In this document: positions 1-64,000 of the stretch, in pieces | How positions within the stretch are numbered: the stretch's first letter is position 1 | Layout of the letters: the number at the start of each line of letters is the position of its first letter | Source of the DNA: Parvularculaceae bacterium | GTDB taxonomy: Bacteria; Pseudomonadota; Alphaproteobacteria; Caulobacterales; Parvularculaceae | Length of the DNA stretch: 64,000 nucleotides | Direction: 5' to 3' | Assembly: GCA_028284065.1 (NCBI GenBank) | Contig: JANQSJ010000007.1 | Span: 1 to 64,000, forward strand | Position numbers and translations under genes: made by a program | Notes under the pieces: generated by a model | The model's database searches: none | Seen by the model: the letters and a program-made list of their open reading frames with translations, nothing else | What the model was told of the DNA's origin: nothing

Positions 1-444
<444 letters not shown>

Positions 445-689
445 GTTCCCGTGCCAACTTTGTTGGCGCCGATCTTCGGATTGGTTGGGGCGGGCCCATG
501 CGCGGCGAACGGTTCGTCTGCCGACGAACGCGCCGCAAGCTTCAGACATTTATGTTCGAAGACCTATGGTCTTTGAATATGTTCCTCTTCCTGAGGAGTA
601 AGCCGTCAGGCTTGCGTCCCGAAGGATGGCGGCGACGCGCGACGTTCGCTGTATTGGAACGACTCTCACATGACAGAATTGATTGCGCC

Positions 690-808
690 GGCCCGGTGAT
701 TATTGCGGGGAGCCTCCACCCGATCCCATCCCGAACTCGGTCGTTAAAGTCCCCAGCGCCGATGGTACTCCGTCTTAAGGCGTGGGAGAGTAGGTCGTCG
801 CCGGGCCT
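690..808 (+). rRNA. rrf: 5S ribosomal RNA
   Basis: This is a ~118-nt segment whose ends pair (GGCCCGG at 690-696 with CCGGGCC at 801-807). It contains the conserved 5S core CCCGATCCCATCCCGAACTCGG and the GATGGTACT and GTGGGAGAGTAGGTCG blocks. It lies ~245 nt downstream of the 23S 3' end, the normal 16S-23S-5S order. No initiator-tRNA gene follows, although alphaproteobacterial rRNA operons often have one there. Confidence 0.96.
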
Positions 809-1491
809 GCGCAGTCAGTTCGTTCCCTTCTTGCTTAAATCTATTATGGTGCCGCCGCGCGCATGGTGGCGTGTGGTTCCGCAGCGCATTTCCGTGCACG
901 GCATGCGGTTTGCTCAACACGCCGTTCTGACAAAAGCTAGATCTCTTCGGTTCCTTATGGCGCGAGGCCGGCAAGATACGTCGTGCGCCCGGAACAGCTG
1001 GTGGAGCATTGCTGGCCAAATGGCGGCGATCCTCAAACAGGCGCTGGGTGTCAGGTTGAGTTTCTTGAGTTTGTAATACCTGCGAGCGCACAGAGCTTCG
1101 GCGACGTCTTCGACCCTCCTTTAACGGGCGTGCGTTTGGTCCGACGCCAAAGCGCCGCACTTCGCGCTAAGCGGGAGCGTCGCAGCACATAGGACGATTT
1201 ATCAGCACGAGCTGAGCCTGACGCGAAAAGGCACAAAGGCGGGGGCTTTGGCATATGCTGGGGAAGGCTATTGCGGTAGACCCGCTGCTTCCTGCGAGCG
1301 AGGCCGCGTGGGCGTCAGCCTTAAAGGCCTTCGCGTAAGCATTTTGTCTTCGACACGCTACGCCTCTTTGAAAGTGCGGTAAAGCGCTTGCGGCTCCGCC
1401 CTTTAAATTCAGCGCTGCGTGGGCTACCTAGCCGCGAACAGTTATCAAAAAAGCCGGCGCCCGCCATCGCCCGCGCCGCCCGGAGGCATCT
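809..1491. other. Intergenic region after the rRNA operon
   Basis: The stretch is 683 bases with no gene I can support. Short open frames exist on both strands but have low-complexity translations and no convincing ribosome binding site. I looked for a tRNA and for an rRNA-operon terminator and found neither clearly; only small hairpins occur, such as CAAAG/CTTTG near 1232-1250. The Shine-Dalgarno for the next gene, GGAGG, lies at 1482-1486. Confidence 0.6.
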
Positions 1492-2286
1492 ATGGGATTC
1501 GATGACGCGCCTTTGCCGAAGACGGTGACCGCCGAAACGGTCCTGTCGCTAAAGCACTGGACCGATGATGTTTTTTCGCTGCGCGTGACGCGTCCGGCTG
1601 CTTTTCGCTTCCGCTCTGGCGAGTTCATCATGCTGGGGCTGATGGTCGATGGCAAACCGCTCCTGCGCGCCTATTCCATGGCGAGCCCCGCTTGGGACGA
1701 TGGCCTCGATTTCTATTCCATCAAGGTGCAGGACGGGCCGCTCACTTCGCGCCTTCAGCATATCCAGGAAGGGGACAAGATCCTCCTCGGCAAAAAGCCG
1801 ACGGGCACGCTGGTCCTCGACGCGCTGAAGCCGGGCAAGCGGCTTTACCTTTTCTCCACCGGCACCGGCATCGCGCCCTTCGCAAGCCTCATCCGCGAGC
1901 CGGAGACCTATGAGAAGTTCGATGAGGTGATCCTGACGCACACCTGCCGAAACGTTGCGGATCTCGCTTATGGCGAGGATTTGGTCGCGAACCTGAAGGA
2001 TGATCCGCTTGTCGGCGAAGAAGCGCCGGCGAAGCTCACCCATTACACCAGCACCACGCGCGAGGAGTTCGAGCGCATGGGCCGCATCACAACGCTGATT
2101 GAGAACGGCAAGCTGTTCCAGGATCTCGGCGTCCCGCCGCTCAACCGCGATGTCGACCGCGTCATGATCTGCGGCTCCATGGCGATGCTCCAGGATACAA
2201 AGGAGCTTTGCCTCAAGGCCGGCCTGGAAGAAGGCTCCAACGCAGCGCCGGGCGATTTTGTCGTGGAAAAAGCGTTCGCAGACTGA
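1492..2286 (+). CDS. fpr: Ferredoxin--NADP(+) reductase, bacterial Fpr type
   Basis: The 264-aa product is a cytosolic flavoprotein that moves electrons between NADP(H) and ferredoxin or flavodoxin. The N-terminal FAD barrel shows RAYSMASP (59-66) and a KPTGTLVL segment near 102-109. The NADP-binding half shows STGTGIAPFASL (from 122) and CGSMAML (about 223). The short C-terminal ending VVEKAFAD is characteristic of bacterial Fpr enzymes. Length matches the family (~255-275 aa). GGAGG sits 5 bases before the ATG, fixing the start. It stands alone between the rRNA operon and the ABC cassette; a role in oxidative-stress or Fe-S electron supply is known for the family but not shown here. Confidence 0.95.
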   Translation: MGFDDAPLPKTVTAETVLSLKHWTDDVFSLRVTRPAAFRFRSGEFIMLGLMVDGKPLLRAYSMASPAWDDGLDFYSIKVQDGPLTSRLQHIQEGDKILLGKKPTGTLVLDALKPGKRLYLFSTGTGIAPFASLIREPETYEKFDEVILTHTCRNVADLAYGEDLVANLKDDPLVGEEAPAKLTHYTSTTREEFERMGRITTLIENGKLFQDLGVPPLNRDVDRVMICGSMAMLQDTKELCLKAGLEEGSNAAPGDFVVEKAFAD

Positions 2287-2400
2287 CGAGGCGCCGGACT
2301 CGGCTAGCCGCGTCAACTGGCCTCGGCGGCGGCGTTCGACCGCGCGCCGGCGTCGCGGTATCGTCGTTGCTGGCAACAGCGTGGGTTCCGGCGTCCCATC

Positions 2401-3117
2401 ATGGCTTCTTCGATAATGGATGAACGGCCATCGCCTGCGGCCGCGCCGTCGCCCGAGCCGGCGGCGGTCCGCGTTGAGCGCCTGCGGAAGTCCTTTGATA
2501 CCGCGCAGGGGCCGCTCCTCATTCTCGACGGCGTTTCGTTTTCCGTGCCCAAGGGCGGGCGCCTCGCGGTAACGGGCGAATCCGGATGCGGAAAAAGCAC
2601 GCTTCTGCATATTCTTGCAGGACTGGAGCCGTATGATTCCGGCCATGTCGAAGTGGGCGGCGTGTCGCTTAGCGGCCTCAGCGACGCGGCCCGCACGCGC
2701 CTGCGGCGCGCCGACGTCGCCGTCGTGTTTCAGCAATTCAATCTCATCCCCAGTCTCACCATCGCGGACAATGTCGCGTTTCAGGCGCGCGTCGCAGGCG
2801 CCTATGACGCTAACTGGCGCGACGCATTGCTTGAGCGGCTCGGCATTGGCGATCTGAAGCACAGGTACCCGGAGCAGTTATCCGGCGGCCAGCAGCAACG
2901 CGCGGCGATCGCCCGCGCGCTGTGCGTGCGGCCTAAGCTCCTGCTTGCCGACGAGCCGACGGGCAATCTCGACGAAGGATCAAGCGGCGCGGTGCTCCGG
3001 GCCATGAACGAGCTCGTCGAGGATGTCGGCGCGACCCTCGTCCTGATCACTCACAGCGACGCGATCGCCGCGACGATGGATCTCCGGTTGCGGCTCGTCG
3101 GCGGAAAGGTCGCCTAG
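2401..3117 (+). CDS. ABC transporter ATP-binding protein (AttE/LolD-like)
   Basis: The 238-aa protein is a stand-alone nucleotide-binding subunit. Walker A GESGCGKST is at 59-67, the Q-loop lies around VVFQQFN, the signature LSGGQQQR is at 160-167, and Walker B LLLADEP at 180-186 is followed by the TGNLD D-loop. A proline/alanine-rich ~20-residue N-terminus precedes the fold. The MacB/LolD/AttE subfamily assignment follows from similarity to ATPases that drive FtsX-type permeases. The permease gene starts 1 base after this stop, and a CrtC/AttH-family secreted protein follows, so this is an AttEFGH-like operon. Such pumps work on lipids, peptides or envelope substrates rather than small-molecule import; the substrate here is unknown. 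Confidence 0.9.
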   Translation: MASSIMDERPSPAAAPSPEPAAVRVERLRKSFDTAQGPLLILDGVSFSVPKGGRLAVTGESGCGKSTLLHILAGLEPYDSGHVEVGGVSLSGLSDAARTRLRRADVAVVFQQFNLIPSLTIADNVAFQARVAGAYDANWRDALLERLGIGDLKHRYPEQLSGGQQQRAAIARALCVRPKLLLADEPTGNLDEGSSGAVLRAMNELVEDVGATLVLITHSDAIAATMDLRLRLVGGKVA

Positions 3118-3118
3118 C

Positions 3119-5587
3119 GTGGGGGCCGCTGTCGCATTCGCAACGCTTCTCAGCCACTGGCGGCGGCGGCCCTGGCAGGGCGTCATGCTGGTGGTCGGCC
3201 TCGCCGCCGCGACGGCGCTATTCTCTGGCGTCCAGGCCCTGAATTTCCAGGCGCGCCTCAATTACGACCAGGCGGAGCGGCAACTGGGCGGCGGCGGGCT
3301 GGCGGCGTATGTCGCGCCGTCCGGCGCGGCGTTCGATGAAGCGGCGTTCGCGGCGCTAAGGCGGCGGGGCGTCCTTGTCTCTCCTGTGGTGGAGGGACGC
3401 GTCGTCATCGGGAGCGACGCTTTCACCGTCCTCGGTATCGATCCCGCGACCGCGCCGCGGGACGCCGCCGTCGGCGGATTGTCCGCGCAAGGAGATGACG
3501 GTCCTGCGCCGGCGACGTTCCTGACGCCGCCCTACGCCATGCTCGCCGCGCCGGAGACCGTCCGTATCTTGAGTGGCGCGCGGGAGACGGCGGAAGGCGC
3601 GCCGCTGCCTCCATCGCGCGAAGCGTCGGGCATTGCGCCCTTTACGCTGGTCATGGACATCGGCGCGGCGCAGGGCCTCCTGAACAAGAAGGGCGCGCTC
3701 ACGCGCCTGCTGGTCGTCGACGACGCCGGCGCGCCGGATCGCATAGAGGCGGCCGGCGTCGACCTTATAAGGGTGGACGTCGGCGACGCCGGGGGCGCCG
3801 GCGCCCTGACGGGTAGTTTTCACCTCAACCTCACCGCCTTCGGCTTTCTGTCTTTTCTCGTTGGTTTGCTGATCGTGCGGTCGGCGGCGGGCCTCGCTTT
3901 CGAACAGCGCGTGGCGACGCTCCGGACGATGCGGGCGAGCGGCGTGACGACCGCCCAATTGACCGTGGCGATCGTCTGCGAAGCGCTTGCGGCGGCGCTG
4001 ATCGCCGGCGGGCTCGGTGTTCTCGCCGGGTATGCGGTCGCCGCCGTCATTTTGCCCGACGTGGCGCTGACGCTGCGCGGCCTTTATGGCGCGAACGTGT
4101 CAGGGGAACTTGTCGTTCGGCCCGTATGGGTCGCGCTGGCCCTTGCGATGAGCGTCGCCGGGGCGCTCGCCGCGTCCGCGGCGGGGGTTGTGCGGCTACG
4201 ATCATTGTCCGTACTCGACGCCGCAAAGCCGCACCTGTGGATGCGCGCGGCGGGCAGGGCGGCGCGCCGCGACGGCGCCCTTGCGGCGGGCGCATGTCTC
4301 ATCGCGCTTCTGGCGCTGATGGTTGGCGACGGCCTGATTGCCGGATTCGTTATTCTGGGCGCGGCGCTTCTGGCGGCCGCCCTGGCGCTCCCGCCGGCGC
4401 TCGGATGGATCGCTGCGCGGCTTGAGGCGCAGGCCGACGGCGCCGTGGCGCGCTGGTTTTGGGCCGATGCGCGCCAGCAACTGCCATCGCTTGCGCTGGC
4501 GCTTCAGGCCCTGATGATTGCGCTCGCCGCGAATATCGGCGTTGGGGCGATGGTGGGAAGCTTTCGGGACACATTCGTTGGCTGGCTCGATCAGCGGCTT
4601 GCGGCGGAGGCGTTCATCCGGCTCGGTCCTACCGTTGACGGCGACGAACTCGACGGATGGTTGGCGCAGCTGCCGGATGTGGTGAGAACGCTGCCGTTCG
4701 GCAGCGTATCGTCGCGGATCAATGGCGCGCCCGTTTCACTGCTCGGTTTTGTCGACGATGAAACGTATCGGGATAACTGGCCGCTTCTTGCGGCGGCCGA
4801 TGCGCCATGGCGACGCGTCGCGGACGGCGAGGCCGTGCTCATCAATGAACAGATGTTCCGTCGGCGCAACATATCTGTCGGCGACACGCTTGAGATCATG
4901 TCCCCCGCAGGTCCCTGGCCTGTCGTCGTCGCAGGGGTCTATTCGGACTACGGCAATCCCGCCGGGGAGGCGATGGCGAACATTGAGGCCGTGGCGGCGA
5001 GATGGCCCGAGTTTAATCCGCGGTTTCGTCAGATACGACTGTCGGCGAGCGATGAGTCGGACGCGGTTAGGCGATTCATGCAGGACGCCATCTCGCAGTT
5101 CGATCTCGATGAGGACGCGATCATCGACCAGAAATCGCTGAAGGCGTTCTCGGTGAGCGTTTTTGAACGGACATTCTCAGTGACGGCGGCGCTGAACGTG
5201 CTGACGCTGGCGGTTTCCGGCGTCGCGATGCTGACGGCGCTGAGCGCCCTGTCGGCGGCGCGTCTCACCATGCTTGCGCCCGCCTGGGCGATGGGTCTGA
5301 CGCGGGACCGCCTCGCCGGGCTCGATTTCGCGCGGACCATCGCGCTCAGCGCGCTCACCGCGGCGGCGGCGATCCCCGTCGGCGTCGTTATCGCCTGGGT
5401 GTTAACCGCGATCGTCAATGTGGAGGCGTTCGGCTGGCGCCTGCCGCTGCGTCATTATCCGGCGGACTGGGCGCGCCTCGCCGCCATCGCCATCGTGATC
5501 GCGGGGCTCGCCTCCGCGCCGTCGGCTTTGTCCCTGCGGCGCGCGTCTTCCGGCGACCTCTTGAAGGCTTTTTCGGCGGAGCGGTGA
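3119..5587 (+). CDS. FtsX-domain ABC permease (AttF/AttG-like, double unit)
   Basis: The product is 822 aa, a large inner-membrane permease. A first TM helix sits near residues 18-35. A periplasmic region follows, then FtsX-like TM bundles around 240-370, further TM helices at ~390-480, a second extracytoplasmic domain, and a final three-helix FtsX block from ~690 to 820. Two FtsX units in one chain are the usual form for LolC/YbbP-like and Att-type permeases. The start is GTG, 1 base after the ATPase stop, with GGAAAGG upstream, implying translational coupling. The stop overlaps the next reading frame's region (GTGA at 5584-5587). It should pair with the upstream ATPase to extract or secrete an envelope molecule. 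Confidence 0.88.
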   Translation: MGAAVAFATLLSHWRRRPWQGVMLVVGLAAATALFSGVQALNFQARLNYDQAERQLGGGGLAAYVAPSGAAFDEAAFAALRRRGVLVSPVVEGRVVIGSDAFTVLGIDPATAPRDAAVGGLSAQGDDGPAPATFLTPPYAMLAAPETVRILSGARETAEGAPLPPSREASGIAPFTLVMDIGAAQGLLNKKGALTRLLVVDDAGAPDRIEAAGVDLIRVDVGDAGGAGALTGSFHLNLTAFGFLSFLVGLLIVRSAAGLAFEQRVATLRTMRASGVTTAQLTVAIVCEALAAALIAGGLGVLAGYAVAAVILPDVALTLRGLYGANVSGELVVRPVWVALALAMSVAGALAASAAGVVRLRSLSVLDAAKPHLWMRAAGRAARRDGALAAGACLIALLALMVGDGLIAGFVILGAALLAAALALPPALGWIAARLEAQADGAVARWFWADARQQLPSLALALQALMIALAANIGVGAMVGSFRDTFVGWLDQRLAAEAFIRLGPTVDGDELDGWLAQLPDVVRTLPFGSVSSRINGAPVSLLGFVDDETYRDNWPLLAAADAPWRRVADGEAVLINEQMFRRRNISVGDTLEIMSPAGPWPVVVAGVYSDYGNPAGEAMANIEAVAARWPEFNPRFRQIRLSASDESDAVRRFMQDAISQFDLDEDAIIDQKSLKAFSVSVFERTFSVTAALNVLTLAVSGVAMLTALSALSAARLTMLAPAWAMGLTRDRLAGLDFARTIALSALTAAAAIPVGVVIAWVLTAIVNVEAFGWRLPLRHYPADWARLAAIAIVIAGLASAPSALSLRRASSGDLLKAFSAER

Positions 5588-5592
5588 TCGCC

Positions 5593-6681
5593 ATGCAGTT
5601 GATCCGCGCTCGGCCTTGCGCGCTCGCTATTGTTGCGGCGCTCTTGTTGATTGGACCGTCGAACGCTCAGGGCGTATTCGACCTCGGCCGCCAGATCGAC
5701 GGCTATGCCGCCGTCGCGCCCGATCGGACGTTCGCCTTTCCGGACGATCACGGCCCCCATGACGGCTACCGCGTCGAATGGTGGTATCTGACCGCGAACC
5801 TCGAAGCCGAGGACGGGCGGCGTTTCGGCGTTCAGTGGACGTTGTTTCGCATCCGCATGGCGCCGCCAGGCGAGGCGGACGACGCCGGCGCGTGGCGCTC
5901 GCCATACGTTTTCATGGGACATGCGGGCCTGACCAGCGGCGACGCGCATTTCAGCGCCGAACGGTTCGCCCGCGCCGACACCGGGCAAGCGGACGTTGCG
6001 GCCGCGCCGGCGTTCGAAGCGTTTATCGACGAGTGGCGGTTCGCCGCCGATGACGCGTCGGGGGACGGGTTGCGGACGGCGAGCGTTTCTGCTGGCGGAA
6101 AGGACTTCTCCTATGCGCTCGACCTCACCGCGACGGGGCCTATCGTGTTGCAGGGCGAGGGCGGCTACAGCCGCAAGTCCCCCGGTCCGCAGGCGTCCTA
6201 TTACTACAGCCAGCCGTTTTTCGACGCCGACGGAGAGATCGTCATTGACGGCGAACCCGTCGCCGTGACGGGCAAGGCGTGGATGGACCGCGAATGGTCG
6301 AGCCAGCTCCTGCGCGAGACCCAGAGCGGTTGGGATTGGCTCTCGCTGCATTTCGACGATGGCGACAAGGCGATGCTCTTTCGCTTACGCGATGGGACCG
6401 AAGGCGATTACTTCGCCGGGACGTGGATCGGCGCCGATGGGACCGCCCGGCCGATCGCAAGAGAGGAGATTTCCTTTGAGCCTCTGGCCCGCCGTCGAAA
6501 GGGACGCGCGCGCGTTCCTATCGCCTGGCGCGTGCAGGCAGGCGATCGCCGCGAGCGCCTTCGGATTGAGGCGCTGAACCCCGACGCCTTCATGGCCACA
6601 AGCTTTCCCTATTGGGAGGGGCCCGTCACGATCTCCGGCGACCGAACGGGCGTCGGCTACCTTGAAATGACGGGGTACTGA
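5593..6681 (+). CDS. Secreted AttH/carotenoid 1,2-hydratase-like lipocalin-fold protein
   Basis: The 362-aa protein has a signal peptide (hydrophobic residues ~8-23 ending near SNAQ). The mature part matches the CrtC/AttH (DUF2006-like) family: VEWWYLTANL with GVQWTLFR early, GKAWMDREW in the middle and WDWLSLHF after it. AttH proteins are paired lipocalin-like barrels exported to the periplasm; their enzymology is poorly known. It follows the permease within 6 bases, completing an AttEFGH-type cassette, so it probably handles the transported substrate, possibly a lipid. An in-frame GTG at 5584 would give 365 aa, but GGAG at 5578-5581 is better spaced for the ATG at 5593. Confidence 0.86.
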   Translation: MQLIRARPCALAIVAALLLIGPSNAQGVFDLGRQIDGYAAVAPDRTFAFPDDHGPHDGYRVEWWYLTANLEAEDGRRFGVQWTLFRIRMAPPGEADDAGAWRSPYVFMGHAGLTSGDAHFSAERFARADTGQADVAAAPAFEAFIDEWRFAADDASGDGLRTASVSAGGKDFSYALDLTATGPIVLQGEGGYSRKSPGPQASYYYSQPFFDADGEIVIDGEPVAVTGKAWMDREWSSQLLRETQSGWDWLSLHFDDGDKAMLFRLRDGTEGDYFAGTWIGADGTARPIAREEISFEPLARRRKGRARVPIAWRVQAGDRRERLRIEALNPDAFMATSFPYWEGPVTISGDRTGVGYLEMTGY

Positions 6682-6716
6682 CAGCCTGCGCGCAGCTTGG
6701 CGCGGGCGCGTTTTGC

Positions 6717-6857
6717 GCATCGGGCGCTACATACGCGTCGCCTCATCCTGAGGGATTTTTCTCCTCACCCTTCGAGACGCCAGCCAAGAAACTGGCTCCT
6801 CAGGGTGAGGAGAAAGATTGCCTCGAAGGAGAGCGATGCGGATGTAGCGCCCGATGC
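6717..6857. repeat. Nested palindromic element (REP/MITE-like)
   Basis: A perfect 16-bp inverted repeat bounds the element: GCATCGGGCGCTACAT (6717-6732) and its complement (6842-6857). Inside lies CCTCATCCTGAGG (6741-6753) and an inner hairpin with 11-bp arms CTCCTCACCCT (6761-6771) and AGGGTGAGGAG (6802-6812), itself containing GCCAG/CTGGC. The CCTCA(C/T)CCTGAGG type of core is familiar from dispersed intergenic palindromes of alphaproteobacteria. It fills the gap between two convergent genes. It could act as a bidirectional terminator or mRNA stabiliser; no protein is encoded. Confidence 0.85.
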
Positions 6858-6962
6858 TCCGCACCAAGCTGCGCTGACGTCCAAGGGTTCGGTTTGAAAG
6901 TTCGACATCGTCTTGCAGGGCATTGGGAAGACGTCATGAATCAGGGTCGGTGCAGCGTCGCT

Positions 6963-9900
6963 CTAGTCGCCCGCCCACACGTCGAGGGCGTAGCGCCCGT
7001 CCGCGGCCATGCCTTCCATCCAGGTTTCGGCCACTTCGTAAGAGACGTCCCTTTCCTCCGCATAGAGCGTCGTGATCGCACGCTTCACGTCCGGCTCCAT
7101 GGCCGAGCCGTCGCCGCACACATAGATGCGCGCGCCGGCGTCAATTAGGGCCCACACCTTCTCTCGCTCCTCGCGAATGAGGTCCTGCACATAGACGCGC
7201 CGCCCCTCATGCCGGGAAAAGGCGACTTTGAGGTCGATTACCCCTTCCGAGGCCGCTTCTTCCAGCTCCTCCCTGTAAAGAAAGTCCTGATCGGGGTGGC
7301 GGCAACCGAAAAAGAGGAGGGCGGCGCCCAGCGGCGCGCCGGCCGCTTTCTGTTCCCGGCGCTCCCGGATAAAGCCGCGGAATGGCGCGAGGCCGGTGCC
7401 GGGGCCGATCATGATGACCGGCGTCGCCGGGTCGGCCGGCAATTCAAATCCGCCGCTCGCCGGCTTGACGACGGCGTAGATGGTCTCGCCCATACGCGCC
7501 TCGGCGAGATAGTTTGAACACACCCCTTCATAGCGTCCGCGGCCAGATCGGGCCTCGCCTCCGACGACGCCAACAGTCACCGAGCAGCGCCGGGCGTCGG
7601 CGGCGGGCGAGGAGGATATCGAGTAATATCGCGGCGTCATCCAGGGGATGATTTCCAGGAACACCTCGAACGGCAGCTCGCACGCGGGAAACTCCTCCAG
7701 CAAGTCGAAGACCGACTTGCGCTTCAGAAAGACTTCGCTGCGGTAGATGTCTTCGCCGTTGACTTTCGGCGCGGCGAGTGCCTCCAGCTGAGACTTGGTG
7801 TCCGGACAACGCGTGTGGCGGGCAAGAATGCTGACGTCCTTGCGCGAGGCGACCGCCTGAAGCTCGCCATAGAGGTCGGCGAGGCGGCGCACGGAAAAGG
7901 TGGAGTCGTTCGGGAACGGACTTCTCCGCCCGCCGGTCGCATGGACGCGGATGAAGCTGTCGTCATTGAAGCCGAACCGTTTCATGACGCGGTCGACAAG
8001 CGCCGGGCGATTGACCGGCACGACGCATAAGTGGTCGCCCGGCTTGTAGGCGAGCCCCTCGGGAAGCTCCACCTCCACGTGGCGCGTCGAGCGCTCCGAC
8101 GCCGCGCCCTGGAGTTCGCTGTTCGCAACGATGGTCATCGGCAGCGCGCCCGTCTGGTTGGCGACCGGGTGCGCCGTCACGCTCTCCGCGACCTCAATCT
8201 GGTAGAGCGGTTCGGCCTCCTCCGCCTCGGCGACCTCAAGCTCAAGGTCGAGGGCCTTTGCGACCTGCGGCCATAAATCCTCCGTCCACGCCAGGAACTG
8301 GCCTTCCTGGTCGTCGCGGGCGTCGGCTTCGCCGCGATCCTTGATGCGCGCCGCTCCGGCGGCCGCCATCTTTTCGTCGATCGTGCGCGGCACGGCCTGA
8401 TAGGTCGCCGCCCAGTCGCGATTGCCGCAGCCGAATACGGCGTAGCGAACGCCCGCGAGCGCCTCCGCATCTAGGCCGTCCAGCCAGCCCATGAACTTCG
8501 CCGCATTGTCCGGCGGCGCGCCATTATAGGATGCGCTGGCGATGATAACGGCGCCCTTGGCGGGCAGCTTGCCCACATAATCATCGAGCGGCGCCAACGT
8601 CGTTTCGAAACCGTTCAAGTCGCCCGCATTGGCGATTTCGCGGGCGAACCCCTCCGTCGCGCCGAGGTTTGATCCGTAAAGGATGCAAAGCGGCGTCCCG
8701 TGGCGCGGCGCGCGCTGCTTCGCCGCCTCATCCTTTTCCGCGGTTTCGTTCGCAACGGGCGCCAGCGCGCTGCGCGTGACGCCGGCCCGCATGCGCACCC
8801 GCATCCGAAAGCCGTCCGGCTTGATCGACATCGTCTCCTTGACCTTCAGGTCATAGTCATGCGGATCGAGCAGTTCGAAACGCTGCAGGATCATGCCGAG
8901 GACAAGCGTCGCCTCCTGCATGGCGAACTGACGACCGATGCAGGCCCGTCGGCCATTGCCAAATGGCTTGTAAGCGGCTGCGGGCCGCGCCGCCTCCGCC
9001 TCGCGCGAAAAATTGTCCGGGTTGAAGGCGTCAGCGTCCGGCCCCCAGATCTCCGGGTCGCGATGCAGCATCAAGGTCAGGACGGTCGTGAACGTGCCCT
9101 TCTTAAGGAAATAACCGTCGCCGATCGTTTCGTCTTCATAAGGATAGACGCTGAACGCCGGCGCGGTCGGCCATAGGCGCAGGGATTCCAGGAGAATGGC
9201 GCGAACATAGTCGAGCTTGCTGATCTGCCTGTAGGTCGGCGCGGCGGCGACGTCGCGGCCGAGAACCTCGTCCACTTCCGCGTAGGCCTTCGCCAGCGCG
9301 TCGGGGTTCTTCAACAGGAAGTAGAGCGTGAACGACAAGAGCCCCGACGTCGTCTCGTGCCCGGCGATAAGGAAGGTGTTGATCTGATAGCGGATGTTCT
9401 CGTCGGAAAGGCTCTCGCCGGTCGCCTTGTCGACGCCCTGAAGCATGTAGTTAAGTAAATCGTTGGCGACTGCGCCGTCGGACGCGGCGCCGTTGACGCG
9501 CGCGCGCTTTCGCTCGCGGATGATTTCATCGACGAGATTGTTCATGTACGCCGCGTCCTGGCGCAACTGGTCGAGCCGGCTTCTGAGCGCAACATTCTCG
9601 AAGGGCAGGCCGCGTTGCAGCATGCAGGTTTCGAGCGTGCGCGTCAGGGCGTCGATAAAAGGGTGAAAATCGCGGCGGTAGAAAGAATTGAAGCGGTAGT
9701 CGAACCCGCACAGGCCGATCGTGTCGAGCGCGAGGCCCGTCATGTCATGGACGACGTCGATGTCGTCGTCAGCGTTCATCCGCTCCCATTTCAGGACAAG
9801 CTGATTGGCGATATCGACCATCATCGGCAGATAGTCGACCATCGCCTTCTGCGCGAAGGTCGGCAGGAGGATGTTATGCGCCTTCGACCAGTTCGGCGCC

Positions 9901-10190
9901 GACGTGTCGGCGGTGAAAAGCCCGTCCTCCGCAATCGTCCGCACCCGTTTCAGGGCGCCGCGGACGGCCTTGTCGAAGCGGCTTTCGTCGCACAGCTCTT
10001 CAACCAGCTTCGTTCCCGACACGATGACCATGGGTTTGCCCATCATGTTGAGCCAGAAAATCGGCCCGTGCCGGCGCGTCAGGTCCATCAAGCCCTGAAG
10101 AGGCGCCTCGGCGTCGATGGTCATGGCGTTGCCGAGAATGGGCTGTCCCGGCGGATTGGGAATCGGGTGGAGCGGGTTCTTGCTCGCCAT
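6963..10190 (-). CDS. Bifunctional cytochrome P450/NADPH-P450 reductase (CYP102, P450-BM3 type)
   Basis: The 1075-aa self-sufficient monooxygenase fuses a heme domain to FMN and FAD/NADPH reductase domains. The heme domain shows the I-helix AGHETT (276-281), ExxR (E335-R338) and the heme loop FGNGRRACIG with ligand Cys417. Phe92 sits in DGLFT, the place of BM3 Phe87 over the heme. The reductase part has a flavodoxin FMN loop (ILYGSNLGATEGFA), the FAD motif RYYSISSS and NADPH motif GPGTGLAPFRGF, and ends YALDVWAGD like BM3. Known members hydroxylate medium/long-chain fatty acids near the omega end. The ATG at 10190 has AGGGAGGG upstream; a longer frame from 10274 lacks that support. It lies 92 bp downstream of the peroxidase gene on the same strand. 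Confidence 0.97.
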   Translation of the reverse strand: MASKNPLHPIPNPPGQPILGNAMTIDAEAPLQGLMDLTRRHGPIFWLNMMGKPMVIVSGTKLVEELCDESRFDKAVRGALKRVRTIAEDGLFTADTSAPNWSKAHNILLPTFAQKAMVDYLPMMVDIANQLVLKWERMNADDDIDVVHDMTGLALDTIGLCGFDYRFNSFYRRDFHPFIDALTRTLETCMLQRGLPFENVALRSRLDQLRQDAAYMNNLVDEIIRERKRARVNGAASDGAVANDLLNYMLQGVDKATGESLSDENIRYQINTFLIAGHETTSGLLSFTLYFLLKNPDALAKAYAEVDEVLGRDVAAAPTYRQISKLDYVRAILLESLRLWPTAPAFSVYPYEDETIGDGYFLKKGTFTTVLTLMLHRDPEIWGPDADAFNPDNFSREAEAARPAAAYKPFGNGRRACIGRQFAMQEATLVLGMILQRFELLDPHDYDLKVKETMSIKPDGFRMRVRMRAGVTRSALAPVANETAEKDEAAKQRAPRHGTPLCILYGSNLGATEGFAREIANAGDLNGFETTLAPLDDYVGKLPAKGAVIIASASYNGAPPDNAAKFMGWLDGLDAEALAGVRYAVFGCGNRDWAATYQAVPRTIDEKMAAAGAARIKDRGEADARDDQEGQFLAWTEDLWPQVAKALDLELEVAEAEEAEPLYQIEVAESVTAHPVANQTGALPMTIVANSELQGAASERSTRHVEVELPEGLAYKPGDHLCVVPVNRPALVDRVMKRFGFNDDSFIRVHATGGRRSPFPNDSTFSVRRLADLYGELQAVASRKDVSILARHTRCPDTKSQLEALAAPKVNGEDIYRSEVFLKRKSVFDLLEEFPACELPFEVFLEIIPWMTPRYYSISSSPAADARRCSVTVGVVGGEARSGRGRYEGVCSNYLAEARMGETIYAVVKPASGGFELPADPATPVIMIGPGTGLAPFRGFIRERREQKAAGAPLGAALLFFGCRHPDQDFLYREELEEAASEGVIDLKVAFSRHEGRRVYVQDLIREEREKVWALIDAGARIYVCGDGSAMEPDVKRAITTLYAEERDVSYEVAETWMEGMAADGRYALDVWAGD

Positions 10191-10282
10191 TGTCGTGTCC
10201 CTCCCTTCGCGCAGCGCCGCCGCCCATTGAGGGATCAGCCGCGCGCGTCGCAGGTCGCCGTTCGCCGACAGCAAAGGTCGGG

Positions 10283-10768
10283 TCAGGCGGCCAGCAGTTT
10301 CTCAATGCCGCGCCGCATTGACTGCGGCGTCTCGTTGGGTCCGAAGCGACGCTTCGGTTTGCCGTCGCGATCGACCAGGAACTTGGTGAAATTCCATTTG
10401 ATGTTCTTTGAGCCCGCAAAGCCCGGCCGCGATTTCTTCAGGAACGTCCAGAGCGGATGCGCGCCCGGGCCGTTGACGTCTATTTTCTGGAACATCGGAA
10501 ACGTGACGCCGTAGTTTGCAGTGCAGAAACCAGCGATCTCGTCTGCGTCGCCCGGCTCCTGGTTTCCAAACTGATTGCACGGAAACCCCAGCACCACAAA
10601 GCCATCGTCGGCGTAGTCCCGGTAGAGTTTCTCCAGTCCTTCGTATTGCGGCGTGAACCCGCACTTGCTCGCGACATTGACGATCACCGAGACCTGCCCC
10701 CCATAGGCGCTTAGGTCTGTGTCCGCGCCGGCGAGATCCGTCGCCGAAAAGTCGTAGGCCGAAGTCAT
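10283..10768 (-). CDS. Glutathione peroxidase family protein (Cys type)
   Basis: The 161-aa protein is a thiol peroxidase of the GPx fold. The catalytic tetrad region is visible: Cys36 in NVASKCGFTPQY, Gln70 in PCNQFGNQEP and Trp125 in KWNFTKFLV. The active residue is cysteine, not selenocysteine, so it probably uses thioredoxin as reductant, as most bacterial homologues do; that is family knowledge. The start at 10768 fits the usual N-terminus; an upstream in-frame start at 10858 would add 30 basic residues unlike the family. It precedes the P450-BM3 gene on the same strand and could detoxify lipid peroxides made by or alongside it. Confidence 0.93.
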   Translation of the reverse strand: MTSAYDFSATDLAGADTDLSAYGGQVSVIVNVASKCGFTPQYEGLEKLYRDYADDGFVVLGFPCNQFGNQEPGDADEIAGFCTANYGVTFPMFQKIDVNGPGAHPLWTFLKKSRPGFAGSKNIKWNFTKFLVDRDGKPKRRFGPNETPQSMRRGIEKLLAA

Positions 10769-10997
10769 TTCAGTCCCTTGTGCGCGCCGTTTCCGCGCTT
10801 TTTTCGCGCCGGGGCGGCGCAGATGATCGTTATCGCGAATTTCCGCGCCCGTGTCCAAGCGCTTCGCCTAACATGGCCGACTCCGCAGGCCGCGCGCCTC
10901 CACCTTGCGCACTTGACGCCGACATCCTACAGCGCCCACTTTCGCAGCATCTGCGGAGAAGGCGGGATAAACCGCCCGATCGAGGAGGAACCGCCTA

Positions 10998-11540
10998 ATG
11001 CCGACCCGCAAGGCCAAGGAGCCATCCGAGAGCGCAAGCGAGGCGATCGCCTCCCTGGAGGAGCGCGTCGACGCCATCGCGACCGCTGTCATGGGTACGG
11101 AGGAGTTCGCGAAGACGGCGAACCTCGCCGCCAACCTGCAACTGCGCATGCAGAAGGGCATGGCCGGCCACATGGCGCGTCAGCTTGCGCTCTTCAACAT
11201 GCCGAGCCGGGACGATCTGACGGCGCTCGCGGAACGGGTGATGACGATGGACGAGCGGCTGGTGCGTATTGAGGAGTTGTTGGCCCGCCTCGTCATTGCT
11301 GGCGACGGCGTGAGCAATGTCGCCGGAAACGGCGCAATGGCGAATGGCGCCGCCGCGCCGCGCCCTGCGCGAACCCGCAAGCCGAAACCAAAAGTGGCGG
11401 CGCCGTCCACGGCGAAGCGAACGTCTTCCGACAAGGGCGCCTCAGCGAAACGAAAGACGACGAAGGGCGCAACGACCAAGCGAACCACCAAGAAAACGGC
11501 AGCTCGGACGTCGACCGCCGCCGCGACGCGCGCGACCTGA
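10998..11540 (+). CDS. PHA synthase partner/granule protein with lysine-rich C-terminal tail
   Basis: The 180-aa protein has three parts. A helical N-terminal part (to ~65) resembles phasin/PhaE-type segments. A FNMPSRDDLTALAERV block follows, then a short coiled coil (MDERLVRIEELLARL), of the type found at the synthase-binding end of PhaE/PhaR/PhaM-like proteins. From about residue 118 to the end it is a Lys/Thr/Ala/Pro-rich basic tail containing KRTTKK, like PhaF/PhaM or histone H1 tails. AGGAGG lies 8 bases before the ATG. The class III-type synthase gene begins 49 bp downstream, so it likely forms or regulates that synthase. DNA binding by the tail is inferred. Exact family is uncertain; it is not a canonical PhaE by length. 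Confidence 0.75.
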   Translation: MPTRKAKEPSESASEAIASLEERVDAIATAVMGTEEFAKTANLAANLQLRMQKGMAGHMARQLALFNMPSRDDLTALAERVMTMDERLVRIEELLARLVIAGDGVSNVAGNGAMANGAAAPRPARTRKPKPKVAAPSTAKRTSSDKGASAKRKTTKGATTKRTTKKTAARTSTAAATRAT

Positions 11541-11589
11541 ATGCGACCCGCCGAAGAACGACGCCGCATGCAGGTGAGGAGCGACGCCA

Positions 11590-12696
11590 ATGGCAGCCGG
11601 TAACCGGTCCGCCGGGCAGGCCGAGAAGGACGCCGCTTCGGCGAAGCTTGGCGCGCGCGTAAGGGGGCTGGTCGAAAAGACCATCCAGCGGAACATCAAG
11701 GGCGTCGAATACTTCGCTTCCGCCGCGCCGCCGGTGGGGCTCACCCCGAAAGACACGATCTATAAGCGGGGCACCCTTAATCTCTATCACTATCGGCCGC
11801 AGACGGAGGATGTCTATCGCGTGCCGATCCTCATCGTCATGGCGACGACCAATCGGTCCTACGTTCTCGATATCGCCAAGGGCGCGAGCTTTATCGAGTT
11901 TCTGGTCTCCAATGGCTACGATGTCTATGCGATTGACTGGGACCCGCCGCGGCCCGAAGAGAAGCGCCTCGACCTTGCATCGTATACGCAGGATTTCATT
12001 CCGTCCTGCATCCGAAAGGTGCAGGAGGCGTCGGGCGAAGCGGATGTGACGATCCTTGGCTACTGCATGGGAGGCGTTCTGTCGGTGATCTATGCGGCGA
12101 CGCATCCCGACGGGCCGATGAAGAACCTCGTCTGCTTTACGACGCCGATAAACTGGCACGAAATGGGCCTTTTCAGCGTCTGGTCGGACCGCCAGCATTT
12201 TGACGTCGACCGCCTTGTGGACATGGTCGGCAATGTGCCGCCTGACCTCATCATGACATCGTTCGACATGTTGCGGCCTGTGGGCAAGCCGGCGGCGCGC
12301 GCGCAGCTGTGGGAGAACATGTGGAACGACGCCTATGTCGAAAACTTCCGCAAGTTCGACCGCTGGGCGAACGAGACCCTGCCGCTGGCGGGAGAGTATT
12401 TCCGTCAGACGACGAAGGACCTCATGTGGGGCAACAAGCTCTATAAGGGCGAGCTTGTCGTCGGCGGCAAAAAGGCGGACATCGGACAGATCAAGGCGCC
12501 GCTCCTCCACGCCGTCGCTCAACATGACCATATCATCCCGCGCGGCGCGAGCGCGCCGCTCATCGAACTTGCAGGCTCTGAGGACAAGGAGGAGCTTGTC
12601 CTGAAGGGCGGGCATATCAGCCTTGTGGCGGGCGCGAACGCCGTGCGCCGGCTATGGCCGAGCCTTGATGAATGGCTTTCGGAGAGATCCCTATGA
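11590..12696 (+). CDS. phaC: Class III-type poly(3-hydroxyalkanoate) synthase subunit PhaC
   Basis: The 368-aa alpha/beta hydrolase-fold polymerase has the PhaC lipase-like box GYCMGG with nucleophile Cys159. The acidic residue is in AQHDHIIP and the catalytic His in GGHISLV near 340. Length (~350-370) and the absence of the long N-terminal domain place it with class III/IV catalytic subunits, which need a small partner; the upstream gene is the obvious candidate. The ATG is preceded by AGGTGAGGAG. The stop overlaps the next start (ATGA, 12693-12696). It polymerises (R)-3-hydroxyacyl-CoA on cytoplasmic granules. A separate, larger class I-like synthase lies at 39.6-41.7 kb. Confidence 0.92.
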   Translation: MAAGNRSAGQAEKDAASAKLGARVRGLVEKTIQRNIKGVEYFASAAPPVGLTPKDTIYKRGTLNLYHYRPQTEDVYRVPILIVMATTNRSYVLDIAKGASFIEFLVSNGYDVYAIDWDPPRPEEKRLDLASYTQDFIPSCIRKVQEASGEADVTILGYCMGGVLSVIYAATHPDGPMKNLVCFTTPINWHEMGLFSVWSDRQHFDVDRLVDMVGNVPPDLIMTSFDMLRPVGKPAARAQLWENMWNDAYVENFRKFDRWANETLPLAGEYFRQTTKDLMWGNKLYKGELVVGGKKADIGQIKAPLLHAVAQHDHIIPRGASAPLIELAGSEDKEELVLKGGHISLVAGANAVRRLWPSLDEWLSERSL

Positions 12697-13274
12697 CGAC
12701 GGAGCGATTGCCGAAGACGGCCGAACTTGAGGGCGGCGCGGTGATGCTGCGGCGCATGGAGGCGGATGATGGGGCGGCTTTGCTCGCCTTCGCCGCGGCG
12801 ACGCCGGCCCACGATCTCCTGTTCATGCCCCGCGACATCACCGAGCCGAAAGTCGCGGAGGCCTGGTTGCGGGCCGACGCGCGCGGCGACATCACGACCA
12901 TCATCGCGCTCGACGCGCAGGACGACGCATCGCCAATCCTTGGCTGCGCAGGGCTCTTCCGCGATCCGCATTCCTGGTCGCCGCATGTGGGCGAGCTGCG
13001 TGTCCTCGTCTCGCCGGACGCGCGCGCCAAAGGCCTTGGCCGCACGCTCATCCAGGAGGCGTTTCTCGTCGCCGTGGGGGAGGGACTGAAGAAGCTCACC
13101 GCCCAGATGACGGTCGACCAGAAAGGCGCCATCGCGATTTTCGAGGAACTCGGATTTCGCGGCGAGGCGCTCCTGAAGGATCACGTCATCGACAAGGACG
13201 GCGCCGCGCACGACATCGTCATCCTGTCGTGCGACGTCGACCGGGCGGCGTCGCAAAAATCGGCCTACGGATAA
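12693..13274 (+). CDS. GNAT-family N-acetyltransferase
   Basis: The 193-aa protein has a GNAT acetyl-CoA fold: a VGELRVLVSPDARAKGLGRTL strand-loop-helix (about residues 103-123) carries the pyrophosphate-binding RxxGxG/A-type loop, followed by the typical FEELGFR motif near 153-159. The ATG at 12693 overlaps the PhaC stop and is served by GGAGAG at 12680-12685; an earlier ATG at 12672 has no such signal. Translational coupling to the synthase suggests a linked function, for example acetylation of a granule or synthase protein, but the substrate cannot be read from the sequence. Confidence 0.85.
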   Translation: MTTERLPKTAELEGGAVMLRRMEADDGAALLAFAAATPAHDLLFMPRDITEPKVAEAWLRADARGDITTIIALDAQDDASPILGCAGLFRDPHSWSPHVGELRVLVSPDARAKGLGRTLIQEAFLVAVGEGLKKLTAQMTVDQKGAIAIFEELGFRGEALLKDHVIDKDGAAHDIVILSCDVDRAASQKSAYG

Positions 13275-13481
13275 GAAAGCATATAATCGTTATACGAATT
13301 GACCGCCGACCTGGCGCGCGGCTGGCGCGTCAGTAACTTCTTATTAACAGTTTTCGCTGCATCGCAACAGGGATCGCGCCCCGAATGCGACGGCGCATTT
13401 TCTTCGCAAATATGTAAAACCGGCACTCGCATGGCGGGCCGTTACGTGCGACACTATGGCCGTTGAGTCGCATGAGGCCGC

Positions 13482-14285
13482 ATGTCTGAGAGCCAGTTGA
13501 ACCTGTCCCGTCCGCCCCTTCCGTATGCGCTGCTGGAGGCGGGCAGAGCGCTTGGCGAAATGTCGCTTCTGCCCGCGGCGGAACTGCCGCTCAGCCTTGC
13601 GCCGACCGGGGATGGCCACTCGGTCGTCGTCTGCCCGGGGTTTCTGACGAGCGATCGCGCGACAGGATTCCTTAGGCGCTTTATCCGCAGCAAGGGCTAT
13701 AACGTCTACGGATGGAATCTCGGCCGCAATCTCGGCCCCGGCCATGAGGGCCGGAACATGGACGAGCTTGCGGACTGGGTCCTCAATGTCTATCGCCAGT
13801 CGCGCCGGCGGGTGTCGCTCGTCGGATGGTCGCTCGGCGGCGTCATGGCGCGCGAACTCGCCAAACGCATGCCGGACGTCATCCGCCAGGTGATTACACT
13901 CGGCAGCCCGATCGCCGGCCAGCCGGAGGCGTCAACTATCGCCTGGGTCTATGACCGGGTCGCCGGGCCGCTCGATGAAGCCTCGCCGGAAATGCAGATG
14001 CTGATCGACCGTCTGCACCATCCGCCGGAATACACGCCCTCGACGGCGATCTTTTCAAAGACCGACGGCATTGTCCCGTGGCGCGGCTGCATTGAGCGTG
14101 AAGCGCCGCTGACGGACAATATCGAAGTGGTCGCGAGCCATTGCGGCCTCGGCGTCAATCCGTTTGTCTTCTTTGCCGTGGCGGACCGGTTGGCGTTGCC
14201 CGAAACCGAATGGTCGCCCTTCGACCGGCGGGCTTCCGCCTGGCGGCGCGTCGCCTATCCGACGGCCGGGCACGTCTACGGCTGA
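13482..14285 (+). CDS. Alpha/beta hydrolase, lipase-like (PGAP1/TAG-lipase-like)
   Basis: The 267-aa protein is a serine hydrolase. VVVCPGFLTSD forms the oxyanion region, GWSLGG holds nucleophile Ser118, the acid is in KTDGIVPW (~Asp199) and the catalytic His in ASHCGLGVNP (~219). No signal peptide is evident, so it is probably cytoplasmic. The HCGLGVNP ending is shared by triacylglycerol-lipase-like proteins that often neighbour wax ester synthase/DGAT genes. It lies between the PHA operon and the wax synthase operon, so turnover of storage lipid is a reasonable guess. A 207-bp upstream region containing a TATAA/TTATA repeat (~13281-13293) separates it from the GNAT gene. Confidence 0.8.
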   Translation: MSESQLNLSRPPLPYALLEAGRALGEMSLLPAAELPLSLAPTGDGHSVVVCPGFLTSDRATGFLRRFIRSKGYNVYGWNLGRNLGPGHEGRNMDELADWVLNVYRQSRRRVSLVGWSLGGVMARELAKRMPDVIRQVITLGSPIAGQPEASTIAWVYDRVAGPLDEASPEMQMLIDRLHHPPEYTPSTAIFSKTDGIVPWRGCIEREAPLTDNIEVVASHCGLGVNPFVFFAVADRLALPETEWSPFDRRASAWRRVAYPTAGHVYG

Positions 14286-14293
14286 CCGCCTTT

Positions 14294-14330
14294 CCAAAAA
14301 AAGGGCCGCGCTGTCGCGTGGCCCTTCGTT
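14294..14330. terminator. Bidirectional rho-independent terminator
   Basis: The stem AAGGGCC (14301-14307) pairs with GGCCCTT (14320-14326), with an extra GCG/CGC step beyond a two-base bulge. It is flanked by seven A residues on the left and CGTTTT on the right. It sits between the convergent lipase-like gene and the phasin-like gene, and the A/T runs suit termination from both sides. Confidence 0.8.
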
Positions 14331-14378
14331 TTGCAGATGTTGAGTCACCGTCGCGCATGCGCCCACGGCGTTGTTTGG

Positions 14379-14819
14379 TTACGCGTCGGCGCCGTGGCGA
14401 ACGCGATCGCGCAGGTTGGCGAGATAGTCCGCCACCGGCTCCATCGACTCGCGCGAGCCGGTCGCCGTGAGCGATGCGACTTCGCGCACCTGAGCGACGT
14501 TGCGCTCAATGCCCTCGCGCAGGGCGTCGCGCTGGATGCGCATGGAATCGGTGAGCGAGTCCGCCTGCATCACGTCGCGCAGCGCCTCGAACGTGGCGTC
14601 AGTGTTGTCCTGCGCATTGCCGATGAGCGTCATCAGGATGTCGCGACGTTTCTCGTCGGCGATCGAGCCGGATTCGGCGAGAGCCGCGCCAGCTTCACGG
14701 AAGCCCGCCTGGATACGCTCCAGGATCGGCTCGACCGTCGTTTCAGCCTGCGTTTCGGCGGCCTTCCTGGCCGTCGTCTTCTTGGCGGTTTTCTTGGTCG
14801 TCTTTTTCGCGGTGGCCAT
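14379..14819 (-). CDS. Phasin-like protein with lysine-rich N-terminal tail
   Basis: The 146-aa protein begins with a histone-like stretch (KKTTKK at 5-10, then more KKT/RK repeats to ~20). It continues as an amphipathic, glycine-poor helical protein typical of phasins that coat PHA or lipid granules. There is no cysteine or enzyme motif. It is the third gene of a minus-strand run after wax ester synthase/DGAT and a hydrolase (gaps of 23 and 29 bp), so it is probably co-transcribed with them. The helical part suggests granule coating and the basic tail suggests nucleic-acid contact; both are inference from composition. It could instead be a general stress-related helical protein. Confidence 0.65.
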   Translation of the reverse strand: MATAKKTTKKTAKKTTARKAAETQAETTVEPILERIQAGFREAGAALAESGSIADEKRRDILMTLIGNAQDNTDATFEALRDVMQADSLTDSMRIQRDALREGIERNVAQVREVASLTATGSRESMEPVADYLANLRDRVRHGADA

Positions 14820-14848
14820 GTCTCGTACTCCTCAGGTTGCAGTTTCAA

Positions 14849-15790
14849 TCAGGCGGGTTCGGTTTCGCGGGGCGCCGTTTCGCCTGGGGCGGCGCCGCCT
14901 TCAGCCGAGCGAAGATGCCCGGCCAGCAAGTCGTTAATCCGCGGCAGGAATTTCGGCGGCAGATCGTGGGCCATGCCGTCGATGATCTCCACGCGCGCGC
15001 CGGGAACGCTCGCGGCGATGTCGAGCCCGGCGCGCAGCGGCGTCAGCGGGTCGATAGACCCGTGAATGACAAGCGTCGGCGCCTCGACCCGCCGCGCGAA
15101 CCGTCGCAGATCGCCGGTAGCGATGATCGCCGCGATCTGGCGGCGGATGCCGGCGGGATAGGTGCAGCGGTCGACGGCGCCGGCGATGCGGGCGCGGAAT
15201 TCGTCGGGGTCATTGCCGCCGTCCGGCGTGCCGATCATGTTCCAGAGCGCGACCGAGCGATCGATGAGTTCCTCGCGCGTGCGCGGCCTCGTCCGGACCG
15301 CGAATATCTCCTGCAGGATCTTCGGGTCGGCTTTCGGCAGCGACGGATTGTTCGTGCTCGACATGATTGTCGTAAGCGAGATCACCCGGTCCTTGTGATT
15401 GGCAGAAAGGATTTGGCCGATCATCCCGCCCATGGAGACGCCGACAACGTGCGCCGCGTCGATGTCAAAGGCGTCGAGGACGCCGACGCTGTCGCGCGCC
15501 ATGTCTTCGAGCGTGTAGGGCGCGAGCGCGCTCGCGAACGGCAGGCGCGACAGGACGGCGAACGCCGTCGGCCGCGGCGCGCGCTTCGCGTGCAGCTTCT
15601 GCGACAGGCCGACATCGCGATTGTCCATGGCGAGGACGCGGTAGCCTGCGTCCGCAAGCGCATCGACGAAGGCGTGGGGCCAGTGCGTCAGCTGCGCGGC
15701 GAGCCCCATGATGAGGAGAACGGCCGGACCGTCTTTCGGTCCGTGCGTCTCCACCTCGATGTCGATGCCGTTCGCCTTGATCAGCGGCAT
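14849..15790 (-). CDS. Alpha/beta hydrolase (esterase/PHA-depolymerase-like)
   Basis: The 313-aa protein has an alpha/beta hydrolase fold: LLIMGLAAQLTHW forms the oxyanion strand, GVSMGG carries nucleophile Ser119, the acid is in HGSIDPLTP (~Asp247), and the His is in DGMAHDLPP (~276). No export signal is present. Family members include esterases and intracellular PHA or haloalkane-type hydrolases, so the substrate is open. The gene is sandwiched between the wax synthase/DGAT and phasin-like genes with short gaps, which points to storage-lipid mobilisation. The C-terminus is a short Ala/Pro/Glu-rich extension. Confidence 0.83.
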   Translation of the reverse strand: MPLIKANGIDIEVETHGPKDGPAVLLIMGLAAQLTHWPHAFVDALADAGYRVLAMDNRDVGLSQKLHAKRAPRPTAFAVLSRLPFASALAPYTLEDMARDSVGVLDAFDIDAAHVVGVSMGGMIGQILSANHKDRVISLTTIMSSTNNPSLPKADPKILQEIFAVRTRPRTREELIDRSVALWNMIGTPDGGNDPDEFRARIAGAVDRCTYPAGIRRQIAAIIATGDLRRFARRVEAPTLVIHGSIDPLTPLRAGLDIAASVPGARVEIIDGMAHDLPPKFLPRINDLLAGHLRSAEGGAAPGETAPRETEPA

Positions 15791-15813
15791 GGTTAATGTC
15801 CTCCGTCCACGGC

Positions 15814-17592
15814 TTAGTGAATAGTCGGCGATGCGCCGCCATCTGCGCCGGCCGAAACGACAGCCTCCTGATCGGCCGCCAGCGCCGCGGCCTGCGCGAG
15901 CCAGCCGTCGCGGGCCGGGCGGCCGCGAAGCCCGAGCGCCTCGTCCAGTTCATCGACCTGCGAGGGCGTGAGGGCGGCGAGCTGTTCAAACGTCTTCAGG
16001 CCGGCATTGCGCAGCCGTTCGGCGAGCCGCGCGCCGACCCCCTTGATGCGGGTCAGGTCATCTTCGCGGCGCCCCGCCGGCGCGGCCTTCGGCGCCGCGC
16101 CGTTGGCGGCCTTGCGCACGCGCTTCTTCTCCGTGCGCGGCTTCACCGCGGCGGCGTAAAGTTCGTCGAACGACGCCTGCAGGCAGTCGCGGTAAAAGGC
16201 GGGGTCGGGCAGCATTTCCCGGCAGCCGGTCAGCGTGACGGCGATCTGGCCGCAATAGCTGGTGACGGCATGGAAGAGCCCCATGGAGTCCATCACCGGG
16301 CCGATGCCGTAGGCGCTGACGAGCCGCGCGCCCGCCATGTAAAGAGGGACCTGCGGCCCCGGCACATTTGTAACGACCGTGTTGAACATGGGCGACAGGC
16401 GATTGGCGAGGCCGAGACGCGAGTAGAGACGGGCGGAGACGCCGGACACCATTGCGGGCGCGAGGTTCGAGGCTTCCGACAGCTCCCGCGCGCCGACGGC
16501 TTTCGACATCGCTTTCTGGTTCGCCGCGACATCGTGCGTGTAATGAAGCCGCGCCAGCGGATCGGCGATATGCGTGCCGAGCGGGATGGAAAGCGCCGTC
16601 ACCTGGTTGCCCAGGGCGTTCTTCTCGTCTTTCGTCCGCACCGAGACGGGCGCCATGGCGATAAGCGACTCCTTCGGGAGTTCATCCTTCGCCTTCAGAT
16701 AGTTGCGCAGGCCCCCGCCGACGATGGCGAGGACAGCGTCGTTTACTGTCGCGCCGGGAATCCGCTTACGGATTTTTTTGATGTCGTCGAGGTCGAATAC
16801 GACGCCATCGACAACGCGGTTGCTGGAGACAATTCCGTTAAAGCGCGTGCGCGGCACTTTCGCGCCAAGAAGTTTGATCTCGCCCGAGGTGAGGCCGCTT
16901 GCGAATTTCAATGCGCCAGGCGCCATGCGACGCGCGACCCGCAAGCCGTAGAACGGCTTGGTGACATTGTTGAAGTTCGCGCGGGCGATGAGCTCAAGAT
17001 CGCTTGGCTCGCGCCGCGGCGTCCAGGGGCCGACTTCCTCTTCGACCTCTTCGTCCGGCGCCAGGCTATGGATCGCTTCGGCGATGTCGACGCCGGACGC
17101 GCCGTCGATGGCGCAGTGATGCACCTTGGCGACGATCGCATAGGACCCCTTCGGAATGTTCGGGATGTTGTCGAGGCCCTCGACGACCGTGAACTCCCAG
17201 AGCGGCTTCGACATATCGAGCGGCCGGGCGTGCAGACGCGCAATCTGTATGCAGAGCTGACGCCAGTCGCCGGGATGCGGCAGGGCGATATGGCGGATGT
17301 GAAACTCGATATCGAAATCCGGATCGTCGACCCAGTAGGGATGATCATAGCCGAGCGGCACGCGCTTCAGCTTCTGACGAAAGGTCTTCGCCCTGTGCAG
17401 GCGCTCCTCGACGTGGGCGAGGATATCCTTGAAGCGGACCTTGCCGCCGGGCGCCGTGGACGGATCGTAAATCTTGCAATCGCCGATATGCATCGGCGTG
17501 CGCGGGCCTTCCGCATAGGCGAAGAGGGCGTCGAGGCCGGTCAGTTGCTCCGGCGACCATTCGCGGATGAGGTCTCCAAGGCGTTTCGCCAT
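15814..17592 (-). CDS. Wax ester synthase/diacylglycerol acyltransferase with C-terminal HhH module
   Basis: The 592-aa protein belongs to the bifunctional WS/DGAT family that makes wax esters or triacylglycerol from acyl-CoA. The catalytic HHCAIDG (HHxxxDG) is at 158-164, KPLWE at 129-133, and the conserved NVPGPQVPLYMAG block is near 410. Normal members end at ~460-500 aa. This one continues through a basic linker (EKKRVRK) into a helix-hairpin-helix module of about 60 residues (DDLTRIKGVGARLAERL, then a GLRGR turn and WLAQAAAL). That module is otherwise seen on NuoE or L21-type proteins and on the small protein at 58.5 kb. It heads a three-gene minus-strand operon with a hydrolase and a phasin-like protein. 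Confidence 0.93.
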   Translation of the reverse strand: MAKRLGDLIREWSPEQLTGLDALFAYAEGPRTPMHIGDCKIYDPSTAPGGKVRFKDILAHVEERLHRAKTFRQKLKRVPLGYDHPYWVDDPDFDIEFHIRHIALPHPGDWRQLCIQIARLHARPLDMSKPLWEFTVVEGLDNIPNIPKGSYAIVAKVHHCAIDGASGVDIAEAIHSLAPDEEVEEEVGPWTPRREPSDLELIARANFNNVTKPFYGLRVARRMAPGALKFASGLTSGEIKLLGAKVPRTRFNGIVSSNRVVDGVVFDLDDIKKIRKRIPGATVNDAVLAIVGGGLRNYLKAKDELPKESLIAMAPVSVRTKDEKNALGNQVTALSIPLGTHIADPLARLHYTHDVAANQKAMSKAVGARELSEASNLAPAMVSGVSARLYSRLGLANRLSPMFNTVVTNVPGPQVPLYMAGARLVSAYGIGPVMDSMGLFHAVTSYCGQIAVTLTGCREMLPDPAFYRDCLQASFDELYAAAVKPRTEKKRVRKAANGAAPKAAPAGRREDDLTRIKGVGARLAERLRNAGLKTFEQLAALTPSQVDELDEALGLRGRPARDGWLAQAAALAADQEAVVSAGADGGASPTIH

Positions 17593-17853
17593 TCTTCTTT
17601 TCCTCCCGATCCTTGTTCTCCTGAACGGCGCGCCAACGCGCGCGCGGCCGTCCGGACGGATTTCATGGCCGGAGAATATACAAAAATAGAGTTGAGTCTA
17701 GTAATTTTGTGCGATGCAAAAATATCGCCCAAGGCCAATGACTTACGCCAAGCTGAATTCCCTTCCGCGATCTGAGTGGACCTTTGGCATTGGCCGGAAA
17801 CGTTGGCTTTATCGGGCCACCGCTTTTCAGGCGCATAAAGACCGTCCGGGCCT

Positions 17854-18648
17854 TTACGCGCTTTCTTCCCGCTCCCGCGCTTTCGCCTCGTCCCAGAGCG
17901 CGTCCATCTCCTCGAGGGTCGACCCGGCCGGCGAGCGGCCGTCGGCGGCGAGGGTCGCCTCGATGTATCGGAATCGGCGGACGAACTTGGCGTTCGCGGC
18001 GCGTAAGGAGGTTTCCGGGTCGATTTTCAATCGCCGGGCGAGATTGGCGACGGCGAACATCAAGTCGCCGAATTCCTCTTCAATCGCCTCCGGCCCCATG
18101 CCGTCCGCCGCTTCGCCTAGCTCGCGCGCTTCCTCGGCGATCTTGTCGATAACGCCGGCCATGTCCGGCCAGTCGAAGCCGACCCGGGCGGCGCGCTTTT
18201 GCAGTTTGACGGCGCGGGTCGTCGCGGGCAGCGCGACCGGCACGTCGTCGAGAGCGCCGCCGGCGCCTTTCGCCGCGCGCTCCTCGGCCTTCATGCGCTC
18301 CCAGTCGACCGTCTGCTCCTCAGCCGTGCGGCCGTCCTGTTCGCCGAAAACGTGCGGGTGGCGGGCGAGCATCTTGTCGGCGATCGCCGCGGCGACGTCG
18401 TCAAAGGCGAACGCGCCGGCCTCTTCGGCCATGCGCGCGTGGAAGACGACCTGGAACAGGAGATCGCCAAGCTCAGCCCTTAAATCCGCAAGGTCATTCC
18501 GCTCGATCGCGTCGGCGACCTCATAGGCCTCCTCGATGGTGTAGGGCGCGATGGTGCTGAAATCCTGTTCGACGTCCCAGGGGCAACCCGTCTGCGGATC
18601 GCGCAGTCGCGCCATAATTTCGAGCAATCGGCCAAGATTTTCGCTCAT
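17854..18648 (-). CDS. mazG: Nucleoside triphosphate pyrophosphohydrolase MazG
   Basis: The 264-aa house-cleaning enzyme hydrolyses non-canonical or excess NTPs to NMP and pyrophosphate. It has the duplicated MazG fold: CPWDVEQDF then EEAYEVADAI and AELGDLLFQVVFHARM in the first half, and EEAREL plus EEFGDLMFAVANLARRL in the second, giving two sets of ExxE/ExxD metal ligands. Length matches E. coli MazG (~263). AAGGGGA precedes the ATG. It is divergent from ilvE and downstream of nothing obvious on its strand. Confidence 0.95.
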   Translation of the reverse strand: MSENLGRLLEIMARLRDPQTGCPWDVEQDFSTIAPYTIEEAYEVADAIERNDLADLRAELGDLLFQVVFHARMAEEAGAFAFDDVAAAIADKMLARHPHVFGEQDGRTAEEQTVDWERMKAEERAAKGAGGALDDVPVALPATTRAVKLQKRAARVGFDWPDMAGVIDKIAEEARELGEAADGMGPEAIEEEFGDLMFAVANLARRLKIDPETSLRAANAKFVRRFRYIEATLAADGRSPAGSTLEEMDALWDEAKAREREESA

Positions 18649-18762
18649 GCGAGTCCCCTTCGCTCACCGCCGCAGGCGTCGTTTGACACCGAAACGTCAC
18701 GCGTCGACAACAGGCGAAAACGACCCAGGACGCAGGATCACGACGCAGGAAGAGGGGGCCCG

Positions 18763-19689
18763 ATGCCGATACAAGAAGCAAAACTGATATGGCGCAATGG
18801 CGAGCTGGTTCCGTGGGCCTCGGCGACGACCCATGTGCTCACCCACGGGCTTCACTACGGGACGGGCGTGTTCGAGGGGATGCGCGCCTATGAGACGCCG
18901 CACAAGGGCGCGATCATCTTCCGCAATCGCGAGCACTATGAGCGGCTGCGCTTCTCGGCGAGCGTCTACGGAATCGACCTCGCATATTCCGTAGACGACA
19001 TGATGGCGGCGACGAAAGAGACGCTGCGCGCCAATTCTTTGAAGTCCGCCTATATTCGGCCGCTCGCTTTTCTCGGCTATGGCGAGATGGGGCCGTCATC
19101 GACGGCGTGCGAGACCGACGTCATCATCGCGGCCTTCCCCTGGGGGGCCTATCTGGGGGAAGAGGGCCTCAAGAACGGCATTGACGTCGCGGTGTCGAGC
19201 TGGCGGCGGTCTGCCCCCGGAACGATACCCGCCGGCGTCAAAGCCGCTGGCAACTACCTCTCCAGCCGGCTCATCTCCATGGAGGCGAAGTCGCGCGGCT
19301 TCGCCGAGGGGATCGGCCTTGCGCATGACGGAACCGTCTCCGAAGGAGCGGGCGAGAACCTCTTCCTAATCAAGGACGGCCGCATCGTGACGCCGCCTGC
19401 CGCCTCGTCGATCCTGGTAGGCATTACCCGCGACACGGCGATCACGCTCGCGCGAAAGCTCGGCCATGAGGTGGTCGAACTGCCTCTCTCGCGAGAGTCG
19501 CTTTACGCGGCCGATGAAATCTTCCTTACGGGCACCGCCGCGGAAGTGACGCCGGTGCGCTCGGTCGACCGCATCCCGGTCGGGACAGGGACTTTCCCCG
19601 TCACCAAATCGATCCAGGACGCCTTTTTCGGCCTCTTCACCGGCGAGACCGAAGACGAATGGGGATGGCTCGACCCGGTCGACGGGTAG
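18763..19689 (+). CDS. ilvE: Branched-chain amino acid aminotransferase
   Basis: The 308-aa PLP enzyme of fold type IV performs the last step of Val, Leu and Ile synthesis. HYGTGVFEGMRAY lies near the start, the PLP-lysine lies in GVKAAGNYLSS (about residue 160), and EGAGENLFLI and LTGTAAEVTPV form the cofactor phosphate loop. It ends with the family's VDRIPVGTG segment and a short acidic tail. AGAGGGGG precedes the ATG. It is divergent from mazG and followed by a 289-bp spacer. Confidence 0.95.
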   Translation: MPIQEAKLIWRNGELVPWASATTHVLTHGLHYGTGVFEGMRAYETPHKGAIIFRNREHYERLRFSASVYGIDLAYSVDDMMAATKETLRANSLKSAYIRPLAFLGYGEMGPSSTACETDVIIAAFPWGAYLGEEGLKNGIDVAVSSWRRSAPGTIPAGVKAAGNYLSSRLISMEAKSRGFAEGIGLAHDGTVSEGAGENLFLIKDGRIVTPPAASSILVGITRDTAITLARKLGHEVVELPLSRESLYAADEIFLTGTAAEVTPVRSVDRIPVGTGTFPVTKSIQDAFFGLFTGETEDEWGWLDPVDG

Positions 19690-19703
19690 CGCGCCCCTGT
19701 AAT

Positions 19704-19889
19704 TTAACTTGTCAAAGAGCCCGCCGGCGGAAATGCGCCGCCGACGAAGGGGATGATAAGGGCCACCGGAAGGCGTTCGATGAGATTTTCGAAAATCGCC
19801 CTGTAGCCCGCACGGGGCCTGGCTTTCAGGCGTTCGATGAAAAACCGGAACGACCTGATTTTGCGCAGCTGCCGAGGCGGCGTCCCCAA
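19704..19889 (-). pseudogene. Short open frame, possible gene remnant
   Basis: A 61-codon frame with a TTG start lies in the 289-bp spacer between ilvE and the next gene. Its translation is protein-like: basic, with FFIERLKARPRAGYRAIF, then NLIERLPVALIIPFVGG, which could be one membrane helix. The frame stays open upstream to 19931 but has no ATG and no good ribosome site. A 13-bp direct repeat (19771-19783 and 19828-19840) encodes the two IERL copies. I cannot name a family. It could be a decayed gene, a true small membrane protein, or chance. Confidence 0.3.
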
Positions 19890-19978
19890 CAGCTGAAGGG
19901 CCTGGGCTGCTGGATGTTCGCGCCGGCTGCTTTAGGGTTCGCATCGTCTCGAAACCTATCGTCTTGGGGGCTTGTTGG

Positions 19979-21007
19979 ATGCGGTTTTTGAAATGGCTTC
20001 TCGTTGGGGTCGGCGCGCTCCTGTTGCTTGGCGTCGCCGCAGGCGCGGGCGGCGTCCTGCTGGCGCTCGACTGGGATCGCGCGCACAGTCGCGACACCGA
20101 AAACCTGCCATTCTATGAGGCGGGCGCGCGCGACGGCCTTTATCAGATGCGGGCAAACGGGCTCGTCTTTCGCGCGAGGGTGTTTGGCGCAGCCAATGAC
20201 GGTCCCGGCGTCGTCATGCTGCATGGGCATCCAGAAACGTCGATCATGTGGACGCCGCTCGCCGCGGCCGCAGCGGCGCGCGGTTACCGGGTCGTCGCCT
20301 TCGATCAGCGCGGCTACAGCCCCGGCGCGCGGCCGAAGGGAGTCGCTCCTTATCTCGCGGACAATCAGGTGGCGGACGTTCACGCGATCGCCGACGCCAT
20401 GGGCTTCGACCGGTTTCACCTTGTCGGGCACGACTGGGGCGCAGTAATAGCCTGGGCGACCGCGATCTTGCGCCCGGAGCGGCTTGAGAGCCTGACGGCG
20501 ATGTCCATCCCGCATCCGACGACCCTGACGGCGATGGTGGTCGACGATCCGCCCGCCTATATCGCGCTTTTCTCGCTGCCGTGGATTCCTGAGGCGACCT
20601 TGCTGTTCAACGACCTCGCCGGATATCGGAAGATGTATACGGAGCAGTCCGAAGATGAGATTTCGGAGTATCTCGCCGTCTTCTCCGAACCCGGCGCGTC
20701 AACCGCGGCGCTGAACTGGTACCGCGGCATTCAGGACAGCGTGTCGCTCATCAATGACGCCGACCCGATGGTTGCGACGCCGACGCTGTTCATCTATGGC
20801 GACCGTGAGTTCTGGGTGACGCCTGAGTACCTTGAAGAGCAGCGAACGCTCGTGGGCGAGGCGTATCTCGAGGTTGAGCTGGAGGCGGGCCACTGGCTCA
20901 TTCAGCCGCGGCCGGACGAGGTCATTTCCGCCGTCCTCGGACATATTGAGGAGGTCGCCGACCAGAACGCCGTCGCCGGGAGCGACGTCGAGGAGGCGCC
21001 TCGGTAG
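19979..21007 (+). CDS. Membrane-anchored alpha/beta hydrolase, epoxide-hydrolase-like
   Basis: The 342-aa protein opens with one hydrophobic anchor (about 5-30). VVMLHGHPET is the HGxP oxyanion motif and GHDWGA carries an aspartate nucleophile (Asp152), as in epoxide hydrolases and haloalkane dehalogenases. The acid site is near YGDREFWVTP and the catalytic His is in LEAGHWLIQ (~305). An Asp rather than Ser nucleophile argues against a simple esterase. The ATG at 19979 has GGGGG at about 19966; an in-frame TTG at 19964 is less likely. The active domain is probably periplasmic. Substrate unknown. Confidence 0.85.
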   Translation: MRFLKWLLVGVGALLLLGVAAGAGGVLLALDWDRAHSRDTENLPFYEAGARDGLYQMRANGLVFRARVFGAANDGPGVVMLHGHPETSIMWTPLAAAAAARGYRVVAFDQRGYSPGARPKGVAPYLADNQVADVHAIADAMGFDRFHLVGHDWGAVIAWATAILRPERLESLTAMSIPHPTTLTAMVVDDPPAYIALFSLPWIPEATLLFNDLAGYRKMYTEQSEDEISEYLAVFSEPGASTAALNWYRGIQDSVSLINDADPMVATPTLFIYGDREFWVTPEYLEEQRTLVGEAYLEVELEAGHWLIQPRPDEVISAVLGHIEEVADQNAVAGSDVEEAPR

Positions 21008-21039
21008 AGGGGCCGCCGTCATCGGCGGACACTGGAGCC

Positions 21040-21642
21040 TCAGTCCCTCGGCACGGCGCCGAACAGAACAAGGTCGAGCGCCTGGCGGTTGGCGCGCCGC
21101 GCGCGCTCGGCGTCGCCTGTCATCGCCCAGGTGAGGACGCTCGCGCGCCAGCTCGCGACAAGGGACTGGGCGACGATGTCCGGCTCGAAGGCGTCGGAGA
21201 GATCGCCTGCCGCCTGGCCGTCGCGGATGATGCCGGTGAGAAGCGCGTCGAGGCTGGCGCTGGAGGCGGCGAAGGACTGGCCGTCCTGGGCCGCCGCGTC
21301 GATGACGATGCGCTGCAAAAGCTCCGCATGCCACGTCCATTCGTCGAGGACGAGGGCGCGGACAAGCTCCAGCCGGTCGACGGCGCCAAGGTCGAAGCCT
21401 TCCAGACGCTCGGCGATCTTGGCGGAGATCTGTTCGTTGAACGCGGCGACGAGCGAGGCCTTGGTGGGGAAGTGCAGGAAGAAGGTCGCGTTGGCGACGT
21501 CGGCCGCAGCCGCAATTTCCTCGATTTTGACGTCGTCATAGCCCCGCGCCGACATCAGCGTGATGGCGGCGTTCAAAATTCGCATGCGCGTTTCGAGCTT
21601 CTTGCGCTCGCGGCGCGACAAGGGGGCAGGAGGGGATGTCAT
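21040..21642 (-). CDS. TetR/AcrR-family transcriptional regulator
   Basis: The 200-aa repressor-type protein has an N-terminal TetR helix-turn-helix: RMRILNAAITLMSARGYDDV, then IEEIAAAADVANATFFLHFPTK (about residues 40-62). A ligand-binding helical domain follows. AGGAG-like bases precede the ATG. It is convergent with the epoxide-hydrolase-like gene 32 bp away. Its target is unknown; the palindromic segment upstream (21710-21836) is a place to look for an operator. Confidence 0.9.
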   Translation of the reverse strand: MTSPPAPLSRRERKKLETRMRILNAAITLMSARGYDDVKIEEIAAAADVANATFFLHFPTKASLVAAFNEQISAKIAERLEGFDLGAVDRLELVRALVLDEWTWHAELLQRIVIDAAAQDGQSFAASSASLDALLTGIIRDGQAAGDLSDAFEPDIVAQSLVASWRASVLTWAMTGDAERARRANRQALDLVLFGAVPRD

Positions 21643-21709
21643 GCGCGCTCCAGGGCGTCAGGCGGCTGAAATCCGCTACAGAGCCCGTTTGAAAAAGCCT
21701 GCGACATCC

Positions 21710-21836
21710 CCCCGCGAGCGGATAATCAGACGTGCGCCGGCCGACGCAATGGCCGGTTCGGGCCCTGTCTCTTATCAGCAAAGAGCCCGATCCATTTCCT
21801 CGCGGGGAGACGAACGTCTAATTATCGGTCGCCGGG
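21710..21836. repeat. Imperfect nested palindrome (possible MITE or operator region)
   Basis: Outer arms of ~23 bp (21710-21733 and 21814-21836, sharing GATAAT(C/T)AGACGT and its complement) enclose two further hairpins: CCGGCC/GGCCGG (about 21737-21756) and CGGG...CTCTT/AAGAG...CCCG (about 21758-21790). The result would fold as a three-stem structure. It lies between the start of the TetR gene and the end of the sigma-factor gene on the same strand. The organisation resembles the element at 6717-6857, but the sequences differ. Confidence 0.55.
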
Positions 21837-21914
21837 CGGGTTACCGCCATTCTCAATCAGGCTCTTAATGCGCCCGCGTCGGCCCGCGCAAGCCTTTGCA
21901 CGTCTGCTGGACGG

Positions 21915-23168
21915 CTAACCGCCTTTGCGGGCCGCGCCCCGCCTGCGCGCCAGAAACCGGCGCGCCGCCTCGTCCGTCGAAAGGCCAATCGCCCGCGCAT
22001 AGCTATCGTCGGCGGACGCCAGCCCCAGCATCGCCTCGGCTTCGGCGCGCGCCGCCCAGTAGGGCTGGTGCGTCGCGGCCTTGGACGGCGGGATGCCGTC
22101 GAGGGCGGATATCGCGTCCGGGGCGCGACCGGCGGCGACAAGCGCCGCGGCGCGGGCGACGCGCGCGCCGATGGAGGGCGCCCGCGCGATCAGCCGATCG
22201 TAGAGCCGCACGACATCTTCACGCGTGTCGACGCCTTGCATGCGGCGGGTAACGTGTGCGGATTGAATCGCCGCCTCCAGCTGATAGCGCCCGGGCGCCT
22301 GGAATGCGGCTGCGCGTCCGAGCGCTTCCTCCGCCTCCGCCATAAGATCTGCGTCCCAGCGCGTCGTATCCTGCGCGTCAAAGGGAACGTAGGCGCCGCC
22401 CGCCCTGCGTGCGGGCGCGCGGGCGTGGATAAACGCCATAAGGGCGACGAGCCCCAGGGGTTCAGGCTCGTCAGGCGCAAGGCGCGCGGCGAGGCGCGCA
22501 AGAAACAGCGCCTCCTCGGCAAAGGGCTGGCGCGCGCCGCCTGCGTCGTCAAAGTCCGCGCCGAACGCGGCGTAGACAGCGTCTAGCACGGCGCCAAGAC
22601 GCGCCGGCAGGTCCTGCGGGTCCGGATTGGCGAAGGGAATGCGCGCGTCGGCGATTTTGCGCTTCGCGCGCACCAGGCGCTGCGCCATGGCGGAAGGGGA
22701 CGCGAGGAAGGCGGCCGCGATGCGTTTGGCGTCAACGCCGAGCGCCGTCTGCAGCATCAGCGGCGTACGGATCGCCGGGTCGATGGCCGGATGGGCGCAG
22801 ATGAACATGAGGCGAAGGCGATCGTCCGGGATTGTGTTGCGCGCATCATCGTCAGCCGCCGCCTCTTCTATGGCGCGGGCGATCTCTTCGGCGGCCCGGC
22901 CGCGCGTCGCCTCTCTGCGCGCGCCGTCGATCAGACGGCGGCGGGCGGCGGTGAGCAGCCACGCTTCCGGCGCCTCCGGCAGGCCGTCGCGAGCCCAATG
23001 TTCAAGCGCCTTAACGAAAGCGTCGGCGAGGGCGTCCTCCGCCGCGGCGACATCCCCGCCGACGGAGGCGAGCCATGCCACCAGCCGGCCATAGGAGTCG
23101 CGCGCAACGGCCTCCGCCGTTGCGCGCGCGGACTCCGTGACGGCATTTGGCGTCAAGCGATCCGCCAC
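21915..23168 (-). CDS. ECF sigma factor, ECF42/DUF6596 type with C-terminal TPR-like extension
   Basis: The 417-aa protein has a sigma-70 region 2 (AEDALADAFVKALEHW, then APEAWLLTAARRRLIDGAR) and a region 4-like helix-turn-helix around DAKRIAAAFLASPSAMAQRLVRAKRKI (~148-175). A long C-terminal helical-repeat domain (DUF6596) follows, where most ECF factors end at ~200 aa. ECF42 factors are known to be encoded next to DGPF/YCII proteins, with the extension serving in control instead of an anti-sigma factor. That context is present here: two such genes lie directly upstream on the same strand and the nearer one overlaps this start by 16 bp. The likely target is their own operon (known for the group). 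Confidence 0.92.
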   Translation of the reverse strand: MADRLTPNAVTESARATAEAVARDSYGRLVAWLASVGGDVAAAEDALADAFVKALEHWARDGLPEAPEAWLLTAARRRLIDGARREATRGRAAEEIARAIEEAAADDDARNTIPDDRLRLMFICAHPAIDPAIRTPLMLQTALGVDAKRIAAAFLASPSAMAQRLVRAKRKIADARIPFANPDPQDLPARLGAVLDAVYAAFGADFDDAGGARQPFAEEALFLARLAARLAPDEPEPLGLVALMAFIHARAPARRAGGAYVPFDAQDTTRWDADLMAEAEEALGRAAAFQAPGRYQLEAAIQSAHVTRRMQGVDTREDVVRLYDRLIARAPSIGARVARAAALVAAGRAPDAISALDGIPPSKAATHQPYWAARAEAEAMLGLASADDSYARAIGLSTDEAARRFLARRRGAARKGG

Positions 23169-23503
23169 ACCGGCCGCACTTCAATCGTTCCTGTCTCGGC
23201 CGCCGGACATTTCGACGCCCAGTCAAGCGCTTCGTCGAGATCGTCCGCCTCGATAATGTAGTAGCCGCCGAGCTGTTCCTTGGCGTCCGTAAACGGACCA
23301 TCCTCCGCCTGCGCGGCGCCCAGACGGTCCCTGACAATCTTTCCCTCGCGTGGATGCGCGAGGGCATTGCCGGCGACCATCGAGCCCGCCTCGCTCAGCG
23401 CCTGCGCGTAGGCCTGATGCGCGCCGACGATCCGCGCCTGCTCCTCATCCGGCAGGCTGTGAAAGGCGTCTTCATCGCCATAGAGAAAAAGGAGATACTG
23501 CAT
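23153..23503 (-). CDS. YCII-related DGPF-domain protein (second copy)
   Basis: The 116-aa protein has a dimeric ferredoxin-like alpha+beta barrel of the YCII/DGPF family. The diagnostic DGPFTDAKEQLGGYYII lies at about 64-80, followed by the DLDEALDWASKCPA helix and a VEVRPVW-like strand near the end. GGAAGGAG lies before the ATG. The last 16 bases overlap the sigma-factor gene, implying coupled translation. No enzymatic function is established for DGPF proteins; they are the usual companions and targets of ECF42 sigma factors. Confidence 0.92.
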   Translation of the reverse strand: MQYLLFLYGDEDAFHSLPDEEQARIVGAHQAYAQALSEAGSMVAGNALAHPREGKIVRDRLGAAQAEDGPFTDAKEQLGGYYIIEADDLDEALDWASKCPAAETGTIEVRPVWRIA

Positions 23504-23507
23504 GGCG

Positions 23508-23873
23508 TTATGCTCCTTCCGAGTAGTCGGGGACGGCGCGCACTTCGACCGCGCCGGTCTTCGCCGCCGGGCACTTCGCCGCCCAGGCGACGGCGTCCTC
23601 CATGCTGTCGACGTCGATGAGAAAAAACCCGCCTAGCTGCTCCTTCGCATCCAGGAACGGTCCGTCCTCCACCTGTCGTTCGCCGTCCTTCATGGACAGG
23701 CGCGTTGCGGTTCCCGGGTCTTGCAGGGCTTCGCCGCCGGCGAGCGCGCCGGCCTCGCGCAGCTCGGCCGTATAGTCGAACCACGGCTTCATGTAGGCTT
23801 CATAGGCCTGCGGATCAGAACGCCGCTTGGCGAAGTCGGCCTTCGTTTCATAGGCGATAATCAGAGCTTGCAT
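23508..23873 (-). CDS. YCII-related DGPF-domain protein (first copy)
   Basis: The 121-aa protein is the first gene of the sigma-factor operon. It is a paralogue of the next gene, with the same DGPFLDAKEQLGGFFLI block and a DAVAWAAKCPA helix, then VEVRAVPDY at the end. It differs at the N-terminus (LIIAYETKADFAKR, where the second copy has LFLYGDEDAF), so the two are diverged duplicates and not a recent copy. Only 4 bp separate them. Possible promoters lie in the 164-bp gap upstream, next to the convergent-facing protease-like gene. Confidence 0.9.
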   Translation of the reverse strand: MQALIIAYETKADFAKRRSDPQAYEAYMKPWFDYTAELREAGALAGGEALQDPGTATRLSMKDGERQVEDGPFLDAKEQLGGFFLIDVDSMEDAVAWAAKCPAAKTGAVEVRAVPDYSEGA

Positions 23874-24037
23874 GGTCTTCGCGTCTCCAAATCGTGGGCG
23901 GCGTCCGTCGCCGCGCCGATATCACCTAGACGCGCGGGCGCCGGCGATTTCGACATGTCGACAGGAAAAAATTCTACAAAATCGTTGTTGACGCCGCGGC
24001 CGCTTCTATCGGTCGGCGGCGCCCGGAACGCGCGCGA

Positions 24038-25069
24038 CTATCGCTCGCGGCGCCGGCGCACCTCGTCGGCGGCGGGACCCGGCGGCAGCTGCCGGCGCAG
24101 GTCCTTGGGGTCCCAGGGCCCATAGCTGAAACTGCGCGAGCCCGGGCCGGGCTCAAAGCCGGTGAAGGGCGTGCGATCGGCGAGGAAGGGCGGCCGTGCG
24201 TCAATATCGTCCGTACGCGCCGCGGCGGGTTCGGCTTTCTTGCCGCGTCCGAAGAGGCGCGCGAAATTGTCGAAATAGGTGGTGGTGGTGCGGCTCATCC
24301 GGTCCGGGAAGAGACGCATGATTTCCATAATGTCGTCAGGGACATTGTTGCTCACATTAAGCCCCAGCTCGCGCGCTTCCCCCGCCTCGATCGGATAGTC
24401 GTGGGTCCAGCGTCCGCTGGAGAGCTGTTCGGCGACGGAGATGGCCGCGTTCTCGGAGACTGTGCCGGAGAGAAGCTCGCGGGCGGCGCGCTCCAATTGC
24501 TGGATCGCCATCCGCCCAATGTCCGCGAGCACCAGCGTCTGGTCGTTGATGGCGTCCGCGTTCTTGGTCTCAGTGACCCTGATGACCGACGCGGCGGGCA
24601 GGCCGCCGATCTGCGGATCGATTGGGCCAAGCACGGCGTGCCTGTTCAAAATGATCTCGTCGGCCGCAAGAGCGATCAGCGTGCCGCCGGACATGGCGTA
24701 GTGCGGCACGTAAACGCGCGTCGGGCCGGGGTGCGCCTTGACCGCACGGGCAATTTGCAGCGCCGGCAGCACAAGGCCGCCCGGCGTGTGCAGGACAATC
24801 TCCAGCGGCGTTTTCGGCGGCGTTGTGCGGATCGCCTCCAGCACATCCTCTGCGTCATTGAGGTCGATGTACTTCAGGACCGGAATGCCGAGCAGGCCAA
24901 GCGGCTCCTGCCGGTGAACAAGCGCAAGAATGCGGCTCTTGCGCTTCTTCTGGATTTTGCCGAACGCCCGCTCCAACTCCTCGCCGCGGCGCCGGCGCGC
25001 CATCATCGGCAGGAGGAAAAAGAAAATCAGAAAGAAAAGAAACGGCAGCGCGCCCAATAACCCGTCCAT
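24038..25069 (-). CDS. Membrane-anchored ClpP-fold serine protease-like protein (SDH_sah family)
   Basis: The 343-aa protein begins with a very hydrophobic anchor (5-23) followed by an RRRR stop-transfer. The body is the ClpP/crotonase-like fold of the serine dehydrogenase proteinase family: LHTPGG (93-98), YAMSGGT with candidate nucleophile Ser127, and HAVLGPIDPQIGG with the conserved His/Asp. The C-terminal ~70 residues are polar, with a Pro/Arg-rich end. The family is named for a Pyrococcus protein but is mostly uncharacterised in bacteria; membrane protein quality control is a plausible role. GAGGGGA precedes the start. Confidence 0.88.
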   Translation of the reverse strand: MDGLLGALPFLFFLIFFFLLPMMARRRRGEELERAFGKIQKKRKSRILALVHRQEPLGLLGIPVLKYIDLNDAEDVLEAIRTTPPKTPLEIVLHTPGGLVLPALQIARAVKAHPGPTRVYVPHYAMSGGTLIALAADEIILNRHAVLGPIDPQIGGLPAASVIRVTETKNADAINDQTLVLADIGRMAIQQLERAARELLSGTVSENAAISVAEQLSSGRWTHDYPIEAGEARELGLNVSNNVPDDIMEIMRLFPDRMSRTTTTYFDNFARLFGRGKKAEPAAARTDDIDARPPFLADRTPFTGFEPGPGSRSFSYGPWDPKDLRRQLPPGPAADEVRRRRER

Positions 25070-25184
25070 CGGTCCCCTCGCTCCCGCAGACGGGAGAATG
25101 AACTCCGCCCGCAGGTTACGCCAACAACAACGCGTGATCGCCGCCTTTCAAATGGGCGGCCCCCAAGCGGCACATTGGCTGACT

Positions 25185-25264
25185 TTTCAGGCCGCCGCCA
25201 GCGCCTCGCGGTCAAAAGAACGGCGTATCAGGCCGACGCCAAGCGGAAATGCGGCGGCCTGAAA
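25185..25264. repeat. 80-bp inverted repeat with 14-bp perfect arms in a 444-bp intergenic gap
   Basis: TTTCAGGCCGCCGC (25185-25198) and its exact complement (25251-25264) flank a 52-nt spacer that holds a further GGCGT/ACGCC stem. No T-run follows either arm, so it is not a standard terminator. The rest of the 25070-25513 gap shows no gene; it becomes AT-richer around 25330-25400, where the promoter of the YHS gene may lie. Confidence 0.6.
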
Positions 25265-25513
25265 CCGAGGCGCGGCCGGGCGCTTCGCCGCAGGCGGGAT
25301 GGGAAATGCCGGATCGGCAGGCGCGGCGGATTATGGCGATCAAGTAAACAAATTAAAGTGCGACTATCAATCGCCATTCAAAATCAGGGAAGATCGCACA
25401 CATCCGATAGGCGACGTGCGCGTCGCCGCCGGAAATCGGGGGAAGGCCCAGGCGAAAGACTTTGGCGCGAGATCAAAGACTTGGGGCGCTAGATGGGGAA
25501 AGGGAGAAGATTT

Positions 25514-26224
25514 ATGGCGAAGCGCATTGCGCTGCTGCTGGCGGCCGGAGCGGCGAGCGTTAGCGCGGCCGCGGCCCAGTATCCTGGGAACGAGGTCCCG
25601 GACGCGCAGTGGATCGTAACGTCCGCCTCGCTCACGTCCGGCGAGCAGGAAACCGACTATTCACGCCTGCTCTTGTCGGTCGACCGCCTTGGCGGCGACG
25701 CCTACGGCGATGACGACGCTGGCGCGGCGCCCGAATGGATGGTCGGCGACCCGGAGACCCATTTGGCGATCGGCGGCTATGACCCGGTCAGCTATTTCGA
25801 CGAGGGCGCGCCGAAGCTCGGCGACGCAAGATATGAGGCGGAATACCACGGCGCCGTCTTCCGTTTCGCCTCGGAAGACCACTACCGCATGTTCCTCGCC
25901 AATCCCGACCGCTATGCGCCGGCGCTCGGCGGCTACGACGCCGAGGCGTTCATCGCCGGCGCTTACAAGCAGGCTGACCCGCTCGACTGGGCGATTGTCG
26001 ACGGCAAACTCTATCTTGGCCTGCACCGGCAAGCGCCTGCGATCGCGCGCCGCGACGAGCCGGTGATGGTGCGCCTCGCCGAAGAAAAATGGCGCGCCGT
26101 CGACGCCCATTACCGCTCAAGCTTCTTCCAGGCGCACCGCCGCGATTATCGCGACTGCACGGGCGAGGGGCTCAGCGCCCTGGCGCTCGGCTGCGCGCTG
26201 ACGGCGAGCTTCGGCGTCAATTAA
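25514..26224 (+). CDS. Secreted YHS-domain protein
   Basis: The 236-aa protein has a signal peptide (KRIALLLAAGAASVSAAAAQ). A YHS domain occupies about residues 75-135, with GGYDPVSYFDEG, YEAEYHGAVFRFAS and FLANPDRYAPALGGY. YHS domains occur with heavy-metal ATPases and in stand-alone periplasmic proteins and are thought to bind metal or another small ligand. The C-terminal third is unassigned and holds a Cys pair (DCTGE, GCALT). AGGGAGAAG precedes the ATG; an in-frame ATG at 25493 would put a basic extension before the signal. Its stop interlocks with that of the convergent hydrolase gene (TTAA, 26221-26224). Confidence 0.85.
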   Translation: MAKRIALLLAAGAASVSAAAAQYPGNEVPDAQWIVTSASLTSGEQETDYSRLLLSVDRLGGDAYGDDDAGAAPEWMVGDPETHLAIGGYDPVSYFDEGAPKLGDARYEAEYHGAVFRFASEDHYRMFLANPDRYAPALGGYDAEAFIAGAYKQADPLDWAIVDGKLYLGLHRQAPAIARRDEPVMVRLAEEKWRAVDAHYRSSFFQAHRRDYRDCTGEGLSALALGCALTASFGVN

Positions 26225-27174
26225 TCCTCGCCCGGCGCGTTCGCCGTCGCGAGAAACCCTCGGAGCGCAGGCAGCGTCTCCCCCGGCGCCTCCTCCATAG
26301 GCACGTGGCCCAATTCGTCGAAGCGAATGAGGCGCGCGTCCGGCATCAGGCCGAGATAGTCCTCGGCGTTAGAAATCGGGATGAGGGCGTCCTTCGCGCC
26401 CCACATCAGGAGCGTCGGCGCGCCGATGGTCGGCAGCAGCGGCGTCGGGTCCACAAGGATCGTCTGGCGCGTGCGCTCTAACAGCGCCTCGCGGGCGCCT
26501 TCGGCCCGGATCAACTCATAATAACGGTCAAGCGTTTCATCCGTGAGCCGCGCCGGGTCGCCATAGCCTGACGCGACATTGGCGCGCATAACCGCGCGCG
26601 GCAGCAAATACCGCATCGCCGACCACACCGGCGGCACCTTCGGCGCTTCTCCGTAATAAAAGCCTTCGCTTTCAAAACCGTCCGGGGAGATGAGGACAAG
26701 CGCGGTTGCGCGATCCGGCCGCGCGGCGGCGAAGCGCCAGGCGATCCGTCCCCCGAGGGAATTGCCGATCACCGTCGCGCGGTCGAGGCCACGCGCGTCC
26801 ATCAGCGCGTCGAGAATGTCGATGGCGCGGTCGTCGTCATAGCGCCCCGTCGGGTCCGGCGGCGACAGGCCGGAACCAGGCAGGTCAAAGCGAATAACGC
26901 GATGGTCCCGGGCGAGATCTTCCGCCCACGCCTCCCAGGTATGCAGGCTTGAGCCAAACCCGTGGATCAAAATGAGCGCGGGCGCGTCCTCGGGTCCATC
27001 ATCGCGCACATGCAGCGGCGCGCCTGCGACCTCGACCATGTCTTCGGCGGCGCGCAGGTAGGACGCTTCAAGACGATCGCGCGGCAGGTCCGGCGCCCAG
27101 GCCCAGACGCCCAAAAGCGCAAACGCGCCGAGGATCGCAATCCCGGCGATAGACAGGAGCGAGGTGAGGCGCAT
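26221..27174 (-). CDS. Membrane-anchored alpha/beta hydrolase
   Basis: The 317-aa protein starts with a hydrophobic anchor (4-27). LILIHGFGSSLHTW is the oxyanion region, GNSLGG holds nucleophile Ser139, the acid is in WGAKDALIP (~Asp262) and the His in DELGHVPMEE (~291). It belongs to the broad MhpC-like hydrolase group. The catalytic domain is probably periplasmic. It is 51 bp downstream of the MoxR gene on the same strand; a functional link is not evident. Substrate unknown. Confidence 0.88.
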   Translation of the reverse strand: MRLTSLLSIAGIAILGAFALLGVWAWAPDLPRDRLEASYLRAAEDMVEVAGAPLHVRDDGPEDAPALILIHGFGSSLHTWEAWAEDLARDHRVIRFDLPGSGLSPPDPTGRYDDDRAIDILDALMDARGLDRATVIGNSLGGRIAWRFAAARPDRATALVLISPDGFESEGFYYGEAPKVPPVWSAMRYLLPRAVMRANVASGYGDPARLTDETLDRYYELIRAEGAREALLERTRQTILVDPTPLLPTIGAPTLLMWGAKDALIPISNAEDYLGLMPDARLIRFDELGHVPMEEAPGETLPALRGFLATANAPGED

Positions 27175-27225
27175 CGGCGGTTCTCCGCCCTTTCATGGGT
27201 GCGGCCAGACTGGCCCGGCGTGACG

Positions 27226-28068
27226 CTAGCCCTCGCGGCGGGCGAGGAAGGCCAGGCGCTCGAAGAGATGCACGTCCTGCTCGTTCTTCAGGAGAGCGCC
27301 GTGAAGCGGCGGGATCGCCTTTCGCGGATCGCGTTCCTTCAACACGTCTTCCGGCAACTCTTCCGACAGGAGCAGCTTCAGCCAGTCAAGAAGCTCCGAC
27401 GTCGACGGCTTCTTCTTAAGGCCCGGCACGTCGCGCACTTCGTAGAAGATTTTGAGCGCGTCGCCGACAAGCCGTTTCTTGATGCCGGGGAAATGCACCT
27501 CGACGATGTCGGTCATCGTCTCCGGGTCCGGAAACTTGATGTAGTGGAAAAAGCACCGGCGCAGGAACGCGTCCGGCAGCTCTTTCTCATTGTTGGACGT
27601 GATGATGACGATCGGCCGCACGCTCGCCTTAACCGTTTCCGCGGTCTCGTAAACAAAGAACTCCATCCGATCGAGCTCCTGCAGGAGATCGTTCGGGAAC
27701 TCGATGTCGGCCTTGTCGATTTCGTCGATCAGGAGAACGGGCCGCGCGTCCGCCGTGAACGCTTCCCACAGTTTCCCGCGCTTGATGTAATTCCTGACCT
27801 CCCGCGCGCGCTCTTCGCCGAGCTGCGAATCCCGCAAACGCGCGACCGCGTCATACTCATAGAGCCCCTGCTGCGCCTTGGTGGTGGACTTGATGTGCCA
27901 TTCGAGCAGCGGCGCGCCGAGGGCGGAGGCGACCTGTTCGGCGAGCACCGTCTTGCCGGTGCCGGGCTCGCCCTTGATGAGCAGCGGCCGCTCCAGCGTG
28001 ACGGCGGCGTTCACCGCCACTTTCAGGTCCTCGGTGGCGATATAGTCCTTGGTGCCTTCGAACTTCAT
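27226..28068 (-). CDS. MoxR-family AAA+ ATPase
   Basis: The 280-aa protein has Walker A GEPGTGKT (about 33-40), Walker B VLLIDEIDKAD (~111-121), sensor 1 IITSNNEKELPDAF and an arginine-finger RRCFFHYI (~165). MoxR ATPases act as chaperones that activate enzyme complexes, usually with a von Willebrand factor A (CoxE-like) partner encoded next door. No VWA gene is adjacent here, only a hydrolase downstream and a lipoprotein metalloprotease divergent upstream. The ribosome binding site is weak. Confidence 0.93.
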   Translation of the reverse strand: MKFEGTKDYIATEDLKVAVNAAVTLERPLLIKGEPGTGKTVLAEQVASALGAPLLEWHIKSTTKAQQGLYEYDAVARLRDSQLGEERAREVRNYIKRGKLWEAFTADARPVLLIDEIDKADIEFPNDLLQELDRMEFFVYETAETVKASVRPIVIITSNNEKELPDAFLRRCFFHYIKFPDPETMTDIVEVHFPGIKKRLVGDALKIFYEVRDVPGLKKKPSTSELLDWLKLLLSEELPEDVLKERDPRKAIPPLHGALLKNEQDVHLFERLAFLARREG

Positions 28069-28245
28069 GCGGGAAACGCGCCTCGCTCATTATCTATTTG
28101 GCCGCGCCGGCCTTTCTTTAGGACGCGCGTCCGGTCAAACTCGGCCGACCTTAAGGGGCGCGGACGCGGCGGGCAATGTCGACGGACTGCAAGGAATGCC
28201 GCGTCGCGTGACGCCCCCGGGATGCATGATGTGGAGAGGGCCTCA

Positions 28246-30729
28246 ATGCGACGCTTGCTGATTTTGTGCCTGGGCGCCTTCCTGGCGGCGGCGTGCGCGC
28301 GGGATGGCGCTTCGACGACAGGCGAAAGCGCGGCGGCCGGAGACGTCCTGTTCTCGCTGGAGCTGAAAGAGGACGGCAAGGCGCTCGCGACCTTCCCGGA
28401 GGCGGGAGAGGATGGCGTTCTCGGGCGCTTCATCCACACGGCGGGCCTTACCGCCGGGCTCGGCTCCAACCCGATCGGCCTTGACCGCGGGCTTGGCGAC
28501 GCCGGGCGCGTCGTCGTGTTCCGCATCGCCGGCGGCAAGCTCGTCCTGGAGCAGGAGAACTGGGAATACCGCGCAAGCGCCGACAATCCGGCGGAGAGAC
28601 GCGCGGTGCGGAACTCCTTCGCTTCATCGGTCCTCTGGGCCGGCAAGTTGGAGGAGGACGCGCCGGCGGGCCGCGTCGCCGTCGACATCGCGCCGTTTCT
28701 CGCCAGCGACGCCATGAACGTCGCCGGTCGGCTGAAGGCGCGCGGCCAGGGGAGCTACGCCCTCGACAAGGACCGAAGTTTCGTCGAGCCGGCGGGCGTT
28801 CTTCTGTTTCCGGACAATGTGGAAGTGGATGCCGCGATTACTTTCAGCGGCGCCGAGCCCGGCGACGAAGTGTCCGAAGTCGCCGCCGACGGCAGGTCGT
28901 TCACGCTGACGCTGCACCATTCTTTCGTACGCTTGCCGGAGGACGGCTTCAGATCGCGGGAATTCGATTCCCGCGTCGGCGTGATCGACATGGCGTATTA
29001 TGACTACAGCGCGCCTCTCGCCGGCCAGGTGCAGCGCGCCTTCGCGCGGCGCTTTCGGTTGCAAAGGGTCGACCCGGCGGCGGAGAAGGGGCCGGTGAAG
29101 AAGCCCATCATCTTCTACGTGGACAATGGCGCCCCGGAGCCGATCCGGTCGGCGCTCGTCGAAGGGGCCTCCTGGTGGGCGGAGGCCTTTGAGGCGGCGG
29201 GTTTTGAGGACGCCTATCGGGTGGAGGTATTGCCCGAAGACGCGCACCCGATGGACGCGCGCTATAACGTCATTCAATGGGTGCACAGACAGACCCGCGG
29301 CTGGTCCTATGGCGGCGGCGCCGCCGACCCGCGGACGGGCGAGATGCTGAAGGCGCGGGTGATCCTCGGCTCTCAGCGCGTGCGCCAGGACCGGATGATA
29401 TTCGAGGGCCTAGCCGGGACCGACAAGACAGGCTCCGGCGCGCCGGACGATCCGCTCCAATTGTCCCTAGCGCGCATTCGCCAGCTTTCGGCTCATGAGG
29501 TGGGCCACACGCTCGGCTTTGCGCATAACTTTGCGGCTAGCACGAACGATCGCGCCTCGGTGATGGACTATCCGGCGCCGCTGGTGCGTCCCGGCAACGA
29601 GAGCGGCCTCGATTTCTCCGAGGCCTATGGCGTCGGCGTCGGCCCCTGGGACGCGTTCGCGACAAAATGGCTTTATGCGGAATTTCCGGAAGGGGTCGAC
29701 GAAGCCGCGGCGCTTGAGGACATGATCGACGACGCGTACGCCTCGGGCTTGCGTTTCGTGGACGACGCCCACGGACGGTCGACCGGCGCCGCCCATCCCT
29801 ATGGCAGCGTCTGGGACAATGGCGCGGACCCCGTCGCGATGCTCGACGAGACGATGGAGGTGCGGGCCAGAGCGCTCGCCGGCTTCGGCGAACGCGTTCT
29901 GAAGGCGGGAGAGCCGACCTCGCGCATGCGCGAAGTCATCGCGCCGATTTACCTCTATCACCGCTATCAGACCGCGGCGGCGGCGAAACTGATTGGCGGC
30001 TACGCGTTTCGGCACGCGGAGAAAGGCGATCCGGATGCGGCGGGGTCGCCGGTTGCGCCGGACCGCCAGCGCGCGGCGCTCGACGCGCTTCTAAAGACGG
30101 TCGACGCCCGGGCGCTCGCCTTGCCGTCGTCGGTGAGCGACCGTCTCTCTCCGACGATTGACGCCGGCTATGGCTGGGCGGGCGGCAAGGAGCAGTTTGA
30201 CGGCGCGACGGGCGCGATGTTCGACGTGTCCTCGGCGGCGAATGCGGCCGCATCGATGACGTTTTCCGCGATCTTTCATCCCGCCCGCGTTGCGCGCGTG
30301 ATTGAGACCGGGCGACGCGGCGATGATGTCCTCACGCTGGAGGAAATGTTCGAGGCGAGCGAAGCGGCCGTCTTTCGCGGGGAGGGCGTCGACGCCGAAC
30401 CGGTCATCGCCCGGGTCGCGCAAGGGCGGTTTGCGGCGACGCTGATGGACCTCGCCGCGAGCGATGTCTCGCCGGAGATTGCAGCGCGTACGGACGGCTA
30501 TCTGAAGGCCTTGAGCGGCCGCATCAGGCCGAGCCTTATCGAGGGCGCGTCGGACGACCGCGCATTTCGCGAGTGGCTGGTCGCGCGCATCGCCGCGCAC
30601 CTCGATCGGCCTGCGCCGTCTTCCGCGCCGGCGCCCGCGGCGATCGCCCCGCCGCCCGGCAGCCCGATCGGCAGCCCGAATGGCGCGGCCGAAAGCTGCT
30701 GGCACTGCGATCCCCTGGGCGTTGAATGA
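28246..30729 (+). CDS. Zinc-dependent metalloprotease lipoprotein (DUF5117/DUF4953-like)
   Basis: The 827-aa protein starts at the ATG with GGAGAGGG upstream. The signal LLILCLGAFLAAACA gives a lipobox cysteine near residue 15, so it is probably a lipoprotein. The N-terminal half contains a DUF5117-like beta domain. Zinc-binding HEVGHTLGFAH lies at 417-427 with ligands His417, His421 and His427 and catalytic Glu418, followed by a SVMDYP Met-turn (~438). The family is widespread in bacteria but has little experimental work. The stop overlaps the nitrilase start (ATGA), forming a three-gene operon. The same frame is open far upstream, but that part is antisense shadow. Confidence 0.92.
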   Translation: MRRLLILCLGAFLAAACARDGASTTGESAAAGDVLFSLELKEDGKALATFPEAGEDGVLGRFIHTAGLTAGLGSNPIGLDRGLGDAGRVVVFRIAGGKLVLEQENWEYRASADNPAERRAVRNSFASSVLWAGKLEEDAPAGRVAVDIAPFLASDAMNVAGRLKARGQGSYALDKDRSFVEPAGVLLFPDNVEVDAAITFSGAEPGDEVSEVAADGRSFTLTLHHSFVRLPEDGFRSREFDSRVGVIDMAYYDYSAPLAGQVQRAFARRFRLQRVDPAAEKGPVKKPIIFYVDNGAPEPIRSALVEGASWWAEAFEAAGFEDAYRVEVLPEDAHPMDARYNVIQWVHRQTRGWSYGGGAADPRTGEMLKARVILGSQRVRQDRMIFEGLAGTDKTGSGAPDDPLQLSLARIRQLSAHEVGHTLGFAHNFAASTNDRASVMDYPAPLVRPGNESGLDFSEAYGVGVGPWDAFATKWLYAEFPEGVDEAAALEDMIDDAYASGLRFVDDAHGRSTGAAHPYGSVWDNGADPVAMLDETMEVRARALAGFGERVLKAGEPTSRMREVIAPIYLYHRYQTAAAAKLIGGYAFRHAEKGDPDAAGSPVAPDRQRAALDALLKTVDARALALPSSVSDRLSPTIDAGYGWAGGKEQFDGATGAMFDVSSAANAAASMTFSAIFHPARVARVIETGRRGDDVLTLEEMFEASEAAVFRGEGVDAEPVIARVAQGRFAATLMDLAASDVSPEIAARTDGYLKALSGRIRPSLIEGASDDRAFREWLVARIAAHLDRPAPSSAPAPAAIAPPPGSPIGSPNGAAESCWHCDPLGVE

Positions 30730-31673
30730 GCCGCCGGGCCGTCACGGCGGCGGTCGTTCAGGCGGGTTCGGTCCTGTTCGATACGCCCGCCACGATGGAG
30801 AAGCTTGCCGACCTCGCATCCGATGCGGCGAACGAGGGCGCGCGGCTCATCGTCTTTCCGGAGGCGTTTGTCGGCGGCTATCCGAAAGGCGCGCATTTCG
30901 GCGCGCCAGTGGGCTCGCGCAGTCCCGACGGGCGGGACCTTTTCCGTCGTTACGCCGAAGGCGCGATCCGCGTTCCGGGACCGGAAGTCGACCGTATGGC
31001 GAGGCTTGCGGGCGCATTAAAGGCGGACCTCGTCATCGGCGCGATCGAAATCGACTCGGTGACGGGCGGCACGCTTTACTGCGTCGTGCTTTTCTTCTCC
31101 GCTGACGGACAGTTTCTCGGCCATCGACGCAAGCTGGTCCCGACGGCGGCGGAGCGCGTCATCTGGGGGCGTGGCGACGGGTCCACCCTCAACGTCGTCA
31201 AGGGAGCGACCGGCCGGATCGCAGGCGTCATCTGCTGGGAGAACTACATGCCGCTCCTGCGCATGAGTCAGTATGCCCAAGGCCCTGACTTCTACTGCGC
31301 GCCGACGGTGGACGACCGGGAGAATTGGACGTCGACCATGCGTACGATTGCGCTGGAAAGCCGCGCGTTCGTCCTGTCGGCGTGCCAGCACCTTGAGGCG
31401 AAACATGTTCCGGATGCGCTCCTCTCCATGCGGATTGAGCCAGCTCCGGACGTCCTCATCGGCGGCGGGTCGGTTGTCATCTCGCCGCTTGGAGAAATCT
31501 TAGCCGGCCCGGCGCGCGGCGTTGAAACCGTCTTGACCGCCGATCTCGAGCTCGATGACATCCTGCGCGCGCGGATGGATTTCGACGTCGCCGGCCATTA
31601 TGCGCGGCCGGACGTGTTCACGCTCGACGTCAACACGGCGGCGACCCCTGCGACGCGGGAGATCGATCAATGA
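30726..31673 (+). CDS. Carbon-nitrogen hydrolase, nitrilase family
   Basis: The 315-aa protein has the nitrilase catalytic triad: Glu46 in FPEAFVGGYP, Lys136 in HRRKLVPT and Cys170 in VICWENYMP. The GGYPKG and CWEN signatures are those of true nitrilases (branch 1), which convert nitriles to carboxylic acid and ammonia. The start overlaps the metalloprotease stop and the stop overlaps the methyltransferase start, so the three are translationally coupled. Why these three go together is not clear from the sequence. Confidence 0.94.
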   Translation: MSRRAVTAAVVQAGSVLFDTPATMEKLADLASDAANEGARLIVFPEAFVGGYPKGAHFGAPVGSRSPDGRDLFRRYAEGAIRVPGPEVDRMARLAGALKADLVIGAIEIDSVTGGTLYCVVLFFSADGQFLGHRRKLVPTAAERVIWGRGDGSTLNVVKGATGRIAGVICWENYMPLLRMSQYAQGPDFYCAPTVDDRENWTSTMRTIALESRAFVLSACQHLEAKHVPDALLSMRIEPAPDVLIGGGSVVISPLGEILAGPARGVETVLTADLELDDILRARMDFDVAGHYARPDVFTLDVNTAATPATREIDQ

Positions 31674-32293
31674 ACCTCTATCAGCGTTATGTGGAGCCAC
31701 GTCTGGTGGAGTGCGCGTGCGCCACGAAGCCGATTTCGAAGCAGCGCGCGAAGGTCGTTCCGCGCGCTTCGGGCAAGGTGCTCGAGATCGGCTTCGGCGC
31801 CGGCCAGAACCTGCCGTTCTATGATGAGGGCAGGGTTGAGAAGCTCTATGCGCTGGAGCCGTCGGCCCTGATGCGCGAACGCGCCGGCAAGCGCGTGAGC
31901 AAAAGCTCGCTCGACATCGAATTTCTCGACCTTCCGGGGGAGGAAATTCCGCTCGACGATGCGTCGGTGGACTCGGTGCTGACGACCTATACGCTGTGCA
32001 CCATACCTGACGTCGGCCGCGCGCTTGACGGCATGCGCCGGGTGTTGAAGCCGGGCGGGACGCTCTTCTTCTGCGAACACGGCCGCGCGCGGGACGAGGG
32101 CGTTCGGCGCTGGCAGGACCGGCTGAACGGCGTGTGGGGAGCAATCGCCGGCGGCTGCAATCTCAATCGCAACATCCCCGTCATACTGCGCCAGGCGGGG
32201 TTCGATTTCGACGAGTTGACGGCTGACTACCTGCCATCGACGCCGAAAATCGCCGGCTACAATTACTGGGGCGCGGCGAGGGCGAACGCCTGA
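31670..32293 (+). CDS. Class I SAM-dependent methyltransferase
   Basis: The 207-aa protein has Rossmann motif I VLEIGFGAGQNLPFY (~38-52), an acidic residue after the second strand (LYALEPS), motif LTTYTLCTI, and the post-motif LKPGGTLFFCEHGRA. It resembles UbiE/PmtA-like and METTL7-like small methyltransferases; the CEHGRA ending favours the latter. Last gene of the coupled operon (ATGA overlap at 31670). Substrate unknown. It is convergent with the oxidoreductase gene 12 bp away. Confidence 0.9.
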   Translation: MNLYQRYVEPRLVECACATKPISKQRAKVVPRASGKVLEIGFGAGQNLPFYDEGRVEKLYALEPSALMRERAGKRVSKSSLDIEFLDLPGEEIPLDDASVDSVLTTYTLCTIPDVGRALDGMRRVLKPGGTLFFCEHGRARDEGVRRWQDRLNGVWGAIAGGCNLNRNIPVILRQAGFDFDELTADYLPSTPKIAGYNYWGAARANA

Positions 32294-32305
32294 CGCCTGG
32301 TTAGG

Positions 32306-33910
32306 TTAGATATCCTTCAGTATCTCCCGCGCGCAATTGCGGCCGGGTACGCCCGTGACGCCGCCGCCCGGGTGCGCGCCCGCGCCGCAGAGGTAGAGCC
32401 CGCTGATCGGCAGGCGATAGTCGGCGGCTCCGAGTTGCGGGCGCGCGGAGAACATCTGGTTGAGCGACAGTCGGCCATGGAAGATGTCGCCGCCGGTGAG
32501 GCCGAACTTCCGCTCCAGATCGAGCGGCGAATGGATCTGCGTTGATATAATCAGCTCACGGATGCCCGGCGCATAACGCTCGACCGTCGCGATAATGGTC
32601 TCGGCGGCCTCCTCGCGGGCGTCGTCCCACGACCGGCCGCCGGGCAATTCAGGCGCGAAGTGCTGGCAGAAAAGGCTCGCCACATGCGCGCCTTCCGGCG
32701 CAAGCGTGTCGTCGAGGGTCGAGGGGATGAGCATCTCCACGACAGGGTCGCGCGACCAGCCATGGAGCTTCGCTTCCAGATAGGCGCGTTCCAGATAGTC
32801 GACGGAGGGGCCGATAACGATTCCCGCCCTGTGATGCTCTTCCGTTCCGTCAGAGGGCGCGCAGGCGAACTGCGGCAGGCCGGAAAGCGCAAGATTCATC
32901 CGAAACGTCGCCGATCCGCACTTGTAATTGGCCATCCGCTCACGGAATGCGGCGCCTTTCTCCGGAAGAGGCGCCTCGTCCGGAATGAGATCGCGCATAA
33001 GCCGCTTCGGATTTGCGTTCGAGACGATGACCGGCGCGCGATAGATGCGGCCGTCTTCCAGCCGCACGCCCGCCGCTGCGCCATTGTCGACCAGGACCTC
33101 CGCCACAGGCGCGTCCACCTCGATGCGGGCGCCGCGGGCTTCGGCGCTTTTACGCATCGCCTGCGTGATTGCGCCCATGCCGCCGATCGCGTGGCCCCAT
33201 TCGCCCTTTCGTCCGTTCACCTCGCCGAAGGCGTGGTGCAGCAGGACGTAGGCCGTACCCGGCGTCGACGGGGCCGCGTAGTTGCCGACAATGCCGTCAA
33301 AGGCGAAAGCGCCGATGATCGCCGGGTGCTCGAAATAGCGGCGCAGGAAATCTTCCGCTGAGAGCGTGAAGAGATCAAAGACGAGCCGCTGCGCGTCGTC
33401 CTTCAGGCGGCTGAGCCGCCCACCGACTTTCAGCGCCCGCCAGATATCGGCGACGCCGCCGCCAAGATTGGGAGGCGTTTCGAGAATGAGCCCGCGCAGG
33501 ACGTCCGCCGCCGCTTCGATATCTGCGCTATAGCGCGAGAGGGCCTCAGCGTCAGCGTGCGACAGCCGCGCGAATTCATCCTTGTTGCGATCCGCGTCAA
33601 AGGTGAGTTTCAGGTGCTCGCCCGGCGTGTCGCCGAGCGGCCAGAAGTTCGCGATCTCCCGCGAAACGACGCTTAGGCCATGGGCGTAAAGATCGAGATC
33701 GTCGATGACATTCGGGTTCAGCAGGCTGACGGTGTAGCTCGCCGTGGAATTGCGGAAACCCGGATGAAATTCCTCCGTCACCGCCGCGCCGCCGACAATG
33801 CCGCGAGCTTCCAGCGCGAGAACAGACTTGCCCTCGGCCGCCAGATAGCCGGCGCAGACAAGGCCGTTATGGCCCGCGCCAATAATGATGATGTCCGCGT
33901 CCGTCGACAT
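32306..33910 (-). CDS. FAD-dependent oxidoreductase, phytoene-desaturase/PYROXD2-like
   Basis: The 534-aa protein has an N-terminal dinucleotide motif IIIGAGHNGLVCAGYLA and the following ALEARGIVGGAAVTEE. It ends with the second FAD-contact block LYLCGAGAHPGGGVTGVPGRN. This is the layout of CrtI-type desaturases and of PYROXD2-like proteins; no carotenoid genes are adjacent, so the latter is more likely. GGAG lies before the ATG at 33910; a GTG four codons earlier (33922) lacks a site. Substrate unknown. Confidence 0.9.
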   Translation of the reverse strand: MSTDADIIIIGAGHNGLVCAGYLAAEGKSVLALEARGIVGGAAVTEEFHPGFRNSTASYTVSLLNPNVIDDLDLYAHGLSVVSREIANFWPLGDTPGEHLKLTFDADRNKDEFARLSHADAEALSRYSADIEAAADVLRGLILETPPNLGGGVADIWRALKVGGRLSRLKDDAQRLVFDLFTLSAEDFLRRYFEHPAIIGAFAFDGIVGNYAAPSTPGTAYVLLHHAFGEVNGRKGEWGHAIGGMGAITQAMRKSAEARGARIEVDAPVAEVLVDNGAAAGVRLEDGRIYRAPVIVSNANPKRLMRDLIPDEAPLPEKGAAFRERMANYKCGSATFRMNLALSGLPQFACAPSDGTEEHHRAGIVIGPSVDYLERAYLEAKLHGWSRDPVVEMLIPSTLDDTLAPEGAHVASLFCQHFAPELPGGRSWDDAREEAAETIIATVERYAPGIRELIISTQIHSPLDLERKFGLTGGDIFHGRLSLNQMFSARPQLGAADYRLPISGLYLCGAGAHPGGGVTGVPGRNCAREILKDI

Positions 33911-34045
33911 TCGCTCCGCCACTACGCGCGTTAACCTTAACCGGCGGTTGCCGTGGTTCGTCAGCTTCGCCGCTCTATTCTGTCGCTGCGTTTACGGTGA
34001 AACGCTAGCGTGCCGGCTTCGGACCAATCGGTATGAGTAAGTTGC

Positions 34046-34360
34046 GTGGCCGAAAATCAAGAACAATTGGACGACGAGACGTCGTTTGCCGCGGACGATG
34101 GCGCGACGGGCCGGGCGCTGGGGCGGGCCGACGGCGCGCCGGCGACGCAACTCGCCATCGAGCGCGTCCTTGGGGAGGGGGCGCATCTTTGCGTCCTGCC
34201 GCAGCCAGAGGGGCGGCCGATCTACCAGACAGTTGATTCGCGCACGGGCGAGGTGCGGGGCGAGTGGACCGAGGCGGCGTTCCTGCGCCTCGTGCGCGGC
34301 GTGCGCGCCGACGTTTTTTGCGACGCCGACGCCGGATTGCTCCTCGGCGTCAAGGATTGA
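34046..34360 (+). CDS. Small hypothetical protein
   Basis: The 104-aa product reads from a GTG start with only a weak upstream GAG, so start confidence is low. It has an acidic N-terminus (~1-35), then a compact segment with TVDSRTGEVRGEW that loosely recalls the DxxTGEV motif of FlaG-like proteins. That likeness is too short to rely on, and no flagellar genes are nearby. Codon use and GC match the neighbours. It sits between a divergent oxidoreductase gene and the ThDP enzyme gene, 74 bp before the latter. Function unknown. Confidence 0.55.
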   Translation: MAENQEQLDDETSFAADDGATGRALGRADGAPATQLAIERVLGEGAHLCVLPQPEGRPIYQTVDSRTGEVRGEWTEAAFLRLVRGVRADVFCDADAGLLLGVKD

Positions 34361-34434
34361 TCGACCCGGACCGGAGGTAAAGGGACCGCTCTGCGCCGTC
34401 GACGAAGCGGCGCCAGCAAGGCATAAGTCGGCCC

Positions 34435-36108
34435 ATGACCGACGCCGACGCTTCCGCCCGACGCCTGACCGTCAACACCGCCGCGCGGCATCTCGTCGAC
34501 GCGCTTCTCGCCAACGGAACGACGCATGTCTTCTGCGTGCCGGGGGAGAGCTATCTGCCGGTGCTGGATGCGCTCTATGACGTGCGCGACCGCATAAGGC
34601 TGATCGCCTGCCGGCATGAGGCGGCGGCCGCCAACATGGCGGAGGCCTATGGCAAGCTCACAGGCCGGCCGGGCGTGTGCATGGTGACGCGCGGGCCCGG
34701 CGCGACGCAGGGCGCCGTCGGCGTTCACACCGCGTTTCAGGACTCCACGCCGATGATCTATCTCATCGGCCAGGTGGCGCGCTCGATGATCGACCGCGAG
34801 GCGTTTCAGGAGCTCGACTACCGGCGCTTCTTCGCCGGCGCGTCGAAATGGGCCGCCGAAGTCGATGACGCCGCACGCATGCCGGAATACATGCACCGCG
34901 CTTTCGCCACCGCCATCAATGGCCGGCGCGGGCCGGTCGTGCTCGCTCTGCCGGAGGACATGCTCGCCGAAGAAGCCGAAGCGCCGACGGCGGTGGCGGC
35001 GTCGCGCGCCGCGCCTGCGCCGGGGCCGGCGGATATGGAGCGGTTCCGAGCGCTTCTATCGGCGGCCGAACGGCCAATGCTGCTTGTCGGCGGCGGCGCC
35101 TGGGACGCGGCTGCGGTTGAGAATCTAAAAACGTTTGCGGAGGCGACAGGCCTGCCCGTAGCGGCCACCTTCCGCGCCAAGGACCTCTTCGACAACTACC
35201 ACCCGCTCTACGCCGGCGACGTAGGCATTGCGCCGAACCCGAAGCTCGCCGCGCGCATCCGGGCGAGCGATCTTTTGATCGCGCTCGGGCCGCGGCTCGG
35301 CGAGATGACGACGTCCGGATACGACCTTATCCGCGCGCCGGACCCGGCGCAGAAGCTCATTCATATCCATCCGGGAGCGGAGGAGCTAGGACGCGCCTAC
35401 TGGCCGACGCTCGCGGTGAACGCAAGCCCGGGCGCGTTCCTGGAAGCGGCGCTAGGGTCTGGCTGGACGCGCAATGACGCGTGGGCTGAGGCGGCGTCGG
35501 CCGCGCACGCAGACTTCGAAGTCTTTACGGCGCCCGTGGAGGTGCGCGAGGGCGTCAATCTCTCGAAGGTCTTCGCGTGGCTCGAAGACAATCTCAGCGC
35601 CGATGCGATTGTCTGCAATGGCGCGGGCAATTACGCCGCCTGGCTGCACCGCTTCTATCGGCATAGGGCCTACAAGACGCAGCTTGCGCCGACGTCAGGC
35701 GCCATGGGATACGGCTTTCCCGCCGCGCTCGCCGCGAAGGCTGTCGCGCCTGAGCGCGACGTCATCTGCGTCGCGGGCGACGGCTGCTTCATGATGGCGT
35801 CGAACGAGCTGGCGACGGCGGTCCAGTATGGCCTCGCCGTCATCACGCTCGTCTCCAATAACGGAACCTATGGGACCATCCGCATGCACCAGGAGCGGGA
35901 CTATCCGGGCCGCGTTTCCGGCACCGATCTCGTCAATCCGGACTTTGCGGCCTATGCGCGATCGTTTGGCGCATTCGGCGTTTGCGTTACGAATACAGAC
36001 GAATTCCCGGACGCATTTGCGGCGGCCCGCGCAAGCGGCGGGCCGGCGGTGATCGAACTCAAAACGTCCGCCAATGAAATCGCGCCTGGCAGGCGGCTAC
36101 GTGGCTAA
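34435..36108 (+). CDS. Thiamine-diphosphate-dependent enzyme, acetolactate synthase-like
   Basis: The 557-aa protein has the three-domain ThDP fold. Glu62 in CRHEAAAANMAEAYG is the cofactor-activating residue, GPGATQG follows, and the metal/ThDP motif GDGCFMMASNEL to VSNNGTYGT lies near 445-480. It matches the large catalytic subunit family (IlvB/IlvX-like, oxalyl- or sulfoacetaldehyde-type enzymes). No ilvN small subunit is adjacent, so a catabolic decarboxylase or lyase is as likely as acetolactate synthesis. The DmpA-type peptidase starts 78 bp downstream on the same strand. Confidence 0.92.
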   Translation: MTDADASARRLTVNTAARHLVDALLANGTTHVFCVPGESYLPVLDALYDVRDRIRLIACRHEAAAANMAEAYGKLTGRPGVCMVTRGPGATQGAVGVHTAFQDSTPMIYLIGQVARSMIDREAFQELDYRRFFAGASKWAAEVDDAARMPEYMHRAFATAINGRRGPVVLALPEDMLAEEAEAPTAVAASRAAPAPGPADMERFRALLSAAERPMLLVGGGAWDAAAVENLKTFAEATGLPVAATFRAKDLFDNYHPLYAGDVGIAPNPKLAARIRASDLLIALGPRLGEMTTSGYDLIRAPDPAQKLIHIHPGAEELGRAYWPTLAVNASPGAFLEAALGSGWTRNDAWAEAASAAHADFEVFTAPVEVREGVNLSKVFAWLEDNLSADAIVCNGAGNYAAWLHRFYRHRAYKTQLAPTSGAMGYGFPAALAAKAVAPERDVICVAGDGCFMMASNELATAVQYGLAVITLVSNNGTYGTIRMHQERDYPGRVSGTDLVNPDFAAYARSFGAFGVCVTNTDEFPDAFAAARASGGPAVIELKTSANEIAPGRRLRG

Positions 36109-36186
36109 ATCGGCGACTTGCGCCGACGGACGTTTGTCGCTTCGACGGCGCAACTCGAACCGGACCTGATAGGGAGGCAGGCGTTT

Positions 36187-37440
36187 ATGACGCTTCATTT
36201 AGGGAAATCGCAGGGTGTCGGCCATTTTGCGGCGGCGCTCCTTGGCGCGCTATTGGCGCAAACAAGTTGTCTGATGGCGGATGAGATGCGGGCGCGTGAT
36301 CTGGGCGTCCCATTCCCGGGGCGGCCGGGGCCATTGAACGCCATTACTGACGTCAGCGGCGTTGAGGTCGGCCATGCGACATTGATCGAGGGCGAGGGCA
36401 AGCTCGTCCGGGGCGAGGGCCCGGTGCGCACGGGCGTGACGGCGATCCATCCTCGCGGCAAGACGTCGACCGAGCCCGTGTTCGCGTCGTGGTTCACGCT
36501 CAACGCCTCCGGCGAGATGACGGGCGTCACCTGGCTCGACGAACGCGGCCTCCTCGATGGGCCGATCCTCATCACCAACACCCATAGCGTCGGCGTCGCG
36601 CGCGATGCTGCGGTGGCGTGGATGGTGGAGGCCGGCTGGGCTGCGGATTGGCACGCGCCGGTCGTCGCCGAGACCTATGATGGGCGGCTAAACGACATTA
36701 ACGGCTTTCACGTGACGAAAGACGACGCGCTCGCCGCGATGGCGTCGGCCTCCAGCGGTCCTGTGGCGGAAGGCGCGGTCGGCGGCGGCACGGGCATGGT
36801 CTGCAATCGCTTCAAGGGCGGCATCGGCACCGCCTCACGGCAGGTTACGTTCGAGGATGGGACGTATACGGTCGGCGCGCTCGTGCAGTGCAATTACGGC
36901 CGGCGCAGCGCGCTTCAGACAATCGCGGGCGTCTCGGTCTCGGCGCTCGCCGACGCCCCCGGCATCTGTTACTCGGACCCATCGATCGAAGGGCGGTATT
37001 CAGCGTTCATTCCGATTTGTGATGATCCTGAGGGGGAAGAAGAGCCCGACGCGCCCGGACGGGACGGGTCGATTATCGTCGTCGTCGCGACGGACGCGCC
37101 CTTGCTGCCGCATCAGCTGGGCCGCATGGCGAAGCGTCCGTCTCTTGCGCTTGGCCGCCTTGGCGCAGTCAGCGGCGACGGGTCCGGCGACATTTTCATC
37201 GCGTTTTCGACCGCCCAGGCGGGCCGGCTGGGGGAGGACACGCTGTCGACGCGCCTGAAGATGCATCCGAATAACGAATTGAGCCCGTTGTTCGGCGCCG
37301 TTATCGAGGCGACGGAGGAAGCGATCGTCAACGCCATGGTCGCCGCAGACACGATGATCGGCGCCGACGGGCTGAAGGTTCACGAACTGCCCGAGGAGAG
37401 GCTTGCCGACATCATGGCGACTGCGACGACTTCGGAATAG
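36187..37440 (+). CDS. P1-family (DmpA-type) aminopeptidase, self-processing
   Basis: The 417-aa protein is in the DmpA/BapA family of N-terminal nucleophile peptidases that cut themselves into alpha and beta chains and release N-terminal residues or beta-amino acids. The processing site is Gly294-Ser295 in GRDGSIIVVVATDAPL; EGAVGGGTGM and FKGGIGTASR are the other family blocks. The N-terminus has a hydrophobic segment (~12-30) suggesting export, with Cys31 not in a good lipobox. AGGGAGG at 36171-36177 fixes the ATG at 36187. It is convergent with transketolase 30 bp away. Confidence 0.93.
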   Translation: MTLHLGKSQGVGHFAAALLGALLAQTSCLMADEMRARDLGVPFPGRPGPLNAITDVSGVEVGHATLIEGEGKLVRGEGPVRTGVTAIHPRGKTSTEPVFASWFTLNASGEMTGVTWLDERGLLDGPILITNTHSVGVARDAAVAWMVEAGWAADWHAPVVAETYDGRLNDINGFHVTKDDALAAMASASSGPVAEGAVGGGTGMVCNRFKGGIGTASRQVTFEDGTYTVGALVQCNYGRRSALQTIAGVSVSALADAPGICYSDPSIEGRYSAFIPICDDPEGEEEPDAPGRDGSIIVVVATDAPLLPHQLGRMAKRPSLALGRLGAVSGDGSGDIFIAFSTAQAGRLGEDTLSTRLKMHPNNELSPLFGAVIEATEEAIVNAMVAADTMIGADGLKVHELPEERLADIMATATTSE

Positions 37441-37470
37441 TTTGAGGAACCCCGCCTATTCTTAACGGGC

Positions 37471-39438
37471 CTATGCGAGTCGTCGCACGGCATTTACGAC
37501 GGCGTCGGCGGTAATACCAAAATGCGCGTACAGATCGGTATGCGGCGCGCTTGCGCCGAAGCTTTCCATGCCGACGAAGCCCCCGTCCGGACCTATCCAT
37601 CTATCCCATCCTGCGCGGACCGCCGCTTCGACGGCGATGCGCGGCGCGGCGCCGAGAATCTGATTCTTGTAGGCTTGCGGCTGTTCCTCAAAAGCGCGCC
37701 AGTTCGGCATTGAGACCACGCGAGCCGACAGTCCGCTCTCGCTAAGGCGTGACGCCGCGTCGACCGCGATCGCGACTTCCGAGCCGGTGGCGAGTATCGT
37801 CGCCACAGGGGTGTCCGCTTCAATGAGCGCGTAGGCGCCTTTCGCGCACCTATTCTCCGCATCAAAATCGTTTCGAAGCTGCGGCAGTTTTTGTCGCGAC
37901 AGGGCGATGACGCTGGGGCGCTCCGGATCGGCGAGGGCGGCGGCCCAGCATTCGGCCGTCTCAACCGCGTCCGCGGGTCGGAAGACGTTGAGGTTGGGGA
38001 TCGCCCGCAGGCTCGCCAGGTGCTCAACCGGCTGATGCGTCGGCCCGTCCTCGCCGAGGCCGATGGAATCGTGGGTCATCACGAAGATCGATCCGACGCC
38101 CATGAGCGCGGCGAGTCGGATAGATGGCCGGCAGTAATCGCTGAAGACGAGAAACGTGCCGCCATAGGGCGCAAAGCCGCCATGCAGGGCGAGGCCGTTC
38201 ATCGCGGCGGCCATGCCGTGTTCGCGAATGCCGTAATGAACATAGCGGCCCGCGTAATTCTCCGCGGTGAATACGCCGAGATCCCCCGTCTTTGTGTTGT
38301 TCGAACCGGTGAGATCCGCCGAGCCGGCGAAAAGCTGCGGCACGGCCGGGTTCAGAGTCTCAAGCGTTTTCTGGGAGGCGGCGCGGCTGGCGATGTTCTG
38401 CGGCGCGCCGGCGAGGTCGCGCTTCAGGCCGACAATCGCCGCTTCGGCGGCGTCGCCGTCGACGCCAGCCATGCGCGCCCTGAATTCGTCCGCATTCGGA
38501 GAGACGTCGAGCCGACCCTCCCAGTCGCGTCTCGCCGCTGCGCCCTGCGCGCCGGCCGCGCGCCAGGCGGCCAGGACGTCATCCGGAACCTCGAAAGGAG
38601 CATGCGGCCAGTCGAGTGATTTGCGGGCGAAGGCGATCTCTTCAGGACCCAGCGGCGCGCCGTGGGCTTTTTCGCTGCCAGCCTTCTTGTCTGCGCCCTT
38701 GCCAATGACCGTGCGACAGGCGATGAGCGTTGGCCGGTCGGACGTTTTCGCCGCGTCGAGCGCGGCATGGATGGCGTCCGGATCATGCCCGTCGACGCGC
38801 GCGGCGCGCCAGCCGGAAGCCTCGAACCGCGCTAGCTGATCGGTGCCGTCCGAAAGCGAGACATTGCCGTCGATCGTGATGTCATTGTCATCCCATAGGA
38901 CGATCAGCTTGCGAAGTTTCAGGTGGCCGGCAAGCGAGATCGCTTCCTGGCTGATCCCTTCCATAAGGCACCCGTCGCCAGCGATGACGTAGGTGCGGTG
39001 ATCGACAAGCTCCTCGCCGTAAATCGCGGCGAGGTGCGCTTCGGCCATGGCGAAGCCAACGGCGTTCGCAAGGCCCTGGCCGAGCGGGCCGGTGGTTGTC
39101 TCCACCGCCGGCGCATGGCCGAATTCCGGATGGCCCGCCGTCTTCGATCCAAGCTGCCGGAAGGATCGCAACTGGTCGATATCCATGCCCTCGTACCCAA
39201 GGAGATAGGCGAGGGAATAAATCAGCATCGAGCCGTGGCCGGCCGACAGGACGAAGCGGTCGCGGTCCGGCCAGCCCGGATCGCCGGCGTCGAACTTCAA
39301 GTGCCTTGTGAAGAGCGCCGTGGCCACGTCCGCCATGCCCATCGGCATGCCGGGATGTCCGGACGCCGCCTTCTCCACCGCGTCCATAGATAATGCGCGG
39401 ATGGCGTTGGCCATGCGGGAGAAATCTGTTTCGGCCAT
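37471..39438 (-). CDS. tkt: Transketolase
   Basis: The 655-aa ThDP enzyme transfers two-carbon units in the pentose phosphate pathway. It has [12 protein letters not shown] near the N-terminus, [12 protein letters not shown] with the metal ligands (~150), [19 protein letters not shown] in the middle domain, and a C-terminal domain ending VNAVRRLA. Length is typical. The ATG at 39438 matches the family start; the frame is open further upstream to 39768 but that part is basic and unlike transketolase. GlpX lies 4 kb to the right, on the other strand. Confidence 0.97.
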
Positions 39439-39605
39439 ATGCGTTCGTAAGTCCGTCTCGTTCTGATCTCTTGGGTTTCGGCGGTGCGCGCCAACGCTAG
39501 GTCCGTCATGGAAAGTCACGCCAAGGCTGGCGCGCCGCGCGTCTTTCTCAGGATCGCCGCGAGATAAGCATGATCGCGCCGGAAAGCGCCAGCCCGCCGT
39601 CGCTG

Positions 39606-41747
39606 CTAGGACGTTACTTTGACATAGGCGCCGGGCGCATCTTCGATCGGGGCGAGGTCGCCGTCGCCGGGATGACGCGCGTCGACGCGGCCGGGGCTTT
39701 CGCGGTCGAGCCACGCCATCCAGTAGGACCACCAGGAACCGGCGCGTTTCTCCGCCCCCTCTTTCCACTCTCCAAGAGTTTCAGGCAGACCTTCGTTGAC
39801 GGAGTGATGGTATTTTTTCTTGTCGGGATGATTGATGACGCCGGCGATATGGCCTGAGCCGGCCAGCATGTAGGTCACCTTGTCCGCGCCGTCCCGCGCC
39901 ATCAGGCGCGCCGTTCTGTAGACGGAGTTGTGGGGGGCGATGTGGTCGGTCTCGCCGGCCTGAAAGAACATCGGGAGGTCGACCTCGCCGAGATCGAGGG
40001 TTTCGCCGTCGATGATCATTTCGCCCTTGGCGAGGCGGTTCTTCTGATAGAATTCGCGCAAATAGAAGAGGTGGACGTTCTTCGGCATGCGCGTGGAATC
40101 CGAATTCCAGAACAGGAGGTCGAACCGCGCCGGGTCCTTGCCCATCATGTAGTTGTCGATGACGAACTGCCAGATGAGATCGTTCGAGCGCAGCATGTTG
40201 AAGGTCGTCGCCATGGCGCGGCCTTCAAGCACGCCGCCGGCCGCGTCCATCTGCTTCTCGATCGACTCCAGTTGCGCATCGTCCACGAACAGGAGGAGGT
40301 CGCCGGCCTCGGTGAAATCGGCCTGGGCGGTGAAGAAGGTCGCGGTCTTGATCCGGTCGTCCCCCCGCCGCGCCATCAGCGCGAGCGCAGTGGCGAGCAT
40401 TGTTCCGCCAATGCAGTAGCCGATTGCGTCGACGCCGGGCTCCCCGACGGCTTTCTCCACCGCGTCGAGCGCCTCGAAGCAGCCCTGCTTGATATAGTCT
40501 TCGAACGTCTTGTCTGCGAGCTCCGGACCCGGATTGACCCATGAGACGACGAAAACCGTCCTGCCCTGATCGACCATCCATTTGATGAAGGAGTTCTTGG
40601 GCTGAAGATCGAGGATGTAGAACTTGTTGATCCAGGGCGGAAAGATGAGGAGCGGACGCTTGGCGACCTGTTCCGTCGTCGGCTCATACTGGATGAGCTG
40701 CAAGATCTCGTTCTGATAGACGACCTTGCCCTTTGTGGTCGCAACGTTTTCGCCAAGCTTGAAATAGTCGAGGTCCGCCTGACGGATGGCGAGGTCGCCA
40801 TGGCCGCGGTCGATGTCCTCCAGAAGGTTCTTGAGGCCCTTCATGAGGTTCTCGCCGCGCGACGCGAGCGTCGCCTCGACGACTTCGGGGTTCAGCATCG
40901 GGAAGTTCGTCGGCGACAGCGCGTCGATGAACTGCTTGGTGTAGAACTCCGCGCGCCGCTTGTCGTAGTCGTCCTCCATCTCAAGTTCTTCGACGGTGCC
41001 GCTAAGCCATTTCGATGTGATGAGATAGGACTGCTTTATGAAATCCAGCAGGTAATTGTCCGTCCACGCCGGGTGTCGAAAGCGCTTGTCGGCTGCGTCA
41101 GGTTGGATCGTCGGCTTGACTTGCTCGCCTGAAAGTCGACGCGAGGCGCTCGCCATCAGTTTGGCGTAATCGCCCCAGAGATTGAACTGGCGCTGCATGA
41201 CGGTCGCGGGATCTGCCGCCAAGCCTTGCATCATTTCCTTGTAGGCTTCGCCGACATTAAGCGGATCGGCGGAGCGGCGCCCCTGGGCGATGTCGACCAT
41301 GTCGCGGTTCTTGCCGAGAAACTCGGCGATGACGTCCTGGCTCTTGCCGCTCACGTCGGCGAGATAGGAAGAGAGCGCGTCGAAGTCTTCGATAAGGCTG
41401 GCCTGGGCGTCGCGTTCCGTAGCGCCAGCTGCTGCGCCGGCCGCATTTTCGGCGGCGGTTGCGCCCTGTTTTGCGGCTTTCGGCGCGGCTTTTTGGGCGT
41501 CGCCTCCCGGCGACTTGCCGGCCGGCGCGCTTTTTCGCGGCGTCTTCCCGGTCGCCGCTCCGCTTGCTGAGACGCCGTTCTCCGACTTCTTGCGCGTCGC
41601 TTTCCTGGCTGTCGCCTTCTTTGTGGCGGTCTTCTTCGTCGCCGGACTCGCCTTCGGCCCGGCCTTCGGCGTTCGTTTCGCGTCCGCCCCGGTTGCATCA
41701 TCTGAGCCGGCGTCATTCGCCGGCGTTGGTTGTTCCGCTTGCGTCAT
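39606..41747 (-). CDS. phaC: Class I poly(3-hydroxyalkanoate) synthase with long basic N-terminal tail
   Basis: The 713-aa cytoplasmic polymerase has a class I PhaC core from about residue 115. The PhaC N-terminal domain includes [19 protein letters not shown] (223-241), [14 protein letters not shown] lies near 368-381, lipase-like GYCIGG holds nucleophile Cys445, and the Asp/His pair are in ETDHIAPH and GSGHIAG. Usual class I enzymes are ~590 aa; the excess is a ~105-residue Lys/Ala/Thr/Pro-rich tail (24-94 most basic, with [18 protein letters not shown]) resembling PhaF or histone H1 tails. It is monocistronic and convergent with nothing close. It differs in class from the PhaC at 11.6 kb. 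DNA binding by the tail is inferred. Confidence 0.95.
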
Positions 41748-41799
41748 CTCATCGACCGCTGGTTAAGTGAGGTCCGAAGCTAGTATAGATTGTCGCCTC

Positions 41800-42198
41800 A
41801 TGCGCTCAAAAGGGTATCTTTCAGCAGTTATCGCCGTCGCCGCGCTCGCCAGTGCGGGCGGCTGCGCGAATGCGCAGCGGTTTCTTCCCGGCGGCATCGT
41901 CAAAGTCAGGGATCTGGAGAAAGGCCGGCCGGTAAGTCCGGACCTTGCCGAAGAAGTCTCCGATCGCGAGCGTCGCGCGCGCAAAGCGGCGTTTCCGATC
42001 CTGAGCGCGCAACCCTCGACGCCGCCGCAGCCGGAGGGCGCGCTCGTCAGGCGCAATAAAGAGCGCGCGCTCCTCGACAGGCGTGACGCCCTAGAGCGGC
42101 GGCTTGAGGAGGATCGCGCGAAGGCCGCCGCGGAACGCGTCGATGGCGTCCCGGAAGCCTCAGCCCAAGAGGCCGCTGACGCGCAAGGGGGAACGTAA
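41800..42198 (+). CDS. Small secreted or lipoprotein-like hypothetical protein
   Basis: The 132-aa product has a signal-like start (YLSAVIAVAALASAGGCANAQ). The Cys could be lipidated, but the residue at -3 is Ala, making the lipobox weak. The mature part is charged and helical, with an Arg/Glu-rich coiled-coil-like region (DRRDALERRLEEDRAKAAAER) and no recognised domain. No clear Shine-Dalgarno is seen for the ATG; an in-frame GTG at 41767 adds 11 residues. It is divergent from phaC and upstream of an outer-membrane barrel gene. Confidence 0.6.
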   Translation: MRSKGYLSAVIAVAALASAGGCANAQRFLPGGIVKVRDLEKGRPVSPDLAEEVSDRERRARKAAFPILSAQPSTPPQPEGALVRRNKERALLDRRDALERRLEEDRAKAAAERVDGVPEASAQEAADAQGGT

Positions 42199-42329
42199 AA
42201 GACCCGAAAAGCGGGACCTAAAAGAAACGTCATAATCATCCGGCCGGCTAGTCGGGGTAACCGTCAGTTAATGAAAACGGTGGAGCCATTGCCGCGCCGC
42301 GTTTCGCGGCGTCGCCACGGAGCCATCGT

Positions 42330-43103
42330 ATGTCGGGCCTTACGTCGCTGATCCGTCCAGTCCTGCCGACTATCCTTGCGCTCAGCGCCGTTACGGCGGG
42401 AGGCGCTCTCGCCAGCGAGCCCTGCGGACAGGATGCGCAGCCTTGCTTAGAGACCGGCGCGGCGGCGGCGGACGTTAACTGGCTTGAACTGGCGATGGCG
42501 CAGAGGCCGACGCCGGGCGCTCCATCCTCGAAGTCCGACCAACGAAGGTCGGATGGCGGTTCGTCCCGCTACGACGTTCGCCGGCAAACCGAGGCGCGCG
42601 GCTTCCGCAATGAGGCGTTCGTGCGGGCTGGCGCCCTTTTCGCCGGCCATGAAAGCGATGGCGATTTCGACCCGCTCGGCCAGTCGGCGACGCTTGGATA
42701 CCGCCGGCGTATCGCCCAGACAGGCCGCGGCACATGGTGGGTGCAGCCGGAGTTCGTCTATTTTCGCGACACAGACCGGTTCGACGTCGTCGGCGTTGAG
42801 GTGAAGCGCACGTTCTCCGGCGTCGGCGGGCTCGTCTCGCTGGGATACGGGTTTGACCTGGGGCCGGTGACGCCGTTTGCGACGGTGGGCGCAGGACCTC
42901 TCAATATCGAGACGGAAGTCGACGACACGTTTCTCACGCAGTCGGTCGATGAACTCACGGTCGGCTATGCGGCGACGGTCGGCGTGCGTACGCCGCTCGT
43001 GGGTTCGCTGTCGCTTGAGGGCGCATACCGGTATCTCGGCTCGGTCCGGACGGATGTTTTTGGCCTGCACTCCGTCGAAGTGGGCGTCTCCTACAGCTTC
43101 TAG
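42330..43103 (+). CDS. Outer-membrane beta-barrel protein
   Basis: The 257-aa protein has a signal peptide (LPTILALSAVTAGGALAS). After a ~60-residue variable region, alternating hydrophobic/polar strands follow (WWVQPEFVYF, SLGYGFDLG, VGVRTPLVGSLSLEGAYRYLG). The chain ends VEVGVSYSF with the C-terminal Phe used by the BAM machinery. It is like OmpW/opacity-type 8-strand barrels. ATG with GGAG-like bases upstream. Function is structural or porin-like; ligand unknown. Confidence 0.8.
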   Translation: MSGLTSLIRPVLPTILALSAVTAGGALASEPCGQDAQPCLETGAAAADVNWLELAMAQRPTPGAPSSKSDQRRSDGGSSRYDVRRQTEARGFRNEAFVRAGALFAGHESDGDFDPLGQSATLGYRRRIAQTGRGTWWVQPEFVYFRDTDRFDVVGVEVKRTFSGVGGLVSLGYGFDLGPVTPFATVGAGPLNIETEVDDTFLTQSVDELTVGYAATVGVRTPLVGSLSLEGAYRYLGSVRTDVFGLHSVEVGVSYSF

Positions 43104-43218
43104 CCTTCGTCTCTTTCCCCTTTTGGGCGCTGGACGAAACCGCCATCGTCGGGCAAGACCTGCCGCGCGCGGGCGGGGGGTTCCTCGCTGCGCGATATCC
43201 GGCGACAGGAGGCATTCG

Positions 43219-44187
43219 ATGGCCGATCAGGAATATCTCGATCGCGTCTTCACCATGGAGGTTGGGCGGTGCACCGAAGCGGCGGCGATCGCCGCTTCGC
43301 GCATGATCGGCCGCGGCGACAAGGAAGGCGCCGACCAGGAAGCCGTCAACGCGCTGCGCCAGGCGTTCAATAAGCTGGACATGAAGGGGACGGTCGTCAT
43401 TGGCGAGGGCGAGCGCGACGAAGCGCCGATGCTTTATATCGGCGAAGAGGTCGGCACCGGGAACGGCCCGGACATCGACATCGCGCTCGATCCGCTGGAG
43501 GGCACGACGCTCACCGCCAAGGCGATGGCCAATGCGCTCGCCGTCGTCGCGATGGCGAAAGGCGGCACGCTGCTCCATGCGCCAGACGTCTACATGCAGA
43601 AAATCGCCGTCGGTCCGGGGTACCCGGATGGCGTCGTCGACCTTGACGCGCCGACCGAAGACAACATTGCCGCGCTTGCAAAAGAGAAAGGCGTGCCGAC
43701 CTCGGAAATTACGCTTTGCGTGCTCGACCGGGACCGTCATGAGGCGATCATCGCCGCGGCCCGCAAGCTCGATGCGCGCGTCTTCCTCATTCCCGACGGC
43801 GATGTCGCAGGCGTCTTCCATACGACTGAATCGCACACGGGCATCGACATGTATGTGGGCTCAGGCGGGGCGCCGGAAGGCGTTCTCGCGGCCGCTGCGT
43901 TGAGGTGCGTCGGCGGTCAGATGCAGGGCCGGCTTCTGTTCCGTAATGACGATGAACGTGCGCGCGCCGAACGCGCCGGCATCCGCGACCTTGACCGCAA
44001 ATATGCGCTCAGGGATCTCGCGTCCGGCGACGTCATATTCGCGGCGACCGGCGTGACCAACGGCACCATGCTTGACGGCGTCAAGTGGGAAAAAGACTTC
44101 GTCCACACCCACACGGTTGTCATGCGCTCAAAGACGAAGACGGTCCGCTACATCAGGGCCCGGACGGACCGCGAGCGGATCGGTTAG
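43219..44187 (+). CDS. glpX: Fructose-1,6-bisphosphatase, class II (GlpX)
   Basis: The 322-aa protein performs the gluconeogenic and pentose/Calvin-cycle phosphatase step. It shows GEGERDEAPMLYIGE with metal ligands, DPLEGTTLTAKAM, and GSGGAPEGVLAAAALRCVGG. Length matches E. coli GlpX. ACAGGAGG sits just upstream of ATG 43219. Longer readings that begin inside the barrel gene are out of phase with it and not supported. It is convergent with the metal transporter gene 15 bp away. Confidence 0.96.
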   Translation: MADQEYLDRVFTMEVGRCTEAAAIAASRMIGRGDKEGADQEAVNALRQAFNKLDMKGTVVIGEGERDEAPMLYIGEEVGTGNGPDIDIALDPLEGTTLTAKAMANALAVVAMAKGGTLLHAPDVYMQKIAVGPGYPDGVVDLDAPTEDNIAALAKEKGVPTSEITLCVLDRDRHEAIIAAARKLDARVFLIPDGDVAGVFHTTESHTGIDMYVGSGGAPEGVLAAAALRCVGGQMQGRLLFRNDDERARAERAGIRDLDRKYALRDLASGDVIFAATGVTNGTMLDGVKWEKDFVHTHTVVMRSKTKTVRYIRARTDRERIG

Positions 44188-44202
44188 GCGCGTCCGCGGC
44201 CG

Positions 44203-45369
44203 CTAAAACTCCACGAAGAAGAACCAGCCATAGGCAAGTAGCATCGCCGGCACAGCCGTATAGAGCGTGGCGATGAGCGATGCGCGCGGCGCGACGGCGA
44301 GGGCGGGGAAGAGCGCGTCGCCGTCATTGGAGATCGCATTGCCGAGCTGCGCCGACAGCGGAATAATCCCCTGGAGATAGAGGCTTGTCGTCAGCACCTG
44401 CGGCCCGCAGCCGGGAAGGAGGCCGACGAGAACGCCTATCAATGGCGCAATCGCGCCGGCGGATGCGAACAGGTTTCTAAGGTCCCACGCCGTCCAGAGC
44501 ATCGTCATTTCAAAAAGGAGAAACGCGATGATCACCCAGACGGTGACGAAGCAAGTGTCCGTTGTCGTCTTGTCCCAGACCCGGTCGGCCATGTCCGCGT
44601 CGGTCCGGTTCACATAGCTTGCGCTGGTGCACGGATTGATGAACCAGAGCGCGACGGAAAAGACCGCGCCCGTCGCCCCAACGGCGAGCTCAATGCCGGG
44701 TAGGCCCAGCGCCGCGTCGATGTCCATCTGAAACGCCGCCATCAGGCCGAATGCAACGCCCGGAACGAGAAGCGCGAGCCACGGCCAATTGAGCCGGCCG
44801 AACCGGAAAGGCGGCGGGCTCTTGATGCGCCGCTCCCTGCCGGCGACGCTCATGAAATCGCGGCCGTGAATCCACTCAACGACGTATCCGGAGATGGTTC
44901 CGATGACGATGCTTGCGGCCATGATCGCCAGGCCGGTTCCCGGCTCCTTGGCGATCAGCAGGAAGGCGGCGTCGCCCATGGTGGACGTCAGCACGGCGAC
45001 CACCGCGCCGAAGCCGGTGCGCCCAATGCTATATTGGGTGACGACCATAATCGCCCCGCCGCATCCGGGCAGGGCGCCGAGCGCCGCGGCGAGAGGTATC
45101 TGCTGGTTTCGGTATTTTTCGAGAAGCGCCCCGGTGTCGAGCCGGAATATGTGCTCGAGCCCGTAAAAAATCGTCAGCGTCAGCGCAACGAAGACCGTGA
45201 CGGAGATATAGGCCGACGCCAGCGTTTCCCAGAACAGCAGTCGCGTCGCCTCGCCCCCGAGGATCGCGATCGCCGCGAGCGCAATCACGACGGCGTAGCG
45301 GCCAAGCCTCGCCCGGATGGTGAGGTCCGGCGAGATCGTCATGTAGCGGGCGAGGTCGGCGGTGTTCAC
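44203..45369 (-). CDS. Putative manganese/heavy-metal transporter (ArsP_2 family, ~10 TM)
   Basis: The 388-aa inner-membrane protein has about ten hydrophobic segments. Two matched halves each carry an LPGCG motif: GALPGCGGAIMV (~97-108) and GLLPGCGPQVLT (~318-329), indicating internal duplication. This is the PF11449-type family annotated as putative manganese transporter or heavy-metal exporter; direction and metal are not proven. A TGCAA-N5-TTGCA palindrome 178 bp upstream (45547-45561) may be a Fur/Mur-type metal operator. Confidence 0.85.
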   Translation of the reverse strand: MNTADLARYMTISPDLTIRARLGRYAVVIALAAIAILGGEATRLLFWETLASAYISVTVFVALTLTIFYGLEHIFRLDTGALLEKYRNQQIPLAAALGALPGCGGAIMVVTQYSIGRTGFGAVVAVLTSTMGDAAFLLIAKEPGTGLAIMAASIVIGTISGYVVEWIHGRDFMSVAGRERRIKSPPPFRFGRLNWPWLALLVPGVAFGLMAAFQMDIDAALGLPGIELAVGATGAVFSVALWFINPCTSASYVNRTDADMADRVWDKTTTDTCFVTVWVIIAFLLFEMTMLWTAWDLRNLFASAGAIAPLIGVLVGLLPGCGPQVLTTSLYLQGIIPLSAQLGNAISNDGDALFPALAVAPRASLIATLYTAVPAMLLAYGWFFFVEF

Positions 45370-45499
45370 TGGCGCGTCGTTTCTCGGTGTCCTTCGACGG
45401 CGTGGCTAGGGCCCGCCGCATTACGCGGGCAATGTAGGCCGCGCGATGGTTCATTGCGACGCTCGGACTTTGCGACGCGACGGTCAATTCTAGATTCCG

Positions 45500-45531
45500 G
45501 GGCGACGGCGCCGCCGTCCGACCCTTTTTTT
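45500..45531 (+). terminator. Terminator-like hairpin without an upstream plus-strand gene
   Basis: The stem GACGGC-GCC-GCCGTC (45504-45518), extended by GGG (45500-45502) with CCC (45522-45524), is followed by seven T residues (45525-45531). It faces plus, but the gene to the left is on the minus strand. It may end a small RNA starting within 45370-45480 or be a chance structure. Confidence 0.45.
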
Positions 45532-45546
45532 AAGTTAAGTCAGAAT

Positions 45547-45561
45547 TGCAACCGATTTGCA
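45547..45561. promoter_or_regulatory. Candidate Fur/Mur-family metal operator
   Basis: TGCAACCGATTTGCA has 5-bp perfect inverted arms (TGCAA/TTGCA) with a 5-nt centre. Alphaproteobacterial Fur/Mur sites are commonly TGCAA-rich palindromes of this size. It lies upstream of the metal transporter gene and shares the right half ATTTGCA with the site before the TonB receptor gene. Confidence 0.35.
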
Positions 45562-45861
45562 AACGCAATGGAGGATGGCGTCGTTCGAGGCGTCGGACGA
45601 CCAAATATCCGGCCCATTGATGGGAATCGAAGAACGCTTGCGCCGGTTGATTTCTCGGCGCATGCGCGCCAAGACGAATTTTCAAACCAAGAACAAACCG
45701 TCAGAAGATCATAGTTAGGGTCGTTTCCACTTTAGCCCAGTCGTGAAAGTGGTTCCGGATTACTGATTGGGCTGGCTGCTTCATGAAACCGGCAATCCGA
45801 CAGCGATGAAACCCACGCTGGGGGACCACCAGTTCTAGGCCCCACAGTCCTCGCCTATCTC

Positions 45862-46764
45862 TCAATCACTGCCTTGAAGCGGCGCGCTTTTCCGCATACG
45901 CGACCGCTTCTCGAAGCCAAAAGCTCCCGCCAGGGCAGTTAGGAGCAATGTAAGCGCCGCCGGCGCCGGAATCTCGCTTGCGGGGAATAGACTGTCGATC
46001 AGCGCGGCTCGATCAGCGCCCTGAAGCGCGTCGGAAAAGCGCGCTTCAAAGGAGTTAAGAGCCTCGACTCCGCCACTTCGATCGCCGGAAGCCGACACGG
46101 CCAAATACACAAAAAACTCGTCCTCAGGAGCGAGCATAACCGGGTCCCCGTCGCATCCTGTAGTCAGGTCTATCATCGCTGCGCCAGGTCCGGCGGAATT
46201 GGTCTGGAATACGCCGTGTGCCAACGTTCCAGGACTTCCGCAAAATGGCGCAGAGACCGTGTCCAGGAATGGCGACTCTAGTAGAGAAAAGGTGACGGTA
46301 AGAAAATTCCGTACACCCGTCGTGGGATCGGACTCCTCCAAAAGCTCAAAATCGAGATCGGCCACCAATGGCAACTGCGTCGATTCCTCTCCCGCATATC
46401 TGTATCCCTGTTGGATAGCCGTGCTGACGAAAACTCTTCCGGCGGCTTCTGAGGTAACGGACGTGCGTATGAGGGGAAGAGAAGCCTCCCCAGAAAAATC
46501 GGCGATTAAGTTATACCCCCCAACGCCAGGAAGGACGCGCGACTCAGAAAGTCCGGCGCTAGAGGCCAAGCCGCCGATGTCCTGGCTGAGAACTCTGATC
46601 GCCGGAGGCGCTGAAAAACATCCCCGATCGGGCGGCGCTGGCGAACAGTCGTTCGCAGTAATTCTGGCGAATGAGCCGTAGACGCTTGCGTGCGCGGTTA
46701 CAAGTGAATTCAACGAAAACGCGAAGGCGGCGAAGCAAGCCAGTAAAATATGTCTAGTGCGCAT
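45862..46764 (-). CDS. PEP-CTERM-like surface protein
   Basis: The 300-aa protein has a signal peptide (HILLACFAAFAFSLNSLVTAHA). A beta-rich, low-lysine extracellular region contains two Cys pairs (CSPAPPDRGC; APFCGSP and TTGCDG). A C-terminal sorting signal follows: IPAPAALTLLLTALAGAFGF and then a basic RSRMRK tail, the pattern of VPLPA/PEP-CTERM proteins processed by an exosortase. GGGAG lies 8 bases before the ATG. No exosortase gene is in the window. Lower GC than the surroundings and the adjacent recombinase suggest acquisition. The function of the mature domain is unknown. Confidence 0.72.
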   Translation of the reverse strand: MRTRHILLACFAAFAFSLNSLVTAHASVYGSFARITANDCSPAPPDRGCFSAPPAIRVLSQDIGGLASSAGLSESRVLPGVGGYNLIADFSGEASLPLIRTSVTSEAAGRVFVSTAIQQGYRYAGEESTQLPLVADLDFELLEESDPTTGVRNFLTVTFSLLESPFLDTVSAPFCGSPGTLAHGVFQTNSAGPGAAMIDLTTGCDGDPVMLAPEDEFFVYLAVSASGDRSGGVEALNSFEARFSDALQGADRAALIDSLFPASEIPAPAALTLLLTALAGAFGFEKRSRMRKSAPLQGSD

Positions 46765-47116
46765 TCTGAAAACTCCCAATAAACAAAGAATAACTATCAA
46801 AGCTTCTTCGACGAATCCAGCCCCTCCGCGCATGGGAACTGGGGCGGCGCCTGACCAGATTTCGTCAACATTCGCACCAAGCTTCTGCAAATATGGTATC
46901 AAATGCTCGCCAAGGCCAATGAGATTGTCGTCGCTCTGTACAGATACGAAAAAGCCGGTCGGATCGGTAGGCGACATCCTGGTCCCGCAATACGGTCGCC
47001 TCAATAGAAGTTTAAGTAGTGGAACAACCACGACTGGCAGGATAGGGTTTGCGAGCTTGTGAATGTTGAGATCGTCAAGCGGCTCGATTCGCTGCTTACG
47101 AAGCGCCAGCGCCCGT
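46765..47116. other. 352-bp gap with possible gene remnant
   Basis: No confident gene. The minus-strand frame that leads into the PEP-CTERM-like gene stays open back into the recombinase gene. It includes protein-like stretches (GFFVSVQSDDNLIGLGEH, LQKLGANVDEIW), but it lacks a ribosome site and runs straight into the next signal peptide. It may be a decayed gene or chance. Confidence 0.4.
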
Positions 47117-48445
47117 TCAGCCCTCCCGGACCGCCTTCTTGCGGCCCGTGCCGTGGCGCTCGCGGCGGTCGGAGTCGATGTAGCGGTCGGTGGTCGCCAT
47201 GGAGGCGTGGCCGGCGTCGTCGCGCACATGCTCGCGCGGGCGGGTCTTCACATCCTCCGAGATGCCGGTGTGGCGTAGCCAGTGGACGGTCGCGGCCTTC
47301 AGGTCCTGGGCGTCCTCTTCCAATCCGTCAGCGGACATTTTTTCATAGGCGGCGTCGAAGCAATCCTGCACGATCCGGCGAACCTGGCGCGTCGACGAAA
47401 TCGGGCCGTCGCCGCGCGATCTCACAAGGAGGGGCGTCGCTTCGCCGGGCGTCGGCAGCGGCGTCAGTCCGCGGGCGCGGCGATAGCGCTTCAGCGCCTC
47501 CAGCATTGCGTCCGACACGACGATGGTGCGGTCCTTGTTGCCCTTGCCGGTGACGTGAAACCACCACGCCCCGTCGCGGTCGCGACGGAAGTCGCCCATG
47601 GTCGGCGTAGAGCGTTCGTCCGCCACAAGCTCCGACACGCGCAGATACATCGCGTAGAGGCAGGTCATGACGAACAGCGTGCGTTCGTGGACGGAGGGAT
47701 CGGCCGCCGCCTTTTCCTCCGCCACGTCGATCACATACTCCCATTGCAGGTTGGAGATCCGCCGCACCACGGGGCTCGACGCCTCGCGCTTCAGAAACTT
47801 GCTCTTCTGGCGGATGAGGGCGACGGGATTGAACTCCACAAGCCCTTCCTCCGTCAGGAAATCATAGAAAGAGGACACGACCGCGAAGGTCGAGCGCACC
47901 GCCGCCTGTGAGGGGCGATACTTCGTCTTCCGCGCCGGCCCGCCAGCGGCGGCCGCGCGCGCGGCCTTCGAGGTCGTTGTGACGAACGGCCGCCAGGCGG
48001 GGTTAGCGATCGTCTCCCCGCCGCGCGTTACGAACCGCGGCGTCTGGCGCGCGCCGATCCACGCCGCAGGCGGGTCGATCGCGAAGCGCGCGAACGCTTC
48101 TATGTCATCGCGGCCGAGACTGACGATCCGTCGGCGTTCGATCCGCCACGCCCATTGCAAGAGCCGCTCGATCTCGCGCCGATAGGCGTTCAGCGTCGCC
48201 GCGCTGCCGGTGTAGCTGCGCAGGAATCTAAGCGCCGCGGCGTAGTCGTCTGGCGCGCCGTCGATTGGATCGCCCGCGGGGAATAGCGCCTCCGGCGGCG
48301 GCGCGTCGATCGCGCGATGATCGCCGCGCCCGCCCGCGCCAGGCCGCACGTCGCCGAAAATCGGCGTCGGCGCGCGTCTTCGAGGATCGGGCCGCGCATT
48401 GCGCTTCGGCGTTCCGTCGGCGCGCTCCTTAGCGGCGGCGGGCAT
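47117..48445 (-). CDS. Tyrosine recombinase/integrase
   Basis: The 442-aa protein has a SAM-like core-binding domain (~65-200) and a C-terminal catalytic domain with the full active site: Arg269 (LRVSEL), Lys301 (TGKGNKDR), His388-Arg391 (HWLRH), His413 (GHASMATT) and nucleophile Tyr422 (DRYID). A disordered basic N-terminus (~1-45) and a basic C-terminal tail are extra to the XerC/D size of ~300 aa. Its own ribosome site is weak; a 17-codon frame with a strong Shine-Dalgarno overlaps its start and may couple translation. It is the only mobility gene in the window; no attachment site was found. Confidence 0.92.
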   Translation of the reverse strand: MPAAAKERADGTPKRNARPDPRRRAPTPIFGDVRPGAGGRGDHRAIDAPPPEALFPAGDPIDGAPDDYAAALRFLRSYTGSAATLNAYRREIERLLQWAWRIERRRIVSLGRDDIEAFARFAIDPPAAWIGARQTPRFVTRGGETIANPAWRPFVTTTSKAARAAAAGGPARKTKYRPSQAAVRSTFAVVSSFYDFLTEEGLVEFNPVALIRQKSKFLKREASSPVVRRISNLQWEYVIDVAEEKAAADPSVHERTLFVMTCLYAMYLRVSELVADERSTPTMGDFRRDRDGAWWFHVTGKGNKDRTIVVSDAMLEALKRYRRARGLTPLPTPGEATPLLVRSRGDGPISSTRQVRRIVQDCFDAAYEKMSADGLEEDAQDLKAATVHWLRHTGISEDVKTRPREHVRDDAGHASMATTDRYIDSDRRERHGTGRKKAVREG

Positions 48446-48482
48446 TGACGGGGCCCTGCATGGTCAATTCGACGTATGGCAT
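48429..48482 (-). CDS. 17-aa leader peptide overlapping the recombinase start
   Basis: ATG at 48482 is preceded at 5 nt by AGGAGG (within 48485-48493), one of the strongest Shine-Dalgarno sequences in the window. The frame reads MPYVELTMQGPVNARRR and stops at 48429, so it overlaps the first 17 bases of the recombinase gene in another frame. The recombinase ATG has only a weak site, so ribosomes ending here could re-initiate on it. Translation is inferred. Confidence 0.4.
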   Translation of the reverse strand: MPYVELTMQGPVNARRR

Positions 48483-48667
48483 TGCTCCCTCCTAAGCCGC
48501 TTCGCGGCCGGGCGTGAAGCCGCGCGGAGGGTGGCCATGGCTGGCGCACGGGATTTCGGCGGCGCGCGGCCTGTCGTCCCGATTAGAGATTCCTTTATCC
48601 GAAGACGAGATAGTCGTCGGCGGTGGCGACAGGGCGGGGTTCGCCCCTGCGCCGGTGGAGGGCGGCT

Positions 48668-49600
48668 ATGTTTGTTCGTGTGAGCGACGCTGTGCAAAGG
48701 GCGCGGTTTAACGCCGCCGCGAAGGACATTCTGACGACGCCGCCAATCCCAATATGCGAGAGCGCCGTCGACGGCGGCGAAGACCGGCTGACGATCGTCT
48801 CTCAGGTTCAGTCAAAGGATCTCATCCCTTACCTCGTCGCCGCGAAGAGCTTTTACCGCCGGATCGGACGCGGGCGGCTAGTTATTGTCGATGACGGCTC
48901 GCTGACCTACGCCAATCGTGAAACCTTGAGCGCGCATCTTCCGGGCGTCGCGTATCGTCCGCTGTCGGACGGAGAGCTTGACGGCCTGCCGCGCGGCGGC
49001 TGCTGGGAGCGGCTCGCTATCGCTGCGGTCGAGGCGCGCGACGCCTATGTCATCCAGCTTGACGCTGATACCGTCACGCTCGGCGACATCGGCGCCGTCG
49101 CCGCGCACGTGGAGGAGGGGCGCCCCTTCGCCATCGCCGACGGACCAATCCCCGGCATGCGATCCTTGCGCGAAATCGCGAACTATCAACGCGCGCGCAC
49201 AAGAGCCGATGCGCATGTGCAGTGCGCTGTGGAGCGCGCGCTTGACCGCGTCGGCCTGCCGCCCGAGCGGCGATATCTGCGTGGGTCGGCCGCGTTTGTC
49301 GGGTATCCGAGGCGCCCCGACATTCTCGATCTGATGCTCGAGTTCAGCGACGCCATGGCGAGCGCGCTTGGCGAACGATGGCGGGCCTCGGGGACTGAGC
49401 AGGCGACCTCAAATTATGTCGTCGCAAACACAGGGGAGGCGACGATGCTCGTCCCGCCGGACTATTCAATCCACGCGCCGGACACCGATATCGAGGCCGC
49501 GGCGTTCATTCATTTTCTTGACGAACATCGGTTTGCCGGCGGTCGCTACGCCGCAGCGGCGCGTTGCGCGATCGCGGACCTTGTCCCGAAAGCCGCGTGA
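48668..49600 (+). CDS. Glycosyltransferase-like protein (GT-A fold, DxD)
   Basis: The 310-aa protein has a nucleotide-sugar transferase-like layout: LVIVDDGSLT (~71-80), then YVIQLDADTVTLGD with the DxD metal motif at 132-134, and an acceptor-side region with GYPRRPDILDLMLEFSD. No membrane segment or signal is seen. GGAGGGC lies 6 bases before ATG 48668. There is no surrounding polysaccharide cluster, so the acceptor cannot be guessed. It lies just outside the recombinase, and its GC is like the core genome. Confidence 0.75.
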   Translation: MFVRVSDAVQRARFNAAAKDILTTPPIPICESAVDGGEDRLTIVSQVQSKDLIPYLVAAKSFYRRIGRGRLVIVDDGSLTYANRETLSAHLPGVAYRPLSDGELDGLPRGGCWERLAIAAVEARDAYVIQLDADTVTLGDIGAVAAHVEEGRPFAIADGPIPGMRSLREIANYQRARTRADAHVQCAVERALDRVGLPPERRYLRGSAAFVGYPRRPDILDLMLEFSDAMASALGERWRASGTEQATSNYVVANTGEATMLVPPDYSIHAPDTDIEAAAFIHFLDEHRFAGGRYAAAARCAIADLVPKAA

Positions 49601-49720
49601 CCCGCGCCGACTCGCAAGGGCCGCTCGGCTCAAATCCGAAAAGTCGACCGGCACGCCACAAATGTCATTCTGACGCGCCTTATTTGTATTGATTTTTCGT
49701 AACAATCGGCCGATGCAACA

Positions 49721-49735
49721 TGCGAATTATTTGCA
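49721..49735. promoter_or_regulatory. Candidate Fur-type operator before the TonB receptor
   Basis: TGCGAATTATTTGCA is a 7-1-7 inverted repeat with one mismatch (TGCGAAT/ATTTGCA), the classical Fur-box geometry. It directly precedes the AGGGG ribosome site (49735-49739) and the GTG start at 49749, where a bound repressor could block transcription or early elongation. Iron control is inferred from geometry and the receptor family. Confidence 0.45.
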
Positions 49736-49748
49736 GGGGTGTTGCGCT

Positions 49749-51809
49749 GTGACACGCATTCCGTCTTGCGCAGGGGTGTTTGCGCTGGTTTGTCAGCTGC
49801 TTTTCCTGCAATCGCCCCAGGCGAGCGCGCAGGAGATACCCGCGCAGGCCATCCGACAGACCTATGCGCCCGCCGAATTCGACCGGTTCGCGCCGCGCTC
49901 GGCGCTCGACATGGTGCGGCAGATCCCAGGCTTTTCGATCCGCGAGGGCGGCGGCGACCGCGGTTTTGGTCAGGGCGACACCAATGTGCTGATCAACGGC
50001 CGCCGCGTCTCCGGCAAGTCCAACGGACCGACCGCAGCGCTCGGGCGCATCACGGCTGGGGACGTGGTGCGGTTCGAAATCATTGACGGCGCGAGCCTCG
50101 ATATCGGCGGCCTATCCGGACAGGTCCTGAATGTCGTCACATCAGGCGGCGGCGTGAGCGGGCGATTTCGCTATTCGCCGCAGTTCCGCACCGAAGGAAC
50201 GCCGTTTCGCTGGGGCAATGCGGAGGCATCCCTTTCCGGCGGCGGCGCGCAGTCTGAATGGACGCTTAGCATTGAGAACGACCAGGACAGGTTCAACGAT
50301 TTCGGCCCGGAGTTCGTTCTGGACGGCGCCGGCGACCTCATCGATACGCGCCAGGAGCGCAACAACGACAATATCGACCGGCCTGCCCTTTCGGGCTCGT
50401 TCTCACGCGTGGCGACGAACGGCAATGTCCTGAACCTGACTGGCGAGACGCGAGGCTTCATCCAGCGGCGTACGGAGGTCTCGGATCAAAATCCGCTGGG
50501 TGAGGCCGCGCGCACGCGCGTCCTTCGTCAGACTGAGGATGAGTTCAATTACGAGCTTGGCGCTGATTATGAATTCGGCGTTCCGGGCGGACGGCTGAAA
50601 CTGATCGGCCTCTATCGGTTCGAGAACAGCCCCACGGTCAGTTCCGTGCTGTTCGATTTCGCTGACGGCAGGCCCGAGACGGGGACGGTCTTCACGCGCA
50701 ACGCCGATGAAGCCGAAGCGATCATCCGCAGTGAATATTCCTTCGGCGCGCTCGGCGGCGACTGGCAGTGGGCGCTCGAAGGGGTGCGCAATTTCGTGGA
50801 TACCGAGGCCTCGCTTGAGCGGCGCGACGCGAATGGCGTGCTGCAGCCGGCGACGCTGCCCGGCGCGACATCCCGCGTTGAGGAGGACCGCGCCGAGACC
50901 ACGCTCAATTACGGCCGCACGATTGCGCCGGGGCTCCTGCTGCAAACGTCGCTAGGCATTGAGTATTCGCAAATCAGCCAGTCCGGCGATTTCGGCCTGG
51001 TGCGCGACTTTGTCCGGCCTAAGGGCTTCGCCTCCCTGAACTGGCGGCCGACGGACGATCTTGTCGTCTCAACGAGGCTGGAGCGGGTTGTCGGCCAGCT
51101 CAACTTCTTCGACTTCATCGCTTCGGTGAACGTCAACCAGGAGCGCGCCAACGTCACAAACGTGAACCTTGTTCCGCCGCAAAGCTGGCTCCTTGAGATA
51201 GAGGTGCAGCAGTCTCTAGGCGAGTTCGGCGCGGTGACCCTGACCGGCTTCGCCGAAGATATAACCGACATTGTCGACCTTATCCCGATCGAAGGCGGCG
51301 GGCAGGCGCCGGGCAACATCGATTCCGCAACCCGCTATGGCGCGTCGCTCGACGCGACGCTTTTGTCCGATCCCACGGGGTGGCGCGGCGCGCGGCTCGA
51401 CGTGGCGATCGACTACCGAGACTCAGAAGTGATCGACCCGCTGCTCGGCGTTCCGCGGCGCATTTCCGATCGCGACTATTTCGACGTGGAGGGAACGTTT
51501 CGGCAAGATTTTCCGAACACCGACTGGGCCGCAGGCGCAGCCGTTTTCTATGAGGAGAATTCGCCGCTCGTGCGCCTTGACGAAATTGCCGTGCTCAAGC
51601 GGCCCTTCGCCTTCACCGAGGTTTTTGTCGAGCACAAGGACGTGTTCGGGATGACCCTGCGCGCCACGGTCGGGAATGTCACCGATCGCGACAATAATTT
51701 TTTCCGGACGATCTTCGAAGACCGGCTGGCCGGCGACGTAGCGTTCCGCGAGGAGCGGTTCCGCAATTTTGGTACTATCTTCACCCTTGATATCGAGGGC
51801 AGCTTTTAG
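49749..51809 (+). CDS. TonB-dependent outer-membrane receptor
   Basis: The 686-aa protein has a signal peptide (CAGVFALVCQLLFLQSPQASAQ) and a plug domain starting near RSALDMVRQIPGFSIREGGGDRGFGQ with the TNVLINGRRVSGKSN block. A C-terminal barrel of many beta strands ends TIFTLDIEGSF with terminal Phe. It imports a siderophore, heme or other large ligand using TonB energy; ligand unknown. Choice of start: GTG 49749 has AGGGG at 9 nt; an ATG at 49713 and a TTG at 49689 have no site and would place the Fur-like palindrome inside the gene. It is convergent with the PopA-like gene 7 bp away. Confidence 0.9.
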   Translation: MTRIPSCAGVFALVCQLLFLQSPQASAQEIPAQAIRQTYAPAEFDRFAPRSALDMVRQIPGFSIREGGGDRGFGQGDTNVLINGRRVSGKSNGPTAALGRITAGDVVRFEIIDGASLDIGGLSGQVLNVVTSGGGVSGRFRYSPQFRTEGTPFRWGNAEASLSGGGAQSEWTLSIENDQDRFNDFGPEFVLDGAGDLIDTRQERNNDNIDRPALSGSFSRVATNGNVLNLTGETRGFIQRRTEVSDQNPLGEAARTRVLRQTEDEFNYELGADYEFGVPGGRLKLIGLYRFENSPTVSSVLFDFADGRPETGTVFTRNADEAEAIIRSEYSFGALGGDWQWALEGVRNFVDTEASLERRDANGVLQPATLPGATSRVEEDRAETTLNYGRTIAPGLLLQTSLGIEYSQISQSGDFGLVRDFVRPKGFASLNWRPTDDLVVSTRLERVVGQLNFFDFIASVNVNQERANVTNVNLVPPQSWLLEIEVQQSLGEFGAVTLTGFAEDITDIVDLIPIEGGGQAPGNIDSATRYGASLDATLLSDPTGWRGARLDVAIDYRDSEVIDPLLGVPRRISDRDYFDVEGTFRQDFPNTDWAAGAAVFYEENSPLVRLDEIAVLKRPFAFTEVFVEHKDVFGMTLRATVGNVTDRDNNFFRTIFEDRLAGDVAFREERFRNFGTIFTLDIEGSF

Positions 51810-51816
51810 TGCGTCG

Positions 51817-53103
51817 CTAGCCGGCTTGCGCGCCGCCAAGCGAGACGCCGCCGCCGGCGCGCAGCTGGGCGAAGAGGCGCGTCACCAGCTCTTGCGGCGT
51901 GTCGCCCGGCTTCCATTCAAGCGCGTCTATGGCGGCGAGTTCGGGCGCCGACGCAGCATCCGATCGTCCGGCCAGCACGCCGGCGGCCCTCGCGGCGATC
52001 TTCATGGCGTCCGGATAATACGTGGACGGCGCAATGATCACCAGGGCGTCGCGGCCCATGGGCAGCGCCATGTCTTCGGCCCGGCAGAGCTTTGCGCAGA
52101 CCTCCGCGATCTTCATGTCGCCGCGCGATGAGTCCGGCCGCAAGGCGATTCCGATGAGCGAAAAGGGCCGTCCCGTCCTGCCCGCGCGCTCGCTGAGCCG
52201 GCCGGCGTGCCCGGCGAAGAAAGACGCGTTTTTCTCCGCGCTTTCCGCAGCCGCATCGGACGTACGTCGCAGGAACCCCCTTAACGATGCGACGAGCCGC
52301 GCGCGCTTCGCCGAGCGCATCGCCTTTTCGACGAACGCCGCGTCCACCTGCCGTCCGCCGAGGGTTTCCACGCCGATAAGGCCGAAGGCGGCCGCGACGT
52401 CCGGATCGTCGGTGAGCGCGAACATGGGCGCGCCCGCAAAGCGGCGATTGCGTTTCAAGGAGCGCGCAAGCGCAAGCATGAGATCGTCGCGTTCGGACGG
52501 CAGCAGCACCGCGGCGTCGGCGCGGCCCGCATTCGCCGCGCGCAGCGCCTGGCCCGCGGTGAACACCGCCGCGCAGTCCGCATCATTGATCTGGCCGATC
52601 GCGGAGAGGGCGAGCGGCCCCGGCGCGCCAGCGAAGAGGATACGCGGGCGCGCAGACGTTTCCAGGGAGGGCAGGCGGACATCGAGGCCCGCAGCGACGG
52701 CGGACTTCAGTCGATCTCCGGATTCTTCAGCGAGCTGCGCAAGCCGAAGGCGATCGCGAATGCGCATCACCGTGGCGCGGGGGCCAAGGTCGGCGCGGCA
52801 CACGTCTCCCAAGGCGAAGAGTTTCAGTCGCGCTTCTTCGTCCATCTCATTCGGCGCGATGATGACCACGCCGAGCACCGTTCCGATGACCCCAGACCGC
52901 GAAAGAAGGTCCTTGGCGGCTGCGACCGGGTCTTCGGCCCGACGCACATCAACGAGGGCGAGGTCCGTCGTCCCGCCAACCGGTTTGCGCGGCGGCCGGG
53001 TCCAGACATATCCGGCGGCGTCAAGAGCGATCCGCAAGGAAGGAGCCGGTTTCGCCGCGGCGCTTAACCATGCGATCCGCGCGCGAATAGCCGTTTGCGT
53101 CAT
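51817..53103 (-). CDS. PopA/PleD-like protein: degenerate receiver domains plus inactive GGDEF with intact c-di-GMP I-site
   Basis: The 428-aa protein has a receiver-like domain (~7-120, with LALVDVR ending strand 3 but no acidic pocket), a second receiver-like domain (~150-265), and a C-terminal domain with GGDEF features (~295-428): GRPFSLIGIALRP as strand 1 and APSTYYPDAMKIAARA after the signature. The signature itself is GRDAL (350-354) instead of GG(D/E)EF, so cyclase activity is unlikely. RAED at 341-344 sits exactly five residues before it, the position of the RxxD inhibitory site. This matches Caulobacter PopA, a c-di-GMP effector in cell-cycle proteolysis. The alternative start, GTG 53163, adds 20 residues. 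Confidence 0.6.
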   Translation of the reverse strand: MTQTAIRARIAWLSAAAKPAPSLRIALDAAGYVWTRPPRKPVGGTTDLALVDVRRAEDPVAAAKDLLSRSGVIGTVLGVVIIAPNEMDEEARLKLFALGDVCRADLGPRATVMRIRDRLRLAQLAEESGDRLKSAVAAGLDVRLPSLETSARPRILFAGAPGPLALSAIGQINDADCAAVFTAGQALRAANAGRADAAVLLPSERDDLMLALARSLKRNRRFAGAPMFALTDDPDVAAAFGLIGVETLGGRQVDAAFVEKAMRSAKRARLVASLRGFLRRTSDAAAESAEKNASFFAGHAGRLSERAGRTGRPFSLIGIALRPDSSRGDMKIAEVCAKLCRAEDMALPMGRDALVIIAPSTYYPDAMKIAARAAGVLAGRSDAASAPELAAIDALEWKPGDTPQELVTRLFAQLRAGGGVSLGGAQAG

Positions 53104-53267
53104 GTCGATCTCGCCCGCAGTCGCCGAAAGTAAGCGGATCAGGGCATGCACGAGCCGGGCCACGCCGGGGCGTTTGGCGCAGTCGCTTCGGCGCTGTCGC
53201 GGACCGGCGCAACTGTGAAGGGAAGACGCGTCGGCGGCGGGCTTTTTGGATGTGCTCTGGCGCCGCG

Positions 53268-55049
53268 CTAACGCGAAGCGCGGCGTTGCGTGCGTGACGT
53301 GACGATCTTGTCGCTCGCCGTATCGGCGGCCGGCGCGTTCCCGGGCGCGGCGTCCAGGCCTTTCGCGGCGACGCTCGGCGTCACTTCATCAAGGCAAACG
53401 TCGCTCTCGCCTGCAATCGCGAATGCGCCGGCCGCGGCGCGCGCCTCATAGCATTTCAGCGCCGCGAGGAATTCCTGCGGCTTGTTCATTGGTCCCGCCT
53501 CGCGATAGAGCCGCGCCGACGACACCCCGACATAGCGCCAGTGCCACGGCTCGAAGGGATCTTCGCCAGGCAGATAATCATTTCCCTGCGGATAGGTGAG
53601 GATAAAACCGAAGCGGTAGGCGTTTTCGTCGAAACACCGGAACGCCTTGTCGCTCTGCCGCATCAGGCGTCCATTAACGTCAATGTCGGCGGCGAGGCCG
53701 GTCTGGTGCTCCGACATGCCAGGGGGCGTCACGGTGCCGCGATGGCCGAGGCGCTGAAAAAGAACGCGTTGTGTCGCATATGATCGGTATCCGGACCTGA
53801 GAGACAGCCGTTCGCCTGTCTCCGCGCGGCAAAGGGAAATGAGCTGCGCAAGACGCACCGGCAGGTTATCCTCGCGATCGTTCCCGGACGGGTCCGCGGC
53901 GAGGCGCAGCTTCATTTCGTCAAGCCCGGCGTTTTTTGATAGTGGAATGGAGAATTTCGCCGCCGCCACTAGGTCCTGGGGCCGGTAGGACTCAGGCAGC
54001 ACGAAATACTGGGACACCGGACGGTCGACGTCGAGCGTGCGGTCGCGCGTCTGGTTCGCCGCGTATCTTTGCGAGCCGAACGCGTCGCGAAAAAGATCGC
54101 GCATATGCACATAGAGCGCCTGGGCCTCCGTGGCCCGGCCTTGCTCGACGTAAACGCCCGCAAGCAGCCGTATATAGAGGCTGAGGTCAGGATTGTTGGA
54201 GCCCTTCGCTTTTTCCTGGGCGTGGAACGCGTCGAGGTAGAGCTTCTCGGCGTCCTCCAGGCGACCGAGCAATCGATAGACGGGGCCGAGCATCAAGGCG
54301 ACCTGCACCGTGTCCTGATGATCCGCTCCGAGCGAGGCGCGCCTTAGTTGATATGCGGAGGCGAGAAGTCCGGCGGCCGCATATCGCCCGTCTTCGCTTG
54401 ACGCATAGAAGGCGCCGAGCGCGGTCAAGTCGGCGGCGGCGGCCAGAAGCTCCGCGCGTCCTCCCTTGAACTGGTCGGCGACGCCCAGCGGCGCGAAAGT
54501 CTCCGCGAAGAGCGCGCCCGCGCGGGTCAGCGCGTCCGCATAAACCTCTTCCAGCATGCCGGCGTCGGCCGCTTCGTCTTCGTGGTAATGCGCGTGCCCG
54601 CCGGCGCCGAAATCCCCCGACCGCGCCAGGAAATCAGCGTAAATGCTGACGCCGCGGACGAGGTCAGCGCTCAGAATGTGGGCGCGCGCGAGCGACTCCT
54701 CAAAACCGGCGCGCTCCGCGGGACCGAGTTCTTCGCCCCACGGCGCGTTCAGCGCCGTCGTCAGGTTCTCCGCCGCCTCGCCGTATTCGCGCGCGCCGAT
54801 GAGCATCTGTCCCTGAGCCGCCATGAAAGGCGCAAGTTCGGCGTCGCTCACGCCATCCTTGCGGCGGAGCTTGACCACGCGCCGGCCATAGGCGGCCGCC
54901 GCGCGAGGCCGGTCGGCGTTCGCAAGCACATGATAGCGCGACTCCGCCGCGTCCGCGTCGACCCTTACGGTGACATTGAACCCGACGATATAAATCGCCG
55001 CCAGCAACGCGCCCGCCGCAGCGAAAGTGTCTATGTTCCGGGACAGCAT
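53268..55049 (-). CDS. Membrane-anchored TPR protein with C-terminal VanY D-Ala-D-Ala carboxypeptidase domain
   Basis: The 593-aa protein has one N-terminal TM helix (~7-27), then about 330 residues of helical repeats (TPR-like), and a peptidase M15B domain: LRSGYRSYATQ, SEHQTGLAADID with zinc ligands, and PFEPWHWRYVG with the third His. It probably acts in the periplasm on peptidoglycan stem peptides. VanY enzymes are normally ~200-300 aa, so the TPR part is an addition that may recruit partners. ATG at 55049 follows GGGGG. The last ~50 residues are disordered and end in basic TQRRASR. Confidence 0.9.
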   Translation of the reverse strand: MLSRNIDTFAAAGALLAAIYIVGFNVTVRVDADAAESRYHVLANADRPRAAAAYGRRVVKLRRKDGVSDAELAPFMAAQGQMLIGAREYGEAAENLTTALNAPWGEELGPAERAGFEESLARAHILSADLVRGVSIYADFLARSGDFGAGGHAHYHEDEAADAGMLEEVYADALTRAGALFAETFAPLGVADQFKGGRAELLAAAADLTALGAFYASSEDGRYAAAGLLASAYQLRRASLGADHQDTVQVALMLGPVYRLLGRLEDAEKLYLDAFHAQEKAKGSNNPDLSLYIRLLAGVYVEQGRATEAQALYVHMRDLFRDAFGSQRYAANQTRDRTLDVDRPVSQYFVLPESYRPQDLVAAAKFSIPLSKNAGLDEMKLRLAADPSGNDREDNLPVRLAQLISLCRAETGERLSLRSGYRSYATQRVLFQRLGHRGTVTPPGMSEHQTGLAADIDVNGRLMRQSDKAFRCFDENAYRFGFILTYPQGNDYLPGEDPFEPWHWRYVGVSSARLYREAGPMNKPQEFLAALKCYEARAAAGAFAIAGESDVCLDEVTPSVAAKGLDAAPGNAPAADTASDKIVTSRTQRRASR

Positions 55050-55286
55050 GAACCCCCGACGCCTGCCACGATCGACCCCGCCTGAGATGCTATCACCTGC
55101 AGATTCCGAAGGCGAGCGTCCGCCGGGCGGAATTAAAGGGCGTTTGGAGGTCCCTCCGCGGCAATCTCGGCGACTGGAGAAAATGGCGCGCAACCGGGGA
55201 TTGCCCGCGCGTCGCGCGCGTCCGATACTTATGTCTTATGTCATGGCGGCCGCCCATCGCGCGCCGGCGATAGGTAGGGGGCGTCG

Positions 55287-56036
55287 ATGACAGACGGCGC
55301 GTTTGGCCGCAGGCGGGTCTATCTGATGCGCCATGGCCACGTGGACTATTTTCAGCCAGGACTTAGCGATCCCCGGGTCGTCGACCTTACTGACGAAGGA
55401 CGGGCGCAGGCGGAGGCCGCCGCCGCCGCGCTTGCCCCGGCGCGCTTCGATATCGCCGCCCATTCCGGCCTGCCGCGCACGCGCCAGACGCTCGAAATCG
55501 TCCTTGAGGCCAACGCAAAGAGGCCCGCGGTTGAGCCGTTGCCTGATCTTGAGGAACTGCGGAGCGGAACCGTGATGGCGGAAAGCCGCGAGGAGCTCGC
55601 CGCCTGGCTGGCGTTCTGTTTCGACGACGCCGCCGATCAAGATGCGAGCTTCCTGCCAACGGGCGAACGCTTCGTCGACGCCGAAGCGCGAATCGTCTCC
55701 GGCCTGTCCGCGTTCCTGCGACGGCCCGACTGGAAGGTTGCGCTTATTGTCGCCCATGAAGGCGTCAATCGAATCATCCTCGGCTGGGCGTGCGGCGGCG
55801 GCCTCGCGACCATCGGCGCGTTTGAGCAGGACCTCGGCTGCATCAATGTGATCGACTTCGACATGACGCCCGCGATCGACGGGGACGGCGCGATGGTCGA
55901 ACGCGCAGTCATCAAGGCGCTCAATGTGACGCCGTACGACTATGTGAAGCATGGCCTGCAACGCACCAGTCTGGAGCATCTATTCGACATCGACTTCGGT
56001 CGCGCGCGTCCGCGCCGCCGACCTGACGCGCGATGA
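55287..56036 (+). CDS. Histidine phosphatase superfamily protein
   Basis: The 249-aa protein is of the phosphoglycerate-mutase-like branch 1. RHG with Arg15-His16 is the catalytic motif (YLMRHGHVD), a second conserved Arg is in PRTRQTLEI (~64), the Glu is in PDLEELRSG (~89), and the distal His is in VAHEGVNR (~155). Phosphatase rather than mutase activity is likely. A run of Gs (TAGGGGGCG) precedes the ATG. Divergent from the TPR-VanY gene. Confidence 0.92.
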   Translation: MTDGAFGRRRVYLMRHGHVDYFQPGLSDPRVVDLTDEGRAQAEAAAAALAPARFDIAAHSGLPRTRQTLEIVLEANAKRPAVEPLPDLEELRSGTVMAESREELAAWLAFCFDDAADQDASFLPTGERFVDAEARIVSGLSAFLRRPDWKVALIVAHEGVNRIILGWACGGGLATIGAFEQDLGCINVIDFDMTPAIDGDGAMVERAVIKALNVTPYDYVKHGLQRTSLEHLFDIDFGRARPRRRPDAR

Positions 56037-56178
56037 CCAATCGCCGTTCGGGGCCGGCGCGAGATCACAGGCGTTGACAAGCGGGGAAAATCGCTGGGCC
56101 GCGATTGTCACTCCTGCGCCCATTCAGTAGCGTCTTCCGCATTGCGGCGGCGGCCGCCTGCGCGGAGTGTTTGGCGTC

Positions 56179-57072
56179 ATGGTCTATGGGTTGAAGCGCG
56201 GGATCAAGGACCCGGGCGAGTTCACGGTCATTGACGTGCTCGGCCTTTCCGCCGCCGGCGCGACGGGCATCATCGCCGCGCTCTTCACGGATTTCCAGCA
56301 GAAGGGTGAGGCGTCGGCGCTTTTCACGATCAATCATTGGCTTGCGACGATGGGCAAGTATGTGGGCGTGTCGCAACCGCCGCTGTGGACGGTGCTCGCA
56401 GGGATGGTCGCCGTCGGGGCCGGGTCGATTTTCTATTTCCAGCCGCTGACGCGGCAGGGCGCCTTTGCGCACGGCTTCGGATTGTTGGCGGTCATCATGA
56501 CCATGGTGCCGCCGGACCTCGCTGGCGGGCTTTACGGCATGGACGGACCGCCGCTGGCGCGCGCCGCGCCGATTGAAGAAGTCGCCGCGCGGACGTCGGT
56601 CGCGCCTGGCCTGGCGACGTCGAAGATCCTTCCCGAGGGCCAGATCGACAGCGCAAGGCCGGTTCAAGTGGCCCAGGATGCGCGCCCGCCGGCTGTCCGC
56701 GGCGCGCCCGCTTACGACATCCGCTTACGGATAGACGCACCTGACGGGCTGCCGGAGGATCTCGGCCTGGCGATCCGGCGCGGCGACCTGCGCGGACGCA
56801 TCCACAACGCCGAGAACGGTGAGACGTATAATCTCTTTCGCAACGCCGGCGGCGCGCTCGAACGCGTCGGCGACAGCATCTTCATCACCGCCGGCGTTCC
56901 TGCGGACACCGAAACGGCGGAGCTCTGGGTGCGCATTGAACTGAACGGCTATGCGATCGAGGAGCAGTCAACCAAGGCGCAGAAGGGCGAGCGTCTCGCC
57001 TGGCGGATCACGCTGCGTCGCTCGACGACGCCCATGTTCCTGCAACGCCTTAGAATGTCGTACTGGTTCTAA
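56179..57072 (+). CDS. Hypothetical membrane protein with CalF/CARDB-like C-terminal domain
   Basis: The 297-aa protein has weak hydrophobic helices around 15-35 and 75-115 (WTVLAGMVAVGAGSIFYF; FAHGFGLLAVIMTMV). A Pro/Ala-rich linker follows, then a C-terminal domain of ~110 residues with beta-strand character (YDIRLRIDAP, AELWVRIELNGYAIEEQ) ending LRMSYWF. I do not recognise the family; the domain label is only a structural impression. ATG 56179 follows GGAG at 56164; GTG 56167 in the same frame is possible. The stop interlocks with that of purB (57069-57072). Confidence 0.6.
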   Translation: MVYGLKRGIKDPGEFTVIDVLGLSAAGATGIIAALFTDFQQKGEASALFTINHWLATMGKYVGVSQPPLWTVLAGMVAVGAGSIFYFQPLTRQGAFAHGFGLLAVIMTMVPPDLAGGLYGMDGPPLARAAPIEEVAARTSVAPGLATSKILPEGQIDSARPVQVAQDARPPAVRGAPAYDIRLRIDAPDGLPEDLGLAIRRGDLRGRIHNAENGETYNLFRNAGGALERVGDSIFITAGVPADTETAELWVRIELNGYAIEEQSTKAQKGERLAWRITLRRSTTPMFLQRLRMSYWF

Positions 57073-58385
57073 CCGGCCGACGATGCGCCGAAGACGCGTT
57101 CGAAAATTGCGTCCACATGCTTCAGGTGATGGCCGAGGTCGAAGAGGCCTTCCAGCTCTTCCCGCGTCAGGCGCTGCGTGATTTCTTCGTCGCCGGCGAG
57201 GCCGTCGAAGAATGGCGTTTCGCCGCGCCAGGCGGGCGCCGCATGACGCTGCACGAGACGGTAGGCGTCTTCGCGCGCGACGCCGGCCTGCGTCAGCGCA
57301 AGGAGAACGCGCTGGGAATGGGTCAGCCCGCCGTAAAGGTCGATATTGGCCTGCATCCGTTCCGGATAGACGACGAGCTTTTCGATGACCCCTGCGAGCC
57401 GGCGCAGCGCAAAATCGAGGTGAACGGTCGCGTCCGGCCCGATGCCGCGCTCTACGGAGGAATGCGAGATATCGCGCTCATGCCATAGCGCTACGTTTTC
57501 AAGCGCCGGGACGACGCACATGCGCACGAGGCGGGCGAGGCCGGTGAGGTTCTCGGTCAGGATCGGATTGCGCTTATGGGGCATCGCCGACGAGCCTTTC
57601 TGCCCCGGCGAGAAATACTCCTCAGCCTCCAGAACCTCTGAGCGCTGAAGGTGCCGTATCTCCGTCGCGATGCGCTCGATCGAGGAGGCGCAAAGCGCCA
57701 GGGCCGAAAAGAAAGCCGCGTGCCGGTCACGCGGGATGACCTGCGTTGAGATTGGCTCCGGGGCGAGGCCCATCTTTTCGGCCACATGCGCCTCGACCGC
57801 CGGGTCGACGTTTGCGAACGTCCCGACCGCGCCGGAAATGGCGCATACCGCAATTTCCTCCCTTGCCGACGCGAGCCGCGCCCGAGCGCGCAGGAACTCC
57901 GCGTAAAACGTCGCGAGCTTTAGCCCGAAAGTCGTCGGCTCGGCGTGGATGCCGTGACTGCGGCCGATGCAGGGCGTCCTTTTGTGCTCGAACGCCCGCG
58001 CCTTCAGTGCGGCGAGGACAGCGTCGAGGCCGTCGAGCAGGAGGTCGCCGGCGCGGGCCAACTGAACCGAAAGGCATGTGTCGAGAACGTCCGAGGACGT
58101 CATGCCCTGGTGGACGAAGCGCGCTTCGGGACCGACAATCTCCGCAAGGTGGGTGAGAAACGCGATGACGTCGTGTTTCACCTCGCGTTCAATTTCATCG
58201 ATCCGGGCGACGTCAAACGTCGCATCGCGCCCTTTCCCCCATACCGCAGCGGCCGCTTCGCGCGGTATAACCCCTAGCTCCGCCATTTTGTCCGCGGCGT
58301 GCGCCTCAATCTCGAACCAGATGCGAAACTTGGTCTCCGGCGACCAGATATCCGCCATTTCGGCGCGCGTGTAGCGGGGTATCAT
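57069..58385 (-). CDS. purB: Adenylosuccinate lyase
   Basis: The 438-aa enzyme acts twice in purine synthesis (SAICAR and adenylosuccinate cleavage). HQGMTSSDVLDT (~90), GRSHGIHAEPTTFGLK (~140) and the fumarase/aspartase signature GSSAMPHKRNPI (~265) are all present. It starts IPRYTRAEMADIW as usual. The ACGGAG site precedes ATG 58385; readings that begin further upstream lack support. Its TAG shares bases with the stop of the convergent gene. Confidence 0.97.
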   Translation of the reverse strand: MIPRYTRAEMADIWSPETKFRIWFEIEAHAADKMAELGVIPREAAAAVWGKGRDATFDVARIDEIEREVKHDVIAFLTHLAEIVGPEARFVHQGMTSSDVLDTCLSVQLARAGDLLLDGLDAVLAALKARAFEHKRTPCIGRSHGIHAEPTTFGLKLATFYAEFLRARARLASAREEIAVCAISGAVGTFANVDPAVEAHVAEKMGLAPEPISTQVIPRDRHAAFFSALALCASSIERIATEIRHLQRSEVLEAEEYFSPGQKGSSAMPHKRNPILTENLTGLARLVRMCVVPALENVALWHERDISHSSVERGIGPDATVHLDFALRRLAGVIEKLVVYPERMQANIDLYGGLTHSQRVLLALTQAGVAREDAYRLVQRHAAPAWRGETPFFDGLAGDEEITQRLTREELEGLFDLGHHLKHVDAIFERVFGASSAG

Positions 58386-58548
58386 ACGGTTTCTCCGTTC
58401 AGTGAATTTAAGACGCCGCCTTCCAGCGGCCGACGCCGGCCATGTGCGCCAAAAACTAAGATTGTGCGGAAAATGGCGAAGCGCGCGCCGGAATGCAAAG
58501 GCGAGACGCCTAGAACATCGGCGTGAGCCAATGCGAACGCCCGGTGTT

Positions 58549-58947
58549 CTAGGGCGCTTCGCCGCACAGTCCGCGCGCCTGTTCGATCCAGCGTTCGCGG
58601 CCGACCCGGCCTGGTTCGCCAAACTGGCTTTCAATCCAGCGGGCGTGGGCGTCGGTCCAGCCGGCGATCTGGGTGAAATGATAAACGCCGAGCCCATGCA
58701 GGCGTTGAGCGGCGGCGGCGCCGATTCCGATGATCTGCGTCAGGTCGTCGGCGTTCCCTTCCGGTTCGGCGAGGCGCCGAGGCTCCTGCGCCGGCGGCGC
58801 TTCCACCGCCGCGGCGTGATCCGTGGGCGTCGACGCGACGTCAATCGCAGCGCTTCCGCGCCGCGGCGACGCCAGCCAGCCGGCGCCGACGCCGGCCGCA
58901 AACGCCGCAAAGAGATAAATCCATATCTCCGCGATCAGCCAGATCAT
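58549..58947 (-). CDS. Small membrane-anchored helix-hairpin-helix protein
   Basis: The 132-aa protein has one N-terminal TM helix (~4-24) and a linker. An HhH module follows from about residue 66: NADDLTQIIGIGAAAAQRLH, then YHFTQIAGWT and RERWIEQARGL. The same module is at the end of the wax synthase/DGAT at 15.8 kb and on many NuoE/L21-type proteins. Its role is unclear; DNA, protein or assembly contact are options. The start overlaps the OmpA-family stop (ATGA), so the two are one operon. Confidence 0.82.
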   Translation of the reverse strand: MIWLIAEIWIYLFAAFAAGVGAGWLASPRRGSAAIDVASTPTDHAAAVEAPPAQEPRRLAEPEGNADDLTQIIGIGAAAAQRLHGLGVYHFTQIAGWTDAHARWIESQFGEPGRVGRERWIEQARGLCGEAP

Positions 58948-59951
58948 CGCGATCCTCCCCGTCCTGAGGCTGCATCCTCGATGGCGGACACCTCAATCGT
59001 GACGCGACGATTGCGCGCCGCCGCGTCGGGCGTTCCAGGCGGCGCCGCCGGTCGACTGGAGCCATAGCCCACGGCCTCAACGCGCCGTCGCGGCAGGCCG
59101 AACCCCGCCAGGATGTCACGGATGTTCTGAGCGCGCGCGAGGCTGAGCCGCCGGTTGACGCGTTCCGACCCTGTGGAGTCAGTATGGCCGCCAACGACGA
59201 TCCGGACCGCGCCGCATTGTTTCAGCGCGCCGGCGGCCGCCTCAAGATAGCGAACTGAGTTGGGACTGGGGCGCTCGGAGTTTCGCACAAATGAGACGCC
59301 GTCCTCAGAACCGACTGCGGCCAGGCGGTCGCGGCAGGCGGCGACTGGGCCCCCGGCGTCGGACGCGACGTCTGCGATTTCGACGGCGGCGTCGCCGGGT
59401 CGTCCAACGGGAGCGTCGCGAAGGGCAGACGTGGCGGCGGGGTCGTCCGTCAGCGGATTTTCCGCGTTTTCGCCCGCGGATGCGGCCAGCTTCGATGACG
59501 CGCCGGCGGTTACGCCGGGGTCGGAGAGGTTCGGATCGGCCTCGGAAGCGACCGGCGCGGGCGAAAGGGGCGCGGCGAGGTCGGCCTCGGCGACGGCGGG
59601 CAGGATTACCCGTAGTGCGTCTGCATTGACCGACGCAATGCCGCCGGCGATCGTCCCGCCTCGGCCGCTTGCGCGAAGCGCAGCCTGCGCCGCCGCCTCG
59701 ACGGCCGAGGGGTCAAGCGCCTCGCCGACAAGATCTGCGCGGCGGCCGCGCATCTCCACAGACATCCCGCGCGCGCCGACCGTCGCGGCGAGGGCGGCCT
59801 CAACGTCGCGCTGAAGTTTGCGCTCGACCCCCGGCGCAAGGGCGAAGGCGAGCGCCAGCGCGGCGGCCGCGGCCGCCGGAAAGCTGGCCCCCAAAGGGAC
59901 ATGAATATCACGCGCAGCCACTTGATCGACTCTGGACGTCCAAAACTCCAC
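58944..59951 (-). CDS. OmpA-family protein (peptidoglycan-binding C-terminus)
   Basis: The 335-aa protein has an N-terminal hydrophobic helix (~23-40), a BON-like region with repeated EAALAA-type helices, a long Ala/Pro-rich linker, and an OmpA-like domain. That domain carries VGGHTDSTGSERVNRRLSLA (~255) with the meso-DAP-binding Asp and Arg, and ends RNRRVTIEVS. It probably links inner membrane or periplasm to the cell wall. The start is GTG with a poor site; a second GTG at about 59924 is an alternative. It is followed by the HhH gene with a 4-bp overlap. Confidence 0.85.
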   Translation of the reverse strand: MEFWTSRVDQVAARDIHVPLGASFPAAAAAALALAFALAPGVERKLQRDVEAALAATVGARGMSVEMRGRRADLVGEALDPSAVEAAAQAALRASGRGGTIAGGIASVNADALRVILPAVAEADLAAPLSPAPVASEADPNLSDPGVTAGASSKLAASAGENAENPLTDDPAATSALRDAPVGRPGDAAVEIADVASDAGGPVAACRDRLAAVGSEDGVSFVRNSERPSPNSVRYLEAAAGALKQCGAVRIVVGGHTDSTGSERVNRRLSLARAQNIRDILAGFGLPRRRVEAVGYGSSRPAAPPGTPDAAARNRRVTIEVSAIEDAASGRGGSR

Positions 59952-59997
59952 TCAAATCGGCGCATCAATAACTGAGCGGGCGACGCCGCTCGACGCC

Positions 59998-61059
59998 TTA
60001 CGCAGCAAAACCTGCGCCGGCCGGCGTCCAGTCGAGAATGACCTTTCCGGAATGGCCGGACCGCATCGCATCGAAGCCCTCCTGGAACTGCGCCGCCGGA
60101 AACCTATGGGTCAATATTGGGGTGAGATCGAGGCCAGCCTGAAGAAGGCTTCCCATCTTGTACCAGGTCTCGAACATGCGCCGTCCATAGATGCCCTTTA
60201 TCTCAAGTCCCTTGAAGATGACCTGATCCCAGGAAATGCCGGCCCCGTCGGGGAGAATGCCGAGAAGGGCGATCTTGCCGCCGTGGCGCATCGCCTCGAG
60301 CATGGCGTTGAACGCCGCCGGCGCGCCGGACATTTCAAGGCCGACGTCGAATCCCTCCGTCATGCCGAGTTCCGCCATTACGTCGGGCAGGGTCTCGCGC
60401 CCGACATTGACGGTTCGCGTCGCGCCGAGCCGAGCGGCGAGGTCGAGGCGATAGTCATTCATGTCGGTCACCACCACATGCCGCGCGCCGACGAACTTCG
60501 CGATCGCCGCGGCCATGGCCCCGATCGGTCCGGCGCCGGCGATGAGCACGTCCTCGCCGGTCAGGTCGAAGGCGAGGGCGGTGTGCAGCGCATTCCCAAA
60601 CGGGTCGAAGATCGCGCCGATTTCATCGGGAATGTCATCCGGCAACTTGTAAAGATTGAAGGCCGGCGCCGCCACGAACTCGGCGAAGGCGCCTGCGCGA
60701 TTGACGCCGATGCCTTGGGTATTGCGGCAAAGATGCCGCCGGCCAGCGCGGCAGTTCCGGCAATAGCCGCAGGTGACATGCCCCTCGACGGATACGCGGT
60801 CGCCGATCTTTAACTGCGAATGCTCCGGATGCACCTCATCGCCGATTTCCACGACCTCGCCCATGAACTCGTGGCCGATGGTCAACGGCACGGGGACGGT
60901 CCGCTGGGACCAGTCGTCCCAGTTGTAGATATGCACATCGGTGCCGCAGATCGCCGCTTTCCGCACCCGGATAAGAACGTCATTCGGACCAATCGTTGGG
61001 GCGGGCACATCTTCGAGCCAAACGCCTTCTTCCGGCTTTTGCTTGACCAGCGCCTTCAT
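59998..61059 (-). CDS. tdh: L-threonine 3-dehydrogenase
   Basis: The 353-aa zinc-dependent MDR-family enzyme oxidises threonine to 2-amino-3-ketobutyrate. The catalytic zinc region [16 protein letters not shown] (~34-49) and GHEFMGEV are present, the structural zinc cysteines lie in [15 protein letters not shown] (~98-112), and the NAD motif [13 protein letters not shown] is near 172-184. The WDDW and DPFGNALHT blocks are diagnostic of Tdh rather than other alcohol dehydrogenases. No kbl partner is adjacent. ATG 61059 is the family start. Confidence 0.96.
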
Positions 61060-61169
61060 GTGTATGTCCTGGTTAATATGGCAACGGCTGCGGCCGGCCC
61101 TCTTGTCTTCACAGGCCTTCGCCCGCATCCGCGCCGGTTCAGATCCGATCTGGAGCCAGTCGTCGACAT

Positions 61170-62180
61170 CTATCCGCGTCCGTCCGCCATGCGCTCCGCC
61201 GCAAACGGGGCGAAATAAGTGATGATCGCGTCCGCGCCGGCGCGCTTGATCGCCAGAAGGCTTTCCATCACCGCAGCATCGCGGTCAATCCATCCATTGG
61301 CGCCAGCGGCCTCGATCATCGCGCACTCGCCTGACACCTGGAACGCGTAGGTGGGCGCACCGATTTCGGTTTTCGCGCGACGAATGATGTCGAGATAGAA
61401 GCCGGCGGGCTTCACCATCACCGCGTCGGCGCCTTCGGCGACGTCGAGCGCGATTTCCCGCACCGCTTCCTGACTGTTGGCGGGGTCCATCTGATAAGTG
61501 CGTTTGTCCCCTTTCAGGACGCCCGCCGCGCCGATTGCGTCCCGGTAAGGGCCGTATAGCGCCGAAGCGTATTTCGCGGCGTAGGAGACGATCTGAACGG
61601 ATGTGTGGCCGGCCGCCTCGAGCGCGTCCCTGATCGCGCCGATGCGCCCGTCCATCATGTCCGAAGGGGCGACCACGTCGAAACCGGCCTCCGCCTGGAC
61701 GAGCGCCTGGCGCACGAGGATCTCCACCGTCGCGTCATTGTCGATCTCGCCGTCGTTTAGGACGCCGTCATGGCCATGATCGGTGTAGGGATCGAGCGCC
61801 ACGTCCGCGAGAAGGCCAATATCCGGAACCGCCTTCTTGATGGCGCGGGCGGCGCGGCACATGAGATTAGTCGGATCGAGCGCAAGCCGACCGTCAGGGG
61901 AGCGCTCGTTAACGCTCGTAAACGGAAATAGCGCGAGCGCCGGCGCGCCAAGGTTGCGGGCGCGCTGCGCCGCATCAACGGCGGCGTCGACCGACAGGCG
62001 ATCAACGCCGGGCAGGGAAGCGACCGGTTCGCGCACGCCCTCGCCCTCGCGCAATATTACAGGCCAGACAAGGTCGGCAGGCGACAGACGGTTTTCCGCA
62101 ACCAGGCGCCGCGACCAGTCGGCCGCTCGTGTCCGGCGCATTCGCGTGCGCGGAAAAGTGCCGTTCGGGATCGCCGCCAT
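61170..62180 (-). CDS. hemB: Delta-aminolevulinic acid dehydratase (porphobilinogen synthase)
   Basis: The 336-aa enzyme makes porphobilinogen from two ALA molecules in heme synthesis. Schiff-base Lys257 (VMVKPAG) and Lys203 (SYAAKYAS) are in place. The metal region reads [14 protein letters not shown] with Asp residues where zinc enzymes have Cys, indicating the magnesium-type enzyme usual in alphaproteobacteria. The start is supported by GAGGA upstream. It is divergent from the LdtR-like regulator, with a 166-bp shared region containing a 6-1-6 palindrome. Confidence 0.97.
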
Positions 62181-62257
62181 ATGTCGTCCTCGCTTGTTTT
62201 CCGCCGCCGTCGACGGCCGCCTCTGCGCCGTTCGCGGCCCCGGATGTCAATCATGGG

Positions 62258-62270
62258 GCGCAAATTGCGC
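62258..62270. promoter_or_regulatory. Palindrome between hemB and ldtR-like gene
   Basis: GCGCAAATTGCGC is a perfect 6-1-6 inverted repeat in the divergent intergenic region, 78 bp from hemB and 77 bp from the MarR-type gene. MarR-family proteins bind such palindromes and often regulate themselves, so it is a candidate operator. There is no direct evidence. Confidence 0.35.
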
Positions 62271-62346
62271 GCCTGCATTTAAGGGGCCTTTTAGACAATG
62301 CCGCTACATCTGCGAAGAATTGTGAGCATTTGTAGAGGCGTAGGTA

Positions 62347-62877
62347 ATGGCGGCGGTGGAAAAGGCACTTGCTTCGGGCGTGATTGGGGCCGGAGAAAAG
62401 TCGGAGCGCGATCCGGATGCGTTGCGGGCGTCTTACCTGCAGCTTCTCCATCTCGTGGAGCGGCTGCATCGGCAATTGCTCGATGTCATCAAGGACGAGC
62501 TTGAAAGGCTTGGCCAGACAGACATCAATTCAGTTCAGGCGCTGCTGCTTTATAATATCGGCGACGCCGAACTAACGCCCGGCGAACTGCGCTCGCGCGG
62601 CCACTATCTTGGCTCCAACGTCTCCTACAACCTGAAGCAGCTCATCGATAAGGGCTATATCCGCGAACAGCGCTCGGACACGGACCGGCGCTCCAAGCGG
62701 GTGTCGCTGACCGCCGGCGGCGCCCACGTTCGCGACAAGCTCTCGGAGCTGTTCGAGCGCCAGCTGGGCTCGGTGGAGCAGGTTGGCGGCGTCGATCTGA
62801 GCCTGATCGATCAGACCAACAAGGCGCTTAAGCGGCTGGAACGTTTCTGGGCCGACCAGGTTCGCTATCGCCTGTAG
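62347..62877 (+). CDS. ldtR: MarR-family winged-helix regulator, LdtR-like
   Basis: The 176-aa protein has a winged helix-turn-helix domain (~60-130): LTPGELRSRGHYLGSNVSYNLKQL as recognition helices and YIREQRSDTDRRSKRVSLT as the wing. The N-terminal EVKDELER-like helix forms the dimer. The SNVSYNLK recognition helix and length match the alphaproteobacterial LdtR group, which controls an L,D-transpeptidase gene and osmotic/envelope stress in Liberibacter and Sinorhizobium (established for the family). It ends at a strong bidirectional terminator. Divergent from hemB. Confidence 0.85.
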   Translation: MAAVEKALASGVIGAGEKSERDPDALRASYLQLLHLVERLHRQLLDVIKDELERLGQTDINSVQALLLYNIGDAELTPGELRSRGHYLGSNVSYNLKQLIDKGYIREQRSDTDRRSKRVSLTAGGAHVRDKLSELFERQLGSVEQVGGVDLSLIDQTNKALKRLERFWADQVRYRL

Positions 62878-62902
62878 CCCGTGGGGCCGCCACCATCAGC
62901 CA

Positions 62903-62943
62903 AAAAAAACCGCCGCGGGCACTAAGCGCCGCGGCGTTTTTTT
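62903..62943. terminator. Bidirectional rho-independent terminator
   Basis: The 8-bp GC stem CGCCGCGG (62911-62918) pairs with CCGCGGCG (62929-62936) around a 10-nt loop. It is preceded by AAAAAAAA and followed by seven T residues (62937-62943). It lies between the convergent LdtR-like and MucR genes and suits termination on both strands. Confidence 0.93.
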
Positions 62944-62999
62944 GCGTCTGGCGACCGGCGCGCTAAGCGCCTTCCAAGGTCGCCAATTGAAGGCGCGGC

Positions 63000-63476
63000 C
63001 TAGGCCTTCCGGGGGCGACCGCGCTTCTTCGTGGTCTTTTTGGCCGCTCGCTTCCGCGAAGGCGCGCCGGCGGTGCGGCCGAGGCCGATTTCCTTGGCGA
63101 ATTGCGAGCGCCGCTTGGCGTAGTTCGGCGCGACCATCGGGTAGTCTGCCGGCAATCCCCATTTGCGCCTGTAGTCCTCGGGCGACATGTCGTACTGAGT
63201 GCGCAAATAGCGCTTCAGCATCTTTAGCTTCTTCCCGTCTTCAAGGCAGATGACGTGTTCAGGCGTCACAGACTTTGAGATCGGCACCGCCGGCTGCTGA
63301 TTTCCGGCATAAGCAGTGCCGCCGGCGGCGAGCGCGCGGATGGCGTCATGAATTTCCTGAAGCAAAGCCGGAAGCTTGTCCGCATTAATTGAGTTATTAC
63401 TCACGAACGCTGAGACAATGTCCGTCGTCAAATGCAGTGTTTCCGTTGAACCTATTTCCTTGTCGGAATTCGCCAT
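63000..63476 (-). CDS. mucR: Ros/MucR-family regulator with AT-hook tail and altered zinc finger
   Basis: The 158-aa DNA-binding global regulator shows the MucR core: VICLEDGKKLKMLKR, then EDYRRKWGLPADYPMVAPNYA (about 75-120). In Ros the finger uses Cys-x2-Cys and two His. Here Cys77 and Asp80 are present but the His positions are Tyr90 and Gln94, so classical zinc binding is unlikely, as reported for some Mesorhizobium Ml proteins. The C-terminus adds a KKTTKK run (146-151) and the AT-hook RGRPRK (152-157). TGAGGAG precedes the ATG, and an AT-rich region upstream fits the self-regulation known for the family. Confidence 0.93.
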   Translation of the reverse strand: MANSDKEIGSTETLHLTTDIVSAFVSNNSINADKLPALLQEIHDAIRALAAGGTAYAGNQQPAVPISKSVTPEHVICLEDGKKLKMLKRYLRTQYDMSPEDYRRKWGLPADYPMVAPNYAKRRSQFAKEIGLGRTAGAPSRKRAAKKTTKKRGRPRKA

Positions 63477-64000
63477 CTCATACTCCTCAAATAAATGCGG
63501 CTAGTCTCGTCGACTACAAATGCAGGGGGACTGCGCCTTTCCGCCGGGCGGCGTTTGATTGGAAAAGAAGGCGACAAGCATTAGTCGACAGGAAGGAATT
63601 TCCGCTGCTAAAGACGTTCAGATTGGAAATCAAGAAAAAAAACCGGTTTGTTGGGCTTCGCACTGTATAAAACGTGAATCTGGCGGCAACTCCGCACCGA
63701 CTCAACGAAAATTTCGCAGTGGACGCAAAAAATGGGGAAAAGCTTGCGCCGCGGAGACATGCCCCATGTCATGCGGATTTTGCAATGATAAGGCAATAAT
63801 GTAGCGTCGACTAAAGTGTATTGTGTACCGTTCGCAACTAACCGTCGAGGATTACTTGAAGGAGCGGTTCCTGCGCATGCGATGAAGACAAATCGCATGC
63901 CGACTTGGCGCAATACTAAGGGAATGACGTTCAGCGGCCGCAAGGTCGCAGTGGATCCTTATTGGGCCGCATTGCGGCGGCGTTGCAACGCAGGTAGATA
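63477..64000. other. AT-rich region upstream of mucR to the window edge
   Basis: The stretch is 524 bases with no confident gene. GC is clearly lower than in the rest of the window between about 63600 and 63850, with A-runs and T-rich patches, the kind of DNA that MucR/H-NS-like proteins bind. Near the right edge a plus-strand frame opens at ATG 63882 (MKTNRMPTWRNTKG) and runs off the window; it overlaps the stop of a 20-codon GTG frame (63823-63884) that carries GGAG inside. This could be the start of a truncated gene, at low confidence. Confidence 0.4.

Follow-up and report, generated by a model that had tools for sequence, protein, structure and literature searches.

A conserved alphaproteobacterial storage-lipid cluster whose proteins bear basic and helix-hairpin-helix ends, with possible nucleoid contact

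Comparison of a 64,000-nt window (the whole stretch of DNA analysed), part of a 3.7-Mb, 99.9% complete Parvularculaceae genome (the source genome), with related genomes shows conserved linkage of the predicted genes for a wax ester synthase/diacylglycerol acyltransferase (WS/DGAT), a phasin and a class-III-like PhaE/PhaC pair; basic tails occur on the WS/DGAT, on the PhaE-like protein and, by lineage, on the phasin. The best reading of this conserved alphaproteobacterial storage-lipid cluster, which we hold with evenly balanced confidence, is that granule-surface proteins with nucleic-acid-binding-type ends would tether their granules to the nucleoid. A preliminary description of the window had proposed granule-nucleoid tethering by a system shared between PHA and neutral-lipid bodies; tail enrichment, cluster conservation and close precedents speak for the tethering, and the shared, co-inherited system is the part that did not stand. 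If the reading is true, and polymerising enzymes as well as a TAG/wax synthase bear DNA-binding ends, the chromosome would set the birth site of lipid bodies, and segregation of the PHA type would extend to neutral lipids in Proteobacteria.

Content and conservation of the cluster

The region between 11.0 and 17.6 kb encodes a PhaR/PhaE-like subunit, a class-III-like PHA synthase, a Phasin_2 phasin and a WS/DGAT (Table 1). The genes for the PhaE-like protein, the class-III-like PhaC, a GNAT acetyltransferase and a hydrolase are read from the forward strand, and those for the phasin, a further hydrolase and the WS/DGAT converge on them from the reverse strand. The terminal additions described earlier for the PHA-synthase partner, the phasin, the WS/DGAT and a tailed PhaC were all seen, at or near their reported positions. 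The addition on that PhaC is N-terminal, and its gene lies 22 kb off, outside the cluster. The class-III-like PhaC adjoining the "PHA-synthase partner" was missing from the preliminary description.

Table 1. Positions in the window of the storage-lipid genes and of the additions on their products.
Feature	Coordinates	Strand	Evidence and remarks
PhaR/PhaE-like small PHA-synthase subunit, 180 aa	10998..11540	+	coiled-coil core ~1-97; basic tail ~120-180, conserved RTRKP motif
Lys-rich C-terminal tail of PhaE-like protein	11355..11537	+	sequence, own-genome K-rich scan
Class-III-like PHA synthase PhaC, 368 aa	11590..12696	+	TIGR01836; lipase-type box GYCMGG
GNAT acetyltransferase	12672..13274	+	PF00583; adjoins phaC in 18 related loci
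Alpha/beta hydrolase	13482..14285	+	PF12697; ~60 related loci
Phasin (Phasin_2), N-terminal head MATAKKTTKKTAKKTTARKA	14379..14819	-	PF09361
Lys/Thr-rich phasin head	14760..14819	-	sequence, own-genome K-rich scan
Alpha/beta hydrolase, phasin-WS/DGAT interval	14849..15790	-	PF00561 96 bits
Wax ester synthase/diacylglycerol acyltransferase, C-terminal appendage	15814..17592	-	TIGR02946, HHxxxDG
PhaH/L21-type helix-hairpin-helix module, WS/DGAT	15874..16056 (residues ~509-573)	-	follows basic linker
Class I-type PHA synthase, 713 aa, Lys/Ala-rich N-terminal extension (about 110 aa)	39606..41747	-	sequence

Profile searches placed the WS/DGAT (450 bits to TIGR02946, cut-off 310) and the phasin (38.5 bits to PF09361, gathering score 24.9) within their families; the HHxxxDG residues H158, H159, D163 and G164 of the former are invariant, and by this enzyme the closest named relatives are a Parvularculaceae MAG, at 70%, and Marinicaulis sp. 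SS_bin_21, at 60%. The 368-aa PhaC reached 308 bits to TIGR01836 (E 8.5e-92) and missed the curated cut-off of 365, which makes it, by profile comparison, a close relative of the class III synthases that falls below their cut-off. The PhaE-like protein itself scored 16-22 bits against PhaR and PhaE profiles, far below the curated cut-offs, and the cores of its orthologues gave weak matches (best 3.8e-9 for PhaR, 5e-10 for PhaE); its predicted core is homologous to PhaE/PhaR and lies outside curated membership. Against PHA_granule_1 (TIGR01837) the same protein scored 14.3 bits, below the cut-off of 94.7, with weak matches at E<=0.01 for 3 of 8 orthologues (best 1.7e-4). A search of PDB sequences with the PhaE-like protein gave no match, and a PDB search with its profile returned generic coiled coils only.

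Among 80 WS/DGAT loci of public genomes, 18 place the WS/DGAT and phasin genes facing those for an alpha/beta hydrolase, GNAT and PhaC, with the second hydrolase missing; a PhaE-like gene was detected in 17 of the 18, in the order of the source genome. These 18 loci, in which the order is WS/DGAT-(hydrolase)-phasin / hydrolase-GNAT-phaC-phaE, belong mostly to Sphingomonadales; beyond them G130, from another alphaproteobacterial family, holds the full set, second hydrolase included. The neighbourhood is likewise kept in the same-genus genomes G001 and G002, the PhaE-like gene of the latter running off its contig. Such conservation of gene order points to a functional unit in which neutral-lipid synthesis would be linked to a phasin and to a second PHA synthase. 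In a limited literature search we found no description of it.

Basic additions and their independent variation

Against an own-genome background of 366 predicted genes (464 kb, custom gene caller), a 20-aa K-rich low-complexity segment was found in the products of about 5 genes, which sets the additions apart from the background of the genome. The five proteins are the PhaE-like protein, the phasin, PhaC, a MucR-like regulator and a Gly/Lys-rich protein. Across genomes, most alphaproteobacterial WS/DGATs carry a Lys/Ala/Pro-rich C-tail past the catalytic domain (e.g. AKKKAKAKTKAAPKRKSPAKKKTAAKKKTAAK). By one criterion, tails of this kind end 54 of 80 WS/DGATs versus 3 of 322 conserved neighbouring ORFs, all three of the latter being the PhaE-like partner; a looser, earlier control had given 44/63 versus 0/513. 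The WS/DGATs of Pseudomonadales and of most Myxococcota are without tails. The earlier observation of tailed storage proteins was accurate and, on one point, too modest, since such tails are found widely among these storage enzymes.

Every one of the 20 family genomes that could be assessed, having a PhaC start clear of contig ends, encodes the Lys-rich N-terminal extension of the class I-type PhaC, which scores strongly in 19; genomes both with and without a WS/DGAT are among them. In 2 of 22 copies a contig end falls immediately upstream of the core. The extension varies in sequence, while its presence and composition persist; N-extensions were found on 21 of 27 PhaC proteins versus 0 of 87 neighbours. 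A literature search outside subscription journals returned no report of a Lys-rich N-terminal extension of a PHA synthase, nor of a Lys-rich tail on a wax synthase in connection with the nucleoid. The C-tail of the PhaE-like protein reads ...SAKRKTTKGATTKRTTKKTAARTST, and a basic RT(R/K)xxP motif stands at the C-terminus of 21 of 22 orthologues by the pattern used, in Sphingomonadales as RPKPxRTRKPP. Tails are short in Sphingomonas (~17-37 aa), and longer Lys-rich repeats are added in the Parvularculaceae copies and in G258. The phasin head is kept in the source genus, in G021 and in L126, and takes a short form in L129-L133 and G130; in most Sphingomonas phasins it is absent or of a different kind, and two further Phasin_2 proteins of the source genome are without a comparable head.

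These distributions bear on the idea, which we consider very improbable, that the tails are low-complexity additions usual in high-GC alphaproteobacteria and serve solubility or no specific role. Tail sequences do diverge fast, expanding or shrinking, and topoisomerase I and the MucR-like regulator of the source genome bear KKTTKK tails as well; those two, however, are DNA-binding proteins by type, conserved neighbours are without tails apart from the PhaE-like partner, and the motif of that partner and the presence of the PhaC tail are conserved. Chance and genome-wide low complexity were rejected on the own-genome background and the conserved-neighbour control.

The preliminary description had joined the four additions in one shared system. 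The co-occurrence check largely ran against this: the PhaC extension occurs with or without a WS/DGAT, close matches to the class-III-like PhaC/PhaE pair are found in 3 of 25 family genomes, the helix-hairpin-helix (HhH) is restricted to one clade and the phasin head is patchy. Since the four additions vary independently among relatives, the claim of a shared system is weakened, and the single co-inherited four-tail system was rejected. On a tree built from the catalytic part of WS/DGATs (120 rows), the distribution of basic tails requires 12 or more changes along branches with good support. Each storage protein may gain and lose its tail independently, which would make the tails a recurrent solution and not a single co-inherited machine.

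The helix-hairpin-helix module of the acyltransferase

The appendage of the WS/DGAT in the window is an HhH, as judged from its GhGxxxA hairpin and predicted helical fold. The hairpin motif is present in this copy and in 4 of the 5 HhH-bearing WS/DGATs overall, AlphaFold2 models a helical domain (pLDDT ~84), and the match to HHH_5 (26.5 bits) lies just below the cut-off of 27. Foldseek returned RadA, Hel308 and NusA AR at probabilities of about 0.5-0.93, and also SAM domains, with no fold match at E<0.001. The basic linker preceding the module is kept (net +8 in the source genome); the module itself has little net charge, ranging from -3 to +4 among the WS/DGATs, with -2 for the copy in the window. 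The five HhH-bearing WS/DGATs, from the source genus, Marinicaulis G021 and Parvularculaceae L126, fall in a single 100%-supported group together with one basic-tailed member, and the larger enclosing group is basic-tailed in 34 of 48 cases. The simplest reading of this tree is a single origin of the HhH amid H1-like tails, and the nesting suggests that a DNA-binding-type module took over the place of the usual H1-like tail.

DNA binding by this HhH is plausible by analogy with PhaH, an HhH phasin of Caulobacter crescentus whose HhH is reported as DNA-binding in a review (PMC13052382). The module matches the C-terminal part of the PhaH profile (NF045508) with 62.5 bits; in PhaH it is borne by a phasin, whereas here it sits on an acyltransferase. 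This match is confined to positions 142-233 and misses the full-length cut-off of 250. Other NCBIfam extension profiles matched are those of L21 (65.2 bits), a second L21 model (58), NuoE (54) and S2 (50). No PhaH over the cut-off was found among 41 genomes, and a PhaH orthologue in the source genome was rejected, the PhaH-profile matches there lying only on other proteins. In G038, a candidate PhaH-like match looks like a protein that combines a hydrophobic segment with an HhH.

Elsewhere in the source genome the same module occurs on L21, on L3 (diverged) and on a small protein with a hydrophobic N-terminus (58549-58947), and PDB entries show it in RC-LH1 protein-O as well as in a subunit of complex I; the C-terminal domain of protein-O was not resolved, and the role of such domains has been called obscure (PMC12079452). 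The ~65-aa module is shared between the WS/DGAT and the C-terminal HhH extensions of alphaproteobacterial L21, L3, S2, NuoE and protein-O; it is a promiscuous module common to ribosomal and membrane-complex proteins. Its presence on L21, L3, complex I and RC-LH1 protein-O, where DNA tethering would make little sense, counts against tethering. Two of the fold matches, NusA AR and SAM, are protein-binding domains, which also counts against a tethering reading, as do the near-neutral charge of the module, its lack of a fold match at E<0.001, the independent variation of the tails and the short PhaE-like tails of Sphingomonas.

The WS/DGAT module might alternatively descend from the L21/L3/NuoE/S2 extension family as a protein-protein or ribosome-proximal docking module that has nothing to do with DNA, with the basic tails separate and of minor role. 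The L21 extension is its top-scoring profile, the genome's own L21 and L3 carry the module, NusA AR is among its fold matches, and in the Marinicaulis MAG the genes for L21-HhH and WS/DGAT-HhH lie side by side in divergent orientation. We nevertheless regard docking as quite unlikely, given the description of PhaH as binding DNA through the module in the review cited above, and the retention of a canonical GhGxxxA by four of five WS/DGAT copies.

Nucleoid contact and its precedents

Known granule-nucleoid tethers are phasins or small coat proteins. Those of PHA granules, according to the same review, bind by a histone-like tail in PhaM and PhaF and by an HhH in PhaH (PMC13052382). In Rhodococcus jostii, MLDS binds DNA through its Lys-rich tail and recruits it to lipid droplets, and exchange of the tail lysines for glutamate abolishes binding (PMC5504291). 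The PhaE-like protein resembles PhaM (Cupriavidus) and PhaF (Pseudomonas) in joining a PHA-associated domain to a Lys/Ala-rich histone-like C-tail, but it matches PhaR/PhaE best, is encoded as a synthase partner beside the class-III-like PhaC, and has mostly short tails among its orthologues. MLDS likewise carries its Lys-rich C-tail on a neutral-lipid-body protein; it is, however, a non-enzyme and the major lipid-droplet protein of an actinobacterium, whereas here the tail is on a lipid synthase.

As the WS/DGAT bears either an HhH or a basic tail, and both PhaC and the PhaE-like protein bear basic ones, contact of nascent granules with the nucleoid is the best reading. The catalytic or phasin part would sit on the growing lipid or PHA body, and contact with the DNA backbone, of no sequence specificity, would be made by a flexible cationic tail or by the HhH and its basic linker. 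Nascent granules would then stay spread along the nucleoid and segregate with it, as with PhaM, PhaF, PhaH and MLDS. We infer each step of this path, from basic tail through DNA binding to granule positioning.

The main rival, which we think unlikely, is that the basic tails act electrostatically as anchors, not to DNA but to some other anionic surface (polyphosphate, or the cytoplasmic membrane or phospholipid monolayer at which WS/DGAT produces neutral lipid), and would set the start site of synthesis, not attachment to the nucleoid. WS/DGAT and PHA synthases work at a membrane or lipid surface, and it is these synthases that carry the tails; a Lys/Ala tail can bind any polyanion, PhaC extensions occur in genomes without a WS/DGAT, and the HhH is found on membrane-anchored proteins too (58549-58947 and RC-LH1 protein-O). 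Replacement of a basic tail by an HhH would, however, be odd for a lipid anchor, and the closest studied tails, those of MLDS, PhaM and PhaF, are reported as DNA-binding, as is PhaH.

A bolder form of the nucleoid-contact reading, advanced tentatively, is that alphaproteobacterial WS/DGATs are themselves nucleoid tethers with interchangeable DNA-binding ends, an H1-like tail or, in Parvularculaceae, a PhaH-type HhH, and that together with the tailed PhaE/PhaC and the phasin they build TAG/wax and PHA bodies on the chromosome. As in class III/IV PHA synthases, which consist of PhaC with PhaE or PhaR, a small coiled-coil-type partner adjoins the 368-aa PhaC; unlike in those systems, both proteins fall below the cut-offs, and the partner is basic-tailed and clustered with a WS/DGAT.

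HhH module in WS/DGATs and other proteins

All HhH-bearing WS/DGATs, namely the window copy (position 15817) and those of loci L011, L012, L013 and L126, share a conserved tripeptide at the C-terminus, T(I/V)H or SVH, preceded by a variable stretch. The module also occurs on a small protein of the window whose layout, a hydrophobic N-terminal segment followed by the HhH, resembles that of RC-LH1 protein-O.

In a Marinicaulis MAG (L074, 5381-8144), an L21 gene with the HhH is the divergent neighbour of a WS/DGAT gene that also carries it, and this L21 gene is a possible source of the WS/DGAT module.

Basic motifs and tails

The PhaE-like protein of the window has a short basic motif, RPKPxRTRKPP / RT(R/K)xxP, at 11355-11400, and this motif is conserved among 21 of its orthologues. 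The C-tail of the putative MucR/Ros-like regulator, AAKKTTKKRGRPRKA, reads as AT-hook-like and basic.

Further features of the window and its genome (G000; C14 and C18, contigs)
Feature	Location	Strand
Putative fused cytochrome P450-reductase, P450 BM3 type (named from sequence)	window 6963-10274	-
Small protein, hydrophobic N-terminal segment and WS/DGAT-type HhH module	window 58549-58947	-
OmpA-like protein adjoining the small HhH protein	window 58944-59951	
Putative MucR/Ros-like regulator (family named from sequence)	window 63000-63476	-
Topoisomerase I-like protein, KKTTKK segment close to C-terminus	G000:C14:39582 (L009)	
Ribosomal protein L3, diverged HhH-like C-terminal extension	G000:C18:385913-386149 (L004)

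Follow-up and report, generated by a model that had tools for sequence, protein, structure and literature searches.

The Caulobacter phasin PhaH, for which Salinas et al. 2023 is reportedly the primary paper, is a storage-granule protein that carries a helix-hairpin-helix (HhH) cassette. According to excerpts of a review, its N-terminus binds PHB granules and its HhH domain binds DNA non-specifically, and the granules are placed along the nucleoid (PMC13052382). The Rhodococcus protein MLDS joins lipid droplets to genomic DNA and has a lysine-rich tail that binds DNA without sequence specificity, as stated in the available portion of a report (PMC5504291). Mycobacterial HBHA has been linked to lipid inclusions in one article available in part (PMC6176652) and named a nucleoid-associated protein in another (PMC10665949).

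Here, we analyse a fusion of a wax ester synthase/DGAT (WS/DGAT) to an HhH cassette, encoded in a window of 64,000 nucleotides (the whole stretch of DNA considered) from a Parvularculaceae bacterium. To our knowledge, the spacing and sharing-out of neutral-lipid bodies in bacteria has been little studied, and the open-access literature yielded nothing relevant on WS/DGAT with HhH, on L21 with HhH, or on lipid droplets, nucleoid and wax ester synthase together. We propose, at an even chance of being right, that the wax-ester/TAG bodies made by the enzyme are fastened to the nucleoid by the enzyme itself, as in a PhaH-type system transferred to the synthase; we infer its localisation to lipid bodies, its binding of DNA and its positioning role.

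Architecture and conservation of the fusion

The gene lies at 15814..17592, minus strand, where one uninterrupted frame with an ATG start specifies a protein of 592 amino acids; it is the sole WS/DGAT detected in a search of the 3.74-Mb source genome. The family model TIGR02946 matches residues 17–482 over its full length (449.9 bits against a cutoff of 309.95), and the N-terminal 482 residues are by this measure a normal WS/DGAT, a predicted acyltransferase. The domain search proposed in the initial annotation recovered both WS/DGAT Pfam domains, the catalytic WS_DGAT_cat (aa 17–287, 16732..17544, minus strand; PF03007, E 1.1e-66) and WS_DGAT_C (aa 328–478, 16159..16611, minus strand; PF06974, E 4.8e-33), while the DUF4332-like match it had suggested was weak and below cutoff (E 0.0037). 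The two sequence blocks it had called normal were found by direct reading: HHCAIDG at aa 158–164 (17101..17121, minus strand), an instance of HHxxxDG, which we take to be the WS/DGAT active-site motif, and NVPGPQ at aa 409–414 (16351..16368, minus strand).

Past the end of the enzyme, an HhH module follows a basic linker, as the initial annotation had described. The linker comprises 28 residues (aa 483–510, 16063..16146, minus strand; pLDDT below 50 at 489–508) and the module 65 residues (aa 511–575, 15868..16062, minus strand) with a pLDDT of about 80 over most of its length; the full-length structure prediction is poor (mean pLDDT 49). A 17-residue end follows and closes in PTIH (15817..15828, minus strand), whose terminal histidine is common to PhaH proteins. 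Pfam HHH_5 (PF14520) falls just short of its threshold at aa 511–545 (26.5 bits against a 27-bit cutoff). The HhH ends of the NCBIfam models for PhaH, L21, NuoE and S2 match the window C-terminus at E 1e-13 to 1e-18, scores under each family's whole-protein cutoff that are nonetheless, as sequence similarity, far beyond chance. For PhaH (NF045508), positions 142–233 of 234 align with aa 479–573 at E 6.2e-17; the 62.5 bits lie under the 250-bit cutoff, with the HhH cassette end matching and the N-terminal phasin region not. This homology to the PhaH cassette argues for the tether.

The same architecture is conserved in five further genomes, so that the fusion is genuine, as had been claimed: G139 (84% identity), G293 (80%), G223 (71%), G035 (63%) and G252, which belongs to another family of the same order. 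The closest named relatives of the gene come from Parvularculaceae and other Alphaproteobacteria MAGs, and tails at three further loci (L037, L038 and L039) are identical in kind to those of G293, G139 and G223 respectively. Comparing the source genome (G000) with G139, we found a dN/dS of 0.09 in the core and 0.06 in the HhH module; over the 26 codons of the linker it is about 1.9. Purifying selection on the module is thus as strong as on the core in this pair, which also favours the tether. Similarity is higher in the HhH than in the linker for every genome pair, several of them saturated at silent sites, and together with the dN/dS this indicates that the module is translated and kept.

These data bear on a frameshift or fusion artefact, which the initial annotation had expected to show up as two separate genes in relatives. 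No relative with separate WS/DGAT and HhH genes was seen, the fusion is intact in all six genomes, and an artefact is ruled out on these grounds and by the module dN/dS. Such cassettes have moved often between genes, and one could therefore picture a neutral passenger; the six intact fusions and the selection on the module strongly disfavour a cassette without function, whether passenger or assembly artefact, and we regard this as very improbable.

Hosts, charge and fold of the HhH cassette

Sequence comparison indicates that, in Alphaproteobacteria, the HhH module has moved between genes as a C-terminal cassette. At the loci read, its hosts are L21, L3, S1, S2, NuoE, membrane-anchored proteins, phasin-type proteins and WS/DGAT, with part of the host labels, here and in the charge and tree comparisons, assigned by eye from sequences. 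The source genome also carries HhH on L21 and a weak copy on L3. A second module lies in the window itself (58549..58947, minus strand) on a short protein with a membrane-anchor-like N-terminus, adjoining a gene that is OmpA-like by eye (58944–59951, minus strand); elsewhere, a membrane-anchored protein (L185, G367) bears two HhH cassettes in tandem. This host range speaks against the tether reading, and a role confined to storage is at odds with hosts from the ribosome and the respiratory chain.

The main rival explanation draws on this breadth: the cassette would dock proteins to proteins, its hosts binding either a shared partner or one another, with no part for DNA. Ribosomal proteins, complex I, reaction centres, granule proteins and membrane anchors are all among its hosts, and on most of them the modules are near-neutral to acidic. 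WS/DGAT modules are themselves near neutral (median net charge −1, range −3 to +4) against +1 to +6 for the three phasin-labelled modules, a difference that counts against a DNA tether. On the other side, the review excerpts credit this very domain with the DNA binding of PhaH (PMC13052382), and positions 48 and 51, beside the hairpin glycine, are each basic in 65 of 69 modules, though on all hosts. Across the 69 modules, G8, L17 and W54 are invariant, and G10, G47 and Q57 each occur in 66.

The HhH model, with helices at 32–40, 46–50, 54–64 and 72–93 (model numbering) and a pLDDT of about 80 over the module, matched NusA repeats, RadA/Rad51, Pol theta and polymerase HhH domains at Z 6–9 by structural comparison. 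Foldseek returned RadA, NusA and polymerase matches at E above 0.2 and none below 0.001. The C-terminal repeats of NusA are protein-binding, and their place among the best matches favours docking and weighs against the tether, even though RadA/Rad51 and polymerases are fold neighbours as well. Taken together, the fold searches point at most to an HhH-like fold and make no choice between DNA and protein binding. Among the fold-search matches, 6hix_BS, 7aoi_BS and 7aih_As are kinetoplastid mitochondrial large-ribosomal-subunit chains, possibly the remnant of a ribosomal protein with an HhH tail. Sequence searches gave two solved relatives of the cassette, a complex I subunit chain (9wqv) and the D. 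shibae reaction-centre protein-O; the C-terminal domain of protein-O comes after a long flexible loop and is untraced in the structure, according to part of the report (PMC12079452), an arrangement that suits docking too. A single shared protein partner is, by contrast, hard to reconcile with the H1-like basic tails that stand in the same place on related synthases, described below, and overall we consider protein docking doubtful.

In G035 (L153), WS/DGAT-HhH (5384–7207, minus strand) and L21-HhH (7458–8141, plus strand) are divergent and about 250 bp apart, and such a pair is a possible route of transfer. The module tree, with 65 columns and 39 of 66 forks open, cannot decide whether the WS/DGAT module came from L21, and a single origin of the fusion is neither rejected (AU p 0.133) nor demonstrated. 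The enzyme of G243 lacks HhH and still ends in PALH; the retained end fits a loss of the HhH by internal deletion.

Storage genes and tails of related synthases

Twenty-three nucleotides downstream of the fusion gene lies an alpha/beta hydrolase (14849..15790, minus strand; PF00561, E 4e-27), probably in the same operon, and 29 nt beyond it a phasin with a KKTTKKTAKKTTARK N-terminus (14379..14819, minus strand; PF09361, E 1.4e-9). WS/DGAT, hydrolase and phasin genes stand in this order in G000, G139, G293, G223 and L040, the last with a WS/DGAT without HhH, and the operon phasins start with KKTTKKTAKK-like stretches. The phasin in conserved gene order speaks for the tether. Also near the operon, and conserved in relatives, are a PhaC-like alpha/beta hydrolase (11590–12696, plus strand) and a lipase-like gene (13482–14285, plus strand). 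A cytochrome P450 of 1103 aa, joined to a flavodoxin/FAD reductase in one BM3-like protein (6963–10274, minus strand), is near the locus in G139 too. The window further encodes a PHA synthase (39606..41747, minus strand; PF07167) with a lysine/alanine-rich N-terminal extension of about 100 residues; a lysine-rich extension of varying length is also present in Parvularculaceae orthologues, and the PHA synthase matches of G252 and of G195 and G150, the latter two with PhaH, are without it.

We searched for PhaH in 52 of the 57 WS/DGAT-bearing genomes (all except G023, G048, G062, G082 and G162) and found full-length PhaH-like proteins in eight, all in family f2. None of the six genomes with the fusion contained a PhaH-type phasin, G293 being just 66% complete. 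This absence counts in favour of the tether. We considered a mutual exclusion of PhaH and WS/DGAT-HhH, which never occur together in one genome among the 52; the pattern is, however, confounded with lineage and was set aside, and the confounding tells against the tether argument as well. A C-terminal histidine links the two groups: it is present in six of six WS/DGAT-HhH proteins (ends PTIH, PTVH, ATVH, ASVH, GTVH and ATRH) and seven of eight PhaH proteins (ends ALIH, ATLH, TTLH, DAQH, DTQH, GTQH and ATQH), against none of 62 other HhH proteins, with partners in this count assigned by short motifs. By reading, the residue before the last but one is T, S or A in 6/6 and 6/8, respectively. The shared histidine supports the tether as a hint rather than a statistic because the sample holds two clades alone.

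We surveyed the tails of 112 distinct WS/DGAT frames, which remained after identical frames and one partial frame (L064) were dropped and which come from genomes other than G282, G286, G023, G062, G072, G082 and G162. Six carry HhH, 56 have K/R-rich tails of at least 30 residues, seven have short basic tails, 12 have other tails of at least 30 residues and 31 have none or a very short one; since stretches were fetched with 300-base flanks, the longest tails may be clipped and a few last residues may not be the true end. A density of at least eight lysines per 30 residues is found in none of the 112 enzyme bodies, against 51 of the 68 non-HhH tails that are 30 residues or longer. H1-like basic tails on 56 of 112 enzymes, set beside the DNA-binding lysine-rich tail described in the available text on MLDS (PMC5504291), argue for the tether.

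In a core tree of 84 of the 112 frames (phmmer score at least 380), the six fusions share a starred clade of ten with four enzymes that have basic tails, so that all ten carry either HhH or a basic tail, again in favour of tethering. Three of these four (L041–L043) are from gammaproteobacterial Woeseiaceae; as they lie within an alphaproteobacterial clade and bear H1-like tails in place of HhH, their position suggests gene transfer and tail exchange.

Basic tails could also act without DNA, the linker and tails binding anionic phospholipids on the surface of a lipid body or membrane and the HhH merely stabilising or spacing the tail. The tails are strongly basic and WS/DGATs act at lipid interfaces, both of which suit this explanation. 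Yet the G139 linker has few basic residues (5 K/R in 28, the whole tail at net −2), the HhH of that protein is 88% identical to that of the window and is constrained as the linker drifts, and the 31 enzymes whose tail is very short or absent are likewise at odds with it; we find surface binding quite unlikely. The same 31 also indicate that the enzyme family can do without a tether.

A putative nucleoid tether and its likeness to known systems

The initial annotation had offered protein assembly, membrane placement or nucleic-acid contact as roles for the module. This was a valid set of options, and placement at the nucleoid now leads among them because PhaH, a reported DNA-binding granule phasin, bears the same cassette. 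In the mechanism we propose, the acyltransferase core would sit on the growing neutral-lipid body and make its content, and the HhH cassette, held on a flexible basic linker, would act as the tether by binding the nucleoid without sequence preference. Each lipid body would then be spread along the chromosome and inherited with it. A broader version, which we think unlikely, makes the cassette a general nucleoid-docking tag of Alphaproteobacteria for large machines and storage bodies alike, carried by ribosomal proteins, complex I, photosynthetic cores, membrane anchors, phasins and lipid synthases and moved in the storage branch onto the synthase; with the tag there, every lipid body would be born already tethered.

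If the tether holds, a single polypeptide may both make lipid and fasten it to DNA, and the tail survey, with H1-like basic tails on half of the WS/DGATs examined, suggests that synthase-borne tethering could be common. The fusion also offers a concrete and cheap way into the role of a widespread cassette that occurs on ribosomes and respiratory complexes as well.

Compared with known systems, the fusion shares with Caulobacter PhaH (NF045508) a C-terminal HhH cassette and an association with storage bodies, putative here, and with the PhaH-like proteins of family f2 the C-terminal histidine (7/8); it differs in that the N-terminus of PhaH is a non-enzymatic PHB-granule-binding phasin domain and here is the lipid synthase itself. 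The closest solved WS/DGATs, 7nxg and 6chj, have the same catalytic core (E 3e-54 and 9e-46) and are 463 and 455 residues long; their matches stop at query aa 463 and 478, with no HhH matched. HhH-tailed L21, NuoE and D. shibae protein-O have a homologous C-terminal cassette on unrelated hosts, namely the ribosome, complex I and the photosynthetic core. MLDS of Rhodococcus jostii RHA1 resembles the proposed system in bridging droplets and DNA, and its lysine-rich tail resembles those of related WS/DGATs; it is a major droplet protein with PAKKA motifs and not a WS/DGAT, and the available part of its report describes no HhH (PMC5504291). Direct reading of aa 483–592 of the window protein showed no PAKKA motif. 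PhaF, PhaM and AlgP are likewise granule proteins that reach the nucleoid, through a histone-like domain; they are not lipid synthases, and the review excerpts name no HhH in them (PMC13052382), whereas in the fusion described here the putative tether is an HhH cassette on the synthase.
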